This document shows, one piece after another, positions 1 to 64,000 of a stretch of 64,000 bases of DNA (its first letter is position 1; each line of letters starts with the position of its first letter). The stretch comes from Spiroplasma sp. NBRC 100390. GTDB lineage: Bacteria; Bacillota_I; Bacilli_A; Mycoplasmatales; Mycoplasmataceae. The stretch spans positions 434,001-498,000 of the forward strand of contig NZ_CP018022.1 in assembly GCF_001886495.1 (NCBI RefSeq), given 5' to 3'. Below the pieces are notes generated by a model that saw nothing but the letters and a program-made list of their open reading frames with translations, made no database searches and was not told where the DNA came from. The translations under genes and the position numbers were made by a program.

Positions 1-1
1 T

Positions 2-154
2 GGGGGACTATCTAAGCAAGAAATAACATTTATTTCAAAAGCTGCAACAGGAGAAATGCTTTTTTGCTTATCTGATCACATTAGACATTGTATTACAGTT
101 GAATATAACAACTTTGAAGTTGAGAAATTATTTGTGAAAAATGGAGGAGAATAA
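2..154 (+). CDS. C-terminal fragment of a VirB4/TraE-like conjugation ATPase (partial)
   Basis: The window opens inside a reading frame whose last 50 residues read GGLSKQEITFISKAATGEML and continue to LFVKNGGE before TAA at 152. This resembles the tail of VirB4/TraE-type ATPases, where a segment on gating or output of the ATPase ends in a short hydrophobic strand. Such proteins are carried by S. citri-type conjugative plasmids and their chromosomal copies. The catalytic motifs would lie upstream of the window, so this call rests on a short tail only and could be wrong. The next gene starts 3 nt after the stop, as in plasmid operons. Confidence 0.4.
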   Translation, partial: GGLSKQEITFISKAATGEMLFCLSDHIRHCITVEYNNFEVEKLFVKNGGE

Positions 155-157
155 TAT

Positions 158-313
158 ATGGCCAAAAAAGTAAAAATATATGTATTTTTAGAACAAAAAA
201 ATTATAATATTTTAAAAAATACTAAAGTTAATGATAAATCAGATGCTACATTAGCTAAAAAAATTAATTTTATAATTGAAAGTTGAAATGAAAATGAAGA
301 AAAAAAATCTTAA
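158..313 (+). CDS. Small hypothetical protein (51 aa), plasmid-type operon
   Basis: A 51-codon frame starts MAKKVKIYVFLEQKN and ends NENEEKKS; one Trp is encoded by TGA. The ATG follows the previous stop by 3 nt, with GGAGGAGA 12 nt upstream serving as ribosome site. The beta-strand-then-helix composition (KVKIYVFLEQ then a charged helical stretch) is compatible with a small DNA-binding or partition accessory protein, but I recognise no family. It overlaps the start of the HU-like gene by 26 nt, suggesting translational coupling in a plasmid-derived operon. Confidence 0.5.
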
Positions 314-593
314 TAAAAATGATATAGCAGAATTTATTAGATTAGAATATGATATAACAAAAACGACAAGTCGTAGTTTAGTCAATGAAGTATTTAATTT
401 TTTAGAAACACAATTAAAAAATGGTCAAACTATAACAGTTACTGGTTTTGGAAAATTTTATGTTAAACCAAATTTACGTTTAAATAACCAAATGCATGGT
501 AAAAAATATAATAAAAAAGCAAAATATACTGTAAAATTTTCAGCTTCAAGTAAGTTTAACAAAAACTATAGAAAGGGTGAAATAAATGAGTAA
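288..593 (+). CDS. HU/IHF-family DNA-binding protein
   Basis: A 101-aa protein of HU length with the family layout: N-terminal helices (NLNKNDIAEFIRLEY), then the beta-arm signature TVTGFGKFYVK and a basic C-terminus rich in K, N and Y. HU-type proteins bend and wrap DNA; plasmid copies often act in replication or partition. The ATG at 288 is preceded by GAAAG at 278; ATG 294 is an alternative. It overlaps the 51-aa gene upstream and the following frameshifted gene downstream. This is more divergent than a chromosomal HU would be, consistent with a plasmid origin. Confidence 0.7.
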   Translation: MKMKKKNLNKNDIAEFIRLEYDITKTTSRSLVNEVFNFLETQLKNGQTITVTGFGKFYVKPNLRLNNQMHGKKYNKKAKYTVKFSASSKFNKNYRKGEINE

Positions 594-1112
594 AAAGAAG
601 AAAATTTTAAATTATCTTGAAATAAGACTTCGTTTTCACAATGATAAAGAGAAATTAGTTTAATTAATAAATTTGTTGCTGAAAATAGTCTAGAAATAGC
701 TGAAACAAGCAAAAATTTTGTATTATGTAAAAAATTACTAAATTCAATAGAAATGGACGAGATAAATAATACTCTAAATTTTATTGATAAACGCATAAAT
801 AGTATTTTTGCTCCTCTTATAAAAAAAGAAATTAAAAATAGTGAATTATATAACACAAAAATAGCCGCTGAACTTTTAAAAAGAATAGAATATTTAGATA
901 GTAAAAATACAGTAATACTAAACTGAATTCTCCAATTAAGCGATATTGATATTAATGAGGCAAACGAACCAAATGAAACTAATAAAGATTTATGATTGCG
1001 AGATCCTGATTTTTTAAATGAATTATATGAAGAATTAAAAATTACTTATGATAAATGAATTAAAAAAAGAGTAACTAAATTTGATATAACATTTGTTGTT
1101 TTATGAAAATAA
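586..1112 (+). pseudogene. Frameshifted hypothetical gene of plasmid type
   Basis: ATG at 586 overlaps the HU stop and reads MSKKKKILNYLEIRLRFHND before a TAA at 661. A second frame is open from about 660 to TAA at 1110 (it begins INKFVAENSLEIAE and ends TKFDITFVVLWK) and uses TGA as Trp four times. The two frames join naturally at the KEKL / INKF boundary, so a single missing base near 655-662 is the simplest explanation. The reconstructed product would be about 175 aa, highly charged and helical, with no recognised family. It is either a real pseudogene in a decayed element or a sequencing indel. Confidence 0.55.
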
Positions 1113-1202
1113 TTGGCTAATTTTTAAAAATTAGTATTTTTGTATTGTTTTTTTATTAAAATAATGTTTTAATTGAACCAAGTAAATAAGACATCAGTTT
1201 GT

Positions 1203-1232
1203 TTAATGCTTATTTTGAGAGATAAGCATTAA
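1203..1232. repeat. Perfect 11-bp inverted repeat upstream of tRNA-Arg
   Basis: TTAATGCTTAT (1203-1213) and ATAAGCATTAA (1222-1232) form a perfect stem with an 8-nt loop. No T-run follows, so it is not a typical terminator. It lies between the plasmid-like remnants and the tRNA. Confidence 0.5.
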
Positions 1233-1286
1233 AATTATGCTCCATATCAACCACTTACTTTATTCAATCAAAGCAAATTTATTTTA

Positions 1287-1316
1287 TTGAAAATAATCTT
1301 TAATATATGTTATGAT
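1287..1316 (+). promoter_or_regulatory. Promoter for tRNA-Arg
   Basis: TTGAAA at 1287-1292 and TATGAT at 1311-1316 are separated by 18 bp, with the mature tRNA beginning 12 bp downstream. Confidence 0.55.
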
Positions 1317-1327
1317 TTCTATGGTAT

Positions 1328-1404
1328 GCCCACGTAGCTCAGTAGGATAGAGCATGCGCCTTCTAAGCGTAGGGTCGTGAGTTCGAATCTCTCCGTGGGC
1401 GCCA
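1328..1404 (+). tRNA. tRNA-Arg(UCU)
   Basis: A 77-nt cloverleaf: acceptor GCCCACG pairs with CGTGGGC, D-arm GCTCAGTAGGATAGAGC, anticodon loop CTTCTAA giving TCT, T-loop GTTCGAATC, and an encoded CCA. The plasmid-like remnant lies on its 5' side, not at the usual 3' integration end. Confidence 0.95.
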
Positions 1405-1424
1405 TTTAAATTGCAATAAAGAGT

Positions 1425-1460
1425 ACCTTATTTAATAATTTAAATAAGGTTTTATTTTTT
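1425..1460 (+). terminator. Rho-independent terminator after tRNA-Arg
   Basis: ACCTTATTTA (1425-1434) pairs with TAAATAAGGT (1441-1450) and is followed by a T-rich run to 1460. Confidence 0.75.
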
Positions 1461-1516
1461 TAAAATTGTTATAATAATATTACTAAAGAATCAATAATAT
1501 AAGGAGGAGGTATTAA

Positions 1517-2275
1517 ATGTCAACATCATTAAATTATTACGATGAATTAATTAATGAGATTGAGGGATTAATTGATAATAATGATTATAATGAAGCTCTG
1601 ATTAAACTTAAAACGGAGTTAACAATGCCATATATTCCTCAACATATTGAAAAGATGTTAGAAACACTATTAAAAGATGTTACTGCGAAAATGATTGAAC
1701 AACAGCCAAAACCTAATTCAGTTTGATCATTAGCAAAGATTAGTGAAATTTTAACACATCCAACTGATGAAGAAACACAATTATTGGCCTTTCATTATTT
1801 AAAAGATCAAAATTTACGTAAAATTTTACCAATAATTCGAAAATATTTTGTTAATAAAAAGGTTTCAAATTTCACTAAGATTTATTTATTATATTTATTA
1901 AAAGAACAAGAAATTAACGAAGTCTTTCAGGTTCAAAAAACAAATGGTTTTTTTAAACTAAATCCACAGGAAATGATTCCTTATCAAGAAGAAAAACAAG
2001 TTAAGTTAGTGATGCAATTATTAGATCAATGAGTCTATAACGATAATCCTAGTTTATATCATACTTGCTTGTATTTATTAGAAACATATTATTATGATTT
2101 ATATCCATATTTTATTGTAGATAATGAAATTCAAGCGTTAGCGGTTGCAATTATTTTTCAGGGGCAAGTAATGTATAATGAAAAAATTAATGTTGAAGAA
2201 TTAGCACGACAATTTGATGTTGCTGTTCCAACAGTTCAAAAATATTTATTATACTTAAATAATAAAAATTTGTAG
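1517..2275 (+). CDS. DUF3196-like mollicute protein
   Basis: A 252-aa protein, two Trp encoded by TGA (about 1724 and 2030). It is almost all helical, with an N-terminal TPR-like segment (YDELINEIEGLIDNNDYNEA), a central helical repeat (SLAKISEILTHPTDEETQLL) and a C-terminal helix-turn-helix-like stretch (EELARQFDVAVPTVQKYL). The layout matches DUF3196 proteins, conserved in mollicutes with no assigned role. GGAGGAGG at 1502-1509 sets the start. It sits just upstream of trigger factor in the same direction, but a promoter lies between them. The C-terminal HTH-like segment is my inference, not a known feature. Confidence 0.6.
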
Positions 2276-2349
2276 GCGAAATATTGCAATAAAACAAATA
2301 AAAATAAAAGAAAAATATATAAAAAAGTATTTTAAACCATTCTTTTTGT

Positions 2350-2355
2350 TATAAT
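2350..2355 (+). promoter_or_regulatory. -10 box of trigger factor promoter
   Basis: TATAAT at 2350-2355 with TG three bases upstream of it (TTTGTTATAAT), about 35 nt before the start codon. No convincing -35 is seen. Confidence 0.5.
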
Positions 2356-2390
2356 GGTTTATGTGAAAATAGTTAGGTAAGGAGTAAAAT

Positions 2391-3686
2391 ATGAAATTTA
2401 AAGCAGAAAAAATTCAAGATAAAGGAATTGGAAAATGATATGTAACTATTGATGGGGCAGAATGAACAGATTGTGTTAAAAAAGCAGAAACCAAGGCAGC
2501 AAATGAATTAGAAGTCCCTGGTTTTCGAAAAGGAAAAGTTCCAGCTGATTTACTAAAAAAACATTTAACAGAGGCAAAAATTTTAGATGCAGCGCATCAT
2601 TCAGTTGTTAATAAAGCTTACCAATTTGCTTTTGACCAAAAATCAGAGATTGAACCATTTTCTTCGCCAACACCAAGAGTTAAAAAAATTACTAAAACAG
2701 AATATATTTTAGAATTAGAATTTGACTTGAAACCAGAAGTTAAAATTAATAAATATACTGGGTTTAAGCATGACCACTTAAAAAAAGAAGAAATTAAAAT
2801 TAAAAAAGAAGATATTGAAAATAATATTGATCAATTACGGAACCGTTTTGCAATTTTTAAACCAAAAACAACCGCAATTGCAAAAGGAGATACAGTTATT
2901 TTTGATTTTGAAGGATTTGTTGATGGTAAACCATTTAAAGGAGGAAAAGCGACTGATTTTACCTTAGAAATTGGTAGTGGTCAATTTATTCCTGGTTTTG
3001 AAGATGCAATGATTGGGTTAAAAACAGGAGATCAAAAAGATATTAATGTTACTTTTCCTGCCGATTATCAAGTTGAAGAATTGAAATCAACTCCTGCAGT
3101 TTTTAAATTAAATATTAAAGAAGTAAAGGCCAAAGAATTACCAGAATTAAATGATGAATTAGCAAAAGATATTAATTTAAAAGGAATTGATACTTTAGCT
3201 AAATTAGAAGACCATGTTAAAAATAATATTCGAGAACAATTATTAAAACAAGAATATGATCATTTTATTGGACACTTATTCCGTTTAATTGCGGAAGATT
3301 CTGAAATTGCGTTGCCAGAATCAATTATTCGAAAAGAAGCTAACCAGTTAAAACATGAGTTTGAACAAAAATTACAAGCTCAACAAATGGATATGAAAAC
3401 TTATAAAAAACGAACAGGAATGGTGGAAGAAGATATTTTTGAAGAATTATTTAAAGATGCTAAAAATCGGTTAGAGAATGGGGTTATTGTTGATGCTGTT
3501 GTTCAAGCAGAAAAAATTACAGCAACTCCTGCCGAATGTGAAGTCCAATACGAAAAATTAGGAAAACAATTTGGGATTGATGGTAAAACCTTAAAAGAAA
3601 CAAAATTAGTATCAGAACAACAAGTGAAAGAGCAAGTTATTCATGATAAAGTATTTGCCTTTTTATATGAAAATAACGGTGAATAA
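2391..3686 (+). CDS. tig: Trigger factor, ribosome-associated chaperone
   Basis: The 431-aa product has the usual length. The N-terminal ribosome-docking signature VPGFRKGKVP is at residues 43-52. The FKBP-type prolyl isomerase domain follows (GDTVIFDFEGFVDGKPF to IPGFEDAMIGLKTGD, about 163-215), then the long helical C-terminal arm domain that cradles nascent chains. Trigger factor binds ribosomal protein L23 at the tunnel exit and delays misfolding in the cytosol. AAGGAG precedes the ATG by 6 nt. The gene is monocistronic: its own -10 lies upstream and its stop is inside the stem of a bidirectional terminator shared with msrB. Confidence 0.95.
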
Positions 3687-3720
3687 AATAAAACTAACAA
3701 TCTGTTAGTTTTATTTTATT
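3682..3720. terminator. Bidirectional terminator between tig and msrB
   Basis: A perfect 18-bp stem (3682-3699 with 3703-3720, loop ATC) with A/T-rich ends on both sides works in both directions. It contains the stop codon of tig and the last codons of msrB. Confidence 0.85.
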
Positions 3721-4148
3721 AAAGGAAGATATTCTTCATAACCAGCATCAATCATTTTTGATAAGGGAATAAAACGTAAAGCAGCAGAATTAATACAATA
3801 GCGTAAACCACCATCAGCTTGGGGGCCATCATTAAAAACATGGCCTAAATGAATATTTGTTTTGTTAGTACGGACTTCTGTTCGTGATATTCGCAAAGAA
3901 TGATCTGGTTTTTCTTGGAGTACGGTTTTATCAATTGGTTTGGTAAAACTGGGCCAACCACAACCAGCATCATATTGATCAGAAGAAACAAATAGGGGTT
4001 CTCCTGATAAAATATCAACATAAATGCCTTTTTCTTGATTATTTCAGTACTTATTTTGAAAAGGCGGTTCTGTTCCGGCATTTTGGGTTACTTCATATTC
4101 TAACGGTGTTAAATTAGCAATTTGTATTGTGGTTCAAGGTTTTTTCAT
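3711..4148 (-). CDS. msrB: Peptide methionine-R-sulfoxide reductase
   Basis: A 145-aa MsrB that reduces the R epimer of methionine sulfoxide in proteins. The motifs are [12 protein letters not shown] (about residue 68), [10 protein letters not shown], and the catalytic-Cys motif [12 protein letters not shown] near 127-138. The two CxxC zinc pairs of many MsrBs are absent, a known variation. One Trp is encoded by TGA. It starts at CAT 4146-4148, preceded on its strand by AGAAAGAAGG. The partner msrA is a separate gene at 13405, so the two activities are unfused here. The 3' end overlaps the shared terminator. Confidence 0.92.
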
Positions 4149-4257
4149 TGCGATCCTTCTTTCTTTGATTAGGATAATCTTATCATTATTGAGGTTAAAA
4201 CTTTAAAAAAATGGTATTTTTAGAGGCATAATAAATAAATACAATAATTTATAAAAA

Positions 4258-4284
4258 TTAGCACTTATCTATTGCAAGTGCTAA
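4258..4284 (+). promoter_or_regulatory. CIRCE operator (HrcA site) upstream of lon
   Basis: TTAGCACTT - 9 nt - AAGTGCTAA matches the CIRCE consensus TTAGCACTC-N9-GAGTGCTAA with one symmetric change per arm. It lies about 110 nt before the lon start. CIRCE is the binding site of the heat-shock repressor HrcA, so lon is predicted to be heat-inducible. Confidence 0.9.
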
Positions 4285-4394
4285 TTTTTTTGTTATAATC
4301 TTTTTGTAGTTCAAATTATATTCCGATATCCTTTAAAATGTGATAAGATATTGTCAATATAAAGTGAAGGAAAGAAACAGGAGGTGTTTTGAAG

Positions 4395-6713
4395 ATGGAT
4401 TCAAAGATAACACAATTAAAAAATGTACCAGTTTTAGTAACACGTGGTAGTTATATTTTTCCAGGCTTTGAACAGGTATTAGAAGTAGGACGAGATAAAT
4501 CAATTTTAGCGGTGAATACAGCAAACAAGGATTTTGATAATCATATTGTTTTAGTTAGTCAAAAAAAGCCACTAGAGGATGATCCAAAATTATCTGAAAT
4601 TTATCGAATTGGAATTTTGGCGGAATTAAAAATTCGGAAGGTATGAGAAGATGGTAGTTTAACTGTTAACTTTAAAGCAGTTGATCGGGTAAAAATTTTA
4701 GACCTACGTGAAGGTGAACTGTATACTGCGGACATTGATATTTTAAAATCAATTGTTAAATCAGAAGATAAAATTGCAGAAAAAATTACCGCTAACATTA
4801 AAGAGTTAATGGAATTACAAGATATTTTACCAGAAGATTTATTAGATCAAATTGGTGATTCAGTTGATGGTAATGAAGTTGTTGATACAATTGCCCAATT
4901 TTTACCATTTATTCCCGTGGCGAAAAAACAAGAAATCTTAGAACAATTAGATGTTGAAAAAAGATTACAAATTATTTTTGATCATTTAGTTAATAAACAA
5001 CAAGCAAATGATATTGATAATAAAATTAGCAAAAAAATTAAGGAACGCGTTGATGAACAACAACGAGAATATTATTTACGTGAAAAGTTGAAAGCTATTA
5101 AAGATGAATTAGGCGAATTTGATGATGCTGCTGATGAAATGAAAACATACAAAGAACGTTTAGCAAAAGAACCATTCCCTAAAAATATTAAAGAACGAAT
5201 TGAGCAAGAAATTACGCGTTATGAAGCATTGCCACAAGCATCGAGTGAATCAAATATTATTCGAACTTATATTGACTGAATGATGCAAGTGCCATGATGA
5301 GAAAAAACTGAAGAAAAAAATGATTTAAAATTTGCACAAGAAGTGTTAGATAAATATCACTTTGGTTTAGACAAAGTTAAAGAACGTATTATTGAATACT
5401 TAGCAGTAAAAACAATGACTAATTCTTTAAAAGGACAAATTATTTGTTTAGTTGGCCCACCGGGGGTTGGAAAAACTAGTTTAGCAAAATCAATTGCGGA
5501 AGCAACTGGTCGTAATTTTGTTAAAATGGCCTTGGGTGGTGTGAAAGACGAATCAGAAATTCGTGGACATCGTAAAACATATATTGGGGCAATGCCAGGA
5601 CGAATTATTCAATCAATGAAACGTGCTAAAACAACAAATCCATTATTTTTATTAGATGAAATTGATAAAATGGCATCTGACTATCGTGGTGACCCAGCTA
5701 GTGCAATGTTAGAAGTGCTAGATCCTGAACAAAACGCAACATTTTCTGACCATTATTTAGAAGAAAATTATGATTTAAGTAATGTTATGTTTATTGCAAC
5801 AGCAAATTATTATGATAATATTCCAGAAGCATTAATTGATCGTATGGAAATTATTCAGTTATCATCATATACTGAATTAGAAAAATTCCATATTGCAAGA
5901 GATTATTTAGTACCAAAAGTATTAAGCAATAATGGGTTAGCCGATGGCCAATTAACTATTACTGATGATGCAGTTAACGAAGTAATTAAACATTATACTC
6001 GTGAAGCTGGAGTTCGCCAGTTAGAACGAGATTTAAATGCGATTGCCCGGAAATTTATTGTTAAATTTTTAAATAAAGAAATGACTAATTTAACTGTCAC
6101 AGCTAAAATTGTTAATGAGTTACTAGGAAAACGTCGATTTGAACATACCGAAAAAGAAAAAGAATCACAAGTTGGGGTTGTTACTGGCTTAGCATATACT
6201 CAATTTGGGGGTGATATTCTGCCAATTGAAGTTAATAGTTTTTTAGGAAAAGGTTCATTAGTTCTAACTGGAAAACTGGGGGATGTAATGAAAGAATCAG
6301 CCTCAATTGCCTTAGATTATGTTAAAGCAAATTCTGATAAATTTGGCATTAGTGCAAAATTTTTTGAAACCCATGATATTCATATTCATGTTCCAGAAGG
6401 AGCAGTACCAAAAGATGGTCCATCAGCAGGAATTACTTTAACAACGGCAATTATTAGTGCTTTAAGTAATCGCCCGGTTTCAAAAGATATTGGAATGACT
6501 GGTGAAATTACCTTACGAGGACAAGTCTTACCGATCGGGGGATTACGAGAAAAATCAATCTCAGCTAACCGAAGTGGTTTAAAAACAATTTTAATTCCAA
6601 ATAAAAACATTAAAGATATTGAAGATATTCCAAAAGAAGTTCAAGAGACATTAAAAATAATTCCTGTTGCAACATATGATGAAGTCTTTAATAATGTTTT
6701 TGGCACAAACTAA
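4395..6713 (+). CDS. lon: ATP-dependent protease Lon
   Basis: A 772-aa LonA: N-terminal substrate-binding domain (1-200), coiled-coil helical linker (to about 300), AAA+ module with Walker A GPPGVGKT (about 355) and Walker B FLLDEID (about 416), and the C-terminal serine-lysine protease domain with catalytic Ser in KDGPSAG (about 677) and Lys in LREKS (about 720). It degrades misfolded and regulatory proteins in the cytosol. Three TGA Trp codons fall between 4640 and 5300. AGGAGG at 4379 favours ATG 4395 (10-nt spacing) over TTG 4389. The CIRCE site upstream implies HrcA control. Confidence 0.97.
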
Positions 6714-6720
6714 AGGATAA

Positions 6721-6747
6721 AATGTATCAGTTTTGATACATTTTTTT
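6721..6747 (+). terminator. Terminator after lon
   Basis: AATGTATCA pairs with TGATACATT (6721-6729 / 6734-6742), followed by seven T. Confidence 0.85.
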
Positions 6748-6754
6748 ATTTGTT

Positions 6755-6793
6755 AATTTACTTTTTGTTTTGATAAAGAACAAAAAGTAAATT
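6755..6793. repeat. Perfect 15-bp inverted repeat downstream of lon
   Basis: AATTTACTTTTTGTT (6755-6769) and AACAAAAAGTAAATT (6779-6793) with a 9-nt loop. It follows a complete terminator and precedes an AT-rich gene-free stretch, so it may be a second terminator or the scar of a small palindromic element. Confidence 0.6.
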
Positions 6794-7068
6794 ATTTGTT
6801 TTTTATTATGGAATAAAATTAAAATAAATTATTTTTTAATTTTAATTAAAAAAATGACAAAATTTTCTGATATAATGAAGTTAATAAAATTATGTTATAT
6901 GAAAAAACACTAAAATAATGCTATTTTGAAAAAACACTAAAATATTTTGCTACATAAAATTTAATATTAATTTTCCAAAAATATTATTAAAATATAAATA
7001 TTTTGTTATTTTTTAAATTTTTAAATTCGGGATCAGTTGTGGGCGGGTAGAAAAGGAGACATGTTGAT
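6794..7068. other. AT-rich gene-free stretch with a short direct repeat
   Basis: No gene is seen. GAAAAAACACTAAAAT occurs twice (6901-6916 and 6928-6943), 27 bp apart. A TATAAT at 6871-6876 could start a long leader. AAAAGGAG at 7051-7058 is the ribosome site for the gene at 7069. Confidence 0.45.
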
Positions 7069-8625
7069 ATGAAAAAGATGTTAACAGTTTTAACGACTGT
7101 TGTTTTGGGAAGTAATACCGGATTACTTGTACCTAGAACAATTGATCAAGTGCAGAAATGAGATGGGATAGAAGATAATCCAATTTCTGCACAAACTATG
7201 CCAAAACATAATAATTTATTAAAAGATAATACAAAACAATTAACTGCGGGATTTATTCGTTCAATTATTACGATGATTAATCACAACACTGTGCTTAAGA
7301 ACTTGGAAATTAAGGTTACAAGTATTGAAGACAGCGAAGTTTCAGCAAAAAGTCAAATAAGATCTAAGTTTATGTCTGTTCTAAGAAATTATGGGATAGA
7401 TTTTAATCATCTTGTTTTTGATTTTAAATTGACTGATTTTGCTCCGCCGCAAGAATTGTCGGCTAAAGAAATTGTGCCAGGTTCTATAAACGCAAGAATT
7501 GGCATAAGAAATACGATGGAAAAAGAATTTTTATGGTCGAATATTTTTTTGGTTAAAATTTTGTTTCCACCAATCATTCAAGAACCTAAAGCAGAAAATA
7601 TTGTTATAAATAGTAAATATAATGACAAAGGTTTTAGCGATGGTTTAGCTTATAATGATATTCTTTATTTTGTCAATGATACAAGAGTTTTTAGTTATGA
7701 TCAAAAATCAACTAATGTTGAACTTATTATGCAACTTGAAAACCGTATTATTACGAACGGTGTTGCTTATAATAATAACCTTTATTTTGCGGCCGATGAC
7801 TGCTATGTGTATGAATATAATCTAATAAATCATCATGTTAATAAAATTTTTAAAGCAAATAATTTAATTAAAAGCAATGGGATTGTTGTGAATAATAAAC
7901 TTTATTTTGGTTCTGATGATTATTCGTTATATGAATATGATGCAAAAACTAGCGTCGGAAAAATTGTTTTAACAGCAGAATCAGAAATTAGACATTCTGG
8001 AACAGTTTATAACAATAAACTTTATTTTGGGACAGAAAATAATGATTTTTATGCTTATGATACAATAGAAGATAAAACTACCAGTTGAAAACGAACCAAT
8101 GAAGAATCTACCGTTTCTGATTCGGGGGTTCTTGTTGGTGATGCGATTTATTTTACTGCAAATTTAAAAAACAAAAGTAGTATTTATAAATTGGATTTAA
8201 TAAAAAAGGTTATATGAACATGAGATTTTGTTTCTGATATTAATACTTGATTCCGAATGGGTTCAATAATGTCTTTAAAAAATAAACTTTATCTTTTTAT
8301 GACTCTTGATGGTTACGAATTTACACAAATATATGAATTTAATCATGAGCGTTTAATCCGCTTTGCATCGGTTGATCATCTGAGTGGTTCAACGGCTTAT
8401 CTTAAAGGTATCATTTATAATAATGCTATTTATATGGCATATTCAACTAAAATTTACAAGTTTGATGTTGAAAAAAGAACAAGCAAACCAGTTTTTGATA
8501 TTAATGGTTGGTCATGAATACGTATTCCAGAGTTTACAAATCGTGGAGTTCTTTTAAATGATAAAATTTATTATAGCACTGCAATTGATGGAATACTTGA
8601 ATATGATTTGAAAAATAATTTTTAG
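7069..8625 (+). CDS. Exported beta-propeller-like protein (hypothetical)
   Basis: A 518-aa protein with a signal peptide (MKKMLTVLTTVVLGSNTGLL) but no lipobox Cys, so it is probably secreted. After an N-terminal domain of about 140 residues, from residue 190 a module of about 40 residues recurs eight times with the core G-x-x-Y/V-N-N-x-L-Y-F (GLAYNDILYF, GVAYNNNLYF, GIVVNNKLYF, GTVYNNKLYF, GVLVGDAIYF, MSLKNKLYLF, GIIYNNAIYM, GVLLNDKIYY). This spacing and the YEYD strand after it suggest a 7-8-bladed PQQ/Kelch-like propeller. Five TGA and two TGG Trp codons. The monocistronic setting gives no clue to ligand; adhesion or host-glycan binding is only a guess. Confidence 0.75.
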
Positions 8626-8700
8626 AATATTAAATAAATAATATTTAAAAAATGTTCTTCATTAACAATATAATTTATTTATTTGATTGATAATCACTAA

Positions 8701-8728
8701 TTGCATTCTTTATAAAAAGGTATAAAAT
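8701..8728 (+). promoter_or_regulatory. Promoter upstream of grcA
   Basis: TTGCAT (8701-8706) and TAAAAT (8723-8728) are separated by 16 bp, about 30 nt before the start codon. Confidence 0.45.
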
Positions 8729-8757
8729 AATAAGTATAGAAAAGGAAGTGATTAGTA

Positions 8758-9003
8758 ATGGCAAAAGCATCAGATTCACAAGTTAGTAATTTAGTTAATA
8801 TGTTAGATGGATATATGCAAAAAGGTGGACACCATTTAAATGTTAATGTTTTAGATCGTGATGTTCTAAGAGAGGCTCAAAAACATCCAGAACAATATCC
8901 ACAATTAACAATTCGTGTTTCAGGTTATGCGGTGAATTTTGTTAAATTAACTAAAGAACAACAAGAGGATGTTATTTCAAGAACTTTCCACGAAGGAATG
9001 TAA
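8758..9003 (+). CDS. grcA: Autonomous glycyl radical cofactor GrcA-like protein
   Basis: An 81-aa protein equal to the C-terminal glycyl-radical domain of pyruvate formate-lyase. It has [20 protein letters not shown], then the radical loop [12 protein letters not shown] (Gly about 60), and ends FHEGM. GrcA/YfiD proteins replace the oxygen-cleaved domain of PFL and so rescue its activity after oxygen exposure. GGAAGTG lies 8 nt before ATG. pflA, whose product installs the radical, follows 175 bp downstream behind a terminator, and adhE lies further on. Full-length pflB is not in the window. Confidence 0.88.
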
Positions 9004-9015
9004 TAACTTAATGCT

Positions 9016-9048
9016 AAAATAACTACTAAAAATTAGTAGTTATTTTTT
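9016..9048 (+). terminator. Terminator after grcA
   Basis: A 13-bp stem (AAAATAACTACTA with TAGTAGTTATTTT) followed by T-rich sequence. Confidence 0.8.
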
Positions 9049-9178
9049 ATAATAAATAAAAGATTTCTTAATAATAATTTATTTTATATGATGTAAGCAC
9101 TAATAATTAGAATTATTGGTCGCTTTCTTTTTCACAAATTAAGGAATATAATTAATATGTACAGAAAAGGAGAGAAAA

Positions 9179-9922
9179 ATGTCACAAGTTATTGGCTACT
9201 ATAGTAGTTACGAATCGTTTGGTGCTGTTGATGGTCCAGGGTTGCGGTTGGTATACTTTCTACAAGGTTGCCCATTACGGTGCAAATATTGTCACAATCC
9301 TGAAACACAAGTTGTTAACAAAGAAAAACCAATTACCGTTGCTGAAATTATTGATCATTATGAAAAATCAAAAGAATTTTATCGTCAGGGGGGAATAACA
9401 ATTTCGGGGGGTGAACCCTTGATGCAAATTGATTTTATTATTGCCTTATTTACTGAATTAAAAAAAAGGGGAATTCATACCTGTGTTGACACTTCCGTAG
9501 TAACCTTTAGTGAAAACCCACTTTTATTGCAAAAATGAGGTGAATTAGTAAAAGTTTGTGATTTATTTATTTGTGATATTAAAGAAATTAATTCAGCTCG
9601 TCATAAGGAATTAACAGGATTAGGAAACGAAAATATTTTAAAGGGAATTAAATGATTAGATGAACAAGGTGCTAATTTATGAATTCGTCATGTTCTAGTT
9701 CCGGGCTATACCGATACGAAAGAAAATTTAACAGGAATTGGCCATTTTATTAAAGATTTAAAACATATGGAAAAATTCGAAATTTTACCATATCATAATA
9801 TGATGGTTCCAAAATATGACAATATGAATCGTAAATTTGAACTACCAGAAGTAGTTCCACCAACACGAGAATATTGTCAAGAATGTTTAAAAATTATTAA
9901 CAAAGCCATGCACGATGCATAA
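9179..9922 (+). CDS. pflA: Pyruvate formate-lyase-activating enzyme
   Basis: A 247-aa radical-SAM enzyme that abstracts hydrogen from the PFL (and GrcA) glycine using S-adenosylmethionine and a [4Fe-4S] cluster. The cluster motif CPLRCKYC is near residue 31-38, with the SAM-binding GGEP (ITISGGEPL, about 78-86) and the family's ESFGAVDGPGLR opening. Three Trp are encoded by TGA. AGGAGAG lies 6 nt before ATG. It stands alone between two terminators, near grcA and upstream of adhE, which disposes of the acetyl-CoA made by PFL. Confidence 0.95.
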
Positions 9923-9923
9923 T

Positions 9924-9953
9924 AAAAAATCACATCAAATGATGTGATTTTTT
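9924..9953. terminator. Bidirectional terminator between pflA and the TIR-like gene
   Basis: A 13-bp stem AAAAAATCACATC / GATGTGATTTTTT with loop AAAT, flanked by A and T runs so it can serve both converging genes. Confidence 0.85.
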
Positions 9954-10458
9954 ATTGGTTATGACGGAATAAGACAGCTTGGTTGTTAGGTCTATAAGTT
10001 TTAGTATTATGATATGCATCATTAACTCATTGAGTTACGTTCATATTAATAATATTTCAATTATATAATTGAGCGTATTTATTTTTGACATTACTCATTA
10101 ATCGTGATGGGATTGTGGCTGGATCAGTTAGTTTTTTACTAAACCCAAAGTTATTGTTTGTACTAAGAATAATTCCGAAGAGACCTTTTTGTTGATTCAG
10201 AATTCCAGCAATTGTTCAATCCACAATTTTCTGCTTTCATGTTTCACTACCAACAAGGATAATTGCTGCTTTTGCGTCGGTAATAATTGTTGTTTCAATG
10301 TGTTTAATTAACATTTCATCAGTAAATAAACCATTATTAATTTCAGGTAATAGCGCAGGACAGATAAAATCAAAGGTTTTTTCGTATTTGGTTAGAAACG
10401 TATTTTTTGCTTCTTCATCATTGGGATGAGAAATTAGTAAAATTTTGTCTTTTTGCAT
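9952..10458 (-). CDS. TIR-like (DUF1863 / Thoeris ThsB-like) domain protein
   Basis: A 168-aa single-domain protein. It starts MQKDKILLISHPNDEEAKN, like the first beta strand of TIR-like folds. It carries the best-conserved core of the DUF1863 family: a regulated helix then AAIILVGSETWKQKIVDWTI and AGILNQQKGLFGIIL, matching the family pattern vivLVG..T....WvdwEI...kGllgI. The TIR NADase glutamate position appears as T or D here and is uncertain. Four Trp use TGA. It is divergent from adhE and convergent with pflA, with no obvious partner gene. A defence or NAD-signalling role is inference only. Confidence 0.65.
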
Positions 10459-10662
10459 TGGTTACCTCCTTTTATTAATTATAACGAATAGTAAAAAAGA
10501 AATGGAATTTTTTATTTTTTTCAATAGTGGTACCGTAAAAATTAAGATTTTTATATTTTTTTTTGAAAATTTTTGGTAATTTTATTAGGGAAACAATGAT
10601 AAAAAAATAAAAATATAGTATAAATATAAATATAGAAAGAAAAAAGGAGTAAGTTTAAAGTT

Positions 10663-13290
10663 ATGGAAAATAAAAAAATTCAAGGATTGATTGAGCGAGT
10701 TGGGGTAGCTCAAAAAATCTTTGCTACTTTTTCACAAGAACAAGTTGATAAAGTATTCTATGCAGCAGCAGTAGCTGCAAATAAGGCACGGATTGAATTA
10801 GCAATTGATGCGGTTCATGAAACAAAGATGGGAATTATTGAAGATAAAATTATTAAGAATCACTATGCTGCTGAATATGTTTACAACAAGTATCGTGATA
10901 GTAAAACAGTGGGGGTTTATGAAGAAAATGTTGGATTAGGATACCAATTAGTATATGAACCAGTTGGAATCATTGCAGCGGTTATTCCAACAACTAATCC
11001 AACGGCAACAGCTATTTTTAAAACAATGTTAGCATTAAAAACAAGAAATGGTATTATCATTTCACCACACCCGGGAGCAAAAGATTGTACAATTAAAGCC
11101 GCAAAAATTATCTTAGATGCTGCAGTAGCGGCGGGAGCACCAAAAGATATTATTGCCTGAGTTGAAGATGCTCAAATTCAAGATACAACTGATTTAATGC
11201 AAGCAGCTGATTTAATTTTAGCAACTGGTGGACCAGGGATGGTTAAATCAGCTTATTCATCGGGAAAACCAGCGATTGGGGTTGGTGCTGGAAACTGTCC
11301 AGCAATTATTACTGAATTAGCTGATTTGGACACTGCAACATCATCAATTATTCAATCAAATACTTTTGATAATGGTGTTATTTGTGCAACTGAAAATGCG
11401 GTGATTGTTGTTGAAAAAGTTTATGATCAAGTAGTTAAACTATTTGAAGCAAAAAATGGCTATGTAATGACCAAAAAAGAAGATTTAGATAAAATCCGTA
11501 AGGCAATGTTTAAAGAAGGAAAATATGGGGTTTTAAATGCTGCTTTAGTAGGTCAAACACCACAAACAATTGCAAAGTTAAGTGGAGTTACAATTCCGGA
11601 AAATACAAAATTAATTTTATGTGTGGCAGAAAAAACAAGTCATGATGAACCATTAGCCCATGAAAAATTATCAACTTATGTTTCATTATATAAAGCAAAA
11701 GATTTTGATCATGCATTAACAATGGCAAAAGAATTGTTAACAATGGGACCAGGACATACTGCTAGTTTATGAACTGATGAGATTAAAGGTAAAAATGAAA
11801 TTGCGTTATGACGCGATCAATGTAATGCTGGAAGAATGGTTATTAATATGCCAGCAAGTTTAGGGGCAGTTGGTGATATGTATAATTTTTATTTAGCACC
11901 ATCATTTACCTTAGGATGTGGTAGTTGAGGAGGAAATTCAACTTCAACAAACATTGAACCAAAACACTTATTAAATACTAAAACTGTTGCAATGAGGAGA
12001 GAAAATATGCAATGAATGAGATTACCAGAACGAATTTATCATAAATTTGGTTGTTTACCAATCGCGTTACAAGATTTAAAAGAATGAAATAGTAAAAAAG
12101 CCTTTATTGTGACAGACCCAATGATTAATCAATTATATGGAACACGAGTAACGAGTGTTTTAGAAGATTTGGGTATTAAATATGATGTTTTTGCGGATGT
12201 TGAACCAAATCCAACCTTTGCGACAACTGAACGTGGGGTTAAATCAATGCAAAACTCAAAGCCAGATGTTGTTATTGCAATTGGTGGAGGTAGTGCAATG
12301 GATGCTGCCAAAATGATTTGATTAATGTATCAACATCCGGATGTTAAATTTGCTGATTTAGCAATGACTTTTAATGATATTCGAAAACGAATTGTTAAGT
12401 TCCCAGTTATTGATAAATCAGTACGCTTGGTATGTATTCCAACAACATCAGGAACAGGTTCAGAAGTAACACCATTTTCTGTTATTACAGATGATAAAAC
12501 ACATATTAAGTATCCTTTAGCAGATTATGCTTTAACACCAGATATGGCAATTGTTGATCCAGAATTAACATTAACAGTGCCAAAAGGGGGAACTAATGCT
12601 CCGGCATTAGATGCTTTAACGCATTTATTTGAATCATATGTTTCGGTGTTAGCAACAGATTACACTGATCCATATGCCTTGCAAGGAATCAAAACAATTT
12701 TTGAGTATTTACCAGATGCTTATCATAATGGACAAACCGCTGTTAAAGCAAGATGCAAAATGGCGGATGCCGCAACCCAAGCTGGAATGGCCTTTGCTAA
12801 TGCATTTTTAGGATTAGTTCATTCAATGTCGCATAAAATTGGAGGAGAATTTGGAGTTATTCATGGTTCAGCAAATTCAATTTTATTACCATATATTATT
12901 CGTTATAATGCTGCAACAATTTTAGATGGAGGAAAACAAACTTACTTCTCACAATATACTGTTGCTAATGCTTTAGAACGTTATGCACAAATTGCAAAAT
13001 ATTGTGGAGTAAAAGGAAATAATGATGCTGAATTAGTTGATAAATTAATTGCTAATGTCCAAGCTTTATCAAAAGATGTTGAAATTCCTGCTTCATTTAA
13101 AGATTATTTTGCAAAATTTAATATTACAGTTAGTGAAAAAGAATTCTTGACAGTTGTTGATAAAATGTCGCAAGATGCTTTTGATGACCAATGTACACCA
13201 GCAAATCCACGGATTCCGTTAATTAGTGATATTAAACAAATTTATTTAGATGCTTATCACGGTATTGCCGTAAAACCATTAAAAAAATAA
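10663..13290 (+). CDS. adhE: Bifunctional acetaldehyde-CoA/alcohol dehydrogenase
   Basis: An 875-aa AdhE converting acetyl-CoA through acetaldehyde to ethanol with two NADH. The N-terminal ALDH half has the catalytic Cys in DNGVICATENAVIV (about 247). The linker leads to the Fe-dependent ADH half, with the GGGSAMDAAK nucleotide loop and metal ligands in NAPALDALTHLFESY and VHSMSHKIGGEFGVIHG. Seven or so Trp are TGA. AAAAGGAG precedes ATG. The gene is monocistronic with a terminator at 13335. With pflA/grcA nearby it forms the ethanol branch of mixed-acid fermentation, regenerating NAD+. Confidence 0.97.
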
Positions 13291-13334
13291 GAAATAAACT
13301 GTAACCTTTTTATTAAACTTATTGTTATTTTTGT

Positions 13335-13364
13335 AAAGAACTATTTTTTGATAGTTCTTTTTTT
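13335..13364 (+). terminator. Terminator after adhE
   Basis: AAAGAACTAT (13335-13344) pairs with ATAGTTCTTT (13351-13360), then T residues. Confidence 0.85.
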
Positions 13365-13404
13365 ATGATATTATGTATGAAACAAGGTACGAGAGAAAGT
13401 GGGA

Positions 13405-13902
13405 ATGAAGATGAAACGAACAATTACATTAGCAGCCGGGTGTTTTTGAGGAACACAAGCTTATTTTGATCGTCAACCAGGAGTTTTAACAACGACCGTT
13501 GGTTATGCTAATGGTCATCAAGCAAGTGTGACATATGATGAGGTTTGTAAGAATGAAACGGGATTTGTTGAAGCTTGCCAAATTACTTTTGATGAAACAA
13601 TTATTTCATTAGAAAAATTATTAACTAAGTATTGGCAAGTAATTGACCCAACCCTATTAAATCAACAAGGGAATGATGTTGGTTCGCAATATCGAACAGG
13701 AATTTATTATTATGAAGCAGATGAAACATGAGGACGCCCAATTATTCTTAAGTCACGGGATGAAATTGCAAAACAGTATCAGAAACAAATTGTGACAGAA
13801 ATTCAACCATTATCGTTATATCTTTTAGCAGAAGAATATCATCAAAAGTATTTGGAAAAAAATCCAACAGGGTATTGTCATATTAATTTAACAAAAAGTT
13901 AG
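13405..13902 (+). CDS. msrA: Peptide methionine-S-sulfoxide reductase
   Basis: A 165-aa MsrA reducing methionine-S-sulfoxide. The catalytic motif GCFWG (AAGCFWGTQAYFD) begins at about residue 11, and the glycine/tyrosine-rich [22 protein letters not shown] and C-terminal [16 protein letters not shown] segments are present, the last with a resolving Cys candidate. Two Trp are TGA. GAGAGAAAG places the start at 13405; ATG 13411 is in frame. It is separate from msrB at 3711. Oxidised-protein repair fits an organism with few antioxidant enzymes. Confidence 0.93.
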
Positions 13903-13940
13903 AGCCCTAGTCATATTGATATTGTATTAGCTATTTTTTA

Positions 13941-13963
13941 AACCGTTCAATAGACGGTTTTCT
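13941..13963 (+). terminator. Terminator after msrA
   Basis: AACCGT / ACGGTT stem (13941-13946, 13954-13959) followed by TTTC; a weaker hairpin than its neighbours. Confidence 0.55.
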
Positions 13964-14010
13964 TCTTTGCCATTATATATAACAATCTGGCTTTTTAATT
14001 AAAAAATAAC

Positions 14011-14063
14011 TTTATCAAATTAATTGCAAAATTTTAATGATATTTTGCAATTAATTTGATAAA
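14011..14063. repeat. Perfect 22-bp palindrome with TTTATCAAATTA termini
   Basis: Arms 14011-14032 and 14042-14063 are exact reverse complements, with a 9-nt loop TTTAATGAT. Outer bases are TTTATCAAATTAATTGC. A related longer element with the same termini lies at 49734-49860, so these may be members of one small palindromic repeat family. Confidence 0.7.
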
Positions 14064-14163
14064 TATTTATTCTATTTTTGATTTTTTATTTCTTTTATAA
14101 GATATTATTAATAGTTTAATTTTAATTATGCTATTAAGAATTGGGAAGGAACCATTTAAAAAA

Positions 14164-15825
14164 ATGAAAAAATTATTAACTATTTGAAGTGTAATAACAT
14201 TAACAGGTACGACTGGTCCAAATGTGGTATCTTGTAATAAACAAAATAATGAAGAGGTTGAAGATGATACTTATGGAAAAGATCTTGAAGTACTAAATGA
14301 AATTAAGACAAAAGCAAGTCAAGATATTAGTAATTATCTTAAAGCAAGGATGTATATTGATAGTAACAAAAATAATTTAGAAGATATTTATAAAAGGGTA
14401 AATCTGAGGAACTCATCTTATCAACTAAATTTAAATAAGTCAGATGATAAAAAATTAACAAATTATTTTATTAATGAATTTAACAATGTTTTTGATTATG
14501 TAAATCAAAATTTAAAAAATACATACTCAAATTATTTTCCAGACAAAATGCCACTAACATTTGAAGAAGACAAGACCACGATTGATGTTAGTTTTATTAA
14601 TGTCGAAGGAATTAAAAATAATTTTCCAGCAAATATTGTTGCTGAAGATTTTAAAGGGGCTAGAGTTAATTTAAAGACAGTAGTAAGTCTTAATTTTAAA
14701 ACAATGTTTTCAGAATTTGAAATATCAACAGTTTATAATGTAACAGAAAATCCAAGTGCCTTACAAACGCTTTCAAGTGAAGCAACAAAATTTTTATTAA
14801 AAAAACTACAAAGATATTTTAAGGATTTAGAAAATGTTGATTTTAGTACAAATAAGGTTTTTAAATCCTTATATGAACAAGTACAATGAGATTTTTCAAA
14901 AAAAATTGATGTTTTAAATGATACTTTAAAAAAATCACTTAAACAATATATTATTGGAAACGAGAAATTTCGAAATATTGATGTAACTTATAATAATGTG
15001 GCATTAATTGAACGTGTGAGTAACGGTGATTTATCAGAAGAAAATAAGGGTTCTGATAAATTGTTTAAAACCCAGAATGCGCGAGATTTAACATTATCAA
15101 ATTGGTTGAAAGGGACAGAAGAACCAAAAAGTATTAATAATGCAACAGAAAATGATTTTGTTAATTTTTATAAAAGTAGAATTGGTCGGGGATTAAATAT
15201 TAATGATAATGATTCTTTAACTTTAGGTAGTTTTAAATTTAATTTAAGTTATTTAAATATTGATGGAATGGGTCTTTCGGGATATGCCACTAATATTGAT
15301 GATGTTGATGATGACATGGGTAATAATATTATAATGACTTTAAATTTATCACGTGCTGCGATTGATCAAAAATTAAATAATTGAGCAAAAATTATCATTG
15401 CGTTTTGAAAACATATAAATACTGGTCCTTTTGCTAAAAAAGACACCGTTGAAATTACTGTCGCTAGTCGTTTATTTCGAACTATTTCAGAAGTGAATAA
15501 AAGAGATGGTTTAAAAGGCACTCTAAAAGTTTTGGTTGATAATTTTAAAAAAACAACGGAAGCACAAAGTTTAGAGGATATTGATTTATTTAAATTAATA
15601 TCTCATCCATCATTTAAAAAAACTAAGGGGAAAAGTAAAACCGATACTTCAGGTAGTCCAACTTTAATATGAGATTCTTCAAATAGTAAGAATTGAGCAG
15701 TATTGTTTACTTTTGGTGTAGATTTTGATAGTGGCTTATACTATTGTTTTGCATCTTCTTCAGATGATAAATCATTAAAAAATGATATTGATTTTAAAAT
15801 AAGTATTAAAAAAATCGTTTATTAA
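14164..15825 (+). CDS. Lipoprotein, family of the 51695/60042/61795 paralogues
   Basis: A 553-aa prolipoprotein: MKKLLTIWSVITLTGTTGPN then lipobox VVSC (Cys about 24). It shares landmarks in order with the proteins at 51695, 60042 and 61795: a heptad-like start (EVLNEIKTKASQDISNYLK), TYSNYFPDKMP (as DYSNYYIDTKP), a DVSFINVEGI strand, NDFVNFYKSRIGRG and FKFNLSYLNIDGMGLSGYA. The family is thus surface-anchored, and the conserved block near NFYKS..NLS.L.I.G..LSG is its hallmark. GGAAGGAA precedes ATG by about 10 nt. No T17 promoter is seen here, unlike its paralogues. It is followed 30 nt later by a C39-type peptidase gene. Confidence 0.8.
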
Positions 15826-15855
15826 ATTAAGTATTTTTATAAAAAGGAAAAACAA

Positions 15856-16761
15856 ATGAAAAAAAATACAAAAAAATGGTGATTATTAAATGTAAATTTA
15901 ATTCTTATTATTATTTTGCTTTTAAGTTTTATGTTGTATATATTATATTGTGCTTATGGAAAACGACACCCAAAATTAGCAGCGCAACCATTAGTTGATC
16001 CGATTTCGTTACGTTCAACAATCACCGAAGCTGATTTAGGAACAATTAACACGGATGGAGCGCATGTTCCAGCAGCAAGAGATATAAAACATAAATTAAA
16101 AGATAAGTATAATAATTTAAATATTAGTGATATTGATATATCAAATATTACACAATGAGATGCAACAATTACCGCAAAAGATAAAAGTACTTATAAGGGA
16201 AAAATACTAATCAAATATGTTATTAATAGAACGATGACTGATGGTTCGATTTCATTACGAGTAAGATTGTTTTATCAAGAAACAGATTATTGATGTGGAC
16301 CAGCCACATTACAAATGATTGTGGACTATTTTACGGATAAAGTTATTTCACAACAAGAATTATCAGCACAAATGTATACTGAGAATTATCATGGAACTTA
16401 TCCCGAATATATGGTTAAAAGTTTGAATGAAATAGCAACACCGAACAAACGACGTTATGTTAATAAAAGGTTACGCCAAAATTTTGGTGATAATATCAAT
16501 GAACAGAAAATATTTTATCAGGATGTTAAAAATAGTTTAGCACATAATTTTCCGGTTGCCTTAGCAATCTTTGGGAAATATCCTTGGTCAGGATATATGC
16601 GGCACTATGTTGTTATATATGGCATTTTGGTTGCAAGAAATTTTGAAAATTATAAATATTTAATTCTTGATCCAACTTTAGGAAAGTTAGATATAGAACA
16701 ATCTCAAATTCATAATCTTTTTAGCTTAGAAAATAACGGCAGAATCAGTATCTATCAATAA
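15856..16761 (+). CDS. Membrane-anchored C39-like cysteine peptidase
   Basis: A 301-aa protein. One N-terminal transmembrane anchor (LILIIILLLSFMLYILY, about 13-30) precedes a 110-residue extracellular linker containing ADLGTINTDGA and NISDIDISNIT, a repeat type common in mollicute lipoproteins. The C-terminal peptidase C39-like domain has catalytic Cys in TDYWCGPATLQM (about 144), His in MRHYVVIYG (about 248) and Asp in YLILDPTLG (about 269). The peptidase fold usually cleaves after Gly-Gly, or acts on cell-surface substrates. It shares an operon with the lipoprotein upstream (AAAAGG site), so it may process it or act with it at the surface. Confidence 0.8.
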
Positions 16762-16839
16762 AATATTTTTAAATGTTCTATTTTATTTTAGCCTTTGTTA
16801 AAGGGCAATAAATTTAAATAATAAATTGCATAAATATTA

Positions 16840-16867
16840 AAAGGTTTTTAAACTAAAACCTTTTTTA
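16840..16867 (+). terminator. Terminator upstream of mreB (end of 14164-16761 operon)
   Basis: AAAGGTTTT / AAAACCTTT stem (16840-16848, 16855-16863) followed by T residues. Confidence 0.8.
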
Positions 16868-16976
16868 TTGAAAAAAATTTTATTAACTTGGAGATTAAAA
16901 TAATATCGGAACATTAGTATTAATTATTGTTTTTATTTTAAAAAAAGCATATAATTACTATTAAGGAGGATTGGAT

Positions 16977-18017
16977 ATGGCGATGTTTAATAATAAAAAG
17001 CCAACTTTCATATCAATGGATTTAGGAACAGCTTATACCTTGGTTTATATATCAGGAAGCGGAATTGTTTATAATGAACCATCGATTGTGGCTTATAAAA
17101 TTAAAGAAAATAGAATTATTGCTGTTGGAAATGAAGCATATAAGATGATTGGAAAAGGAAATAAGACAATTAGAATTGTGCGACCAATGGTCGATGGGGT
17201 TATTACCGATATTCGTGCAACGGAAGCCCAATTAAAATATATTTTTAACCGTTTACGGATTAGTAAACAATTAGCTAATTCAATTATGTTATTAGCTACT
17301 CCGTCAGTAATTACGGAATTAGAAAAAAATGCTTTAAAGAAAATTGCAATGAACTTAGGTGCAACAAGGGTTTTTGTTGAAGAAGAAGTTAAAATGGCTG
17401 CTTTAGGTGGCGGGGTTGATATTTACAAACCTTTTGGAAACTTAGTTATTGATATGGGTGGAGGAACCACTGATATTGCTGTTCTTGCTTCAGGAGATAT
17501 TGTGTTATCAAAATCAGTAAAAGTTGCTGGGAACTATTTAAACGATGAAATTTTAAAATATGTTCGTTCACAATATGGTTTAGAAATTGGAATTAAAACA
17601 GCAGAAATGATTAAAATTGAAATTGGTTCATTAGCAAAACATGGCGATGAACGTAAAATGAAAGTATATGGACGAGATGTTGTTTCAGGGTTACCACGTG
17701 AAATTGAATTAACGCCAGAAGAAGTTCGTGAAGTGTTAAAAGTTCCAGTCTCACGGATTATTGATTTAGCCGTCCAAGTCTTAGAAGAAACACCACCAGA
17801 ACTAGCGGGAGACATCTTCCGAAACGGAATTACTATCTGTGGTGGTGGTGGTTTAATCAAAGGAATTGACCACTACTTTGAAGAAACTTTACAATTACCA
17901 GCTAAAATTGGAGAACAACCATTATTAGCGGTTATTAATGGAACAAAAAAATTTGAATCAGATATTTATGACATTATTCGTCAAGAGCACCAAAAAACAA
18001 AAGAATTGGATTATTAA
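16977..18017 (+). CDS. mreB: MreB-family actin-like cytoskeletal protein
   Basis: A 346-aa MreB. Phosphate-1 SMDLGTAYTLVY (about 13-24), catalytic-Glu region RVFVEEEVKMAALGGG (about 128-143), phosphate-2 VIDMGGGTTDIAV (about 155-167) and adenosine motif TICGGGGLIKG (about 283-293) are all intact, so it should bind and hydrolyse ATP. Spiroplasmas have several MreB paralogues that form a membrane-attached ribbon giving helicity and motility; I cannot say which paralogue this is. AGGAGGA favours ATG 16977 over TTG 16971. ldh follows 23 nt downstream, apparently the same operon. Confidence 0.95.
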   Translation: MAMFNNKKPTFISMDLGTAYTLVYISGSGIVYNEPSIVAYKIKENRIIAVGNEAYKMIGKGNKTIRIVRPMVDGVITDIRATEAQLKYIFNRLRISKQLANSIMLLATPSVITELEKNALKKIAMNLGATRVFVEEEVKMAALGGGVDIYKPFGNLVIDMGGGTTDIAVLASGDIVLSKSVKVAGNYLNDEILKYVRSQYGLEIGIKTAEMIKIEIGSLAKHGDERKMKVYGRDVVSGLPREIELTPEEVREVLKVPVSRIIDLAVQVLEETPPELAGDIFRNGITICGGGGLIKGIDHYFEETLQLPAKIGEQPLLAVINGTKKFESDIYDIIRQEHQKTKELDY

Positions 18018-18040
18018 TTGTTATTGGCTGATAGTTAATA

Positions 18041-18997
18041 ATGAAGAATCGTAAAATTGTTTTAGTCGGTTGTGGTGCAGTAGGGACATCGTTCCTTTAT
18101 GCTGCAATCAATCAAGGTTTAGCTCAAGAATATGTTTTAATTGATATTAATTATGAATGAGCAGAAGGGCACGCCTTGGATTTAGATGATTGTAATCCTG
18201 TCTTAGAGCGACCATTTTATAGCGTTAATGCCGGTACTTATCAAGACTGTGCTGATGCTGATATGGTTGTGGTAACGGCGGGACGTCCACAAAAAGAAGG
18301 TGAAACAAGATTAGAAATGATTGCTGATAATGCTAAAATTATGCAAGAAGTTGCTTTAGCAATTAAAGCTTCTGGTTTTGAGGGCATTTCTTTAATTGCA
18401 TCTAATCCCGTAGATATTTTAACTACTGTATATCAAAAGGTAACTGGTTTTAATCCGCACACAATTTTAGGGTCGGGGACTAGTTTGGATTCTGCTCGTT
18501 TACGTCGTCTGATTGGAAAAAAGTTAAATGTCCATCCTAGTTCAGTTCACGCTTATATTATGGGTGAACATGGCGATTCAGCAATGACAGCGTGAAGTTG
18601 TGCTTCAATTTTAGGGAAACGAATTAGCGACTATGTAGAAGAAGGGCGCTTAACACTTGAAGATCTAAAAGAATGTCAAAGTGATGCCATTAACATGGCA
18701 TACAAAATTATTGAAAAGAAAAAATCAACTTTTTATGGCATTGGTGTTGTTTTAGCCCATATTGCTCGTATTATTATTCGTGGGGAGAACCAAGCAATCT
18801 TAATTGGTGCATACTTAAGCGGCGAATATGGGCAGAATGGAATTTATACCGGTGTTCCAGCTGTGGTTAGCAACTATGGGTGGGAACGAATTATTAAATT
18901 ACATATTAATAATGAAGAACAAGAACAATTTAATAAATCTTGTCAAAAAATTCATGAGGCCGTAACTGTTGCTTTTCAAGCAATTGGGATTCAATAA
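18041..18997 (+). CDS. ldh: L-lactate dehydrogenase
   Basis: A 318-aa LDH reducing pyruvate to lactate with NADH. N-terminal Rossmann motif VLVGCGAVGTSF (about 6-17), substrate loop TAGRPQKEGETR with Gln at the lactate/malate specificity position, active-site Arg in RLRRLIG and catalytic His in MGEHGDSAM (about 177). Two Trp are TGA. No strong ribosome site is visible, so it may depend on coupling to mreB 23 nt upstream. With adhE it supplies NAD+ regeneration in a glycolysis-dependent cell. Confidence 0.95.
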
Positions 18998-19022
18998 AAC
19001 TGATTTATTATCAGTTTTTTTA
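18996..19022 (+). terminator. Terminator after ldh
   Basis: AAAACTGA / TCAGTTTT stem overlapping the ldh stop, followed by T residues. Confidence 0.8.
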
Positions 19023-19054
19023 TGTTATGATTTAAAAAATAGGAGGGAAGATTA

Positions 19055-20299
19055 ATGCAACAACCGTTAGCGTTTTTGTTACGCCCAACAGCAATTACTG
19101 ATATTATTGGACAAAGTCATATTATTAATGATCAAAATGGTCTTATTTCTCGAATGTTAAAATATAACTATGCTAGTTCATTAATTTTTTATGGTGATCC
19201 TGGTGTTGGGAAAAGTAGTATTGCGCGTGCTTTGGCAAATGATTTGCAATTAGAATATGCTGTTTTTAATGCTGAAATTGATAAGAAACAAGATTTAGAA
19301 AACATAATTAAAAAAGCTCAAAATGTTGATCGTTTTATTATTATTGTTGAAGAAGTTCACCGAATGAATAAAGATCGCCAAGATATTTTGTTACAATATT
19401 TAGAAAATGGGCACTTAATTATGTTTGCTTGTACGACTGAGAATCCCTATTTTGTCATTAATCCAGCGTTACGATCACGGGCAAATATTATTAAATTAGA
19501 GCGGATTACTACTGATGAAATGTTAATCGGGTTAAAAAAGTTAATTGCCACAAAAAAATTAGCATTAACAATTACCACTGAAGCATTGGAATTAATTTGC
19601 CAATTAGCTAGTGGTGATTTACGGATTGCAATTAATATCTTAGAATTATGTTTAAACTTATACCCCAAAGAAGAAATTACCACCGCAATTATTACAAGTA
19701 TTGCACCAACAGCAAATTTAATTAATTTTGCCGATGGTGATGAACACCATGATTTAAAATCAGCGTTACAGAAAGCAATTCGTGGCAGTGATGTTGATGC
19801 GGCATTGTATTATTTTGCTCGCTTATTGGCAAGTGGGGATCATGAAGCTTTGTTACGACGAATGCTAATTATTGCGTATGAAGATATTGGCTTAGCTAAT
19901 CCCTCGATTGCAATTCATGTGAAAGCTGCTGTTGATAGCTTTCGTCAAATTGGGTTACCCGAAGGACGAATTCCATTAGGATTAGCAATTGTTGAAATGT
20001 GTTTAAGTGAAAAATCAAATAGTGCTTATTTAGCAACGGACCAAGCTTATGACGATGTTTTAAATGGTAAAATTTATCCAATTCCGCATAATTTACGTGA
20101 TACAAGCTACGCTTCAGCAGTAAAATTAGGAAATGGGGTTGGTTATCAATATCCCCATGATTTTCCAAATGATTATGTTGTTCAGCAGTACTTACCAAAA
20201 GAAATGCTCGGAACTGTTTATTATCATCCCAAATTACATAGTGTGTATGAGAAACGAATCAATGAGTTATATCATCGTTTTAGGAATAAAACCAAGTAG
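19055..20299 (+). CDS. rarA: Replication-associated recombination protein RarA (MgsA) AAA+ ATPase
   Basis: A 414-aa AAA+ protein that acts at stalled replication forks and gaps. N-terminal QPLAFLLRPTAITDIIGQ resembles the family start. Walker A GDPGVGKSS (about 48-56) and a Walker B-like IIVEEVHRMNKDRQD (about 92-106; here EEVH in place of the usual DEIH) follow, then sensor-1 TTENPYFVINPALRSR, then the C-terminal tetramerisation region with YEDIGLANP. GGAGGGA precedes ATG. The Asp to Glu change in Walker B may be conservative. A terminator follows. Confidence 0.93.
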   Translation: MQQPLAFLLRPTAITDIIGQSHIINDQNGLISRMLKYNYASSLIFYGDPGVGKSSIARALANDLQLEYAVFNAEIDKKQDLENIIKKAQNVDRFIIIVEEVHRMNKDRQDILLQYLENGHLIMFACTTENPYFVINPALRSRANIIKLERITTDEMLIGLKKLIATKKLALTITTEALELICQLASGDLRIAINILELCLNLYPKEEITTAIITSIAPTANLINFADGDEHHDLKSALQKAIRGSDVDAALYYFARLLASGDHEALLRRMLIIAYEDIGLANPSIAIHVKAAVDSFRQIGLPEGRIPLGLAIVEMCLSEKSNSAYLATDQAYDDVLNGKIYPIPHNLRDTSYASAVKLGNGVGYQYPHDFPNDYVVQQYLPKEMLGTVYYHPKLHSVYEKRINELYHRFRNKTK

Positions 20300-20330
20300 T
20301 TACTTTAAAGTAACTTCTTGGTTTATTTTT
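20291..20330 (+). terminator. Terminator after rarA
   Basis: A near-perfect 16-bp stem from ACCAAGTAGTTACTTT, overlapping the stop codon, followed by a T-rich run. Confidence 0.85.
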
Positions 20331-20373
20331 TAGCAGTGTTAAAATTAAGGTATTAGAAATGGAGATGAGGATA

Positions 20374-20598
20374 ATGACACTCGTTAAAATTCATGTGCCT
20401 GAACTTATATGTAGTAGTTGTTCAATGGCAATTGAAAAGAGATTAAAAAAAATTCCTAATATTGAATTTCAAATTGGGATTGTAACACGAACTGTTAAAA
20501 TTACTTATGATGAAACTCTTGTTACAAAAGAAGTGATTTTTCAACAAATTAAAAAAGCTGGTTATGATTTTGATGAAATTGCAACTGAACAGTTGTAA
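20374..20598 (+). CDS. copZ: CopZ-like heavy-metal-associated (HMA) protein
   Basis: A 74-aa HMA domain protein with metal motif CSSC (VPELICSSCSMAIEKRL, C about 13 and 16; standard MxCxxC varies). It ends KKAGYDFDEIATEQL. Such proteins bind Cu(I) and pass it to the P-type ATPase. Start chosen at ATG 20374, after GGAGATGAGG; ATG 20359 and 20365 are in frame. The ATPase begins 14 nt after this stop. The ATPase has no HMA domain of its own, so this protein likely replaces it. Confidence 0.8.
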   Translation: MTLVKIHVPELICSSCSMAIEKRLKKIPNIEFQIGIVTRTVKITYDETLVTKEVIFQQIKKAGYDFDEIATEQL

Positions 20599-20612
20599 TT
20601 TAGTTTTGACAA

Positions 20613-22550
20613 ATGAAAAAACAACTAAAAACAAAATTAACAAAACGGCAAATTCGTGATTTATATGAATTAATTATTGCGATTATCTTAGATATACCGT
20701 TATTGTTGGGGATGATTCCCAGTTTAAGTATTTTACATAACCAATGATTACAATTAACTTTTGCGACAATTATTTTATTTTATTGTGGTCGTCGCTACTA
20801 TATTAACATGTTTAATGAAATCTTCCGGTGACATTTGTTAGGAATGAATACATTAATTGGTTTAGGAACCTTATTATCCTATGGCTATAGTATTTATTTA
20901 ATTGCTAGCCATAGTAGTTATATGTTGTTGTTTGAAACAGCAGCAACAATTATTATGATTATGTTGTTAGGAAATATTATTAATACTAATGTTCAACGAA
21001 AAGTTGCGGTTGGAATTGAAAGAGTAATTACGTTGCAAGTTGATCAAGCCAATCGTGTTGATGCTGATCAAAGAGTTGTAGTGATTAATACAAAAGAGGT
21101 TCATGTTAATGATATTTTATTAATTAAAAAAGGAGAGAAAGTTCCTGTTGATGGGATTGTACACCAAGGAACTGGTTATTTGAACGAAGCAATGCTAACC
21201 GGGGAAAGCAATATTATTGAAAAAAACCTTGGTGATGAAGTAATTGGGGGAACAGTTAATATGGGTGAGCCTTTTTACTTACAAGCAAAAAAAGTTGGAG
21301 CTGATACTGTTTTAGCAAATATTTTACAAAAGGTGGATGAAATTCAAAGTCAAAAGCCTCGCATTCAACGAATTGCTGATCAAATTGCAAAATGATTTAC
21401 TCCTTTGATTTTAATTGTGACAATTATTACCTTTTTGTGTCAGTATTTTGTTTTTCATAAAGGTGATGTTGCAAAAGCACTTGATATTGCGATTACTGTC
21501 ATTGTGATTAGTTGTCCTTGTGCATTGGGGTTGGCAACTCCGTTAGCTGTTGCCGTTGGTTTTGGTAAAGCATTAAAAGAAGGAGTTATTTTTAACAACA
21601 CTAGTGCTTTTGAAAAGATTAATAAAATTGATGCGATTGCTTTTGATAAAACGGGAACAATTACAACTGGTGAATTAACAGTGCAACAGTTTTTAGGAGA
21701 CCATACAAATAGCAAGTACCTTTATCATTTAGAAAAGTTATCAGCACATCCAATTGCAAAAAGCATTGTGAATTTCTTTCCTACTGAATCAGCAGAAATT
21801 ACTTTTCAGCAGTTTAAAGAGGAAGCGGGACTTGGTTTACATGGTGTTTATAATAATAGTACTTATCAAGTAATGAGTTATCAAATAGCAGTTAAAAAAG
21901 GCTTTCAAAATTTATTATCCCATCAAGTTGAAACTTTAACGGTCATTAATCCAATCTTAATTGCATTAGTAATTGACCAAACAATTACTAATGTACTTGT
22001 CTTAACCGATAGTATTCGTGTTGATGCTTCTGTTGCAATTGCTAAGTTTGCTAAAAAACATATTGCAACACATATGATTAGTGGGGATAATGAAGGAACA
22101 ACAAAAGCAATTGCCACCGCAGTTGGAATTACGAGTTATTATGCTAATGTTTCACCATTAACAAAAGCAACAATTGTTGAATCAATTCAAGCAACTGGGC
22201 AAGTAACAGCTTATGTTGGTGATGGAATTAATGACTTAGTAGCTTTAAAACAAGCGGATTTTGCCATTGCAATGGGACAAGGTAGTGAAGTTGCAATTCA
22301 AAATAGTGATATTACAATTATTAAACCAAATATTTTTAATATTTATAAGGTTTTTGTCTTAACAAAATTAACAAGACGTTTAATCTGATGAAACTTCTTT
22401 TGAGCTTTTAGTTATAATTTAATTACAATTCCCTTAGCAATTTTAGGAATTATTCCACCATTAATTGGGGCAATTGTAATGGGTGCTAGTCAGTTATTGG
22501 TCTTACTAAATTCGTTAGTTTTTAATAATTTGAAAGTTAAGTTTAAGTAA
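20613..22550 (+). CDS. copA: Copper-type P1B-ATPase
   Basis: A 645-aa P-type ATPase lacking any N-terminal HMA domain. Six to eight membrane helices; actuator TGES (LNEAMLTGESNII), ion-binding CPC (ISCPCALGLATP, about 298), phosphorylation motif DKTGT (AFDKTGTITTGE, about 350), HP motif (SAHPIAKS), hinge GDGINDLVALKQADFAIAMG and a C-terminal helix with MGAS...NSLVFN (replacing the usual MSS). Three or more Trp are TGA. Cu(I) export is the probable role. The start lies 14 nt after copZ. A clear terminator follows. Confidence 0.9.
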
Positions 22551-22577
22551 AAAAGGTATCAAAAGATACCTTTTTTT
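22549..22577 (+). terminator. Terminator after copA
   Basis: Perfect 12-bp stem AAAAAAGGTATC / GATACCTTTTTT with AAAA loop. Confidence 0.9.
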
Positions 22578-22780
22578 ACTTTCATAATATAATTTTATTT
22601 AAAATTTTTTTAATAAAAAAAGATATTTTTTTATCTTTTTTATGTTATTTTTAATATGGGATATATTACGATATATCATTAATAAATAATATATCAAATC
22701 TAATGAAAGCAGTTAATAAATTTTTATTGACTAATAAAATAATAAAAAATAATAAACTAGATGGGAAGGATAAGAATCAT

Positions 22781-23686
22781 ATGAGGAAATTTTTATTGTT
22801 GTTAAGTGTGGGGATACTTTCCACCACAACAACATTAGGAGTCGTTAGCTGCAAAGAAACTAATGATATGACAATTCGTAAAGTTTCATTAAATTATAAA
22901 AACTTAAAATTATTTTTTACCAAATATAGTATTTTTCAATATCAAGGCGAATTTTTCTTTAAAGATGCTCAATTGCAAACACGAGCAGATACAAAACGAA
23001 TGACTGCTGAACGTACCGATAATATGTTTAAAAGTTTATTAGATCAAACTTTAGGACAAAAAATTAGAAAATACTTTTTTTATATTCCAAGTGAATATAA
23101 CTTTGAAATTAAGAACTTAACCCACTTTGATCGTTTTCTCTTAGAAGTACCTTATGCTTTAGAGTTTCAACTTAGGATTACTAGTTTAAAGAATAATCTT
23201 GATTTTACTGAAAATAATTTAATATTACAATTTACAGAAACAAAACAATATGATGAACAACGATGATTAACCATTTACTTAGATTATTTAGAAAACTGAG
23301 GAAGTTTTTTGTGAGCAAAAAAGTATCCTGGTTTTGAAGAGAGTGGTCATTTACCACATCATCCTTTTGCAAATTGAACAACAAAAGAAAATAAAAATAT
23401 TTTTACAAAAGATAATAATAAGATGGTGTTAGCGTTTCTTTCGGAGTATTATACTAATCTTTTTATTAAAAAAGGACTAGGGCAAGGTTTATGACTTTAC
23501 CAAGACAAGCAATTTCAAGTAGAGGTTATTAATTATCAGTATTTGGGGGCAACACCGTTTGAATATTCTAGACAAGAAGGAGTTCGAGCTTGAGTTACTT
23601 TATTATTTACAAGTTTATTAAATACAAAGATTACAGCAACGCAAAGTTATGAGTTGTGAATGGAGTATTCTTATCTGCAATCTTAA
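22781..23686 (+). CDS. Lipoprotein, first of a related trio
   Basis: A 301-aa prolipoprotein with signal MRKFLLLLSVGILSTTTTLG and lipobox VVSC (Cys about 24). It is 30-50 percent similar by eye to the protein at 23956: YQGEFFFKDAQLQTRADTKRM, SLLDQTLGQKIRKYF, LILQFTETKQYDEQRWL and, late in the chain, IINYQYLGATP with ELWMEY near the end recur there. No known domain. GGGAAGGA lies 10 nt before ATG 22781; the in-frame ATG 22703 lacks a good site. It opens the 22781-32083 surface cluster. Confidence 0.75.
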
Positions 23687-23730
23687 AATGGGAGTGTTTT
23701 TTCAAAAGATTTATACCTATTGCTTTTTAT

Positions 23731-24170
23731 AACTATTTTATGTTATCTTTAAAAGGGATAATGTTATATCCTTTGATAGCAATCTTATCAAATTATATAA
23801 ACCTATGATATTAATAACTTATTTAAAATAATTAGTTGTTAAACTTTTTATCACGATAATAACAAATTTTATAAACTAGAAAAACTATCATATCTAAAAA
23901 TATTAAAATTATTAAATATTAATTAATAACAATATTAATGGAGGAATTAGTTTTTATGAAAAAGGTTTTAGCATTGTTAAATGCATTAGTAATTACAACA
24001 GTTGGTGTGGGGTCAATTGTTAGTTGTCAAAAAGTTAATAATGATAATAATGTTCAAGTACCAATTACAACAGAAAATTTAACAGCTTTTTTTGCTACAA
24101 ATAATTCATTTGTGTATAAGGGGGAGTTCTTTTTTAAGGATGAATCACTTCAATCTGAAGAAGATACTGA
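23731..24170 (+). repeat. Direct repeat copy 1 (copy 2 at 24861-25300)
   Basis: A region of about 440 bp is repeated at an exact 1130-bp offset. It covers the intergenic leader (ATTTTATGTTATCTTTAAAAGG...), the ribosome site and the first 70 or so codons of the lipoprotein. The first 225 bases are nearly identical between copies. It is the mark of a recent tandem duplication. Confidence 0.85.
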
Positions 24171-24843
24171 AAGAATGACTAGTGGAGTAACAACTACTAT
24201 GTTTAGGAATATTTTAAATCAAACTTTAGTGAAAAAATTTAACATTTTTTTTACTTATTTACAAAGTGATTATACATTTAGAATCTATAATATGAAGGAG
24301 TTTAATGGCTATATTTTAAATCAAATTTATAACTTAAAATTTGATTTAACAATAACTAGTAAAAAAAATAATATTAATTTTAAACAAGAAAATTTAGTGT
24401 TACAATTTACTGAAACAAAACAGTATGATGAATATAAATGACTTATTGAATATGTTAATGGGTATATTAATTTTGGTAAGTCAATATTATGACAAGATTT
24501 TTGAGGTTTTCCACGGTTTCCAATTGAAGTGCTAGCAATTATAAATAGTGAATTTCCTAAAGAAATTTATAATCAAAATAATAATATTAAAGTTTTAAAT
24601 TTAATTTCAAAATATTGTACAGAAATTTTTAGTGATAATGATCTTTCTTCACAATGATTTTATCGTGAAAAGAGAATTGAAGTTATTACGAATAGTTATG
24701 AGTATTTAGGGCAACTTCCAGAAACTTATAAGGATGGGATTCGGGCGAAAGTAAATTTAACTTTTACTTATTTAAATAACAAGGAATTATTTGTAATAAA
24801 AGATGTAGAATTATGAATGCCTTTTTTTCATGTGCAATTGTAA
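23956..24843 (+). CDS. Lipoprotein, second of the trio (full length)
   Basis: A 295-aa prolipoprotein: MKKVLALLNALVITTVGVGS, lipobox IVSC (Cys about 24). Contains FVYKGEFFFKDESLQSEEDTE, LVLQFTETKQYDEYKWL and NSYEYLGQLPE, shared with the genes at 22781 and 25086. GGAGGAA precedes ATG 23956. Five Trp are TGA. Function unknown; surface anchoring is predicted from the lipobox. Its upstream region and first codons are duplicated at 24861-25300. Confidence 0.78.
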
Positions 24844-24860
24844 AATGGGAATGTTTTGAT

Positions 24861-25300
24861 AATTATTTTATGTTATCTTTAAAAGGGATAATGTTATATC
24901 CTTTGATAGCAAACTTATCAAATTATATAAACCTATGATATTAATAACTTATTTAAAATAATTAGTTGTTAAACTTTTTATCACGATAATAACAAATTTT
25001 ATAAACTAGAAAAACTATCATATCTAAAAATATTAAAATTATTAAATATTAATTAATAACAATATTAATGGAGGAATTAGTTTTTATGAAAAAGGTTTTA
25101 GCATTGTTAAATGCATTAGTAATTACAACAGTTGGTGTGGGGTCAATTGTTAGTTGTCAAAAAGTTAATAATGATAATAATATTCAAGTATCAATTGCAA
25201 CAGAAAATTTAACAGCTTTTTTTGCTACAAATAAGACATTTGTGTATAAGAGGGAGTTCTTTTTTAAGGATGAATCACTTCAATCTGAAGAAGATACTGA
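24861..25300 (+). repeat. Direct repeat copy 2
   Basis: Matches 23731-24170 at a 1130-bp offset. The identical leader contains AAAGGGATA-ATGT-TATATCCTTT, a possible hairpin terminator of the preceding gene present in both copies. Confidence 0.85.
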
Positions 25301-25721
25301 ATGAATTCAATATGGTTGAGTATCAATTCTTTACACGGTGATAATTGATAATACATTTGGGCAAGTGTTTAATGCATATTTTATTTATTTGCCTAATGAA
25401 TTTATTACAAAAAATAATATTAATTTTAGTCAAGAAAATTTTGAAAATAATAATTCAGAAATTTTAAAGGCAATTTCAGAAAATTATTTTAAAACTTTTT
25501 CTAATGATGAAAAAACTGACAAGTGATTTTATTATGAGATAAAAATTAAAGTTGTTGATAATAGTTATGAGTATTTAGGGAAAATGCCAGTTGTTCTTCT
25601 CAAAGGGGGGCAGGCAAAGGCAAACTTAACTTTTTCTTGTTTAAATAATGATCAAATAACAACGATAAGAGATGTTGAACTATGAATGGATAACCGTAAT
25701 CGGCAATTTCTTAAATGATAA
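25086..25721 (+). CDS. Shortened paralogue of the 23956 lipoprotein
   Basis: A 211-aa prolipoprotein whose first 70 residues are almost identical to the gene at 23956, including the lipobox IVSC. After EEDTE it diverges: the 295-aa middle is reduced, and the ITKNNINF stretch rejoins late motifs (NSYEYLGKMPV and RDVELWMDN). The protein therefore looks like a deletion derivative of the paralogue. It stays open with four TGA Trp codons. Its last codons overlap the start of the next gene by 7 nt, so it may drive translation of the large exported protein. Confidence 0.7.
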
Positions 25722-28501
25722 ATAAATTTTTTAAATCAAAAAAAATTATTTCTATTTTTAGTTCAATCTCTATTTTAAGTGTTGGGACTGTTGTTGCCAC
25801 TGTTTCAACAATAGTTGCTGGTAATCAAACAGCTAATAATATTTATTATAAATTTGATGGCAATGTTTTTCGTTCAAAGGCTGCTTTAATGCAATATGTT
25901 AATAATAATATGAAAGTAGAATCATATGCGACACAAAATAATTACTACTTATATAACAATAAAAGTTATGGTATGAATGATTTTTATAAATTAGAAGCTG
26001 ATATGATGACGAAAACACCAATTAAGGAATATCATACTTATCGGAATCCCTATAATTATCTAATTGATAGTGGTAATCAAGTATCGAATCAAGTTTTAAC
26101 ATCAAATGTTGATCAGTTGACTTCTGCTTATAAAGGAAAAGATGGTAATGCTTATTTATCAAAAAGAGAGGCAATTAGTACTTATACTGACTATCAAAAG
26201 GTTTATCAATTGGGAAATAGCAACAATAATGATACTAATATTGAATTTCAAAATAAATATGAAGCAATTCAATATTTAGAAAATATTGTTACAAAAAACT
26301 TAGAAAATAATATTCAGACCGATACTTATGAAATGGCGGGGTCTTTCTTTACAAAAGATCAAATTTTATCATGATTAAAATCAACAACTGATATTCAATA
26401 TAATTATAATGGTTATCGGTGATCAAAACTAAGTCATCCTGACTTATCACAAATGTCATTAACAGAGAATGATAAGAAGAATTATATTAAACCTTATCAA
26501 CCGCCAAAGCAAACTTATTGGTTAAATCTTGATTCACGTGGATTGAATGGAAATTTTTCAGGACCATTGTATATTGAAACTGATGATTCGTTTACCACTC
26601 TAACAGATAAGTTAAAACATAATTGGAAAAAAGTTGGTTCAAATACAATTAATGTAATAATGCAGCCATTAGTCCTTCTTTCAAGTTTTATTAATACACA
26701 ATTAAATTCCAAAGAAGAAGATGAAGAGAATAGTTGAGATATTAAGAGAGATTTCTCTGATTTTACTGAAGAAGGTGAGAAAAAATTTGAAGATTTATTT
26801 TATACAGCTAATAGAATCAAATTTTATGATTTAGATAATAGTTTAAAATATTTTGAAATTAAAAAGCAATTAAACCAAGTTGTCGGAATGAGTCGGTGGG
26901 AGAAAACATTGGCCTTTTTACAAAGAGTTTATAATTATACGTTAACTGTTAATCATTCGGGGAATGAAACTAATGCTGTGGCATTTATTAACTTGTTACG
27001 AACAATGTTAAAAAATGTAATTAAAAGTAATACTGATATGTTTCAGGATTATTTAGATGATATTTTTCAAGATCAACATGGATTAACATCAACACAAGAG
27101 TTAATGTTAACAGATATTATTAACATGTTTATTAATCCGTCAAAGTTTATGTATGAATCACCATCAAAAGTAAATAAATTAACTACTGTAATTAATAAGA
27201 TTCAACAAATTGGGAATAACATTTTTAATGCTTATCATAAGATTCAACAAATTCATCGCAATGGACAAATAATATCTGAAGCAGAAATTAGTTTGGTATT
27301 ATCATCGTATCAAGCTTATTTAGAAAATGGCCAAAAGTATTATGTAATTGGTGGGGAAAAATTAAGTTCTCAGAAAGCATATCAGGAAGTTGCAAAAGTT
27401 TTACGTGGTAATTTAACAATTAGTAAAGATGGTTCAAAAATTGATATGACAGCAGCTTTTAAACCAGTATCAAAGATTGCAAAATTTGCGGGTAAAATTG
27501 TGGCAGGAATGCAATTTGCAAAGGCAGTTTGAGATATTGGTAATATTGTTTCACCTTTTAAATTTAATACTTATGAAAATGATTTAGGGAAAGGTCAAAA
27601 GTTATATTATCAAACAACTGAAATTGAAATTCCAATTCTAAATATTCCAATTTCAGGCACTAATCCAAGTAATGTTGTTAATTTAACTCCAATTGAATTA
27701 TTTTCAAATGGAAGTATTGTTAACGATGATGAAGAAATTAAACCAGATACAATGTTTGCTGTATTAGGAAGCATAATTGTAGGGCGAAACAAGGCAGAAA
27801 AGTACTTAAAAGAATATATTTTGGCAAATCCAAGTCAATTTCTATCAACCCGTTCCTATTATATTAATGTTATGAGTCAACAAGAAACGAGTGAAATTAC
27901 AGTTGATAAAGATAATCCCGATGATGCTTTACAAAAACTAAAACAGTTTACAAATCAGATTTTTGAAAAATATTTTGCGAAGCAAGTAGTAAAAATGTAT
28001 TTTGATGGAATTAATGCTTTCTTTAATAATCCTATTGATGCAAAAAATAGTTTAAAAACAAAGATCACAAATAATCAATTTATTATTAAATATAAGTTTA
28101 CTGATTTAGAAGGAATTACAAAATATTATGATGATGAAGCAACATTGCTTCGTGAGCAAAATCATTATATTGAGAATAATGTTTTACTATCAAAAACAAT
28201 TTTACAAAGTGATTTAATTAGAACAATTCGCTTTGATAAATTAACCCATCAGGTTGGAGCAACAAGTAAAGTTTATAGTGTTATTTTTAATGGGCAAGAA
28301 CGATATTTTATAACCGCTAATGATGCTAAAAATTATGTTTATCGTAATTCGGATATTGTTTTAAAAACTGATAAAGTAATTAATTATCATGTTTTCTTTG
28401 GTGATTTACAGTTTAATAGTGAAAGTGATTTTTATAAATGAGTTAAAAACAATACTAATCAGGTTAATGGTAGAGGGAAGGTGTCGCAAAATGGCAATTA
28501 A
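25715..28501 (+). CDS. Large exported protein with short YxF/S-A repeats (hypothetical)
   Basis: A 928-aa protein with an N-terminal signal-anchor (IISIFSSISILSVGTVVATV) and no lipobox. It carries degenerate modules of about 35-45 residues of the form Y-x-h-x-G-x-x-F/Y-x-S/T-x-x-x-A-x-x-Y/h: NIYYKFDGNVFRSKAALMQY, GKDGNAYLSKREAISTY, YEMAGSFFTKDQILSWL, VIFNGQERYFITANDAKNYV and VFFGDLQFNSESDFYKWV. Modules cluster at both ends, separated by a helical middle (300-600). Six TGA Trp codons. The start overlaps the lipoprotein upstream by 7 nt; the next start lies 11 nt inside its 3' end. No family recognised; adhesin-like. Confidence 0.75.
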
Positions 28502-30572
28502 TTTATTGAAGGGTTTACTTGGAAGTTTAATTTTAACAGCAACCCCAGTTGGGACAACAATGAGTACAGTTCCTGATTATAGTGCTGATGTTATTTCACC
28601 AGAGGGTGCCTTATTTAAGATGATTAAAAATTCATCAACAACAGTTGACATGAAAACAGAATGAAATTATGATGGTCAAAAATTTTATTCACAACAAGAA
28701 CTAGACAGTTATATTATGCAAAATAATAAAGTTGAAACAATTCAAACATCATCTAATCCAGGAAAAATTATTAATGATTATCAATATCGAACATTAGATC
28801 CAACCAAGGTCTATGATATTGATTTTAATAATTACCAATTAATTTACCGTGATGCTTATGGAAATGCGACTTTATCAAAAGATATTGCTTTAGAGACTTA
28901 TACAAAAAATATTAATTTAAAATATAGTTATGATGCTATTAATTGATTTGATTCTCCCGAAGAAGCAAAAGCTGGTTTCATTTATAAGGGTGGATTACAT
29001 AAGTCACTTTACTATTATGTTAATGGCCGCTATTATAATGCTTTTAATCATGCTGATCAGAAAGCATTAAAAAGTGTTTTAACTGAAGGATATAATTTAG
29101 CACCAAGTGATTTTACGGGTCAAATTCCTATTTATGGGACCCGTGATAGTTTGCGTAATGTTGTAGCAAATAATTTTCGAACAACTTGAACAAATGTTAA
29201 TAATATTAATGAGCCATTAAATTATGCTAATTTCTTAGCAACAACAACGAGTCAAACAATTTTTATTTCCCCAGGAAATGATAATTTAATTAAGGTTCGT
29301 GTTAATGGTGGTAGTCAAAAAACCTATTATGCTGGAGAAACAGTCGAAATCTTTGATCCAGAACGGAAGTTTACTAATTGGGATTTTACTTACCGTAGTG
29401 GTTGAAAACCGCATGTTCAAATGGATGATTGAATTGGTTCGGTTGGTAAGTATTATTATACAAGAACTTTTTCTAGTGGTAATAATACTTATGAATTAAC
29501 TTACTTACCAGTTAAATCAGGAAGTGCTTGGCATTTCAATAATTTTAACTGAGAGCGAGTTGCGACAAGTAATAAATATGATTCAACAATGATGTTATAT
29601 GATAATGATGTTAGAAGCGTAACGAAAAAAGAATTATATCGTTGAGAAAATTTGCCAATTAATATTACAAGACCAAGTGAGATTCCAACCCAATATGTTC
29701 GGCAAGCTTATGACTTATGATTCAATAACTTTTATGAAGAAAAATTTTTAAATTTAGATAAAGTTGATAAAAATGGTGTTCCTTATAATGAATATGGTGT
29801 TAAAGCAGATATTCTTTATGATGTTAATGGCCAACAAGGATATAAATATTCCTTAAATGAAAGTGCTAAATATTATGAAGAAACTCTAAAACCTCAAATT
29901 TTAGTAGGACCAACAGCAACAAATGCTGATGGAGAAATAACTTATAAACTACGAGATGACTTTTATGCGACAAAATCACAATTAGATGACTATCTTTTTT
30001 TAACTGGAATCGTTGATACGCGTTTAATGTATACTTATCTTGATGTCCAAGATATCTCTTCGCAAGATGGATTAGCGTTAGCAATGACAGAAGCTGATGC
30101 GCGTGAAAAACAGTTTCAATATGAAAAAGAAATTTTATTAAAAAAATACTTTGCTTTTGATGTTTTTGGTAATAGTGTTATTTCAGCGGAAAGTAGAGAA
30201 GATGCAATTGCAAAATTACATCAAACAATTACTTTAACAGGAAAGTATATTAATCGTAAAGAAATTGCTAGTTGAGATAATGGGGTAATGTCTTATGATA
30301 ATATTATTCAAGATGGTGTTTATAATGTTTATCGCATTTATAGTCAGCTTCGTGCTGACCAAGGTTTAATTCCCTATATTTATTTTGATAGTTATAATTC
30401 CGCGTTAGTAGCAATTAAAGCGGGTATTAACCATGAAATTAAAATCACAACAACAACCGTTAATGTCTACTTGTATGTTTATCTTGATAAGAACGGGAAC
30501 AAACACTCATATACTTATACCAGCGATGAAGAAATTAATGCAATTGTTGCAGAAATTATGCAATTAAGCTAA
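28491..30572 (+). CDS. Second large exported repeat protein (hypothetical)
   Basis: A 693-aa protein with signal peptide MAINLLKGLLGSLILTATPV. Repeats the module type of its neighbour: WNYDGQKFYSQQELDSYIM, IYRDAYGNATLSKDIALETY, YDAINWFDSPEEAKAGFIY, YYVNGRYYNAFNHADQKAL, YFDSYNSALVAIKAG. A central stretch has an aromatic-rich region (TNWDFTYRSGWKPHVQMDD). Seven TGA Trp codons. AGAGGGAAGG at about 28473 is the ribosome site; its ATG overlaps the upstream gene by 11 nt. The stop TAA overlaps the next ATG by one base, so the three genes are translationally coupled. Confidence 0.75.
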
Positions 30573-32083
30573 TGTTTATTGAATTAAAATTAAAGAAAAT
30601 TCTGCCAATATTAAGCAGAATTATTCTTTGTTTATTAATTGTTGGTGGTATTCTTAGTGCTTTATTTTTGTTTTCACAAAATGATGTTAATTATAGTATT
30701 AGTGGTTTAATTATTGTTGCTTTTTTAGGGATAATCACAATTATTTTATTATTAGGAAATTTAACGCAAAGACAACCAAAACAACAAATTTCACAAGACA
30801 AGGTTCTTTATTTTTTAACTTTATTTTTCCTTGTTCTTTTTCTAACATTGTTTATTAGTTCATATGGTTTATACGGCTTATGGTTTCTTCTATTTAAAGT
30901 CTTATCAACAGTTTATTTAATAGGGTTAGTTTTTCTCTTTGCTGTAATATTAACATTCTTTCTAAAAGATCTTGGTTATGTTGTTACTTTTTGTGTGCCA
31001 ATTTTACTATATCCGTTTATTTTAATAAATCATAGTAAAACTTATTTGGCGTTGGGGGCCATTCTTGGTGGTGTTATTTTAGGAAACATTATTGTTACTT
31101 ATCTTAACAATGATTTTTCAAAACAAGGAATGAAACGAGAATTTATTAAACAAATTTTTAGGGGTAATTTTAAGATTTTTGTTTTAACATTTATCGTTAG
31201 TTTAATTTTATTTTTTGTTTTAGGAAATGATAGTTATGCTTTATTTAGTCCAACAATTAATTTTAATGAAAAATCATTATTAATTAATTTAAGTGCTTTT
31301 ATTATCTTTATTATTTTATTAGTTTTTCAACTCAAACCACTAATTGTTTTTCTTCTTACTATAATAATCCAAACGATTACTGCTTTTATTTCAAATCTAT
31401 GAGCAGTAGGTAGTTCATATAATTTTATTTCATTTTTATTATTTCAGCAAAACGAAATATTAACTAATTTAAGTTTATACTTATATAGTTATTGTTTAGC
31501 AATAGTATGATTTATGATTTTATTGGTATTAGCTAGTTTTAAAACAATGTATTGTCAATTTATGACTAATTTAGCAGTAATTCATTATCTTAATGATAAA
31601 TTTAACAAGATTGGAGTTCTTGTTAATTATCAATATAAATATCTTTTTTATCAAAAAACTTGAATTGATTTATTAACATATCATAATCAAAGTAAAACAT
31701 TAATAACAAATCTTTTAAATGATGAAAATAGTATCAACCCTCGTTTTGTTCAAACAACAGTTATATATCAGTTGTATTATCAAACACTACAGATATTGTT
31801 ACCATTTTCAATTAATTTATTATGAGCATTATTTTGAACAAGTAATGGGTTTGAAATTACAATGTTAACAACATATTGATGATTTCTAAAAGGAGCATGA
31901 GTTTTTTATTTTTTAATTATTTTATTAACTCTTTTTATTTTCTTTCCAAATGTGCAAGACTATTTTTTTCGTAACTGATGAAGTTGATTAGTTTATCGTA
32001 TTAAATTGACTTTGTTTTCAACGACTAAAAAAGGAAAAGCACGACAAACAAGGAAGAAATGAAATCAGAATCGTAAAAAATAA
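30572..32083 (+). CDS. Polytopic membrane protein of the surface cluster
   Basis: A 503-aa integral membrane protein with about ten hydrophobic segments (e.g. IILCLLIVGGILSALFLF, VFLFAVILTFFLKDLG, FIVSLILFFVLG, IIFIILLVFQLKPLIVFLL) and a strongly basic C-terminus ending QTRKKWNQNRKK. No ATP-binding or known permease signature. ATG overlaps the previous stop (TAATG), which implies 1:1 synthesis with the large exported proteins. It might be the membrane partner, translocator or anchor for them; this is inference. Seven or more TGA Trp codons. A terminator follows. Confidence 0.75.
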
Positions 32084-32111
32084 AAAAGGAGGAAAATTAT
32101 GCTCCTTTTTT
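32082..32111 (+). terminator. Terminator after the surface cluster
   Basis: AAAAAAGGAG (32082-32091) pairs with CTCCTTTTTT (32102-32111), with a 10-nt loop. Confidence 0.8.
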
Positions 32112-32201
32112 GATATGATTAGAATGAAAAGAACTATGAAATAAAATAATTAAAATAATAAAAAGATAATGAAAATTTTCATTCAGAAAGGTAGGAGTAT
32201 T

Positions 32202-32705
32202 GTGCCACGGAAATTAGTCATTGATAACTTGGCTGTTGGCAATCAGTTTTTAATCCCCGTTGATATTGAAAATAAGGTTATTATTAGTGATGTTTATTTT
32301 AATTTGTTATGTTATGATCGAACAGCCATTGCTCGGAAAAAAGGGTACTTATTATGAGAACATAAAATAATTTTAAAATTGTTTGATTATTATAATATTG
32401 ATAATATTTCAAAAATAACAATTATTGCGGGTTTAAAGTTTTTAAATGAAAAAGTAAAAACCGAAACAACATACCTTGCTTGTTATGATGGAATTAGTCA
32501 AAGCAGTGCCTTAGCATTTATTTATTTGGTAGCAAATAAGGTGATTCCATTATTACCGTTTGAAGAAGCAATTGTTTATTTTTTAACAAATTACTATTCG
32601 TTAATGAAGTTAAATCAAGGGATATATGATTTTTTGAAACAACATTATCCTTATACAACTTTAAACGAATTAGCTCAAGCAAAGTGGAAAGACTTTCATG
32701 GCTAA
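32202..32705 (+). CDS. Dual-specificity phosphatase homologue lacking the catalytic Arg
   Basis: A 167-aa protein of DSP size and layout. It has the signature loop at ACYDGISQSSALAFIYLV (about 88-105), which aligns with HCxxGxSRSATLVIAYL of DSPs. The nucleophile Cys is kept, but His before it is Ala and the P-loop Arg is Gln. Other parts, such as the NLAVGNQF start resembling LYVGN, are DSP-like. Start is GTG 32202 placed 4 nt after GGTAGGAG; an upstream ATG at 32169 has no site. Loss of Arg predicts little or no phosphatase activity, perhaps a phosphate-binding pseudophosphatase. It overlaps the next gene by 8 nt. Confidence 0.7.
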
Positions 32706-33447
32706 TTTACGAATTGAATTAGGAAGTTATACAGTTAAAATTTATCATCGAAATAAATGTTTGTTTAATAATCCAAATTTAATTATTTATGATCTTGATA
32801 CCGGATATTATTTATGAATGGGAAATCATGCCAAAGAACAGATGAAGGGAACTTTAAATATTGTTAGAACCCGTTTGTTAGAACAAGATAAGTTAGTTAA
32901 TTTAAAAAGTTTATTAATTTATCTTAATAATTTAGAATTAGATTTTTTAAAAAACCAGTTCTTTCTTGTTCATAATTTTTCTTGTACAGAAGCAGAACAA
33001 CTTGCAATTAAAACAAATTTTCCAAAACTTAAGTGAATATCCATTAAGCAACATTATGGGTTAATGTCACGAGCTAATCATTTTTATGTTGATGTTAAAA
33101 CAAGAAAAACAGTCATTTACCAGCGTAATACCAAAGATATTTTTAAATTAGATTATGGTTTAATTAATTTACAAGAATCTGTCCAGTCTTACCTTGCCCG
33201 AACTTTTAATGTTATGTTAGAACCGACCGAATTAATTACAATAATCCCAACGCTTTGTCAAGAAAAATGAACCTCATGAAAATTAAAAGCGATGAGTCTT
33301 GCTGAAGGAACTTTTGAAGATGTTGTTTTAACAGATTATGAGTCAGTAATGCGTGGTTTTTTACAGTTAAAACAAAAGATTAAAACATTAACGAAGGATG
33401 TATCAACTGTTGGGAATAGTAATTATAATCTTTTAGCAAATATTTAA
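32698..33447 (+). CDS. Degenerate MreB/actin-like protein
   Basis: A 249-aa protein that aligns by eye with the N-terminal two-thirds of MreB. LRIELGSYTVKIY matches the phosphate-1 segment (compare SMDLGTAYTLVY at 16977), LFNNPNLIIYDLDTGYYLWM then GNHAKEQMKG matches NEPSIVAYK..AVGNEAYKMIGK, and HFYVDVKTRKTVIYQRN then FKLDYGLINLQESVQSY matches the phosphate-2 and following strands. The GGGTT of phosphate-2 and the C-terminal adenosine motif are missing. It is thus likely non-ATPase. Starts 8 nt inside the phosphatase homologue, with which it is coupled. Alternatives: divergent FtsA-like or unrelated protein with chance similarity. Confidence 0.6.
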
Positions 33448-33580
33448 TTATTTGGAAGAAATGGGGGAAATTAAAAGAAAATGTGATTAATTTAGAGATA
33501 AATAATAAAAATTTGTTTTGTCTCAAAAAATATGATAATATAGTATTGTTAATTTATATAGTTTTAGGAGTTGAAATATT

Positions 33581-33745
33581 ATGGCTACTGTTGTTGTCAA
33601 AGCAGGAGAACCGCTAGACAAAGCTTTAAAGCGTTTTAACAAGGTTTCTTCGGTAAAACGAAAAGAAGCCCGCAAGCGAGAGCACTGAATGAGTAAAAAG
33701 GAAAAAAGACGCTATAAACAAGAGCAATCTCGTAGTTTTCGTTAA
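33581..33745 (+). CDS. rpsU: Ribosomal protein bS21
   Basis: A 54-aa basic protein of the S21 family: MATVVVKAGEPLDKALKRFN, then VKRKEARKREHWMSKKEKRR. S21 binds 16S rRNA near the Shine-Dalgarno interaction site of the 30S subunit. GGAG at 33567 precedes the ATG by 10 nt. One Trp codon is TGA. The C-terminus is short, as in Firmicutes. A promoter with TAGTAT (33541) or TATGAT (33531) lies upstream; the terminator at 33744 follows the stop and is shared with guaC. Confidence 0.95.
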
Positions 33746-33774
33746 AAAAATCCCATTTATATGGGATTTTTTTT
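33744..33774. terminator. Bidirectional terminator between rpsU and guaC
   Basis: Perfect 13-bp stem AAAAAAATCCCAT / ATGGGATTTTTTT with loop TTAT; lies between two converging genes. Confidence 0.88.
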
Positions 33775-33775
33775 C

Positions 33776-34738
33776 TTAAAAATTACTTTCTTTTAAAATA
33801 ACATAATCAACTTTTTTAATTGCGTCCAAATCTTTGCCACCAGCATAAGAAATTGATGATTGTAAATCTTCAGTCATTTCTCGAAGGGTTTCAAAAATGC
33901 TACCACGAATTTCAATTAATTCTTTTTTTCCTTCAACATAGCGTTTTTCCCCTTTATTGTATTCACTGGCCGATCCAAAGTATTCTTTATATTTAACACC
34001 ATCAATTTCAACCTGTTTTCCGGGTGATTCTTGGTGGGCAGCGAATAAACTACCAACCATACACATTGTGGCTCCCATCCGAATTGATTTAGCAATGTCA
34101 CCGTTAACGCGTAATCCACCATCAGCAATAATTGGTTTTGAGCTTCCTTTACTGCATCATTTAACAGCCGATAATTGTCAGCCACCATTTCCAAATCCTG
34201 TTTTTAGTTTGGTAATACATACTTTTCCTGGTCCAATTCCAACTTTGGTTGCATCAGCACCTCATTGTTCCAAATCACGAACTGCTTTTGGTGTTCCAAC
34301 ATTTCCGGCAATAATAAAGGTTTCGTGGCCTAAATGGGTGCGGATATGTTCGATCATTTTTTTAACACTAAAGGCATGGCCATGAGCAATGTCGATTGTA
34401 ATATAATCGGGAATTAACTGTTCTTTTTTTAATGTTTCAATTAATTCAAAATCATTTGGTTTAACTCCAACTGAAATCGAAGTAATTAAGTTTTTACTTT
34501 TCATATGTTTAATAAATTTAACTTGATCAACATTAAACCGATGCATAATGTAAAAGTAGTTTTTTTCAGCTAGTTTTTCGCATAATTCTTCATTTACCAC
34601 TGTTGCCATATTTGATGGCACAACAGGTAAATTAAAAGTATGTTTTCCTAGTTTAACGGTTGTATCACATTCTTTTCGAGAATCAACAACACATAATTCT
34701 GGAATTAATTGAATGTCTTCATAATCAAATGCTTTCAC
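33776..34738 (-). CDS. guaC: GMP reductase
   Basis: A 320-aa IMPDH/GMPR family enzyme converting GMP to IMP with NADPH. Lysine-phosphate loop DYEDIQLIP (residues 4-12), RSGV-type [10 protein letters not shown], catalytic Cys in [13 protein letters not shown] (about 182-194; the mobile GPGSxC loop), and KPIIADGGL with [17 protein letters not shown]. Three Trp are TGA. The segment after Cys lacks the CBS domains of IMPDH, supporting GuaC. GTGAAATAAATAGTG region upstream; no purine riboswitch was seen. It provides purine balance from scavenged guanine. Confidence 0.93.
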
Positions 34739-34890
34739 TATTTATTTCACCTCACTATTTAAATGTATCATAAAAGCAAGGGGAAAAGGTTAGTTTTATT
34801 TTTAAAAATGTTTAAAAAAACATCTTGTAATAAAACTAGAAAAGCATATAATTATTTACATAATTCTAGAAAGGAACAGTGATTATACAA

Positions 34891-35832
34891 ATGATGACAA
34901 GAAATTTTGGATTTACTCGTTTTTGAATTGTATTGTCAAGTATTGTCGGTATTGTTGGAATTACCATTGCTGCAAGTGCTTATTTTTATTTCTTAGGTAA
35001 ATATAACAATGGAACTTTTGTTGGCGACATAGATACCGCAAATACTTGATTAATGAATTCATATGCAGATTTAGCAAGTTATAAGGTAGTAATTTTACTT
35101 GCTGTAATCTTCTCGTTTTTTACAACAATTATCTGTAATATTGGGTTAATCCGTTATGCAATTGCCAGTAATGATGCTGAATTATGTGCTAACAAATGAA
35201 GTTTAGCTGTACTATCATTATCACTTGGTGGATTTTTTGCACCTTTTGCCTTAACATGATTACCAGATACTGATGTTAAAGCAACAAAAAATGCTCGTGT
35301 TGTAATTGTCCGTTATTTAGGAACTGCGTGATTAGTATCAGCGCTTGTTAGTATTGCTGCAGTTATGATTTTTTATAATTCAGCAACAAATAAAGTTTGA
35401 GTAGGCGACTCACAACGAAATTTTGCGATTATGATGGGAGTGTTAGCTGCTGTTAGTGTTATAAGCTTAATTTTAGTTCCTGGATTTTATAGTAGTAGAG
35501 TTGTTGCTAATATGATGGCAGAAACTTCTTTTGGAAAATGATTACGCTTTGTGTCAACTATTTATACTGTTTTAGTAACAATAATGTTAATAATTCAAAT
35601 TATTACCGCATTATTAAAACTAATCGAAGCATTTGGCCGTATGTTTCAAAAGGGACAAAATGGTCTATCAATTTTTGCTAACATCTTAAACTTTACGTCA
35701 ACCCTAATTGGGACAATCTTTATGGTTTACTTAATAACAAAAGTAATTAAAGGATTATGACGCCGTGAAGATGGATATATGGTTAATATCCCCCAATATA
35801 AAACCGAAGATCGTGCGCAACGTCAATTTTAA
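34891..35832 (+). CDS. Polytopic membrane protein (hypothetical)
   Basis: A 313-aa membrane protein with about seven hydrophobic spans, e.g. VLSSIVGIVGITIAASAYFYF, VILLAVIFSFFTTIICNIGL, VSALVSIAAVMIFY, AIMMGVLAAVSVISLILVP and FTSTLIGTIFMVYLITKVI. A polar C-terminus (NIPQYKTEDRAQRQF) follows. AGAAAGGAACAG lies 12 nt before ATG 34891 (GTG 34879 is an alternative with shorter spacing). Seven TGA Trp codons. No family recognised and no partner gene in this divergent setting with guaC. Confidence 0.75.
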
Positions 35833-35845
35833 TGAAACTTAAAAC

Positions 35846-35878
35846 AATGGATTTTATTAATTAATAAAATCCATTTTT
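35846..35878 (+). terminator. Terminator after the 34891 gene
   Basis: 15-bp perfect stem AATGGATTTTATTAA / TTAATAAAATCCATT followed by T residues. Confidence 0.85.
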
Positions 35879-35981
35879 AATCAAGAAACCTTTCAGAAAA
35901 TTAATTATTACAAGAAACAAAATAATTAGTAACTATTTTATTTAAATTAATAACCAAGATATTTAACACATTATTAAGTAT

Positions 35982-36017
35982 AAAAAAGAATGTATTTAAT
36001 AAATACATTCTTTTTTT
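35982..36017 (+). terminator. Second terminator-like hairpin
   Basis: AAAAAAGAATGTATTT pairs with AAATACATTCTTTTTT across an AAT loop. No gene lies between it and the terminator at 35846, so it may be the relic of a lost gene or a bidirectional signal. Confidence 0.65.
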
Positions 36018-36496
36018 ATTAACCATTCCTTACTTTTTTACAATAAATAGTTAGGTGGTTGGAATGGTGGGCCCCGAGGCATTTGTAATATTTTGGAATT
36101 AATTATGTTACTATTGTAATGTTATTTTAAGAAACCTTGTTTTTAATTTTTTATAAAAGTTTTAGTTATTTTAATATTTTGCAAAAAGAGATGAGTCTCA
36201 TATTTGAAGCTTTTATTAATTTTAAAAGTAATAACCACCATATTGCAATTTATGATATTAATTTTCCGCTTCTTTTAGTAATAAAACAAAAACCTTTTAA
36301 TATTAGAAACTGGGATGTTTAAATAAAAAGCATTGGAAATACATGGTCTTTATTTTATAACCATTTATAGTATAACAATAATTATTATCTAACTTTCAAT
36401 AATATTTATATATTGCATTTTAAACTTTTGTCTTTTATTTTTTTCAATATAGTCTTTGTCTTTTTTAAAAAAATAATTAATTAGTAATTATTTTAA
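36018..36496. other. Gene-free stretch with a GC-rich island
   Basis: No convincing gene. A short frame at 36137-36322 has no ribosome site and is treated as noise. At about 36053-36085 there is a GC-rich patch (GGTGGTTGGAATGGTGGGCC then CCGAGGC) in otherwise about 80 percent AT sequence. Reversed, it would encode QMPRGPPFQPPNYLL before a stop, like the tail of a lost gene. Confidence 0.4.
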
Positions 36497-36523
36497 TTGA
36501 CAAAAATTATTGTTTTATATAAA
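36497..36523 (+). promoter_or_regulatory. Promoter of the tRNA cluster
   Basis: TTGACA (36497-36502) and TATAAA (36518-36523), 15 bp apart, 39 bp before the first tRNA. Confidence 0.55.
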
Positions 36524-36561
36524 ATTATAAAGGTTTTAACACAATACATGTATTGTGTAAT

Positions 36562-36637
36562 CGGGTGTTAGCTCAGTTGGGAGAGCGTCTGCCTTACAAG
36601 CAGGTGGTCAGCGGTTCAAGTCCGTTACACCCGACCA
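36562..36637 (+). tRNA. tRNA-Val(UAC)
   Basis: 76-nt cloverleaf with acceptor CGGGTGT / ACACCCG, anticodon loop CTTACAA, T-loop TTCAAGT and encoded CCA. The 5' base is C, unusual for the family. Confidence 0.93.
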
Positions 36638-36650
36638 TTTTTAATGATAA

Positions 36651-36726
<76 letters not shown>

Positions 36727-36731
36727 TTTTT

Positions 36732-36815
36732 GGAGGGGTAGTGAAGTGGCCAAACACATCTGACTGTAACTCAGCTCCTTCGGGTTCGGGGGTTCGAATC
36801 CCTCCCCCTCCACCA
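36732..36815 (+). tRNA. tRNA-Tyr(GUA)
   Basis: 84-nt tRNA with a long variable arm, anticodon loop CTGTAAC, T-loop TTCGAAT, encoded CCA. Only 5 bases from the preceding tRNA. Confidence 0.94.
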
Positions 36816-36830
36816 TCTTTGTTAAAACAT

Positions 36831-36905
36831 TGGGCTATAGCCAAGCGGTAAGGCAAAGGACTTTGACTCCTTCATGCGCTGGTTCAAATCCAGCTAGCCC
36901 AGCCA
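36831..36905 (+). tRNA. tRNA-Gln(UUG)
   Basis: Acceptor TGGGCTA / TAGCCCA, anticodon loop CTTTGAC, T-loop TTCAAAT, encoded CCA. Confidence 0.93.
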
Positions 36906-36912
36906 TTTAAGT

Positions 36913-36988
36913 CTCCTGTTAGCTCAGTAGGTAGAGCATCTGGCTTTTAACCAGTGGGTCAAAGGTTCAAGTCCTTTACAGGAGACCA
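36913..36988 (+). tRNA. tRNA-Lys(UUU)
   Basis: Acceptor CTCCTGT / ACAGGAG, anticodon loop CTTTTAA, T-loop TTCAAGT, encoded CCA. Confidence 0.93.
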
Positions 36989-37004
36989 TTTATTAGATAT
37001 ATAT

Positions 37005-37091
37005 GCCCGAGTGGCGGAATAGGTAGACGCAACGGACTTAAAATCCGTCGGTTTTACAACTGTACCGGTTCAAGTCCGGTCTCGGGTACCA
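37005..37091 (+). tRNA. tRNA-Leu(UAA)
   Basis: 87-nt class II tRNA; acceptor GCCCGAG / CTCGGGT, anticodon loop CTTAAAA, long variable arm, T-loop TTCAAGT, encoded CCA. Confidence 0.94.
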
Positions 37092-37107
37092 TTTTATTTA
37101 AAAACAA

Positions 37108-37136
37108 TTGACATCAAATTAAGACAGTGGTATATA
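37108..37136 (+). promoter_or_regulatory. Promoter of tRNA-Gly
   Basis: TTGACA (37108-37113) and TATATA (37131-37136), 17 bp apart, 33 bp before the tRNA. Confidence 0.65.
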
Positions 37137-37168
37137 TATTATTGTCATTAATTATAAAAATTAAAAAT

Positions 37169-37242
37169 GCGGGTGTAGTTTAATGGTAGAACTTCAGCCT
37201 TCCAAGCTGACTGTGAGGGTTCGATTCCCTTCACCCGCTCCA
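37169..37242 (+). tRNA. tRNA-Gly(UCC)
   Basis: 74-nt tRNA; acceptor GCGGGTG / CACCCGC, anticodon loop CTTCCAA, T-loop TTCGATT, encoded CCA. Confidence 0.95.
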
Positions 37243-37323
37243 TTAAAATATAAGTTGTTAGTTTAACAATTTTTTTTATGCTAAAATAGGAATACAATAA
37301 TCTTAAGAGGAGTAATTAATAAT

Positions 37324-37905
37324 ATGAAAGTAATTAAGAAGGATAACAAAAGCGGTGTTACTGATAATAATTGAGAACATTTACCACCGGAAGTACAAAA
37401 TGATTTAGAGTTTCATGCTTCACGAACTGTTTTTTGAAAAAGTTTTTTATTTTTAATCATTGAAGCAGTAGGACCATTTTTGTTATTGTTTTTTTTAACT
37501 TCACCAGATTTAAATTTTACCCGCCATTATGATGTTGGAGCGGGGATTGGTTTTGGTTTAGCAATGGTTCTAGGAGTCTTTCTATTAACTTGTGCTGGTT
37601 TTTGACTAAAGTTTCATCAAGCTGATCAATTTACTTATACAATTACGTTATCTTGAACTTTATATGGAATTTATTTAACTGGTTATTGATGAGGATGAGA
37701 TAAGATTTTATACCGCTGTTTAGTTGCCTTATTGTTCTTATTGCTTGCTATTTTTTTTGGAACTTTTATAGCAGTATGAATGCGTAATTTACGCGGTTAT
37801 TTACAAATGAAAAAGACTAGTCCCCAAGAACTAGCAATTGATGCTAAAAAGAAAAAAGAAAAGGATGAAGAACAAGTTCCACCATCCTCAACACTTGGTC
37901 CCTAA
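37324..37905 (+). CDS. Hypothetical membrane protein
   Basis: A 193-aa protein with a cytoplasmic N-terminus, four membrane spans (e.g. SFLFLIIEAVGPFLLLFFL, AGIGFGLAMVLGVFLLTCAG, SWTLYGIYLTGYWWGW, LVALLFLLLAIFFGTFIAVW) and a basic C-terminus (KKKKEKDEEQVPPSS). Eight of its Trp codons are TGA. AAGAGGAG precedes ATG. The stop overlaps by 4 nt the converging stop of the kinase gene. I recognise no family. Confidence 0.7.
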
Positions 37906-38705
37906 TTATTATTTTGTAAATTAAGTAATTTTAAATCAATAATTGCTAAGAAAATGTCATTGTTTGTTTGTTCATACATATAGTTAGCTCAAGCAATTCA
38001 TACAATATTTTGATAATACATTCATGCATTAACTTTTTGTTGTTGTGTTGGTGTTAGCTTAAAGAGACTAAACCAATATGTTTGTTTTGCTTTAGTTGTT
38101 AAAGTTTCGGAAGCAAAAGAAGCAATATCAAAAAACTTATCATTTTGCATTGCATATTCAAAATCAATTAAATACAGGTTTTGCTCAACAAAAACTAAAT
38201 TGCCACCATTTAAGTCATTATGACATAAAACAAGATCATCTGTTTGCAATTTAATATAATCAAGGTTTGCTTCATATCGTTGTAAGTCTACTAATGGTTT
38301 TTTTATAGCATTTTTAAAAGTTTCTAAAAATTGTTGTGGTTGAAAAATCTTAATTTGATCATTTGGAGTAATTTTAATTTCTCATAACTGTTTAATTATT
38401 GTTGCAATGGTTTTGAGAACTTCTTTAGTAAGTTTAACAGCACTAATTGGTTGTAATGTTGAATAGTATGGTGTTACTAAGAAAAAGTGGTCATTATCAT
38501 AACCATAATCAATAATTGGAAGAGTTAACTTGCTATTTTTAATTTTTTCTAACACTAGCATTTCATTTTGATGATCAATAAATAAATTGGTAAAAGGGTT
38601 ACTATATCGAATAAAAAGGTTATCAATTGTTTGATAATTTTGATTAGTAATTCCTAAATTTAATTTTGTTTTAATTTTGTATTTCATCATTTCCTTAACT
38701 TCCAT
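37902..38705 (-). CDS. Choline/ethanolamine kinase-like (LicA/APH family) protein
   Basis: A 267-aa phosphotransferase of the protein-kinase-like fold. Catalytic Brenner loop LCHNDLNGGNLVF (about 161-173; HxDxxxxN) and metal-binding DFEYA (LIDFEYAMQNDKFFDIA, about 182) are intact; ATP loop LGITNQNYQTI (about 17) is glycine-poor. Mollicute LicA/choline kinase homologues feed phosphocholine for lipids or surface decoration. Five TGA Trp codons. Start CAT 38703-38705 is tentative; an in-frame ATG lies 15 nt inside. Distinguishing choline from other aminoalcohol or antibiotic kinases is not possible here. Confidence 0.72.
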
Positions 38706-38766
38706 TCTGCGATTTTCTAATTTTATTATACAATATTTATAATTAAGAAAAGTGAGGAAGTAGGAA

Positions 38767-39357
38767 ATGAAAGAGATTTGAATTGCAACTAGTAATAAAA
38801 ATAAAGTTCGAGAATTTAAAGAAATGTTTCAAGATGCCAATATAACAGTTAAATCATTATTAGACTTAGAAAATCCTATTCCTGACATTCCAGAAACAGG
38901 AACTACCTTTGAAGAAAATGCTTTTTGTAAAGCAGATTTTTTGAGCCGAATGATTAATCAACCAGTCTTAGCTGATGATTCTGGTTTAGAGATTATTGAG
39001 TTAGATCATTTTCCGGGTGTTAATACACGTCGATGAGCATATCCAATTACTGACAGTAAAATTATTAATGATTTATTAATTGAAAAATGTAAACCATTAG
39101 AGCGTCGTGATGCACAAGCTGTTTGTGTCTTATGTTATATTGACCCAGTTAAAAAAGTAACGATGTACTTTCGGGGAGTTACAAAAGGGGTTATTACTGA
39201 TAAGCCAGTTGGAGCGAATGCTTTTGGTTACGATCCAATTTTTTTATTACCAGAAATTGGTCAAACATATGCCGAATTAACTTTACCAGAAAAAAATAAA
39301 TATTCTCATCGAGCAAAAGCATTTTATGCTTTTAAGAAATGATGATTAGGAGAGTAA
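38767..39357 (+). CDS. rdgB: XTP/dITP pyrophosphatase (RdgB/HAM1)
   Basis: A 196-aa HAM1-family nucleotide sanitiser that hydrolyses ITP, dITP and XTP. N-terminal IATSNKNKVREFKEMF, central VLADDSGLEI (about 73) and FGYDPIFLLPE (about 155) are the family signatures. Two or three Trp are TGA. AGGAAGTAGG precedes ATG. The stop is one base before the trmL start (TAAGATG), so the two genes are coupled. Confidence 0.93.
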
Positions 39358-39358
39358 G

Positions 39359-39883
39359 ATGAAGACAACTAAAAAAATTAACATTGTTTTATTTGAACCA
39401 GAAATTGCCCAAAATGTTGGGGCCATTATGCGAACATGTGTTGCAATAAATGCGAAACTACATTTAATTGAACCATTTGGTTTTATCTTTGATGAACGCT
39501 TTATTGCACGTAGTAGCGCAAATTATATTGAGTATGCTGATTATGAGTTATATAATGATTGAAACCATTTTTTGCAGTTGAATCCGAACTTAAATTTATA
39601 TTGTGCAACTCGTTATGCAAAACAACCACATAGTGATGTTGATTTTACCAAAGATGAAAATATTTTTGTCCTGTTTGGACGAGAATCAACGGGGATTCCA
39701 ACCGCAATATTAAAGGCAAATTTAATCCGAACTTTTCGAATTCCAATGTCTAAACATGTGCGTAGTTTAAATATTGCCAATACGGTTGGGATTGTTGGTT
39801 ATGAAATAATGCGTCAGTTAGATTATCCCGGTTTATCAAAAGTTGAAATTCAAAAAGGGGCTGATTTCTTAGAACAAGATTAA
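39359..39883 (+). CDS. trmL: tRNA (cytidine/uridine-34 2'-O)-methyltransferase
   Basis: A 174-aa single-domain SpoU/SPOUT methyltransferase (YibK/CspR type). Motif 1 PEIAQNVGAIMRTC (about 14), motif 2 LFGRESTGIP (about 99) and motif 3 PMSKHVRSLNIANTVGI (about 122) form the SAM knot. It methylates the wobble base of tRNA-Leu. One TGA Trp codon. One base separates it from rdgB, with AGGAGAG overlapping the rdgB end as the ribosome site. Confidence 0.92.
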
Positions 39884-39983
39884 GAATGTACTTTGTGAAT
39901 TTTTTTCTTGTTTTTGAAAAAATTTTCTTATAATTCTTTTAGTATTGAGTTATATTGATGTTTTTAGAAAGGATGATTAAAAA

Positions 39984-40307
39984 ATGAATCAAGTGATGTT
40001 GGTTGGGCAAGTAGAAGGAACTTATGAGATTATTTATGATAAAAAAGAAGCAGAAAGAAAACTAATGAAATTTTTACTAAAGATTCAACGCCCTTTTAAA
40101 AATAAAGATGGTAACTATGATAGTGATTTAGTTAATGTTAAAGTATGAACAAATAATATTGATGATTTAGATATTAGTTTACGAGATAAAGCAATTATTG
40201 CAGTTAAAGGACGGATTCAATCGTTTCGTTCCAATAATTTTGATGAAGAAAATTATTATAACGATATAATTGCTGATCGTGTCACTTATTTAAGCAGTTT
40301 TAACTAG
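39984..40307 (+). CDS. Single-stranded DNA-binding protein paralogue
   Basis: A 107-aa OB-fold protein: MNQVMLVGQVEGTYEII, KFLLKIQRPFKN, SDLVNVKVWTNNIDDLD, KAIIAVKGRIQSFRS. Length covers only the OB domain; the acidic C-terminal tail (DDDIPF type) that recruits repair proteins is absent. It is therefore not the main cellular SSB, or is a PriB-like or plasmid-derived version. AGAAAGGATG lies 7-8 nt upstream. Two converging hints (short, tail-less) suggest a conditional role. Confidence 0.75.
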
Positions 40308-40338
40308 AATTACTTAACATTATTAACTTAATACAAAT

Positions 40339-40366
40339 TAGCCATTTTTAAGATAATGGCTTTTTT
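40339..40366 (+). terminator. Terminator after the ssb paralogue
   Basis: AGCCATT / AATGGCT stem followed by a T run. Confidence 0.75.
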
Positions 40367-40432
40367 ATTTTAAAAATTTAATAAATTTATAATATAATAA
40401 ATAAAGAAGAAATTAGGTAAAGGAGTAGAACA

Positions 40433-40516
40433 ATGACATTAAGTAATACTAAAAATCAAGATTTTCATAAATGATTATTTTCTGCTCGCACCAATAACAT
40501 GATGATGTGCCGTTAA
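40433..40516 (+). CDS. 27-aa leader peptide ending NNMMMCR
   Basis: A short frame with a strong ribosome site (AAAGGAGTAG, 5-6 nt before ATG) reads MTLSNTKNQDFHKWLFSART then NNMMMCR and TAA; one Trp is TGA. Three consecutive Met then Cys and Arg directly before the stop recall amino-acid attenuator leaders. It lies 70 nt upstream of an NhaC-family transporter gene. NhaC relatives (MetT type) have been proposed as methionine transporters, so Met/Cys supply may set transporter expression. No clear attenuator hairpin is seen, so the mechanism is open. Confidence 0.55.
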
Positions 40517-40585
40517 TTTACATAAATTTAATAATGTTAAAAATCAATAATCAATTATTTTAAAAAAAGAAAGTAGTTGATTAAT

Positions 40586-42178
40586 ATGAAGAAAAAACAA
40601 AAAAAAGTTGAAAAATTATTACAAGAGCAAACCTTAACAACAAATTTATTAGACTTAAAGAAAGAAGTTTCTTTTCGTGGTTTAGTACCATTGTTATTAT
40701 TTGTTATGTTATTTATTTTAGTGGGAATTATTTTAGATATTTTTAAAAAAGAAATTTTTTCAAAAAACAATCCAATGGGGTTTTATTTAATATTTGCTCC
40801 AATTATTATTTTAATTCCAACGATTATTGGTTTTTTAATTATTAAAGGGAGTTTTACAACCAAATTAAATGCCTTTTTAAAAGGAAGTGCTGATCAGAAC
40901 ATTTTAATTATGGTTTTTATTTACTTATTATCTGGTTCATTTGCACAATTAATGAACACAATTGGTGCTTCTTCCGCAATTGCCTTTTTAGGGTTTAAGG
41001 TTATTCCCCCAGCAATTTTAGTTGGAGGTGTTTTTCTAATTAGTGCTGTTATTTCAACCGCAATGGGAACTAGCGTTGGAACAATTGTTGCATTTGGACC
41101 AATTGCGTTTGGAATGGCGTCGCAAGCAAATTTAAATTTAGCAATGATTGGTGGAGCACTATTATGTGGAGCAATGTTTGGTGATGATTTGTCAATTATA
41201 TCTGATACAGCAATTGCATCATGTCGAACACAAGATGTTCCGCCACAAAGTCGGTTTTTATTTAATTGAAAAATTCTCCTTTTTGCCGCAATTATTACCA
41301 TTATTCTTTTCTTTACGGTTACTTATGTCAAAGATGCAAAAGTAAATAGTGAAACATGAATTTGATGGCGAGCATTGTTAACAATTTTACCATTCTTAGT
41401 TGTATTGGTTGTTGCTCTATGTGGGGTTAATGTTTTTATTGTTTTAATTAGTGGTATTTTTTGTGCAATTATTGTTGGTTTTAGTTTAAGTCAATTTAAT
41501 CAATGGGTAACAGCAACTGGTGATTTAACATCCTCTTATTTACCAAGTTTAACACCAGCTCGTATGCTAAATGGTAATTTAAATCCAACTGGTCATTTAC
41601 TAAGTGGTTTAGATAAGTTTTTAGTAGCAACTGATGCGATTAAATCCGGAATGTTATCAATGGCAGAAATTGCCTTTTTAGCGCTTTTTACTGGTGGGTT
41701 AGCAGGTTTAAGCGAACTATCTGGGGGTCTGGAATGAGCAACAGCGAAAATTAATCAAAGAATTAAAGGCAAAAAAAGTGCTCAATTTGGGATTGCAACT
41801 TTAACAAGTGTTGCTGATATTGCTTTGGCTAATAATACTATTGCTATTATTGTTGTTGGACCAATGGTAAAAGAGATTCGTCAAAAATATGATTTAAATA
41901 AAAATAAGGTTGCTGCTTTTGTATCAATTTTTCCAGCTGTGTTTCAAGGTCTAATTCCATATGGGGCACAAATGTTAATTTTAGTTAGTATGGCAAATAA
42001 CTATGTTGGTGTTAATCAAATGACAATTTCCTTTCTTGATGTTTGAAAATATGCTTGATATTTATATTTACTATTTTTTTCAGCAATTATCTTTATTACC
42101 TTTAATCGTTTAGAACGCTATTTAACAGCATCATGATGAAAAGGAATAACTAAGATTTTTCGGAAAAAACAAGATTAA
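40586..42178 (+). CDS. NhaC-family Na+/H+ antiporter superfamily transporter
   Basis: A 530-aa permease with about 12 membrane spans and the two-repeat NhaC architecture. Signature region LCGAMFGDDLSIISDTAIAS (about 205-225) and second-half LALFTGGLAGLSELSGG, ADIALANNTIAIIVVGP and VFQGLIPYGAQ are typical. Members exchange Na+ for H+ or carry malate/lactate, and a MetT subgroup is predicted to take up methionine. Nine or so TGA Trp codons. ATG 40586 chosen over TTG 40577. The MMMCR leader upstream hints at methionine or cysteine transport. A terminator follows. Confidence 0.85.
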
Positions 42179-42207
42179 AATAACTATTGTTAAGTAGTTA
42201 TTTTTTT
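42177..42207 (+). terminator. Terminator after the NhaC-family gene
   Basis: AAAATAACT / AGTTATTTT stem then T residues. Confidence 0.75.
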
Positions 42208-42241
42208 ATGAAAAAAATATTAATATTTTTAGTAAAAACAC

Positions 42242-42269
42242 TTGCAAAAAAATATGGATTTTATATACT
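42242..42269 (+). promoter_or_regulatory. rRNA promoter P1
   Basis: TTGCAA (42242-42247) and TATACT (42264-42269), 16 bp apart. Confidence 0.6.
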
Positions 42270-42364
42270 TATAAAGGTGTCAGTTAGTAATACTTATTAT
42301 TAATGAAGAATGAATATTTTCACACAATATCGTAAAAAATTATTGCAAAAAAAGGTAAAAGTTA

Positions 42365-42393
42365 TTGACAATAATCAGTAATTTTTGTATGAT
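42365..42393 (+). promoter_or_regulatory. rRNA promoter P2
   Basis: TTGACA (42365-42370) and TATGAT (42388-42393), 17 bp apart; nearest to the 16S gene. Confidence 0.75.
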
Positions 42394-42423
42394 TTGAAAG
42401 GTGTTTTGTTGACACAAAAACGA

Positions 42424-42435
42424 TCTTTGAAAACT
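42424..42435 (+). promoter_or_regulatory. boxA antitermination site in the rRNA leader
   Basis: TCTTTGAAAACT, repeated in the 16S-23S spacer at 44141-44152, matches the NusB-NusE boxA type. Confidence 0.7.
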
Positions 42436-42511
42436 AAACATAACAACAACAAAGATAATCATTTAATCAATGAATATCCGTCATTAAAGCTAGGAACAAA
42501 ATCAAGATTTT

Positions 42512-44034
<1,523 letters not shown>

Positions 44035-44140
44035 TGGAGTTATTACTTTATAGTAATTTAATTAGTTTTAATGACCGTTATGTTTAGTTTTCAGAGGTTA
44101 GTTTCTCTGACAATAACAAGAAAAATGTTATTGAAATTGT

Positions 44141-44152
44141 TCTTTGAAAACT
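44141..44152 (+). promoter_or_regulatory. boxA in the 16S-23S spacer
   Basis: TCTTTGAAAACT, identical to the leader boxA. The spacer (44035-44310) contains no tRNA gene. Confidence 0.7.
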
Positions 44153-44310
44153 GGATAATAGACATCTAGTTATTTTAATCATATGATTAAAATAACAATA
44201 ATTCAAAATTTCTGTTATTTTTAAAAAAATAACTAAAATTTCACAGTTATATTTGTAAATGATTCTCAAAACTGATTTAAAATCAGGTCAAATAATTAAA
44301 TTAATAAAAC

Positions 44311-47222
<2,912 letters not shown>

Positions 47223-47293
47223 AAGCGAGAGCTTATTTACAAATTTTAGAATGTTTATTATCTAGTTTTGAGAGGATAATTCCACTCAAGTGA

Positions 47294-47400
<107 letters not shown>

Positions 47401-47401
47401 T

Positions 47402-47429
47402 AAAAAAGGCTTATTTAAAGCCTTTTTTT
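47402..47429 (+). terminator. Terminator of the rRNA operon
   Basis: AAAAAAGGCTT / AAGCCTTTTTTT stem-loop at the end of the 5S gene. Confidence 0.85.
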
Positions 47430-47450
47430 ATTTGATAAATTTGGCATTAA

Positions 47451-47481
47451 AAAATGCATTATTATTTTGAATAATGCATTG
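47451..47481 (-). terminator. Terminator of the GNAT gene
   Basis: On the minus strand, AATGCATTATT pairs with the downstream AATAATGCATT and is followed by TTTTTT; the stem includes the last codons of the gene. Confidence 0.7.
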
Positions 47482-48271
47482 TATAAACATTAAAATATAA
47501 CTTTTGAGTTTTAAAACCAAGTTTTTCATATAATGGTAGCCCATCGGGAGTGGCAACTAAACCAGCAGTTTGATAATTTGCTTGTTTTGCTTGGTTTAAT
47601 AAATGAATTAACATTTCCTTTGCATAACCTTGTTTTTGATGATTACTATGGGTTGCAATATCATCAATAATTGCTAATTCCGGTTCAAAGTATAAGTTTC
47701 CGGTTGAAACTGGAATGTTATTTTTTGTTAAAATTGTTAAGTAACTAATTTTTTGTACTTGATTTAATTCTCAAATTGATTGGTATTTTGCAAGGTCAAT
47801 TAGTGATAAATCAAAGGCATCATTAACAACTTTGACAACATCATGAACGGTTGTTTGTGATGTTACTTCCTGGAATTGTTCATCAGGGTTTTCACGATTA
47901 GGTGTGTTAAAAGTTGCTAAATCAATTAGCATTCCTAGTGCGGTTTCAAAGTGTTGTAAACCACTTTTTTCAAAAAATGATTTTTCAACTTGGTTATTGT
48001 CAACTGTAATCGTACATCAAGTAAAAGGGGTTTTATTAACGTGATATTGATCAATAATTTCACCTGCTTTAGCAAACTGGTCGGCAGTTGTTAAGTGAGA
48101 ACTAATAACAATATTTAAATTACTTTTTGATTCACGCGAATCAATGTGATGAAAGAAATTTTTATAATCAATTTCAATAAATTGATTTCCATCATCATGT
48201 TTTGGGTCGACCATATAATGAATAAAATTTGCTACTAACTTATTTAGTTTTTCATCGTTAAAATTTAACAT
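47462..48271 (-). CDS. GNAT-family N-acetyltransferase
   Basis: A 269-aa protein. The C-terminal GNAT domain has the acetyl-CoA motif DDIATHSNHQKQGYAKEMLI (motif A, Q-x-x-G-x-A) near residues 207-226 and ends KLGFKTQKLYFNVYTMHYS (motif B). The N-terminal half (1-130) is a possible second, degenerate acetyltransferase-like domain (LQHFETALGMLIDL). It modifies amines of unknown type. Two Trp are TGA. AAGAAGGAG precedes the ATG. Runs convergent with the rRNA operon. Confidence 0.82.
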
Positions 48272-48469
48272 AATTTATCTCCTTCTTACTAAGAATAATT
48301 TTATCATTTTTTACTTAATCAAAATATTTTTTTTAAAACTTTATTTTGTTAAAATGGGTATTTTTCTTTAATTTTTGTCATTTTTTGATATAATTGGAAT
48401 AGTCTATGTAAAAATATCAAGAAGTATTCTTATATAGGAACGAAACATAAAAAGATGAGGAGTTTATTT

Positions 48470-48943
48470 ATGGCAGTAAAAAAGAAAGTTGTTATGCAAG
48501 AAGAGTTACCAGTAGTTGATTTAATAAAACAAATTCTTGAAGAGGGAAAAGATTTAACTACTAAAACTGATGAAAAAGAAGCAAAAGAAAAAATAATCCG
48601 TGAAGAATGAATCAAAAGAAATAATGAAGCATCTATTGCGGCTGCAAAGAAATGAGAAGCAAAAATTGCTTTAGCAAAGCAAAAAGAAATTAAAGCTTCG
48701 GCAAAAATAAAAGATGTTGATAAAATTGAACAAGAACGAATTCATATATTAGAACAAAAACGCAAAGAAGAAATTGTAAAAAATAATGCATTATATGAAG
48801 AACGTGCTAAAAAACAAGTACGTTTAACAAATATTGCCCGAGTTAAAAGTGCAATGCGTGATCGAAAAGTGATTTTGTCAAAAGAATCATGAGAAAAAGA
48901 GTCACAAAAATGACAAAAATTATTAGATCAAGTTTCACGTTAA
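48470..48943 (+). CDS. Charged coiled-coil protein (hypothetical)
   Basis: A 157-aa protein almost wholly charged and helical from residue 30 to 157, e.g. KEAKEKIIREEW, SIAAAKKWEAKIALAKQ, DKIEQERIHILEQKRKEEI. Heptad-like spacing suggests one long coiled coil. GATGAGGAG is 8 nt before ATG, after a TATAAT at about 48389. Five TGA Trp. No family recognised; a structural or cytoskeleton-linked role is only inferred from the coiled coil. Confidence 0.7.
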
Positions 48944-48951
48944 TTAACAAC

Positions 48952-49587
48952 TTACACTGATATTTTATCAGTGTTTTTTTTCGAAAGTTTAACCTGGAAG
49001 TTATAATCTGTTTCATCTAAATAATTTAAAAAACTATGATTAAATAAAAATGGATATTTATTAGCAAAATAATAAATCATTTTAATAAAAGGAATTAAAG
49101 TGACAGTTGTTAAGACGGTTGATGATATTGCACAAATGGTATTATTAATTAACCAAAAAATTCAAACCCCAATTGCTTGTTTAATATCGCCTAAAATAAC
49201 TCAGTTATATAAAAGAATGGAAATTAAATATTGTAAGTAAATTAAAATAAAAACTAAAATTGGATATAAAAAATAATATTTAATAAAGCACCAACGCATG
49301 AAAAAAATAATTGTAACAATTAAATTTCAAGTAAAAAAAGTAAAAAAAACAAAAATAAAACCAAAACCAGAATAGTATAAGCAAATTAGAGCAGCATAAA
49401 CATTACAAATTATATAATTAAGATATCAACGGAAGTAAATTGCCCAAGTTGTTAGCATCAGATAGTCAAAGGTAATATAGTTTAATGATAGAACACTAAT
49501 TAAGCGAAAAACAAAAGCTAATGTTGCTAACATCACTGTGATTGTGATGATCATAATTGTTTCAAAACCATTATTTTTTTGTTTCAT
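48952..49587 (-). CDS. Polytopic membrane protein, ECF S-component-like in shape
   Basis: A 211-aa very hydrophobic protein with about five to six spans (TIMIITVTVMLATLAFVFRL, YIICNVYAALICLYYSGFGF, FIFVFFTFFTWNLIVTIIFF, LVFILIYLQYLISILLYNWV, TTVTLIPFIKMIYYF). The size and topology are like vitamin-uptake (ECF) S-components, but no signature is present, so this is a suggestion only. Four TGA Trp codons; AAGGAAGG precedes the ATG. It is monocistronic. Confidence 0.65.
48953..48984. terminator. Bidirectional terminator
   Basis: ACACTGATA / TATCAGTGT hairpin with a T run on the plus strand; it also contains the last codons of the converging membrane protein gene. Confidence 0.75.
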
Positions 49588-49733
49588 CGGGTTTCCTTCC
49601 TTTTTAATAAAATTATTATGCTTAATTTTATTTTGTCAGTAATTTTCATAAATAATTGTATCTTAATTTTATTAAAATACAAATTAATTGCGGGATTTAT
49701 TAAGGTTTTCAAGATAATAAAGATTTATCAAAT

Positions 49734-49860
49734 TATTTGTTGATACTTAAAACAATATTTGAATTCAATTGGTTGATAAACAACTTTTTGCTTTAATATG
49801 CTAAATTAAAGCAAATTTTTTGCTTTAATTTGTTGAATTATTTACAAATTATTTGATAAA
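49734..49860. repeat. 127-bp nested palindromic element, TTTATCAAATTA termini
   Basis: Outer arms TTTATCAAATTATTTGT (49734-49750) and ACAAATTATTTGATAAA (49844-49860) are exact reverse complements. Inside, AAATTAAAGCAAA (49803-) and TTTTGCTTTAATTT make a second hairpin. The ends match those of the 14011-14063 palindrome. It lies directly upstream of the T17 tract at 49886. Confidence 0.65.
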
Positions 49861-49885
49861 ATGATTTTATTTTTTACTTTTCTGC

Positions 49886-49902
49886 TTTTTTTTTTTTTTT
49901 TT
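49886..49902 (+). promoter_or_regulatory. T17 tract, candidate phase-variable promoter of the 49948 lipoprotein
   Basis: Exactly 17 T followed by GTTAAATTATTATTATAT, where TTAAAT (49904) or TATTAT (49910) could be the -10. The lipoprotein starts 45 bp downstream. Confidence 0.55.
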
Positions 49903-49947
49903 GTTAAATTATTATTATATATTTACGAAAGGAAAAAAAGAATATAT

Positions 49948-51477
49948 ATGAAGAAATTATTATCTATATTAGGTGTTTTGTCATTATCGAGTTTAGGAAT
50001 AAATTCAGTTATTGCTTGTAAAGGTCCTGAATCATCAACTCGTAAACAAACTTTTGATGATGAAAACCAAATTTCTGATGATGAAACCCAAATTTCTGAT
50101 GATGAAAACCAAGAACAGCCAGTAGACTTAAATGCGCCAGTAAGCGAAGCACAAGATGAAGATAAAATTAGTGATGCTGATAAAAAAGAATTAACTTTAC
50201 CAAAAAGAGATTTAAGATTTGATATTTCTCAATTAAATTTTGATGGTTCCTATCCTTTTCAAAATAATGAAATTAGTAATATTTGAAATTATAAATTTGA
50301 TGATGAGCTTGAAAATGAACTTAAAATAGAAATTAAGGATAAATTTTTAAGAAAATTATCAGGTAGAGCTAGTTATTTAAGGATTTCTGAATCTGATTAT
50401 AAAATTGAAAAGGTTAGTCAGATTGACAGTGAATTTTCGAAAGAATTTATCTTTTCAATTAAAGCAGAATCAACATCATTGCAAATAAAAGGGCAAATTA
50501 ATGAAATTAAAATTAATTTTAGGCAAAAGAGTTTTATTGATTTTATTAAATATCGATGAACTAAATGAGTTTTGCCCGTTGGAAATAATGAGCATGTTTC
50601 AGTAGATGAAGCAAGTACAATTGTTGCTGCTATGAAAGAAAAAATCGGTGTTCCTATTTTAGAGAAGGTAGGCTTTAACGAAAATCAACATTATGAAATA
50701 AAAAATCTTGATCAGATACAAGCGGGAGATTTATCAAGTGATATTATTTTAACTGTTGCTGGAAAACAAGGCAGTGTTTTAGAAAATTTACCATCAGTTG
50801 ACATTGTTTTAACTATTAGTGACAAAAGAGTTAATCTTAATAGATTTGAATATCTAGATGGTGAGTTAGCATACACTGGAATCAATAATTTGCGAGCTAT
50901 TAACCCAAGTAATATTACAGCTTTAGAAGCAGATTTTTTCTGTAAAGAACTTAAAAAAAGTATTCAGAATGCTATTGATAAGAGTTATCGATTAGGTGTT
51001 GATCCTGAATTTGATGTTGATTATACAATTCGTGGGCTTGAAAAAATTAAACCAGGAGCAGATTTAAGTGAAACATTTTGATTAGATGTTGTTGTTAAAC
51101 CAGAATCAAAACTATTATATGGAATGAGTGACCCTATTCGAGTACAAATTCAAAAAGAAACTAGAATCGATATTTCTGGTATTAAAGTTGGCCCATATAA
51201 TTGAAGTATTTCTAGTTGAGAGAAAAATAAAATTTGAGATGAGTTATCTGGAATTGAAAATATGAAAGCAGCTATTCGTAATTCAATTTCACAGAAGATT
51301 AGTAAAATTGCCCCAGTTGTGACGACACCTGACCAAAATTATAGAGTGATTGGACTTGGTAAGCTTAGTCGGCAAGATACTAGAGGTAAAAATATAACAA
51401 TAACAGTTGAAGCTCTCTCGTTAGTTTCAAAACATATCTATGGTAGTTTTAGTTTTAATGTAATTATAAAGAATTAA
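49948..51477 (+). CDS. Lipoprotein with acidic tandem repeat
   Basis: A 509-aa prolipoprotein with signal MKKLLSILGVLSLSSLGIN and lipobox VIAC (Cys about 24). Residues 35-60 hold an acidic tandem repeat (DDENQIS DDETQIS DDENQ) encoded by three 21-nt units. The body contains recurrent strands with a D-I-x-L-x-I pattern, e.g. DIVLTISDK, DVVVKPESK, NITITVEA. A T17 tract lies 46 bp upstream. AGGAAAAAAAG precedes ATG by about 10 nt; the longer in-frame ATG at 49861 would run through the T17 and is rejected. Six TGA Trp. No known domain. Confidence 0.75.
50056..50115 (+). repeat. 21-nt tandem repeat, about 2.8 units
   Basis: Units of GATGATGAAAACCAAATTTC-type sequence at 50056, 50077 and 50098 encode the acidic DDENQIS repeat; copy number may vary between strains. 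Confidence 0.7.
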
Positions 51478-51488
51478 TTTATATTACT

Positions 51489-51518
51489 AAAAAATGCATT
51501 TCAACAATGCATTTTTTA
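51489..51518 (+). terminator. Terminator after the 49948 lipoprotein
   Basis: AAAAAATGCATT pairs with AATGCATTTTTT (51489-51500, 51506-51517). Confidence 0.85.
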
Positions 51519-51595
51519 ATTTTTATTAATAATTGAAGTAGGAAAACATCAACTAGATATTTGCAGTAATATTTTTTAACAGTTATTAAAACCAC

Positions 51596-51624
51596 TTTTT
51601 TTTTTTTTTTTTAAGTGCTACAAT
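51596..51624 (+). promoter_or_regulatory. T17 tract with TACAAT -10, promoter of the 51695 lipoprotein
   Basis: T17 at 51596-51612, then AAGTGC and TACAAT (51619-51624); start codon 71 bp downstream. Confidence 0.6.
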
Positions 51625-51694
51625 CATTAGTATAGAAAAATATGATAGAAACTTTACTACCCCATAAATATATTACATAAGGAGAATTTAATAA

Positions 51695-53301
51695 ATGAAA
51701 AAAATATTGAGTCTATTGGCAACATTAGGGATTGCTAATGTAGGTATTAGCACGATTATTGGTTGTAAATCATCAAATCCATCATCTGATGTTGAACAAG
51801 ATGATTTAGAATTACAAGTATCAAAAGATATTAAAATTTTAAATGATATTTCATTACAAGTTTCACAAGGAATTCAAAAATTTTTAACTGAAAAAAATAT
51901 TTTACTTTCAACAAATTATACTGGTAGTGATATTTTTAAAGAAGTCTCAAAAGATAGTCCCAATTATGATGTTATTAAGGAAGAGTATTTAAAGGACTAA
52001 AAAAATTATCAATTGAGTTACAAACGTTTATTGATAATTTAAATCGTGAAATTATTAATGATTATTCAAATTATTATATTGACAGTAAACCAATTGAGTT
52101 ATCTAATAATAAAATTTTTAAATTATCATACATTGATTTAGAATCTTTAAGTGGTCTTACAGGTGAAAGTCTTACCGATATTTTGGCAGCTAGATTAATT
52201 CATAGAATTTCTTATAAAGTTCAATATAAGACATATGATGCAAGTGTAACTTTAAATTTACAATTTATATTAACAAATGATAAAGTAAAAATGGAGCGAG
52301 CATTATCAGGAATAATTTCTAAAATATCAACCGTAGTAACAAATTTTTTAATTAACAATAAATTAATTGGCATTGATAAAAACCCTGAATTTATTGAATT
52401 ATTTAATAATTTTGATACTAATTATAGTCTTTATCATAAAAGATTAGATGATATATTTCAAAATATTTTAACAAAGGAATTAAAAAATAATTCCGATACT
52501 GTTCAAATTTTAGATAATCTTACATATGTGAATGATCAAACAATTGTTAATTTAATAACCGGGAGTGCATCAAATGTAAGGGACATAAATGCACAAACTG
52601 TTGGAACAATGGGGGCATGAAATCACACAACCTGATCATCATGAACTGGTGGCGAAGGTCATATTAGTGCTCTTAACCCTGAAGATTTTATTAAAATGTT
52701 TCGTAAAAATGTTAAAATGTTTGATGGAGTTAAAGAATCTGATAATTTATATTTAGGAAATTTTAATTTTAATTTATCAGCAATATTAATTGCTGGTGTT
52801 CCATTATCAGGATTAGTTGCGTCATCTAATGACATTCCAGTTCAAGTTACTTTATATGTAAGTGCTGATGGTTTACATCAAAAACTTTTAAATTATGCCA
52901 ATATTATAATAGCTTTTTATAAATATTTTGAAATTGAATCAGCGGGTTATTATAAATTTAATACAATAAAAATTTCCCAAGATGTATATAACAAAATCGT
53001 TAATGATGGTAAATTATTATGAGACAATGCAATAAAATATTTAAGAGATGATTTTAAAGTATCTAATTTTGCTAAAGATTTAGATGATATTAATTTATTT
53101 ACATTAGGTAATCGTGATAAGGTCCTTGGTACTGCTTATTTAACTGTAGCAAATTCAACTACTTTGCAAAATAAAACATTAAAAGAAGGTGGCCCGCGTT
53201 GAAGAATGGACTTTTTATTTGGTGATTTAACTTTTAATAATTCAATTTTTTATACACCATGGACAGCAACTTATTTTAAACTTTCATTTCAAATTAAATA
53301 A
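51695..53301 (+). pseudogene. Frameshifted lipoprotein of the 14164/60042 family
   Basis: Signal MKKILSLLATLGIANVGIST and lipobox IIGC (Cys about 24) open a frame that ends at TAA 51998 after LKD. A second frame, open from about 51978 to TAA 53299, carries the rest of the family (KLSIELQTFIDNL, NDYSNYYIDSKPIELS, FRKNVKMFDGVKES, SAILIAGVPLSGLV). Both frames overlap at 51978-51998, so one indel restores 530 aa. The region has GTATTTAAAGGACTAAAAAAA runs prone to slippage. It may be a phase-off or pseudogene state. A T17 promoter lies upstream. Confidence 0.75.
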
Positions 53302-53433
53302 GAAATGAACATTATTATTGATAATAGTTACTTTAATATTTAATAATGAAATAACAAAAGTTGTTTATAATTAGATTTTATTAAACTAAAAATCTAAATT
53401 ATTAAAAATAATTGTGACATAATTAAGGATAAC

Positions 53434-53470
53434 AATAAAGCGTTTAAAACACTAATAACGCTTTATTTTT
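53434..53470 (+). terminator. Terminator-like hairpin downstream of the 51695 pseudogene
   Basis: AATAAAGCGTT / AACGCTTTATT, 11-bp stem with a T run, about 135 bp after the stop. Confidence 0.65.
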
Positions 53471-53532
53471 TAGTGGTTTTAGGATATAATTATTATATAG
53501 ATTTTGGGGTTAATTAAAGTGGGTGCCAAATA

Positions 53533-55323
53533 ATGAAGAGCAATGACATTAAAATTTTAAAAATTAAACCAATTAAGCAAGGCCTTCTTAATAATCAGTA
53601 TCCTGATTATCAAGAGCCTTCTTTAATTACTAAGTCGCATTTTTTTGGTGGTGAAAATAGCCATTTTTTTAATAATGGTTTTTTTGCAACAAAACCATCT
53701 CTTCAAAAGCAAATGCTTGAACAAAATTATTCTTCTTCATTAACCCGATGTCGAGAATTAAATTTAAATCTTGATAACCCCGATGCATTAAGAGTGTTAC
53801 ATAATCAAGCAAAGATGTTGGAACAAGAAAAAACAAATTTTCATCAGCGGTTAGATAAAATTAAAGCAACATTTGATGAAAAAGCACCTTTTCATTATGA
53901 CAGTTATTTGCAAGAACCACCAGTAATAACCAAAAAGGTTGATTTAAATCATTTTAATGATAATCCAGACCATCGCCCTCTTAAAGATGATCGGATTAAT
54001 GTTGATCGTACATTGTTAAAAGCACAAGCACGTGCTATTGCACAAAAAATTGTACAAAAAACTGAGCAGGAATCACCTGATAAAACGACTGAAATAGTTG
54101 TTAAAAATGAAACTGTTTCAAAACCAAAATCAATTTTAGCAGCGCATTTTCCTAAGGTTACAACTATAAACCCAGCACCGAAAAAAGATGTCATTGTAAC
54201 ACAAAGCTATAATAATAAAACGCAAAAGCAACAAAATTCTTCTTGAGGAAAATCACAACCCTTTTTTGCTAATACAATAAATTTAGGTAAACAAGAACCA
54301 AAATTTGAGCAGACAAATACCTCTGAACAATCAACAGCTAAGCCAGAAGATAAGGGCATTAATTTAAAAGTTTCACTTGATCGTGCTTCACAGGTTTATG
54401 ATGAGACTGATGTTATGGAATGAGATATTACAAAACGTCCAAATTTAGGTCTTGATCACACTACTAATAAATATTATCATCAAGAGGAAACTCCTAAAAA
54501 GGAAGAAGATAAGGTAACTGATTTGTTGTTAGAGCAAAAAGATGATTCTGAAACATCACGAGCAATTGAAATTGATGAACCAGTAGGAAGTTATCGAATA
54601 AATAATTTTTATACTAGTTTATTTGATACTCCGTTGCCTGCTGCTAAATCAGTAAAACGAGCTGCAAATGTTAAAATTAAACGAATCCGCGGAAAGAAGC
54701 GAGACAAGCATGTTAATTCTAATGATGAAGAACTAACGCAAGAAAATAAAAAAAATACTGTTCAAGCAACAACATTTTTTAGTAATAGTTATAAAATTCA
54801 ACAACTCCCAAACGGACGGCAAAGAATTAGCAAAATTAGAAAAAACAATATTATTACTTGACGAAATCCAGTTATTTTAACGGCACGGATTATCGCTATT
54901 GTTGGTCTAATTCTTTTATGTAGTACTTTTTTAATATTTAATAATTGAATTAATAATTCATCATTGGATTTATATAATTTTATTACAACAACTTTTGGCA
55001 AATTTGATTTTATTCAAACTAACGAAGATTATCTTTTGAGTAACCGGTTGTTTATGATTATATTACTTAGTGTTTATGCTATTGTGATTATTTTACCATT
55101 TAGTGTTATTCCTAACTTTAAAATCCAATTGTATCTTTTTTTACCGCTTGGTTTATTATTTTTAGGAGCAATAATGGGAATCGCCTTGTATGGTTATTTT
55201 TATAAGAATAATAATTTTGTTTTAACAAGTAGTATTATGCAAATTGTTAGTTATAGTTTTTTAATATTAGCAAATATCCTGATGCTAATAGGAATTTTAT
55301 ACTTAAAACGTCAAAAAAGATAA
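53533..55323 (+). CDS. Large protein with disordered cytoplasmic part and C-terminal membrane domain
   Basis: A 596-aa protein. Residues 1-430 are low-complexity, rich in K, Q, E, N and P, with repeated PSL.TKS and KPKSIL patches, then a basic stretch (VKIKRIRGKKRDKH, about 376). The last 140 residues hold four membrane spans (ILTARIIAIVGLILLCSTFLI, LFMIILLSVYAIVIILPFSVI, YLFLPLGLLFLGAIMGIALYG, ILANILMLIGILYL). Two TGA Trp. Start ATG 53533 lacks a strong site (GGGTGCCAAATA). No recognised family; a tethered scaffold is a possible reading. Confidence 0.65.
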
Positions 55324-55324
55324 T

Positions 55325-55350
55325 ACTAAGTTTTTTAAACTTAGTGTTTT
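55325..55350 (+). terminator. Terminator after the 53533 gene
   Basis: ACTAAGTTT / AAACTTAGT stem-loop. Confidence 0.7.
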
Positions 55351-55402
55351 AATGTTAAAATAATATTGCTAATTATATTATTAATAAGGGAAGTGAATAT
55401 AA

Positions 55403-56536
<1,134 letters not shown>

Positions 56537-56551
56537 GAAAGGATTATTGTG

Positions 56552-58699
56552 ATGTCTGAAAAGTTACGTGGTTATTTAAAATTAATTGTTTTTGAATCAA
56601 AGAATGGTTATCGGATTTGTAAATTTCAATTAGAAAAAGACAAAACACATTTTATTTTTATTAAAGGGTTTTTATCAGCTTTACAACCTGATCAATTATA
56701 TGAATTAACTGGTGAATTTGTTTATAATAATCGTTATGGAGAAAGTTTTGAAGTTAACGAATTAAAACAAATTGCTCCTCAAAGTAATGATGAAGTTTTA
56801 AAATATTTAACAAGTAGTTTGTTTCCAACGATTGGACCAAAGACAGCACAAAGTATTATTGATTATTATGAAAACGATGTTGTTAGTAAAATTAAAGCAA
56901 ATGTATTAGCGTTAAAGCAAATCCCGGGGGTTACTTCTAAGCAAGCCGATATTATAGCAAAAGCATTTCAGACAATGAGTCGGGATGATGAATTAAATCA
57001 TCAGTTTAATCAAAAAGGGTTATCTTTACAAGTTTTGTCATTATTAAAGACAAAATACAATGTTGACCAAATTTATGCATTATTAACAAAGGACCCTTAT
57101 TCATTGTTATTAAAAGATAATATTTCGTTTAAAACAATTGATAAAATCTACTTAGCATTTGAACAAAATCCGCTTAGTAATATTCGAATTGCTTATTATG
57201 CTTGGTATTTAGCAAAAGAATTTTGTAATAATACTGGGGATACTTATTTAACATTAGAACAATTAACAACTATTTTGCAAAAACATTTTGATAATTTAAC
57301 AAAGGAATCTATTTTAACTGGATTAAAATATAGTAAAGAAATTAATTTATTAATTTTTAAAAACGATAAAATTTATGTTGCTGAAATATATCATAGTGAA
57401 CTAAATATTGCCGCAATGTTAGGTGGTTTAAATTCAACGGAACAATATGATGAAGAAAAACTAGAAAAATATGTTCAGGAGTTAACAAGTAAAAAACAAA
57501 TTAGTTACAATATAAATCAAACGAAGGCAATTAAAGCTGCTGTTGATTCGAATTTTTTAGTAATTATTGGTGGCCCAGGAACTGGAAAAACAACTGTCGT
57601 TGATGGAATTGTTAACATTTTAAAAAAAGTTTATCAACAATCAAAAATTGTTTTAGCAGCCCCAACTGGAAAAGCAGCAAAACGATTACGAGAGAAAACA
57701 GGGCAAAAAGCATTAACAATTCATAAGTTATTAAAATATGATGCAATTACAAATCAGTTTTTTTATAATGAAAATAATCCATTAGAAAATGACATTTTAA
57801 TTTTAGATGAAGTTAGTATGGTTGATAGTTTATTATTATCTCAGATTGCTAAAGCTAGTTTAAATCTACGAAAATTAATTTTAATTGGTGATCCAAATCA
57901 GTTACCTTCTGTTGCTTGCGGTGATATTTTACGTGATATTATCCAGAGTGGTGCTTTTAATGTTATTAAGTTAGAAGAAGTTTATCGGCAAGAGGCGGGG
58001 AACGATATTCTAGAATTAAGTTATGCGATTGAACAAGATCATTTTGAATATGATTTATTAAATAAAAGAGACTTAACTTTTATTGAAGAAACTGATCCCC
58101 ATTTATTATTATCAACAATTGGTGATTTATATCAAAAACTTAATGAAGAAAAAGCGGGAGATTATAATGCAATTCAAGTGATTGCTCCAATGTATAATGG
58201 TCCTGTTGGCATTAATATGTTAAACACTTATTTACAAGATAAACTAAATCGTTCTTATGGTCAAAAAGAACTTAAAATTGGTTATCGAACTTTTCGTGTT
58301 AATGATAAAGTAATGCAATTGAAAAATCGCCCCGAATTAGAAATTTATAATGGTGATGTTGGCGTTATTATTGATATTAAAAAAGATAAAAACTTTAATG
58401 ATGTTTTACTAGTAAAATATGACAACATTGTTGAATATAATAAAGAAATGTACTATGATATTACTTTAGCTTATGCATGTAGTGTGCATAAATTACAAGG
58501 AAGTGAGTACGATAATATTATTTTTGTTATTACCAAAAGTTTTTGAATTATGTTAAAACGAAATCTAATATATACTGCAATTACCCGAGCAAAAACAAAC
58601 TTATATTTAATTGGACAGCAAAATGCTTTTTTGTATGGAGTTAATAATTTGCCACAAAAACGACGAACAACATTACAAGAAGTTATTAAAAACTATTAA
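56552..58699 (+). CDS. recD2: RecD2-like ATP-dependent 5'-3' DNA helicase
   Basis: A 715-aa superfamily 1B helicase. N-terminal OB-like domain, then helix-hairpin-helix repeats (LFPTIGPKTAQSIIDYYEN, LKQIPGVTSKQADIIA), Walker A IGGPGTGKTT (about 345), motif II LDEVSMVD (about 416), motif III LIGDPNQLPSV and C-terminal motif VHKLQGSEYDNIIFV (about 650). It lacks RecB/RecC partners here, as in Firmicutes RecD2, which acts in replication-fork repair. AGAAAGGA supports ATG 56552 over GTG 56549. The frame crosses one TGA (58544) near the end. Confidence 0.93.
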
Positions 58700-58811
58700 A
58701 AGATAAGTTAGTTTACTTTTTAAAATTATATTGAATTATAATAAAGGATTTAATAAATAGTATACCAATATATGCAAAAATGAAATAAATTATTTTTTTC
58801 GACCAAAACAG

Positions 58812-58836
58812 TTTTTTTTTTTTTTTTTGTTATAAT
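58812..58836 (+). promoter_or_regulatory. T17 tract with TATAAT -10, no protein gene following
   Basis: T17 at 58812-58828, then GT and a perfect TATAAT (58831-58836). The downstream transcript would be non-coding for over 200 nt. Confidence 0.65.
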
Positions 58837-58842
58837 GATGGT

Positions 58843-58965
58843 GCTTAAAACTAAAACTATAGCAGTTTATTTTTAAGCGGACATAGAAACATATTTTATA
58901 GTTTTCATTAGTTTATATTTAAAACGTGTAATTAAAGTTAATTTTAATTGCACGTTTTATTTTTT
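58843..58965 (+). ncRNA. Candidate small RNA, about 120 nt, with T17 promoter
   Basis: A -10 TATAAT at 58831 and a strong terminator at 58921-58965 bracket about 120 nt with no ribosome site and no useful frame. The 5' part GCTTAAAACTAAAACTATAG pairs with TTATTTTTAAGC further on. No match to SRP RNA, RNase P, tmRNA or 6S signatures. Because its promoter is a T17 unit like those of the lipoproteins, it could be a switchable regulatory RNA. Confidence 0.5.
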
Positions 58966-58967
58966 TA
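58921..58967 (+). terminator. Strong terminator at the end of the candidate sRNA
   Basis: AAAACGTG / CACGTTTT extended by TAATTAAA / TTTTAATTG gives a 16-bp stem (58921-58936 with 58943-58958), then a T run. Confidence 0.85.
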
Positions 58968-59080
58968 TTACTTAAATGTTGGTGGTAGTTTTCAAAATTT
59001 TTCAACTTATTTTGATTATTCCATTGATTTTTTTTATTTTTTTATAATAATTAATATTAAATAAATGAAAGGAAAAAAGA

Positions 59081-59842
59081 ATGAAAGTAATTAAGGATAA
59101 GTGGTTTTATTATCAATTATGTGTGGGGATTCTTATTATTGGTGCATTATTTTCTGTTTATTTATACCATATGATTATGCAACAATGATTACGAAATATT
59201 GATTATCCTTTTTCACCAGTTTTATTTCAAGGTCAGTTTTTTAGCTTTTTTACTTATCAAAGTAATTTTTTGTTAGGAGTTTGATTTTTATCATCAGCGG
59301 TGACATTTAATAAACCCCAATACTGATGAAAAAACCAGTATACTAGAATTGCGCTTACTTCTTACATTAGTGTGACTTGTTTAACTTTTATGGGTTTTAT
59401 TTTACCAACAATGTTAATAGCCAAGACAATTAATGTTTGTGGTGTTTTAGTGGGGTTATTTTTTCACTTAATAACACCAATTCTAATGATTGTTTATTTA
59501 TTTATGCATCAAGAAAAAATAACAATGACTAATCGCCAATATTTTAAGAAAGTATTTTGTCTTTATTTAATTTATCCGCTTTTATATACTGGTTATTTAT
59601 CGTCTCGATTTGGAATGTATTTAAATGATCCGTTACTGAAAAATATTCCCTATGATATTATTTTTCCTTATGCGCTATTAACTCCTAAAGACTTTGACAT
59701 GGGGATTGGTACGGCGCTTGAATTAATTTTTTCTTTCATTATTGTTTTCATTATTGCGTATGTTTTATTTATTTTAACTAATATAATGTATTTTTTTATT
59801 ATTAAAGCAAGTAACAAAAAACAAAAGGGACTTCAATTTTAA
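59081..59842 (+). CDS. DUF1600-like mollicute membrane protein
   Basis: A 253-aa protein with six spans. Contains FFTYQSNFLLGVWFL, a Pr6Pr/DUF1600-like motif, and spans such as CVGILIIGALFSVYLYHMI, TCLTFMGFILPTMLIAK, GLFFHLITPILMIVYLFM, FIIVFIIAYVLFILTNIMYF. Family proteins are mollicute membrane proteins of unknown role. AAGGAAAAAAGA precedes the ATG. Four TGA Trp. Confidence in the family name is moderate. Confidence 0.6.
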
Positions 59843-59870
59843 TATTTTTCTATAATTATGTGTGAATTTG

Positions 59871-59906
59871 TACTAAATGAAATGAGATATTTCTCGTCTT
59901 TTAGTA
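59871..59906 (+). terminator. Terminator after the DUF1600-like gene
   Basis: TACTAAA ... TTTAGTA outer stem with an inner GAGA-TATT-TCTC hairpin. Confidence 0.6.
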
Positions 59907-59944
59907 TTATGGAATTGAACAAAATTGGGAGCAGTAATATTGTT

Positions 59945-59996
59945 AGCAAGATAGGGGGGCTACCTACTTGCTTTTTTTTTTTTTTTTTGTCATAAT
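59945..59996 (+). promoter_or_regulatory. Hairpin, T17 and CATAAT: variable promoter of the 60042 lipoprotein
   Basis: AGCAAGATAGG pairs with CCTACTTGCT (one bulge; 59945-59955 and 59963-59972) just before T17 (59972-59988). TTGCTT (59968-59973) and CATAAT (59991-59996) are 17 bp apart, so the tract fills the spacer of a usable promoter. Alternatively it is a terminator with an extreme T run. Confidence 0.6.
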
Positions 59997-60041
59997 TAGA
60001 AAATATATAGCGAAAATATATAAAAAGAGGAGGCTGAAAAA

Positions 60042-61595
60042 ATGAAAAAACTATTGGCGGTGTTGGGTATTTCTGCTTTTACTGTAACGGGGGCTAGCAC
60101 AATTGTTAGTTGTCACCAAGGGAACGAATCGGATGATTCAAATACTGGAGCGGCAAAGGATGCTGAGACTTTAAATAAAATTTCGCAACGGGTTTCAAAT
60201 GCCTTTTTAGAATATGCACGTACTAAAAACACAATTGATAGTAAAGATTATCAAACAACATTTGATGAGTTATATACCATGGTGAATAAGGACAGCCAAA
60301 GTAAAGACTTGGATCCAACTGATTCCAAAGTTGTTGCTGCTTTACAAATTTTAAAAACTAGTTTTATGGCAACTTTAAATAATGTAAGTCAGCAAATTAT
60401 TAATGATTATTCAAATTATTATATTGATACAAAACCAATTGATTTATCGGAGGATAGTTTCAAATATAATTTGAATTTTATTGATACGGAAGAATTAGCA
60501 AAGTTATCTAATAATCCGGCTGTTAAAAATATTAAGGCAGTTCGATTAGATTTTAGTTTTAGTTTTAGGGTTAATTTTAAAAATTTATCAACAACTTCAA
60601 ATTACTTTATCCAATATGTTATTACTGATGATCCAAAAACAATGGGTGATGTTTTAAACGGGGTTGTTAGTAAGATTTCAAAAGTAATTGTGAATTTTTT
60701 CAATAAACAAGGAACATTCCAAATTGATAAAACTCCAGGTTTTGAAGAAATATATAATGATTTTAATGTTAACTATACACAAGGATTTGCTGATTTAGAT
60801 AATATTATTTTTAATAAATTAAAAACAGCAATTGAGCAAGATCCTGATTTAAAGGACCTTGTTGAAAGTGTTAAATATAATTCTTCAATATCTTTATTAA
60901 CGTTATTAACAAGTGCTATTAACAATAGTACAAATGGGGTTGATGTTGTAACTGAAAAAACAGCATCTTATGTTTGAACTGGAATGGGCTATCAACCAGA
61001 TAAAATTACGCCAGAAAATTTTGTTAAATTTTATCGTTCATTAGTTAATATTTTTAATACCGGGGGTAATAATTTGAATTTAGCGTATTTTAATATTAAT
61101 TTAGCAAAAATTCAAATTGCTGGATTTCCATTATCTGGAGCTGTTATGAATGGGGGAGAAACTTTAAAAGTTCAAGTTGAAATTACAAAAGATGGTTTGG
61201 ACAAAAAATTGATGGAATATGGTAAGTTAGTAACTGCTTTCTATAAACATTTCCGTCTTGAATCAAATAAAAATTCAGCAGTTTGACATCTTAGTGAGGA
61301 TGCGTTTAATAAGATTTTAGCTTTACCAGAATATAAATATCAAAAAGTTTTAAAAATTTTAATTGATGATTTTAAAGCGTCTGATGATGCCAAAAATTTA
61401 TCAGGATTAGATATTTTTAACACTGGTGATTGAGAAAAACGAGGACATAATGTTACCTTAAATGATGCAAAGGATACCTTTTCATTACGTCGTCGTGCAG
61501 TTTGAAATTTTGATTTAATATTTGGAACAAATAATGCTGTGTATTATACGGGTTGAACATCAACATTATTTACATTGGAATTTACTAAAAAATAA
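60042..61595 (+). CDS. Lipoprotein, tandem pair member 1
   Basis: A 517-aa prolipoprotein: MKKLLAVLGISAFTVTGAST, lipobox IVSC (Cys about 24). Family landmarks: DAETLNKISQRVSNAFLEY, NDYSNYYIDTKPIDLSED, NFIDTEELAKLSNN, ENFVKFYRSLVNIFNTGG, AKIQIAGFPLSGAV, SLRRRAVWNFDLIFGTNN and final YYTGWTSTLF. It is about 85 percent identical to the gene at 61795, also 517 aa. AGAGGAGG is 9 nt before ATG. Five TGA Trp. Controlled by the T17 unit at 59972. Function unknown; surface-exposed variable antigen is the natural guess. Confidence 0.8.
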
Positions 61596-61609
61596 AGGTA
61601 ACTTAAAAT

Positions 61610-61632
61610 AACAAGAAGTTTCTTGTTTTTTT
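61610..61632 (+). terminator. Terminator after the first tandem lipoprotein
   Basis: AACAAGAA / TTCTTGTT stem then T residues. Confidence 0.75.
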
Positions 61633-61696
61633 ATTTGTTTTAAGATGTAAGCAATAATTTTAATTCGTTATCTTAAACCTAATATGTATCAAATAT

Positions 61697-61753
61697 AGCT
61701 TAAAATTTTACATAATTTTAAGCTAGGTTTTTTTTTTTTTTTTTCAATACAAT
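61697..61753 (+). promoter_or_regulatory. Hairpin, T17 and TACAAT: variable promoter of the 61795 lipoprotein
   Basis: AGCTTAAAATT / AATTTTAAGCT hairpin (61697-61707, 61714-61724) precedes T17 (61728-61744) and TACAAT (61748-61753), 42 bp before the start. It mirrors the layout at 59945. Confidence 0.6.
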
Positions 61754-61794
61754 GATGGACATGCAAATAAATTTTGTAACAGGAGGATTAAAAA

Positions 61795-63348
61795 ATGAAA
61801 AAATTACTAGTATTTTTAGGGATTTCTGCTCTTTCAATAACTGGTGCTAGTACAATTGTTAGTTGTCATCAAAAGTGACAGCCAGATGATTTAGATGATG
61901 GCGGTCATAAGGATGCTGAGACCTTAAATAAAATTTCGCAACGGGTTTCAAATGCCTTTTTAGAATATATTCGTAATAAAAGTACAATTAATAGTAAAGA
62001 TTATCAAACAAAATTTGATGAATTATATACTATAGTTGATAAATTCAATCAAACCAAATACTTGGATCGAACTGATTCCAAAGTTACTGCTGCTTTGCAA
62101 ATTTTAAAAACTAGTTTTATGGCAACATTTAATAATATAAGTCAGCAAATTATTAATGATTATTCAAATTATTATATTGATACAAAACCAATTGATTTAT
62201 TTGAGGATAGTTTCAAATATAATTTGAATTTTATTGATACGGAAGAATTGGCAAAAGTATCTAATAATTCAATTGTGAAAGATACTAAGGCGGCGCGCTT
62301 AGATTTTAGTTTTAGTTTTAAGGTTAATTTTAAAAATTTATCAACAACTTCAAATTACTTTATTCAATATGTTATTACTGATAATCCAAAAATAATGAAA
62401 GACGTCTTAAATGGGATTGTCCAAAAACTGTCGAAAGTAATTGTGAATTTTTTCATTAATGAAGGAACATTTCAAATTGATAAAACTGATGGTTTTAAAT
62501 CAATTTATGATAATTTTAATATTAATTATACGGAATGATTTGCTGATTTAGATAGTATTATTTTTAATAAATTAAAAACAGCAATTGAAGAAAACCCTGA
62601 TTTAAAGAACCTTGTTGGAAGTATTAAATATAATTCTTCAATATCATTATTAACGTTATTAACAAGTGCTATTAACAATAGCACAAATGGGGTTGATGTT
62701 GTGAATGAAAAAACAGCTTCTTATGTTTGAACTGGAATGGGCTATCAACCAGATAAAATTACGCCAGAAAATTTTGTTAAATTTTATCGTTCATTAGTTA
62801 ATATTTTTAATACCGGGGGTAATAATTTGAATTTAGCATATTTTAATGTTAATTTAGCAAAAATCCAAGTTGCTGGATTCCCATTATCTGGTGCCGTTAT
62901 GAATAATGGTGAAGCTTTAAAAGTTCAAGTTGAAATTACAAAAGATGGTTTGGATAAAAAATTAATGGAATATGGTAAGTTAGTAACTGCTTTCTATAAA
63001 CATTTCCGTCTTGAATCAAATAAAAATTCAGGGGTTTGGCATCTTAGTGAGGATGCATTTAATAAGATCTTAGCTTTACCAAAATATGATTATCGAAAAG
63101 TCTTAAAAATTTTAATTGATGATTTTAAAGCGTCTGATGCTGCCAAAAATTTATCAGGATTAAATATTTTTACAACGGGTAATTGAGCAAAAAAACAGTA
63201 TAATCTTACTTTAAATGATGCCAAAGATACTTTTTCATTGCGTCGTCGTGCTGATTGAAATTTTGATTTAATATTTGGAACAAATAATGCTGTGTATTAT
63301 ACGGGTTGAACATCAACATTATTTACATTGCAATTTACTAAAAAATAA
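61795..63348 (+). CDS. Lipoprotein, tandem pair member 2
   Basis: A 517-aa prolipoprotein: MKKLLVFLGISALSITGAST, lipobox IVSC. Highly similar along its whole length to the gene at 60042, the starts being 1753 bp apart. Differences cluster in the early region (EYIRNKSTIN, DKFNQTKYLDRT) and at NYTEWFADLDS. AGGAGG lies 8 nt before ATG. Six TGA Trp. Both copies look intact, so the duplication gives two independently switchable surface proteins, each with its own T17 unit. Confidence 0.8.
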
Positions 63349-63360
63349 GGATAACCTAAA

Positions 63361-63386
63361 AAAGCAAGAATTTTCTTGCTTTTTTA
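63361..63386 (+). terminator. Terminator after the second tandem lipoprotein
   Basis: AAGCAAGAA / TTCTTGCTT stem then T residues. Confidence 0.8.
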
Positions 63387-63469
63387 TTTATTTAAAATAA
63401 AATTAGTTGTTTCGTATGAATATTTGATAAGTAATAAATAATTTTAAAATAAGTTTTTTGTTTTAGGAA

Positions 63470-63507
63470 AAAGTTTAATTTTAACTTGCATTTTAAAATT
63501 AAACTTT
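63470..63507. repeat. Perfect 15-bp inverted repeat over the riboswitch promoter
   Basis: AAAGTTTAATTTTAA (63470-63484) and TTAAAATTAAACTTT (63493-63507) with an 8-nt loop CTTGCATT that contains the -35 TTGCAT; a possible operator dyad. Confidence 0.55.
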
Positions 63508-63514
63508 ATATTAT
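63486..63514 (+). promoter_or_regulatory. Promoter of the cobalamin riboswitch
   Basis: TTGCAT (63486-63491) and TATTAT (63509-63514), 17 bp apart, about 30 bp before the riboswitch. Confidence 0.5.
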
Positions 63515-63529
63515 TACTTTAACAACTTT

Positions 63530-63712
63530 AAAAAGCAATTTTGGATGTTACGGGAATTAGGTGCAAGTCCTAGGCTGTCCCAGCAACTGTAAAGTGGATG
63601 AAAGCTAACATATGCCATTGAGAAGATACTTCTTGAGAAGGAATAGCGAGTAAAGTGAAACTGAGCCAGTAGACCGATCTAAAAAACATTGATATTTATC
63701 AGTGCTGCCTTT
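63530..63712 (+). ncRNA. Cobalamin (B12) riboswitch aptamer
   Basis: The core signatures of this family occur in order. ACGGGAATTAGGTGCAAGTC and CTAGGCTGTCCCAG form the P4 region, followed by GCAACTGTAAAG (63583-63594), GCCATTG for the GCCACTG box (63614), GAGAAGGAATAGCGAG, and the B12-box-like AGCCAGTAGACC (63664-63675; compare AGTCAGGAGACC). A hairpin CATTGATATTTATCAGTG (63688-63705) fits the kissing-loop P13. The regulated gene must lie beyond the window. Confidence 0.8.
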
Positions 63713-64000
63713 ATAGTTATTATCCCTGGGGTTGGATAATTAATTATTTATTAGTGGAAAACTATTAAATAATAATTTGAAAGACGTCAAAAAGCGTTTT
63801 TTAGTTGTTAATTTAAAGCGATAATCCTATTAGGGCATTATTTGAAATAATAATAATTAAAAAATTTTTAAGTTAATAAAACTAATTTTAAAATATTTTA
63901 TAATTTTAATTTTTTGTTAACTTAATTTATTAAATAAAATTCTTAATTAAACATTTCTTATATGAATATATTAAAATATTCCTTTTCGTTTTGTTTAAAT
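63713..64000. other. Riboswitch expression platform and leader; no gene identified
   Basis: ATTATCC / GGATAAT (63719-63725, 63734-63740) and AAAGACG / CGTTTTT near 63781-63803 are candidate alternative hairpins. The last frame, ATG at 63962 (MNILKYSFSFCLN), runs off the end but has no ribosome site, so a real start here is doubtful. Confidence 0.35.

Follow-up and report, generated by a model that had tools for sequence, protein, structure and literature searches.

The MreB proteins of Spiroplasma have been studied as a minimal actin machine of helicity and swimming. Their genes number five to eight, according to a review and a genome paper, and a 2026 review makes no reference to a phosphatase or to any sixth, truncated or pseudo MreB. 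The family is represented by Pfam PF06723 and by structures of Spiroplasma MreB1–5 (PDB 7bvz, 7e1c) and of a Geobacillus MreB (8aam). Two further described systems are relevant here: the dual-specificity phosphatases (DSPs; PF00782) with the pseudophosphatase STYX, and the RpiR-regulated sugar PTS operons, whose EIIBC permeases are of the glucose/N-acetylglucosamine type. In the following, we describe a locus whose family has features of all three. It lies in a 64,000-nucleotide stretch of the genome of Spiroplasma sp. NBRC 100390 (NZ_CP018022.1, positions 434,001 to 498,000), hereafter the window, in whose numbering all coordinates are given.

The gene in question (32698..33447, + strand) forms an open frame in genetic code 4, with four UGA codons read as tryptophan, and encodes a protein of 249 aa that we refer to as pseudo-MreB. 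A sequence-only reading of the window had called it a degenerate MreB/actin-like protein on account of three MreB backbone motifs, all of which are found in the product: LG-x6-Y as LGSYTVKIY, N-x-P as NNP and GN-x-A as GNHA. Searched as a single sequence, the protein matches MreBH in NCBIfam weakly (E 0.0013), while a Pfam search with it alone gives no match to PF06723 and a PDB search returns nothing meaningful; matches to AstB and gelsolin in these Pfam and PDB searches were judged to be due to chance. PF06723 does match four relatives of the window protein, with an E-value of 3e-4 at best. We therefore rely on a profile built from 13 family members (alignment A1; the window protein and 12 relatives, with all MreB left out), for which the top-ranking PDB matches are MreB structures (best E 1.8e-6). 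Aligned to the Spiroplasma MreBs with hhalign, this profile scores an E-value of 3.5e-8 over almost the full length (A1 positions 6–232 against MreB 5–258), and the family motifs keep the MreB register nearly throughout. The corresponding controls yield 0.59 for DnaK and, at best, 0.11 for 20 column-shuffled profiles; the window clade alone, with its three sequences, fails in the same alignment (E 0.11). The homology is thus missed by single-sequence Pfam and PDB searches, which taken alone would lead one to reject the MreB relationship wrongly.

The predicted structure points the same way. With A1 as input, AlphaFold models the window protein in an actin/MreB fold (pLDDT 92.3, pTM 0.83); the best 25 Foldseek rows for this model are all MreB or Mbl, with E-values from 4.9e-16, and VIA-align superimposes it on MreB residues 7–299 with a Z-score of 16.0 and an rmsd of 4.0 over 241 residues at 15% identity. 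The two checks proposed with the sequence-only reading, a profile search and a structure prediction, hence both led to MreB, and together with synteny they uphold the proposed identity: the product of this frame is a true MreB descendant. Sugar kinases share the actin fold, and descent from the ASKHA sugar kinases instead of MreB, with the PTS sugar as ligand, would suit the sugar operon context described below. However, the above-chance profile matches are all to MreB, as are the best Foldseek rows, and the motifs sit in MreB register over nearly the full length, so that such an origin is largely refuted and in our judgement extremely unlikely. Likewise, a phage or defence origin was set aside, as PHROGs and PADLOC matches were no more than weak and scattered and a viral structure search returned mainly Hsp70-like actin folds.

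While pseudo-MreB resembles MreB in its fold, its profile and the motifs LG-x6-Y, N-x-P and G-x-x-A, it differs in the parts that handle the nucleotide. The phosphate-1 remnant (32716..32727, + strand) reads ELGS in place of DLGT. At the phosphate-2 site (33097..33111, + strand), the loss of GGGTT noted from the sequence is borne out, the aligned residues being KTRKT (in the context VDVKTRKT). The catalytic glutamate is gone, with no Glu-Glu in the aligned helix, and the adenosine motif GGGAL appears as NSNYN. None of the 13 family members keeps any of these four motifs (phosphate-1, phosphate-2, catalytic Glu helix, GGGA) unaltered, and judging from them, ATP hydrolysis by pseudo-MreB is very unlikely. 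By its defining motifs, the protein is therefore MreB-derived yet no functional MreB. The sequence-only reading erred, however, in assuming that the whole C-terminal third was missing: MreB has about 340 residues and the structural match extends to residue 299, which leaves only the last ~35–45 missing, and it is subdomain IA that is left incomplete.

Directly upstream lies the gene of a 167-aa protein with a DSP fold (32202..32705, + strand; likely start GTG 32202 after AGGAG). The alternative mechanical start, ATG 32169, would add residues of which the first 10 are modelled with a pLDDT of ~39 and are missing from the relative in genome G005. Foldseek relates the model to DUSP15 (E 3.6e-6) and STYX (PDB 2r0b; E 2.5e-5). 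Its P-loop (32478..32501, + strand) reads A-C-Y-D-G-I-S-Q, compared with H-C-Q-L-G-V-S-R in active relatives: Cys105 of the HCx5R motif is kept, but His104 has become Ala and the P-loop Arg has become Gln111 (ACx5Q). The loop is ACYDGISQS in the window and ACYDGISQ(S/T) in its two orthologues, as opposed to HC-x5-RS in nine cassette members. Asp73, the likely general acid 32 residues before Cys105, is kept in the window and in G010 and replaced by Asn only in G005. Loss of the P-loop arginine should abolish phosphate binding in this phosphatase class. In the tree, the clade with the dead P-loop is nested within the active clade, beside Mesoplasma seiffertii (99/95), with two strongly divergent members (L011, L044) placed unsurely. 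Consequently, the term pseudophosphatase, already chosen from the sequence, is right, and the state is a derived one: the window protein is a DSP fold with a dead P-loop. With PF00782 and STYX it shares the fold, and its cassette relatives share HCx5RS; it differs in having kept the Cys without the P-loop Arg and His, in having a pseudo-actin as partner, and in a family setting that is a bacterial sugar operon. Distinct from this is another DSP family (HCxWGxNRSAS, 147–179 aa), which occurs in nearly all Spiroplasma genomes, usually once in each (e.g. G000:C1:538708-539160).

The two genes overlap by 8 bases (32698..32705, + strand), which makes translational coupling likely; the family as a whole shows either an overlap or a gap of a few bases. 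Upstream, a terminator-like hairpin (AAAAAAGGAG-GAAAATTATG-CTCCTTTTTT; 32082..32111, + strand), read directly and absent from the terminator-scan output, separates the pair from the gene of a 503-aa membrane protein, so that the pair is probably a transcription unit of its own. This 503-aa gene is the last of four overlapping or adjacent genes (25068-32083; 217, 928, 727 and 503 aa) with a surface or membrane look and no family matches; outside the three genomes with an intact pair, its only relatives are distant homologues in two more. An operon with these upstream genes was set aside, since the hairpin intervenes despite the common three-species distribution. On its other side, the pair is flanked by guaC; between them, a short ORF (33581-33745, + strand; MATVVVKAGEPLDKALKRFNKV...) looks like ribosomal protein S21 by eye.

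Whole-genome searches for relatives place the family in a quite different context. Among 298 genomes sampled from the window's order, members occur only in the window's taxonomic family, and in a collection of named genomes the only true holders are two Mesoplasma. In 60 genomes of that taxonomic family, both proteins are present in 12, neither in 48 and one alone in 0 (Fisher p 7e-13, a value that ignores shared ancestry; truncated remnants were counted as absent, and the DSP of G042 is interrupted by a stop). All extended loci (8/8, including G010, L122), as well as M. grammopterae and M. seiffertii, carry the same cassette: an RpiR regulator (HTH_6/SIS), a PTS permease of the glucose/GlcNAc type (EIIC-EIIB), a DSP and pseudo-MreB. 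The ancestral cassette thus begins like other RpiR-regulated PTS operons, with regulator and permease, but ends with two added genes. The window pair, by contrast, has neither an RpiR regulator nor a PTS permease next to it. Within the window's genus, G010 alone has the cassette PTS gene, and this genome carries both a guaC-side pair and a cassette pair; other PTS genes of the genus are ~36% identical. At one locus, L115 (G042:C1:722000-733000), the cassette is decaying, with a split PTS gene, an interrupted phosphatase and an open pseudo-MreB frame. At another, L142/L121 (G041:C1:225500-231000), a long CRISPR-like direct-repeat array with 66-base spacing lies immediately upstream of the cassette.

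Beside guaC, intact orthologues of the window gene exist in G010 (82% identity) and G005 (64%), so that 3/14 species of the genus hold an intact gene. Four more (G012, G008, G007 and G002; L004–L007) have truncated copies, where deletions have removed the phosphatase and the 5' part of the gene; several of these copies lie near transposase-like genes and three adjoin guaC. The remaining seven genomes show no member above the MreB background. The four truncated copies indicate that the function is dispensable. These remnants, together with the dead phosphatase, might suggest that the pair is a functionless, decaying relic in the window's lineage. Against this, the frames are open in three species at 64–86% identity, and all three retain the identical P-loop change. 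Furthermore, dN/dS is 0.16–0.23 for the pseudophosphatase and 0.19–0.35 for pseudo-MreB, resembling the neighbouring membrane gene (0.22–0.35). The window pair is under purifying selection, and we regard the relic explanation as quite unlikely.

The sequence-only reading had also proposed that a non-hydrolysing actin-like subunit could act on the MreB ribbon behind the spiroplasma helix, as a cap or a modulator. MreB descent and the predicted fold would fit this role, and several strong MreB genes in the window genome offer possible targets. On the other hand, the genomic context of the family is sugar uptake, not mreB, and the intact gene is present in 3/14 species of the genus, all of which have 5–6 PF06723 matches; the majority of the helical relatives whose MreB set is complete have no copy or a broken one. 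Pseudo-MreB is therefore not needed for helical shape. Family members also occur in Mesoplasma without canonical MreB1–5, the coccoid Mesoplasma clade having lost mreB and fib (PMC6117150). In the cassette holders G024, G054 and G055, the strong PF06723 matches are confined to DnaK and to a divergent copy beside dnaN. The latter is a full-length (~322 aa) degenerate MreB of Mesoplasma-type genomes (G052, G055, G054 and G024; L102, L103, L104 and L105), encoded between dnaN and rnmV/ksgA near the presumed replication origin, with PF06723 E-values of 1e-40 to 1e-53 and GGGTT replaced. Given this copy, 'MreB-free' can refer only to canonical MreB. It shares with pseudo-MreB an altered phosphate-2 motif and hosts without canonical MreB, but is full length, nearer to MreB (hhalign E 1.2e-33) and without a phosphatase partner; the pseudo-MreB family itself aligns to it less well (0.00042) than to MreB. 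A ribbon modulator should track MreB and helicity, and pseudo-MreB tracks neither, which argues against the ribbon cap as the ancestral role. Hence, of the earlier proposal, the degenerate MreB with its pseudophosphatase stands, while the modulation of the ribbon does not, in view of the PTS cassette and of the Mesoplasma hosts; as an overall explanation, we hold it to be highly unlikely. The window protein may nevertheless have a secondary interaction with MreB in its own species.

Probably, then, pseudo-MreB has been re-used for sugar-linked signalling and not for cell shape. The phosphatase accompanies it throughout, and in the ancestral arrangement the sugar permease does so too, so that a non-catalytic partner role in PTS control appears most likely. 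More specifically, we give an about even chance to the explanation that the pseudo-actin is an obligate non-catalytic partner of the DSP in a sugar-PTS cassette, and that the window pair is a relocated, catalytically dead binding module. On this view, a copy of MreB that could no longer bind ATP and lacked the end of subdomain IA would have become the obligate partner of a small dual-specificity-type phosphatase. In the ancestral setting, the RpiR/SIS regulator would sense a sugar phosphate and turn on PTS EIIBC, phosphatase and pseudo-MreB, the last of which would most likely bind the phosphatase and hold it at its target, which would be the permease of the PTS, one of its phosphoproteins or the sugar phosphate that is taken up. 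In the window lineage, the pair would have been relocated beside guaC, where the phosphatase lost the arginine and histidine of its P-loop, and would persist as a non-catalytic binding module that purifying selection maintains. We infer the physical complex of phosphatase and pseudo-MreB, its PTS-regulating role and the binding mode of the window pair alike. Some points speak against the partner model: gene pairing can mirror joint transfer instead of joint function, no PTS gene adjoins the window pair, and G042 has retained an open pseudo-MreB frame despite its interrupted DSP. A related possibility is that pseudo-MreB assembles or binds the membrane without nucleotide, serving as a clustering scaffold for the PTS permease under the control of the phosphatase. 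The actin-like body is complete in the AlphaFold model and cassette members are always accompanied by a PTS permease, but with all nucleotide motifs lost, classical filament dynamics seem unlikely, and we consider the scaffold rather doubtful.

A search of the openly accessible literature found no paper that joins Spiroplasma with dual-specificity phosphatases, or actin-like proteins with DSPs and PTS operons. Under the partner model, pseudo-MreB would be a further, unrecognised branch of MreB, one that gave up its cytoskeletal role and its ATPase and remained linked to a phosphatase and a sugar transporter, and thereby a tractable example of an actin turning into the partner of a pseudo-enzyme. 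It would also hint at DSP-type control of the PTS by phosphorylation in bacteria with very small genomes. In its general form, that MreB-derived, nucleotide-free pseudo-actins serve as a regulatory subunit coupling a DSP to the sugar PTS in Spiroplasma and Mesoplasma, including cells without canonical MreB, we put this forward tentatively, as somewhat short of an even prospect. If true, it would mean that a bacterial actin has switched from the cytoskeleton to metabolic signalling.

Follow-up and report, generated by a model that had tools for sequence, protein, structure and literature searches.

The closest precedent for the T tracts considered here is a motif of Mycoplasma mycoides subsp. 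capri 95010, GC(T)17-20, which precedes spmA-like lipoprotein genes by 88-113 nt and whose function was given as unknown; M. capricolum carries a GC(T)16 motif, and GC(T)7-20 is printed in the discussion of the same paper (PMC3053259). The passages of that paper that describe the motif name neither a -35 nor a -10 element, and the mycoplasmas that carry it are placed in the Spiroplasma clade (PMC10634449). In the vlp system of M. hyorhinis, indels in a promoter poly-A tract accompany ON/OFF transcription (Citti and Wise, 1995, via PMC10502178), with seven vlp genes in HUB-1 (PMC4198240). The vmm system of M. mycoides has a repeat in the promoter spacer (Persson, 2002, via PMC10502178), described elsewhere as poly-TA (PMC3053259), and poly-G tracts are described for M. 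agalactiae (PMC2824730; a further background source is PMC12815946). Judged by listings of open-licence papers, poly-T switching of promoters has not been described for Spiroplasma.

The window analyzed here is a stretch of 64,000 nt (bases 434001-498000) within one contig of 1,199,621 bp, the long ORFs of which require TGA to be read as Trp. An initial annotation had listed five tracts of 17 T on one strand of the window, and this proved exact: T runs of precisely 17 begin at 49886, 51596, 58812, 59972 and 61728, all on the + strand, and the only other T run of at least 9 in the window is a single T9 at 10556, with a longest A run of 8. A third-order Markov model, with the tracts masked, gives an expectation of 0.009 T runs of at least 17 on the + strand of the window. 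The features are given below, with G000-G013 denoting 14 genomes of the genus, of which G000 is the window's own.

49886..49902, + strand: T17 tract 1, 45 nt upstream of a spiralin-like lipoprotein gene
49904-49909 and 49910-49915, + strand: weak -10 candidates after tract 1, TTAAAT (2 mismatches) and TATTAT (7 nt on)
49948..51477, + strand: lipoprotein gene, 509 aa, weakly similar to spiralin models, under their cut-offs
51596..51612, + strand: T17 tract 2
51619..51624, + strand: -10-like TACAAT with TG before it (TGCTACAAT), 6 nt past tract 2
51695..53301, + strand: broken lipoprotein gene, a 101-aa ORF at 51695-52000 and the remainder in another frame (ORF 52183-53301)
58812..58828, + strand: T17 tract 3, with flank matches at G005 381589 (T19) and G012 498240 (T16)
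58831..58836, + strand: -10 TATAAT in the extended form TGTTATAAT, 2 nt past tract 3
59028..59043, + strand: interrupted tract T8-A-T7 with ATAAT directly after it, 37 nt upstream of the next gene
59081..59842, + strand: membrane protein gene, 253 aa, downstream of tract 3, slightly under the Pr6Pr cut-off
59968..59973, + strand: -35-like TTGCTT, its last bases shared with the beginning of tract 4
59972..59988, + strand: T17 tract 4; counterparts are T16 (G005) and T8-G-T7 (S. poulsonii MSRO, G002)
59991..59996, + strand: -10-like CATAAT, 2 nt past tract 4, with a 17-nt spacer from TTGCTT
60042..61595, + strand: lipoprotein gene, 517 aa, downstream of tract 4
61696..61725, + strand: inverted repeat (hairpin), terminator-like, immediately upstream of tract 5
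61728..61744, + strand: T17 tract 5
61748..61753, + strand: -10-like TACAAT, 3 nt past tract 5
61795..63348, + strand: lipoprotein gene, 517 aa, paralogue of 60042 (437/517 identical)

The -10 boxes that had been placed 2-6 nt past four of the tracts were found as described, with only TTAAAT/TATTAT after 49886, where the box had been called less clear. The distances from tract end to start codon are 45, 82, 252, 53 and 50 nt for 49886, 51596, 58812, 59972 and 61728 in turn, so the earlier placement of four of the five tracts 43-83 bp before a lipoprotein start is right for the four tracts and slightly off in its range, which we measure as 45-82 nt. Two corrections apply to the genes: the tract at 58812 precedes a membrane protein gene by 252 nt and the lipoprotein gene after 51596 is broken. 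TG-extended -10 forms follow 58812 and 51596, a clear -35 (TTGC) is seen among the five only at 59972, which has the full set of elements, and the promoter layout is weakest at 49886. A Pfam scan of nine window proteins gave no match, and an NCBIfam scan of window proteins gave below-cut-off matches only (spiralin, signal-peptide and Pr6Pr).

The M. mycoides arrangement, in which GC directly adjoins a run of 16-20 T ahead of a lipoprotein gene, is found here as well, at 59972 in the window, but the M. mycoides motif lies 88-113 nt before the ATG whereas four of the window tracts end 45-82 nt before the start. The vlp system likewise has a homopolymer where lipoprotein genes have their promoters; it differs in being poly-A rather than poly-T (although two poly-A layouts occur in congeners) and in comprising seven genes as opposed to 44 scattered tracts, some of them before transporters, and switching is reported for vlp whereas it is a prediction here. 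A homopolymer between -35 and -10, as in vlp, is found at 19 of the 44 tracts genome-wide and in the window only at 59972, and lipoprotein-like genes lie downstream of 21 of the 44 and of four of the five in the window, one of these genes being broken. Membership of the vlp type was nonetheless rejected, as the five window tracts are poly-T and not poly-A in the promoter's own direction, and the resemblance would be one of a vlp-like working. With vmm the tracts share the idea of a variable-length repeat in a lipoprotein promoter spacer, but the vmm repeat is a TA dinucleotide and the window tracts are pure T.

We think it probable that the T tracts are slippage-variable promoter spacers which, much like those of M. 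hyorhinis vlp, would change transcription of the downstream gene. The promoter class so envisaged would have a TTG(C) -35 that runs up to the tract, followed, no more than about 7 nt past the tract, by a -10 resembling TATAAT and in some cases TG-extended. Slippage in replication would alter the T count by single bases and so shift the distance between -35 and -10; such length changes would be expected within one clone, and the altered spacer could raise, lower or shut off the transcription of surface lipoproteins and transporters. Support comes from the promoter architecture of part of the tracts, from positions common to G000 and G005 at which the tract has another length, and from the lack of a MutS match. 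The phase-variable promoter family proposed in the initial annotation is supported in part, as regards promoter placement, the lipoprotein link and length variation between species, with switching within a clone as its predicted part.

On both strands of the 1.2-Mb Spiroplasma chromosome (G000) there are 44 T runs of at least 12, the five of the window among them, with lengths of T16 (2 tracts), T17 (30) and T18 (12) and none of 19 or more. Since the 44 runs of at least 12 are all 16-18 long, and 22 of the 66 T runs of at least 9 are 9-11 long, the lengths 12-15 are empty and the distribution has a sharp peak at 17. A -10-like hexamer, defined as having at most one mismatch to TATAAT and its first base between -1 and +7 nt relative to where the tract ends, follows 28 of the 44 tracts (4-13 in nine shifted control windows), with preferred offsets of +2 (13 tracts) and -1 (7 tracts), and is missing from that interval in 16 of the 44. 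The corresponding counts are 29/39 in G004 (controls 4-12) and 17/32 in G012 (controls 5-14), where the flanks of 32 of the 37 runs with 13 or more T were covered. A perfect TATAAT in the interval -1 to +8 is present in 15/44 tracts of G000 (controls 0-2), 18/66 of G005 (0-5), 6/39 of G004 (0-1) and 8/32 of G012 (0-1); for ordinary runs of T5-9 in the window the count is 19 of 786. G007 gives no support to the -10 pattern, as its counts fall within the controls for both the hexamer (7/26, controls 2-12) and exact TATAAT (3/26, controls 0-5).

Upstream of the tracts, TTGC directly adjoins 13 of 44 in G000 vs. 19 of 1961 short T runs (1% expected), and these 13 have the form TTGC(T)17-18 and are not all upstream of lipoproteins. 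TTGC also directly precedes 13/66 tracts in G005 and 7/39 in G004, and more weakly so in G012 (3/32) and G007 (2/26). Promoters of the TTGACA/TATAAT consensus have a spacer optimum of 16-18 nt, and the -10 may carry a TG extension. Nineteen of the 44 G000 tracts combine a TTG 3-5 nt before the tract with a -10 after it, and their spacers of 14-20 nt (14 in three cases, 15 in four, 16 in three, 17 in five, 18 and 19 in one each, 20 in two) are a mixture of good and poor spacings.

A different reading is that the tract serves as an invariable T-rich part of the promoter that replaces the -35 box, with a length that is no switch. Such an element would fit with the tract position and T identity being common to species, with the many tracts at which TTG is missing, and with exact TATAAT following 15/44 tracts in the T reading and 3/44 in the A reading. 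We consider it unlikely, however, as the purity and length of the tracts appear to go beyond what a fixed element would need, S. poulsonii retains the promoter despite an interrupted tract, and some homologues of the 60042 protein have about T7 with a similar -10. Poly-A layouts also occur in two isolated cases (G007, TTG-A18-GCCT-TATAAT; G004, TTGC-A16-GCG-CATAAT), which fit a spacer role of the tract rather than a T-specific one. As a group, poly-A tracts have no clear -10 excess in the five genomes (exact TATAAT in 3/44 vs. a control of 1 in G000, 2/66 in G005, 1/39 in G004, 0/32 in G012 and 2/26 in G007).

The strong hairpin before tract 5 (61728) and those before some other tracts raise the possibility of intrinsic terminators of the upstream genes, and a hairpin above the 95% control score is present at 7/44 G000 tracts (about 2 expected) and at 6/32 in G012. 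Most tracts lack a hairpin, however, there is little or no excess in G004 (3/39) and G007 (0/26), and flanks with TTGC and a -10 point to promoters. Termination seems very improbable to us, and as a general account it was set aside as weak.

The first downstream gene was classed as lipoprotein-like for the 21 G000 tracts by a crude lipobox pattern. When 19 non-lipoprotein first genes were scanned against Pfam, 11 had no match and 8 had one, and the matches related to transport comprise a PTS EIIA/EIIB protein, a PTS IIB, two ABC ATPases, an ABC-2 permease (below cut-off) and a partial MFS domain, the remaining ones being DUF402 and MraZ. Some tracts lie upstream of genes that are unlikely candidates for switching off, such as mraZ.

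A census of T runs in the 14 genus genomes, with minimum lengths of 13, 16 and 19 in this order, gave counts of 44/44/0 in G000, 16/9/0 in G001, 5/3/1 in G002, 12/7/0 in G003, 39/33/0 in G004, 66/65/40 in G005, 44/33/2 in G006, 26/25/0 in G007, 2/0/0 in G008, 15/14/0 in G009, 21/2/1 in G010, 7/4/0 in G011, 37/31/3 in G012 and 4/2/0 in G013. The 13 genomes other than G005 (G000 included) hold 272 runs of at least 13, of which 65 are 13-15 long, 200 are 16-18 and 7 are at least 19, while G005 has tracts of 15-25 plus a T34 and a T36. The length mode is 16 in G004 and 17 in G000, and in G005 the lengths are spread.

Among tract genes, a reciprocal-best G005 partner with at least 45% protein identity exists for 23 of the 44 G000 tracts, and in 20 of these 23 pairs a flank exceeds the 99% null (0.72; 1500 random pairs) as well. 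At 19 of these 20 common positions the tract length differs between G000 and G005, for instance T17 vs. T20 before an ABC protein that is 96% identical and T16 vs. T21 with flanks that are 94-96% identical; because the 20 positions are drawn from genes preselected for a tract, tract loss is under-counted. Three further tracts (58812, 747265 and 935373) match G005 through a flank of at least 0.90 identity, the downstream flank of 58812 being 0.96 identical to that of G005 381589 and 0.78 to that of G012 498240. Flank-only matches below 0.90 were left uncounted in view of the many comparisons made.

A search for the MutS domain MutS_V finds a match in 0/14 genus genomes vs. 11/14 control genomes, and with no MutS found in the genus, slippage should go uncorrected. 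This bears on a neutral account, in which T runs past about 10 simply grow to ~17 without mismatch repair and have no function. Such growth would leave all 44 tracts at 16-18 with or without a -10, as is the case, and agrees with 200 of the 272 runs above being of that length and with the missing MutS. It does not explain the enrichment of TTGC and -10, the lipoprotein bias, or the common positions at diverged promoters, nor that T is on the presumed leading strand in 40/44 long tracts vs. 12/22 runs of 9-11 (Fisher p 0.001), and we regard a purely neutral origin as quite unlikely. The leading-strand counts were done by hand with the terminus put, by inference, before 595 kb, and the bias was lowered from 43/44 to 40/44 because long ORFs at 595-614 kb are already on the minus strand. 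T is opposite to the rest of its genome half at four tracts (596008, 598425, 611747 and 747265), and near the first three of these the long ORFs are on the minus strand.

The equal length of the five window tracts had been attributed either to selection for optimal spacing or to collapse of variable reads by the assembler, and neither suggestion is well supported. In G000 the gap between the tract and its -10 has an SD of 2.2 nt vs. 0.47 for tract length, their correlation (rho -0.37, p 0.05, n 28) is borderline in favor of tuning, and the tracts that lack a -10 have the same lengths of 16-18. With rho values of 0.07 in G005, 0.19 in G004, 0.12 in G007 and 0.31 in G012, compensation between length and distance is weak in G000 and absent in the other four genomes, so that per-tract selection for an optimal spacer is disfavored as the cause. 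A consensus collapsed to about 17 from truly variable lengths would fit the very narrow spread in G000, but separate genomes have modes of their own, lengths are 14-20 across separate genomes and reach 25, 34 and 36 in G005, and tracts in other genera are 15-19 long. Collapse in one assembly fails to explain this, and we hold it to be highly improbable as the general cause, though a local artifact may be present. The most likely explanation of the equal length, and a likelier one than tuning to the -10, is a slippage equilibrium: the near-constant 16-18 T would reflect a genome-wide balance of slippage gain and loss, with a species-specific set-point.

The protein encoded at 60042, for which the sole named relative found is from Spiroplasma poulsonii MSRO_BK (85% identical, in a search that may have omitted the record of the window itself), was searched in 14 genomes as a set not selected for tracts. 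Thirty loci of a longer list were used, and the upstream DNA was read at the 24 with a clean start (L255, L261, L264, L269, L271 and L274 were dropped for lack of one). Within 330 nt upstream, the 24 starts listed comprise 12 with a pure T tract, 1 with poly-A18, 2 with a once-interrupted tract and 9 with none, or 10, 1, 2 and 8 when the three starts of G000 are removed (n=21 listed), so a tract is not required for this protein family. The promoter of the 60042 homologue has T17 in G000, T16 in G005 and T8-G-T7 with the same GTCATAAT in S. poulsonii MSRO (L079) and G002 (L250), which have TTG-T8-G-T7-GTCATAAT in common. Judged by these upstream sequences, the S. poulsonii MSRO and G002 promoter is evidently of the 60042 type with an interrupted tract. 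The T8-A-T7 at 59028..59043 is a candidate for a locked version of the tract.

Beyond the genus, TTGC(T)14+ has 126 matches in 34/60 genomes and 9/12 genera of the family, while its reversed control is found in 0/60 family genomes, although in the window CGTT is itself less common than TTGC by a factor of 2.3. The pattern T14-N(0-8)-TATAAT occurs in 28/60 family genomes and 5/12 genera vs. 11/60 genomes for the reversed control, its matches overlapping so that match counts are not tract counts. We read 36 of the 83 TTGC tracts outside the genus, in stretches picked by the TTGC motif, and these are 15-19 long, with a -10 at 25 (a count without a control) and a lipoprotein-like gene downstream at 17.

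More tentatively, TTGC(T)n may represent slippage-tuned promoters throughout the family, in which a set-point for each species would set the ON/OFF mix of dozens of genes and which lineages such as S. poulsonii may lock by interruption. One global property of replication would then fix the default spacing for surface and transport genes at once. If the spacer reading is right, this insect-associated clade would have a large switchable repertoire of surface and transport functions, the GC(T)n motif, noted in 2011 with its function then unknown, would gain a testable role, and the apparent set-point of each species would amount to a natural experiment on homopolymer length without mismatch repair. 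On the family-wide reading, tracts would be held near 16 in G004, 17 in G000 and about 20 in G005, and in G010 for the most part at 13-15 or below.

The 45 nt upstream of the T tract at genome 722342 (chromosome coordinates of the window's own genome) differ by a single base from those upstream of window tract 59972; the two sites are approximately 228 kb apart. The promoter at genome 722342 (T17) is also highly similar to another lipoprotein promoter at genome 720240 (T18), with 2.1 kb between them. Within the window, a T8-A-T7 run at 59028-59043, followed immediately by ATAAT and located shortly upstream of the membrane protein gene, looks like a T tract with an interruption.

In congener G005, there are cases of two T tracts before a single gene, with starts 20-80 nt apart and lengths that are often unequal; examples are:

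1192341 and 1192361
120838 and 120870
997414 and 997447

Two other congeners carry the same layout as the poly-T promoters with an A tract instead:

G007, 541449: TTG-A18-GCCT-TATAAT, upstream of a lipoprotein
G004, 1296703: TTGC-A16-GCG-CATAAT

At genome 611747 (locus L248), an A18 tract (T18 on the plus strand) lies close to where a small reading frame on the minus strand begins, behind a ribosome-binding-like site. Given this position near the frame start and behind such a site, slippage here might alter the reading frame instead of a promoter.

The window's end holds one further feature:

63526-63696, plus strand: Cobalamin riboswitch (RF00174, 79.2 bits against a cut-off of 31.5)

A search of a paper library turned up no paper that contains "Spiroplasma" together with "cobalamin riboswitch". 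The gene run downstream of the riboswitch encodes phosphorylase, deoxynucleoside kinase, transketolase, KDPG/KHG aldolase and nucleoside deoxyribosyltransferase domains.
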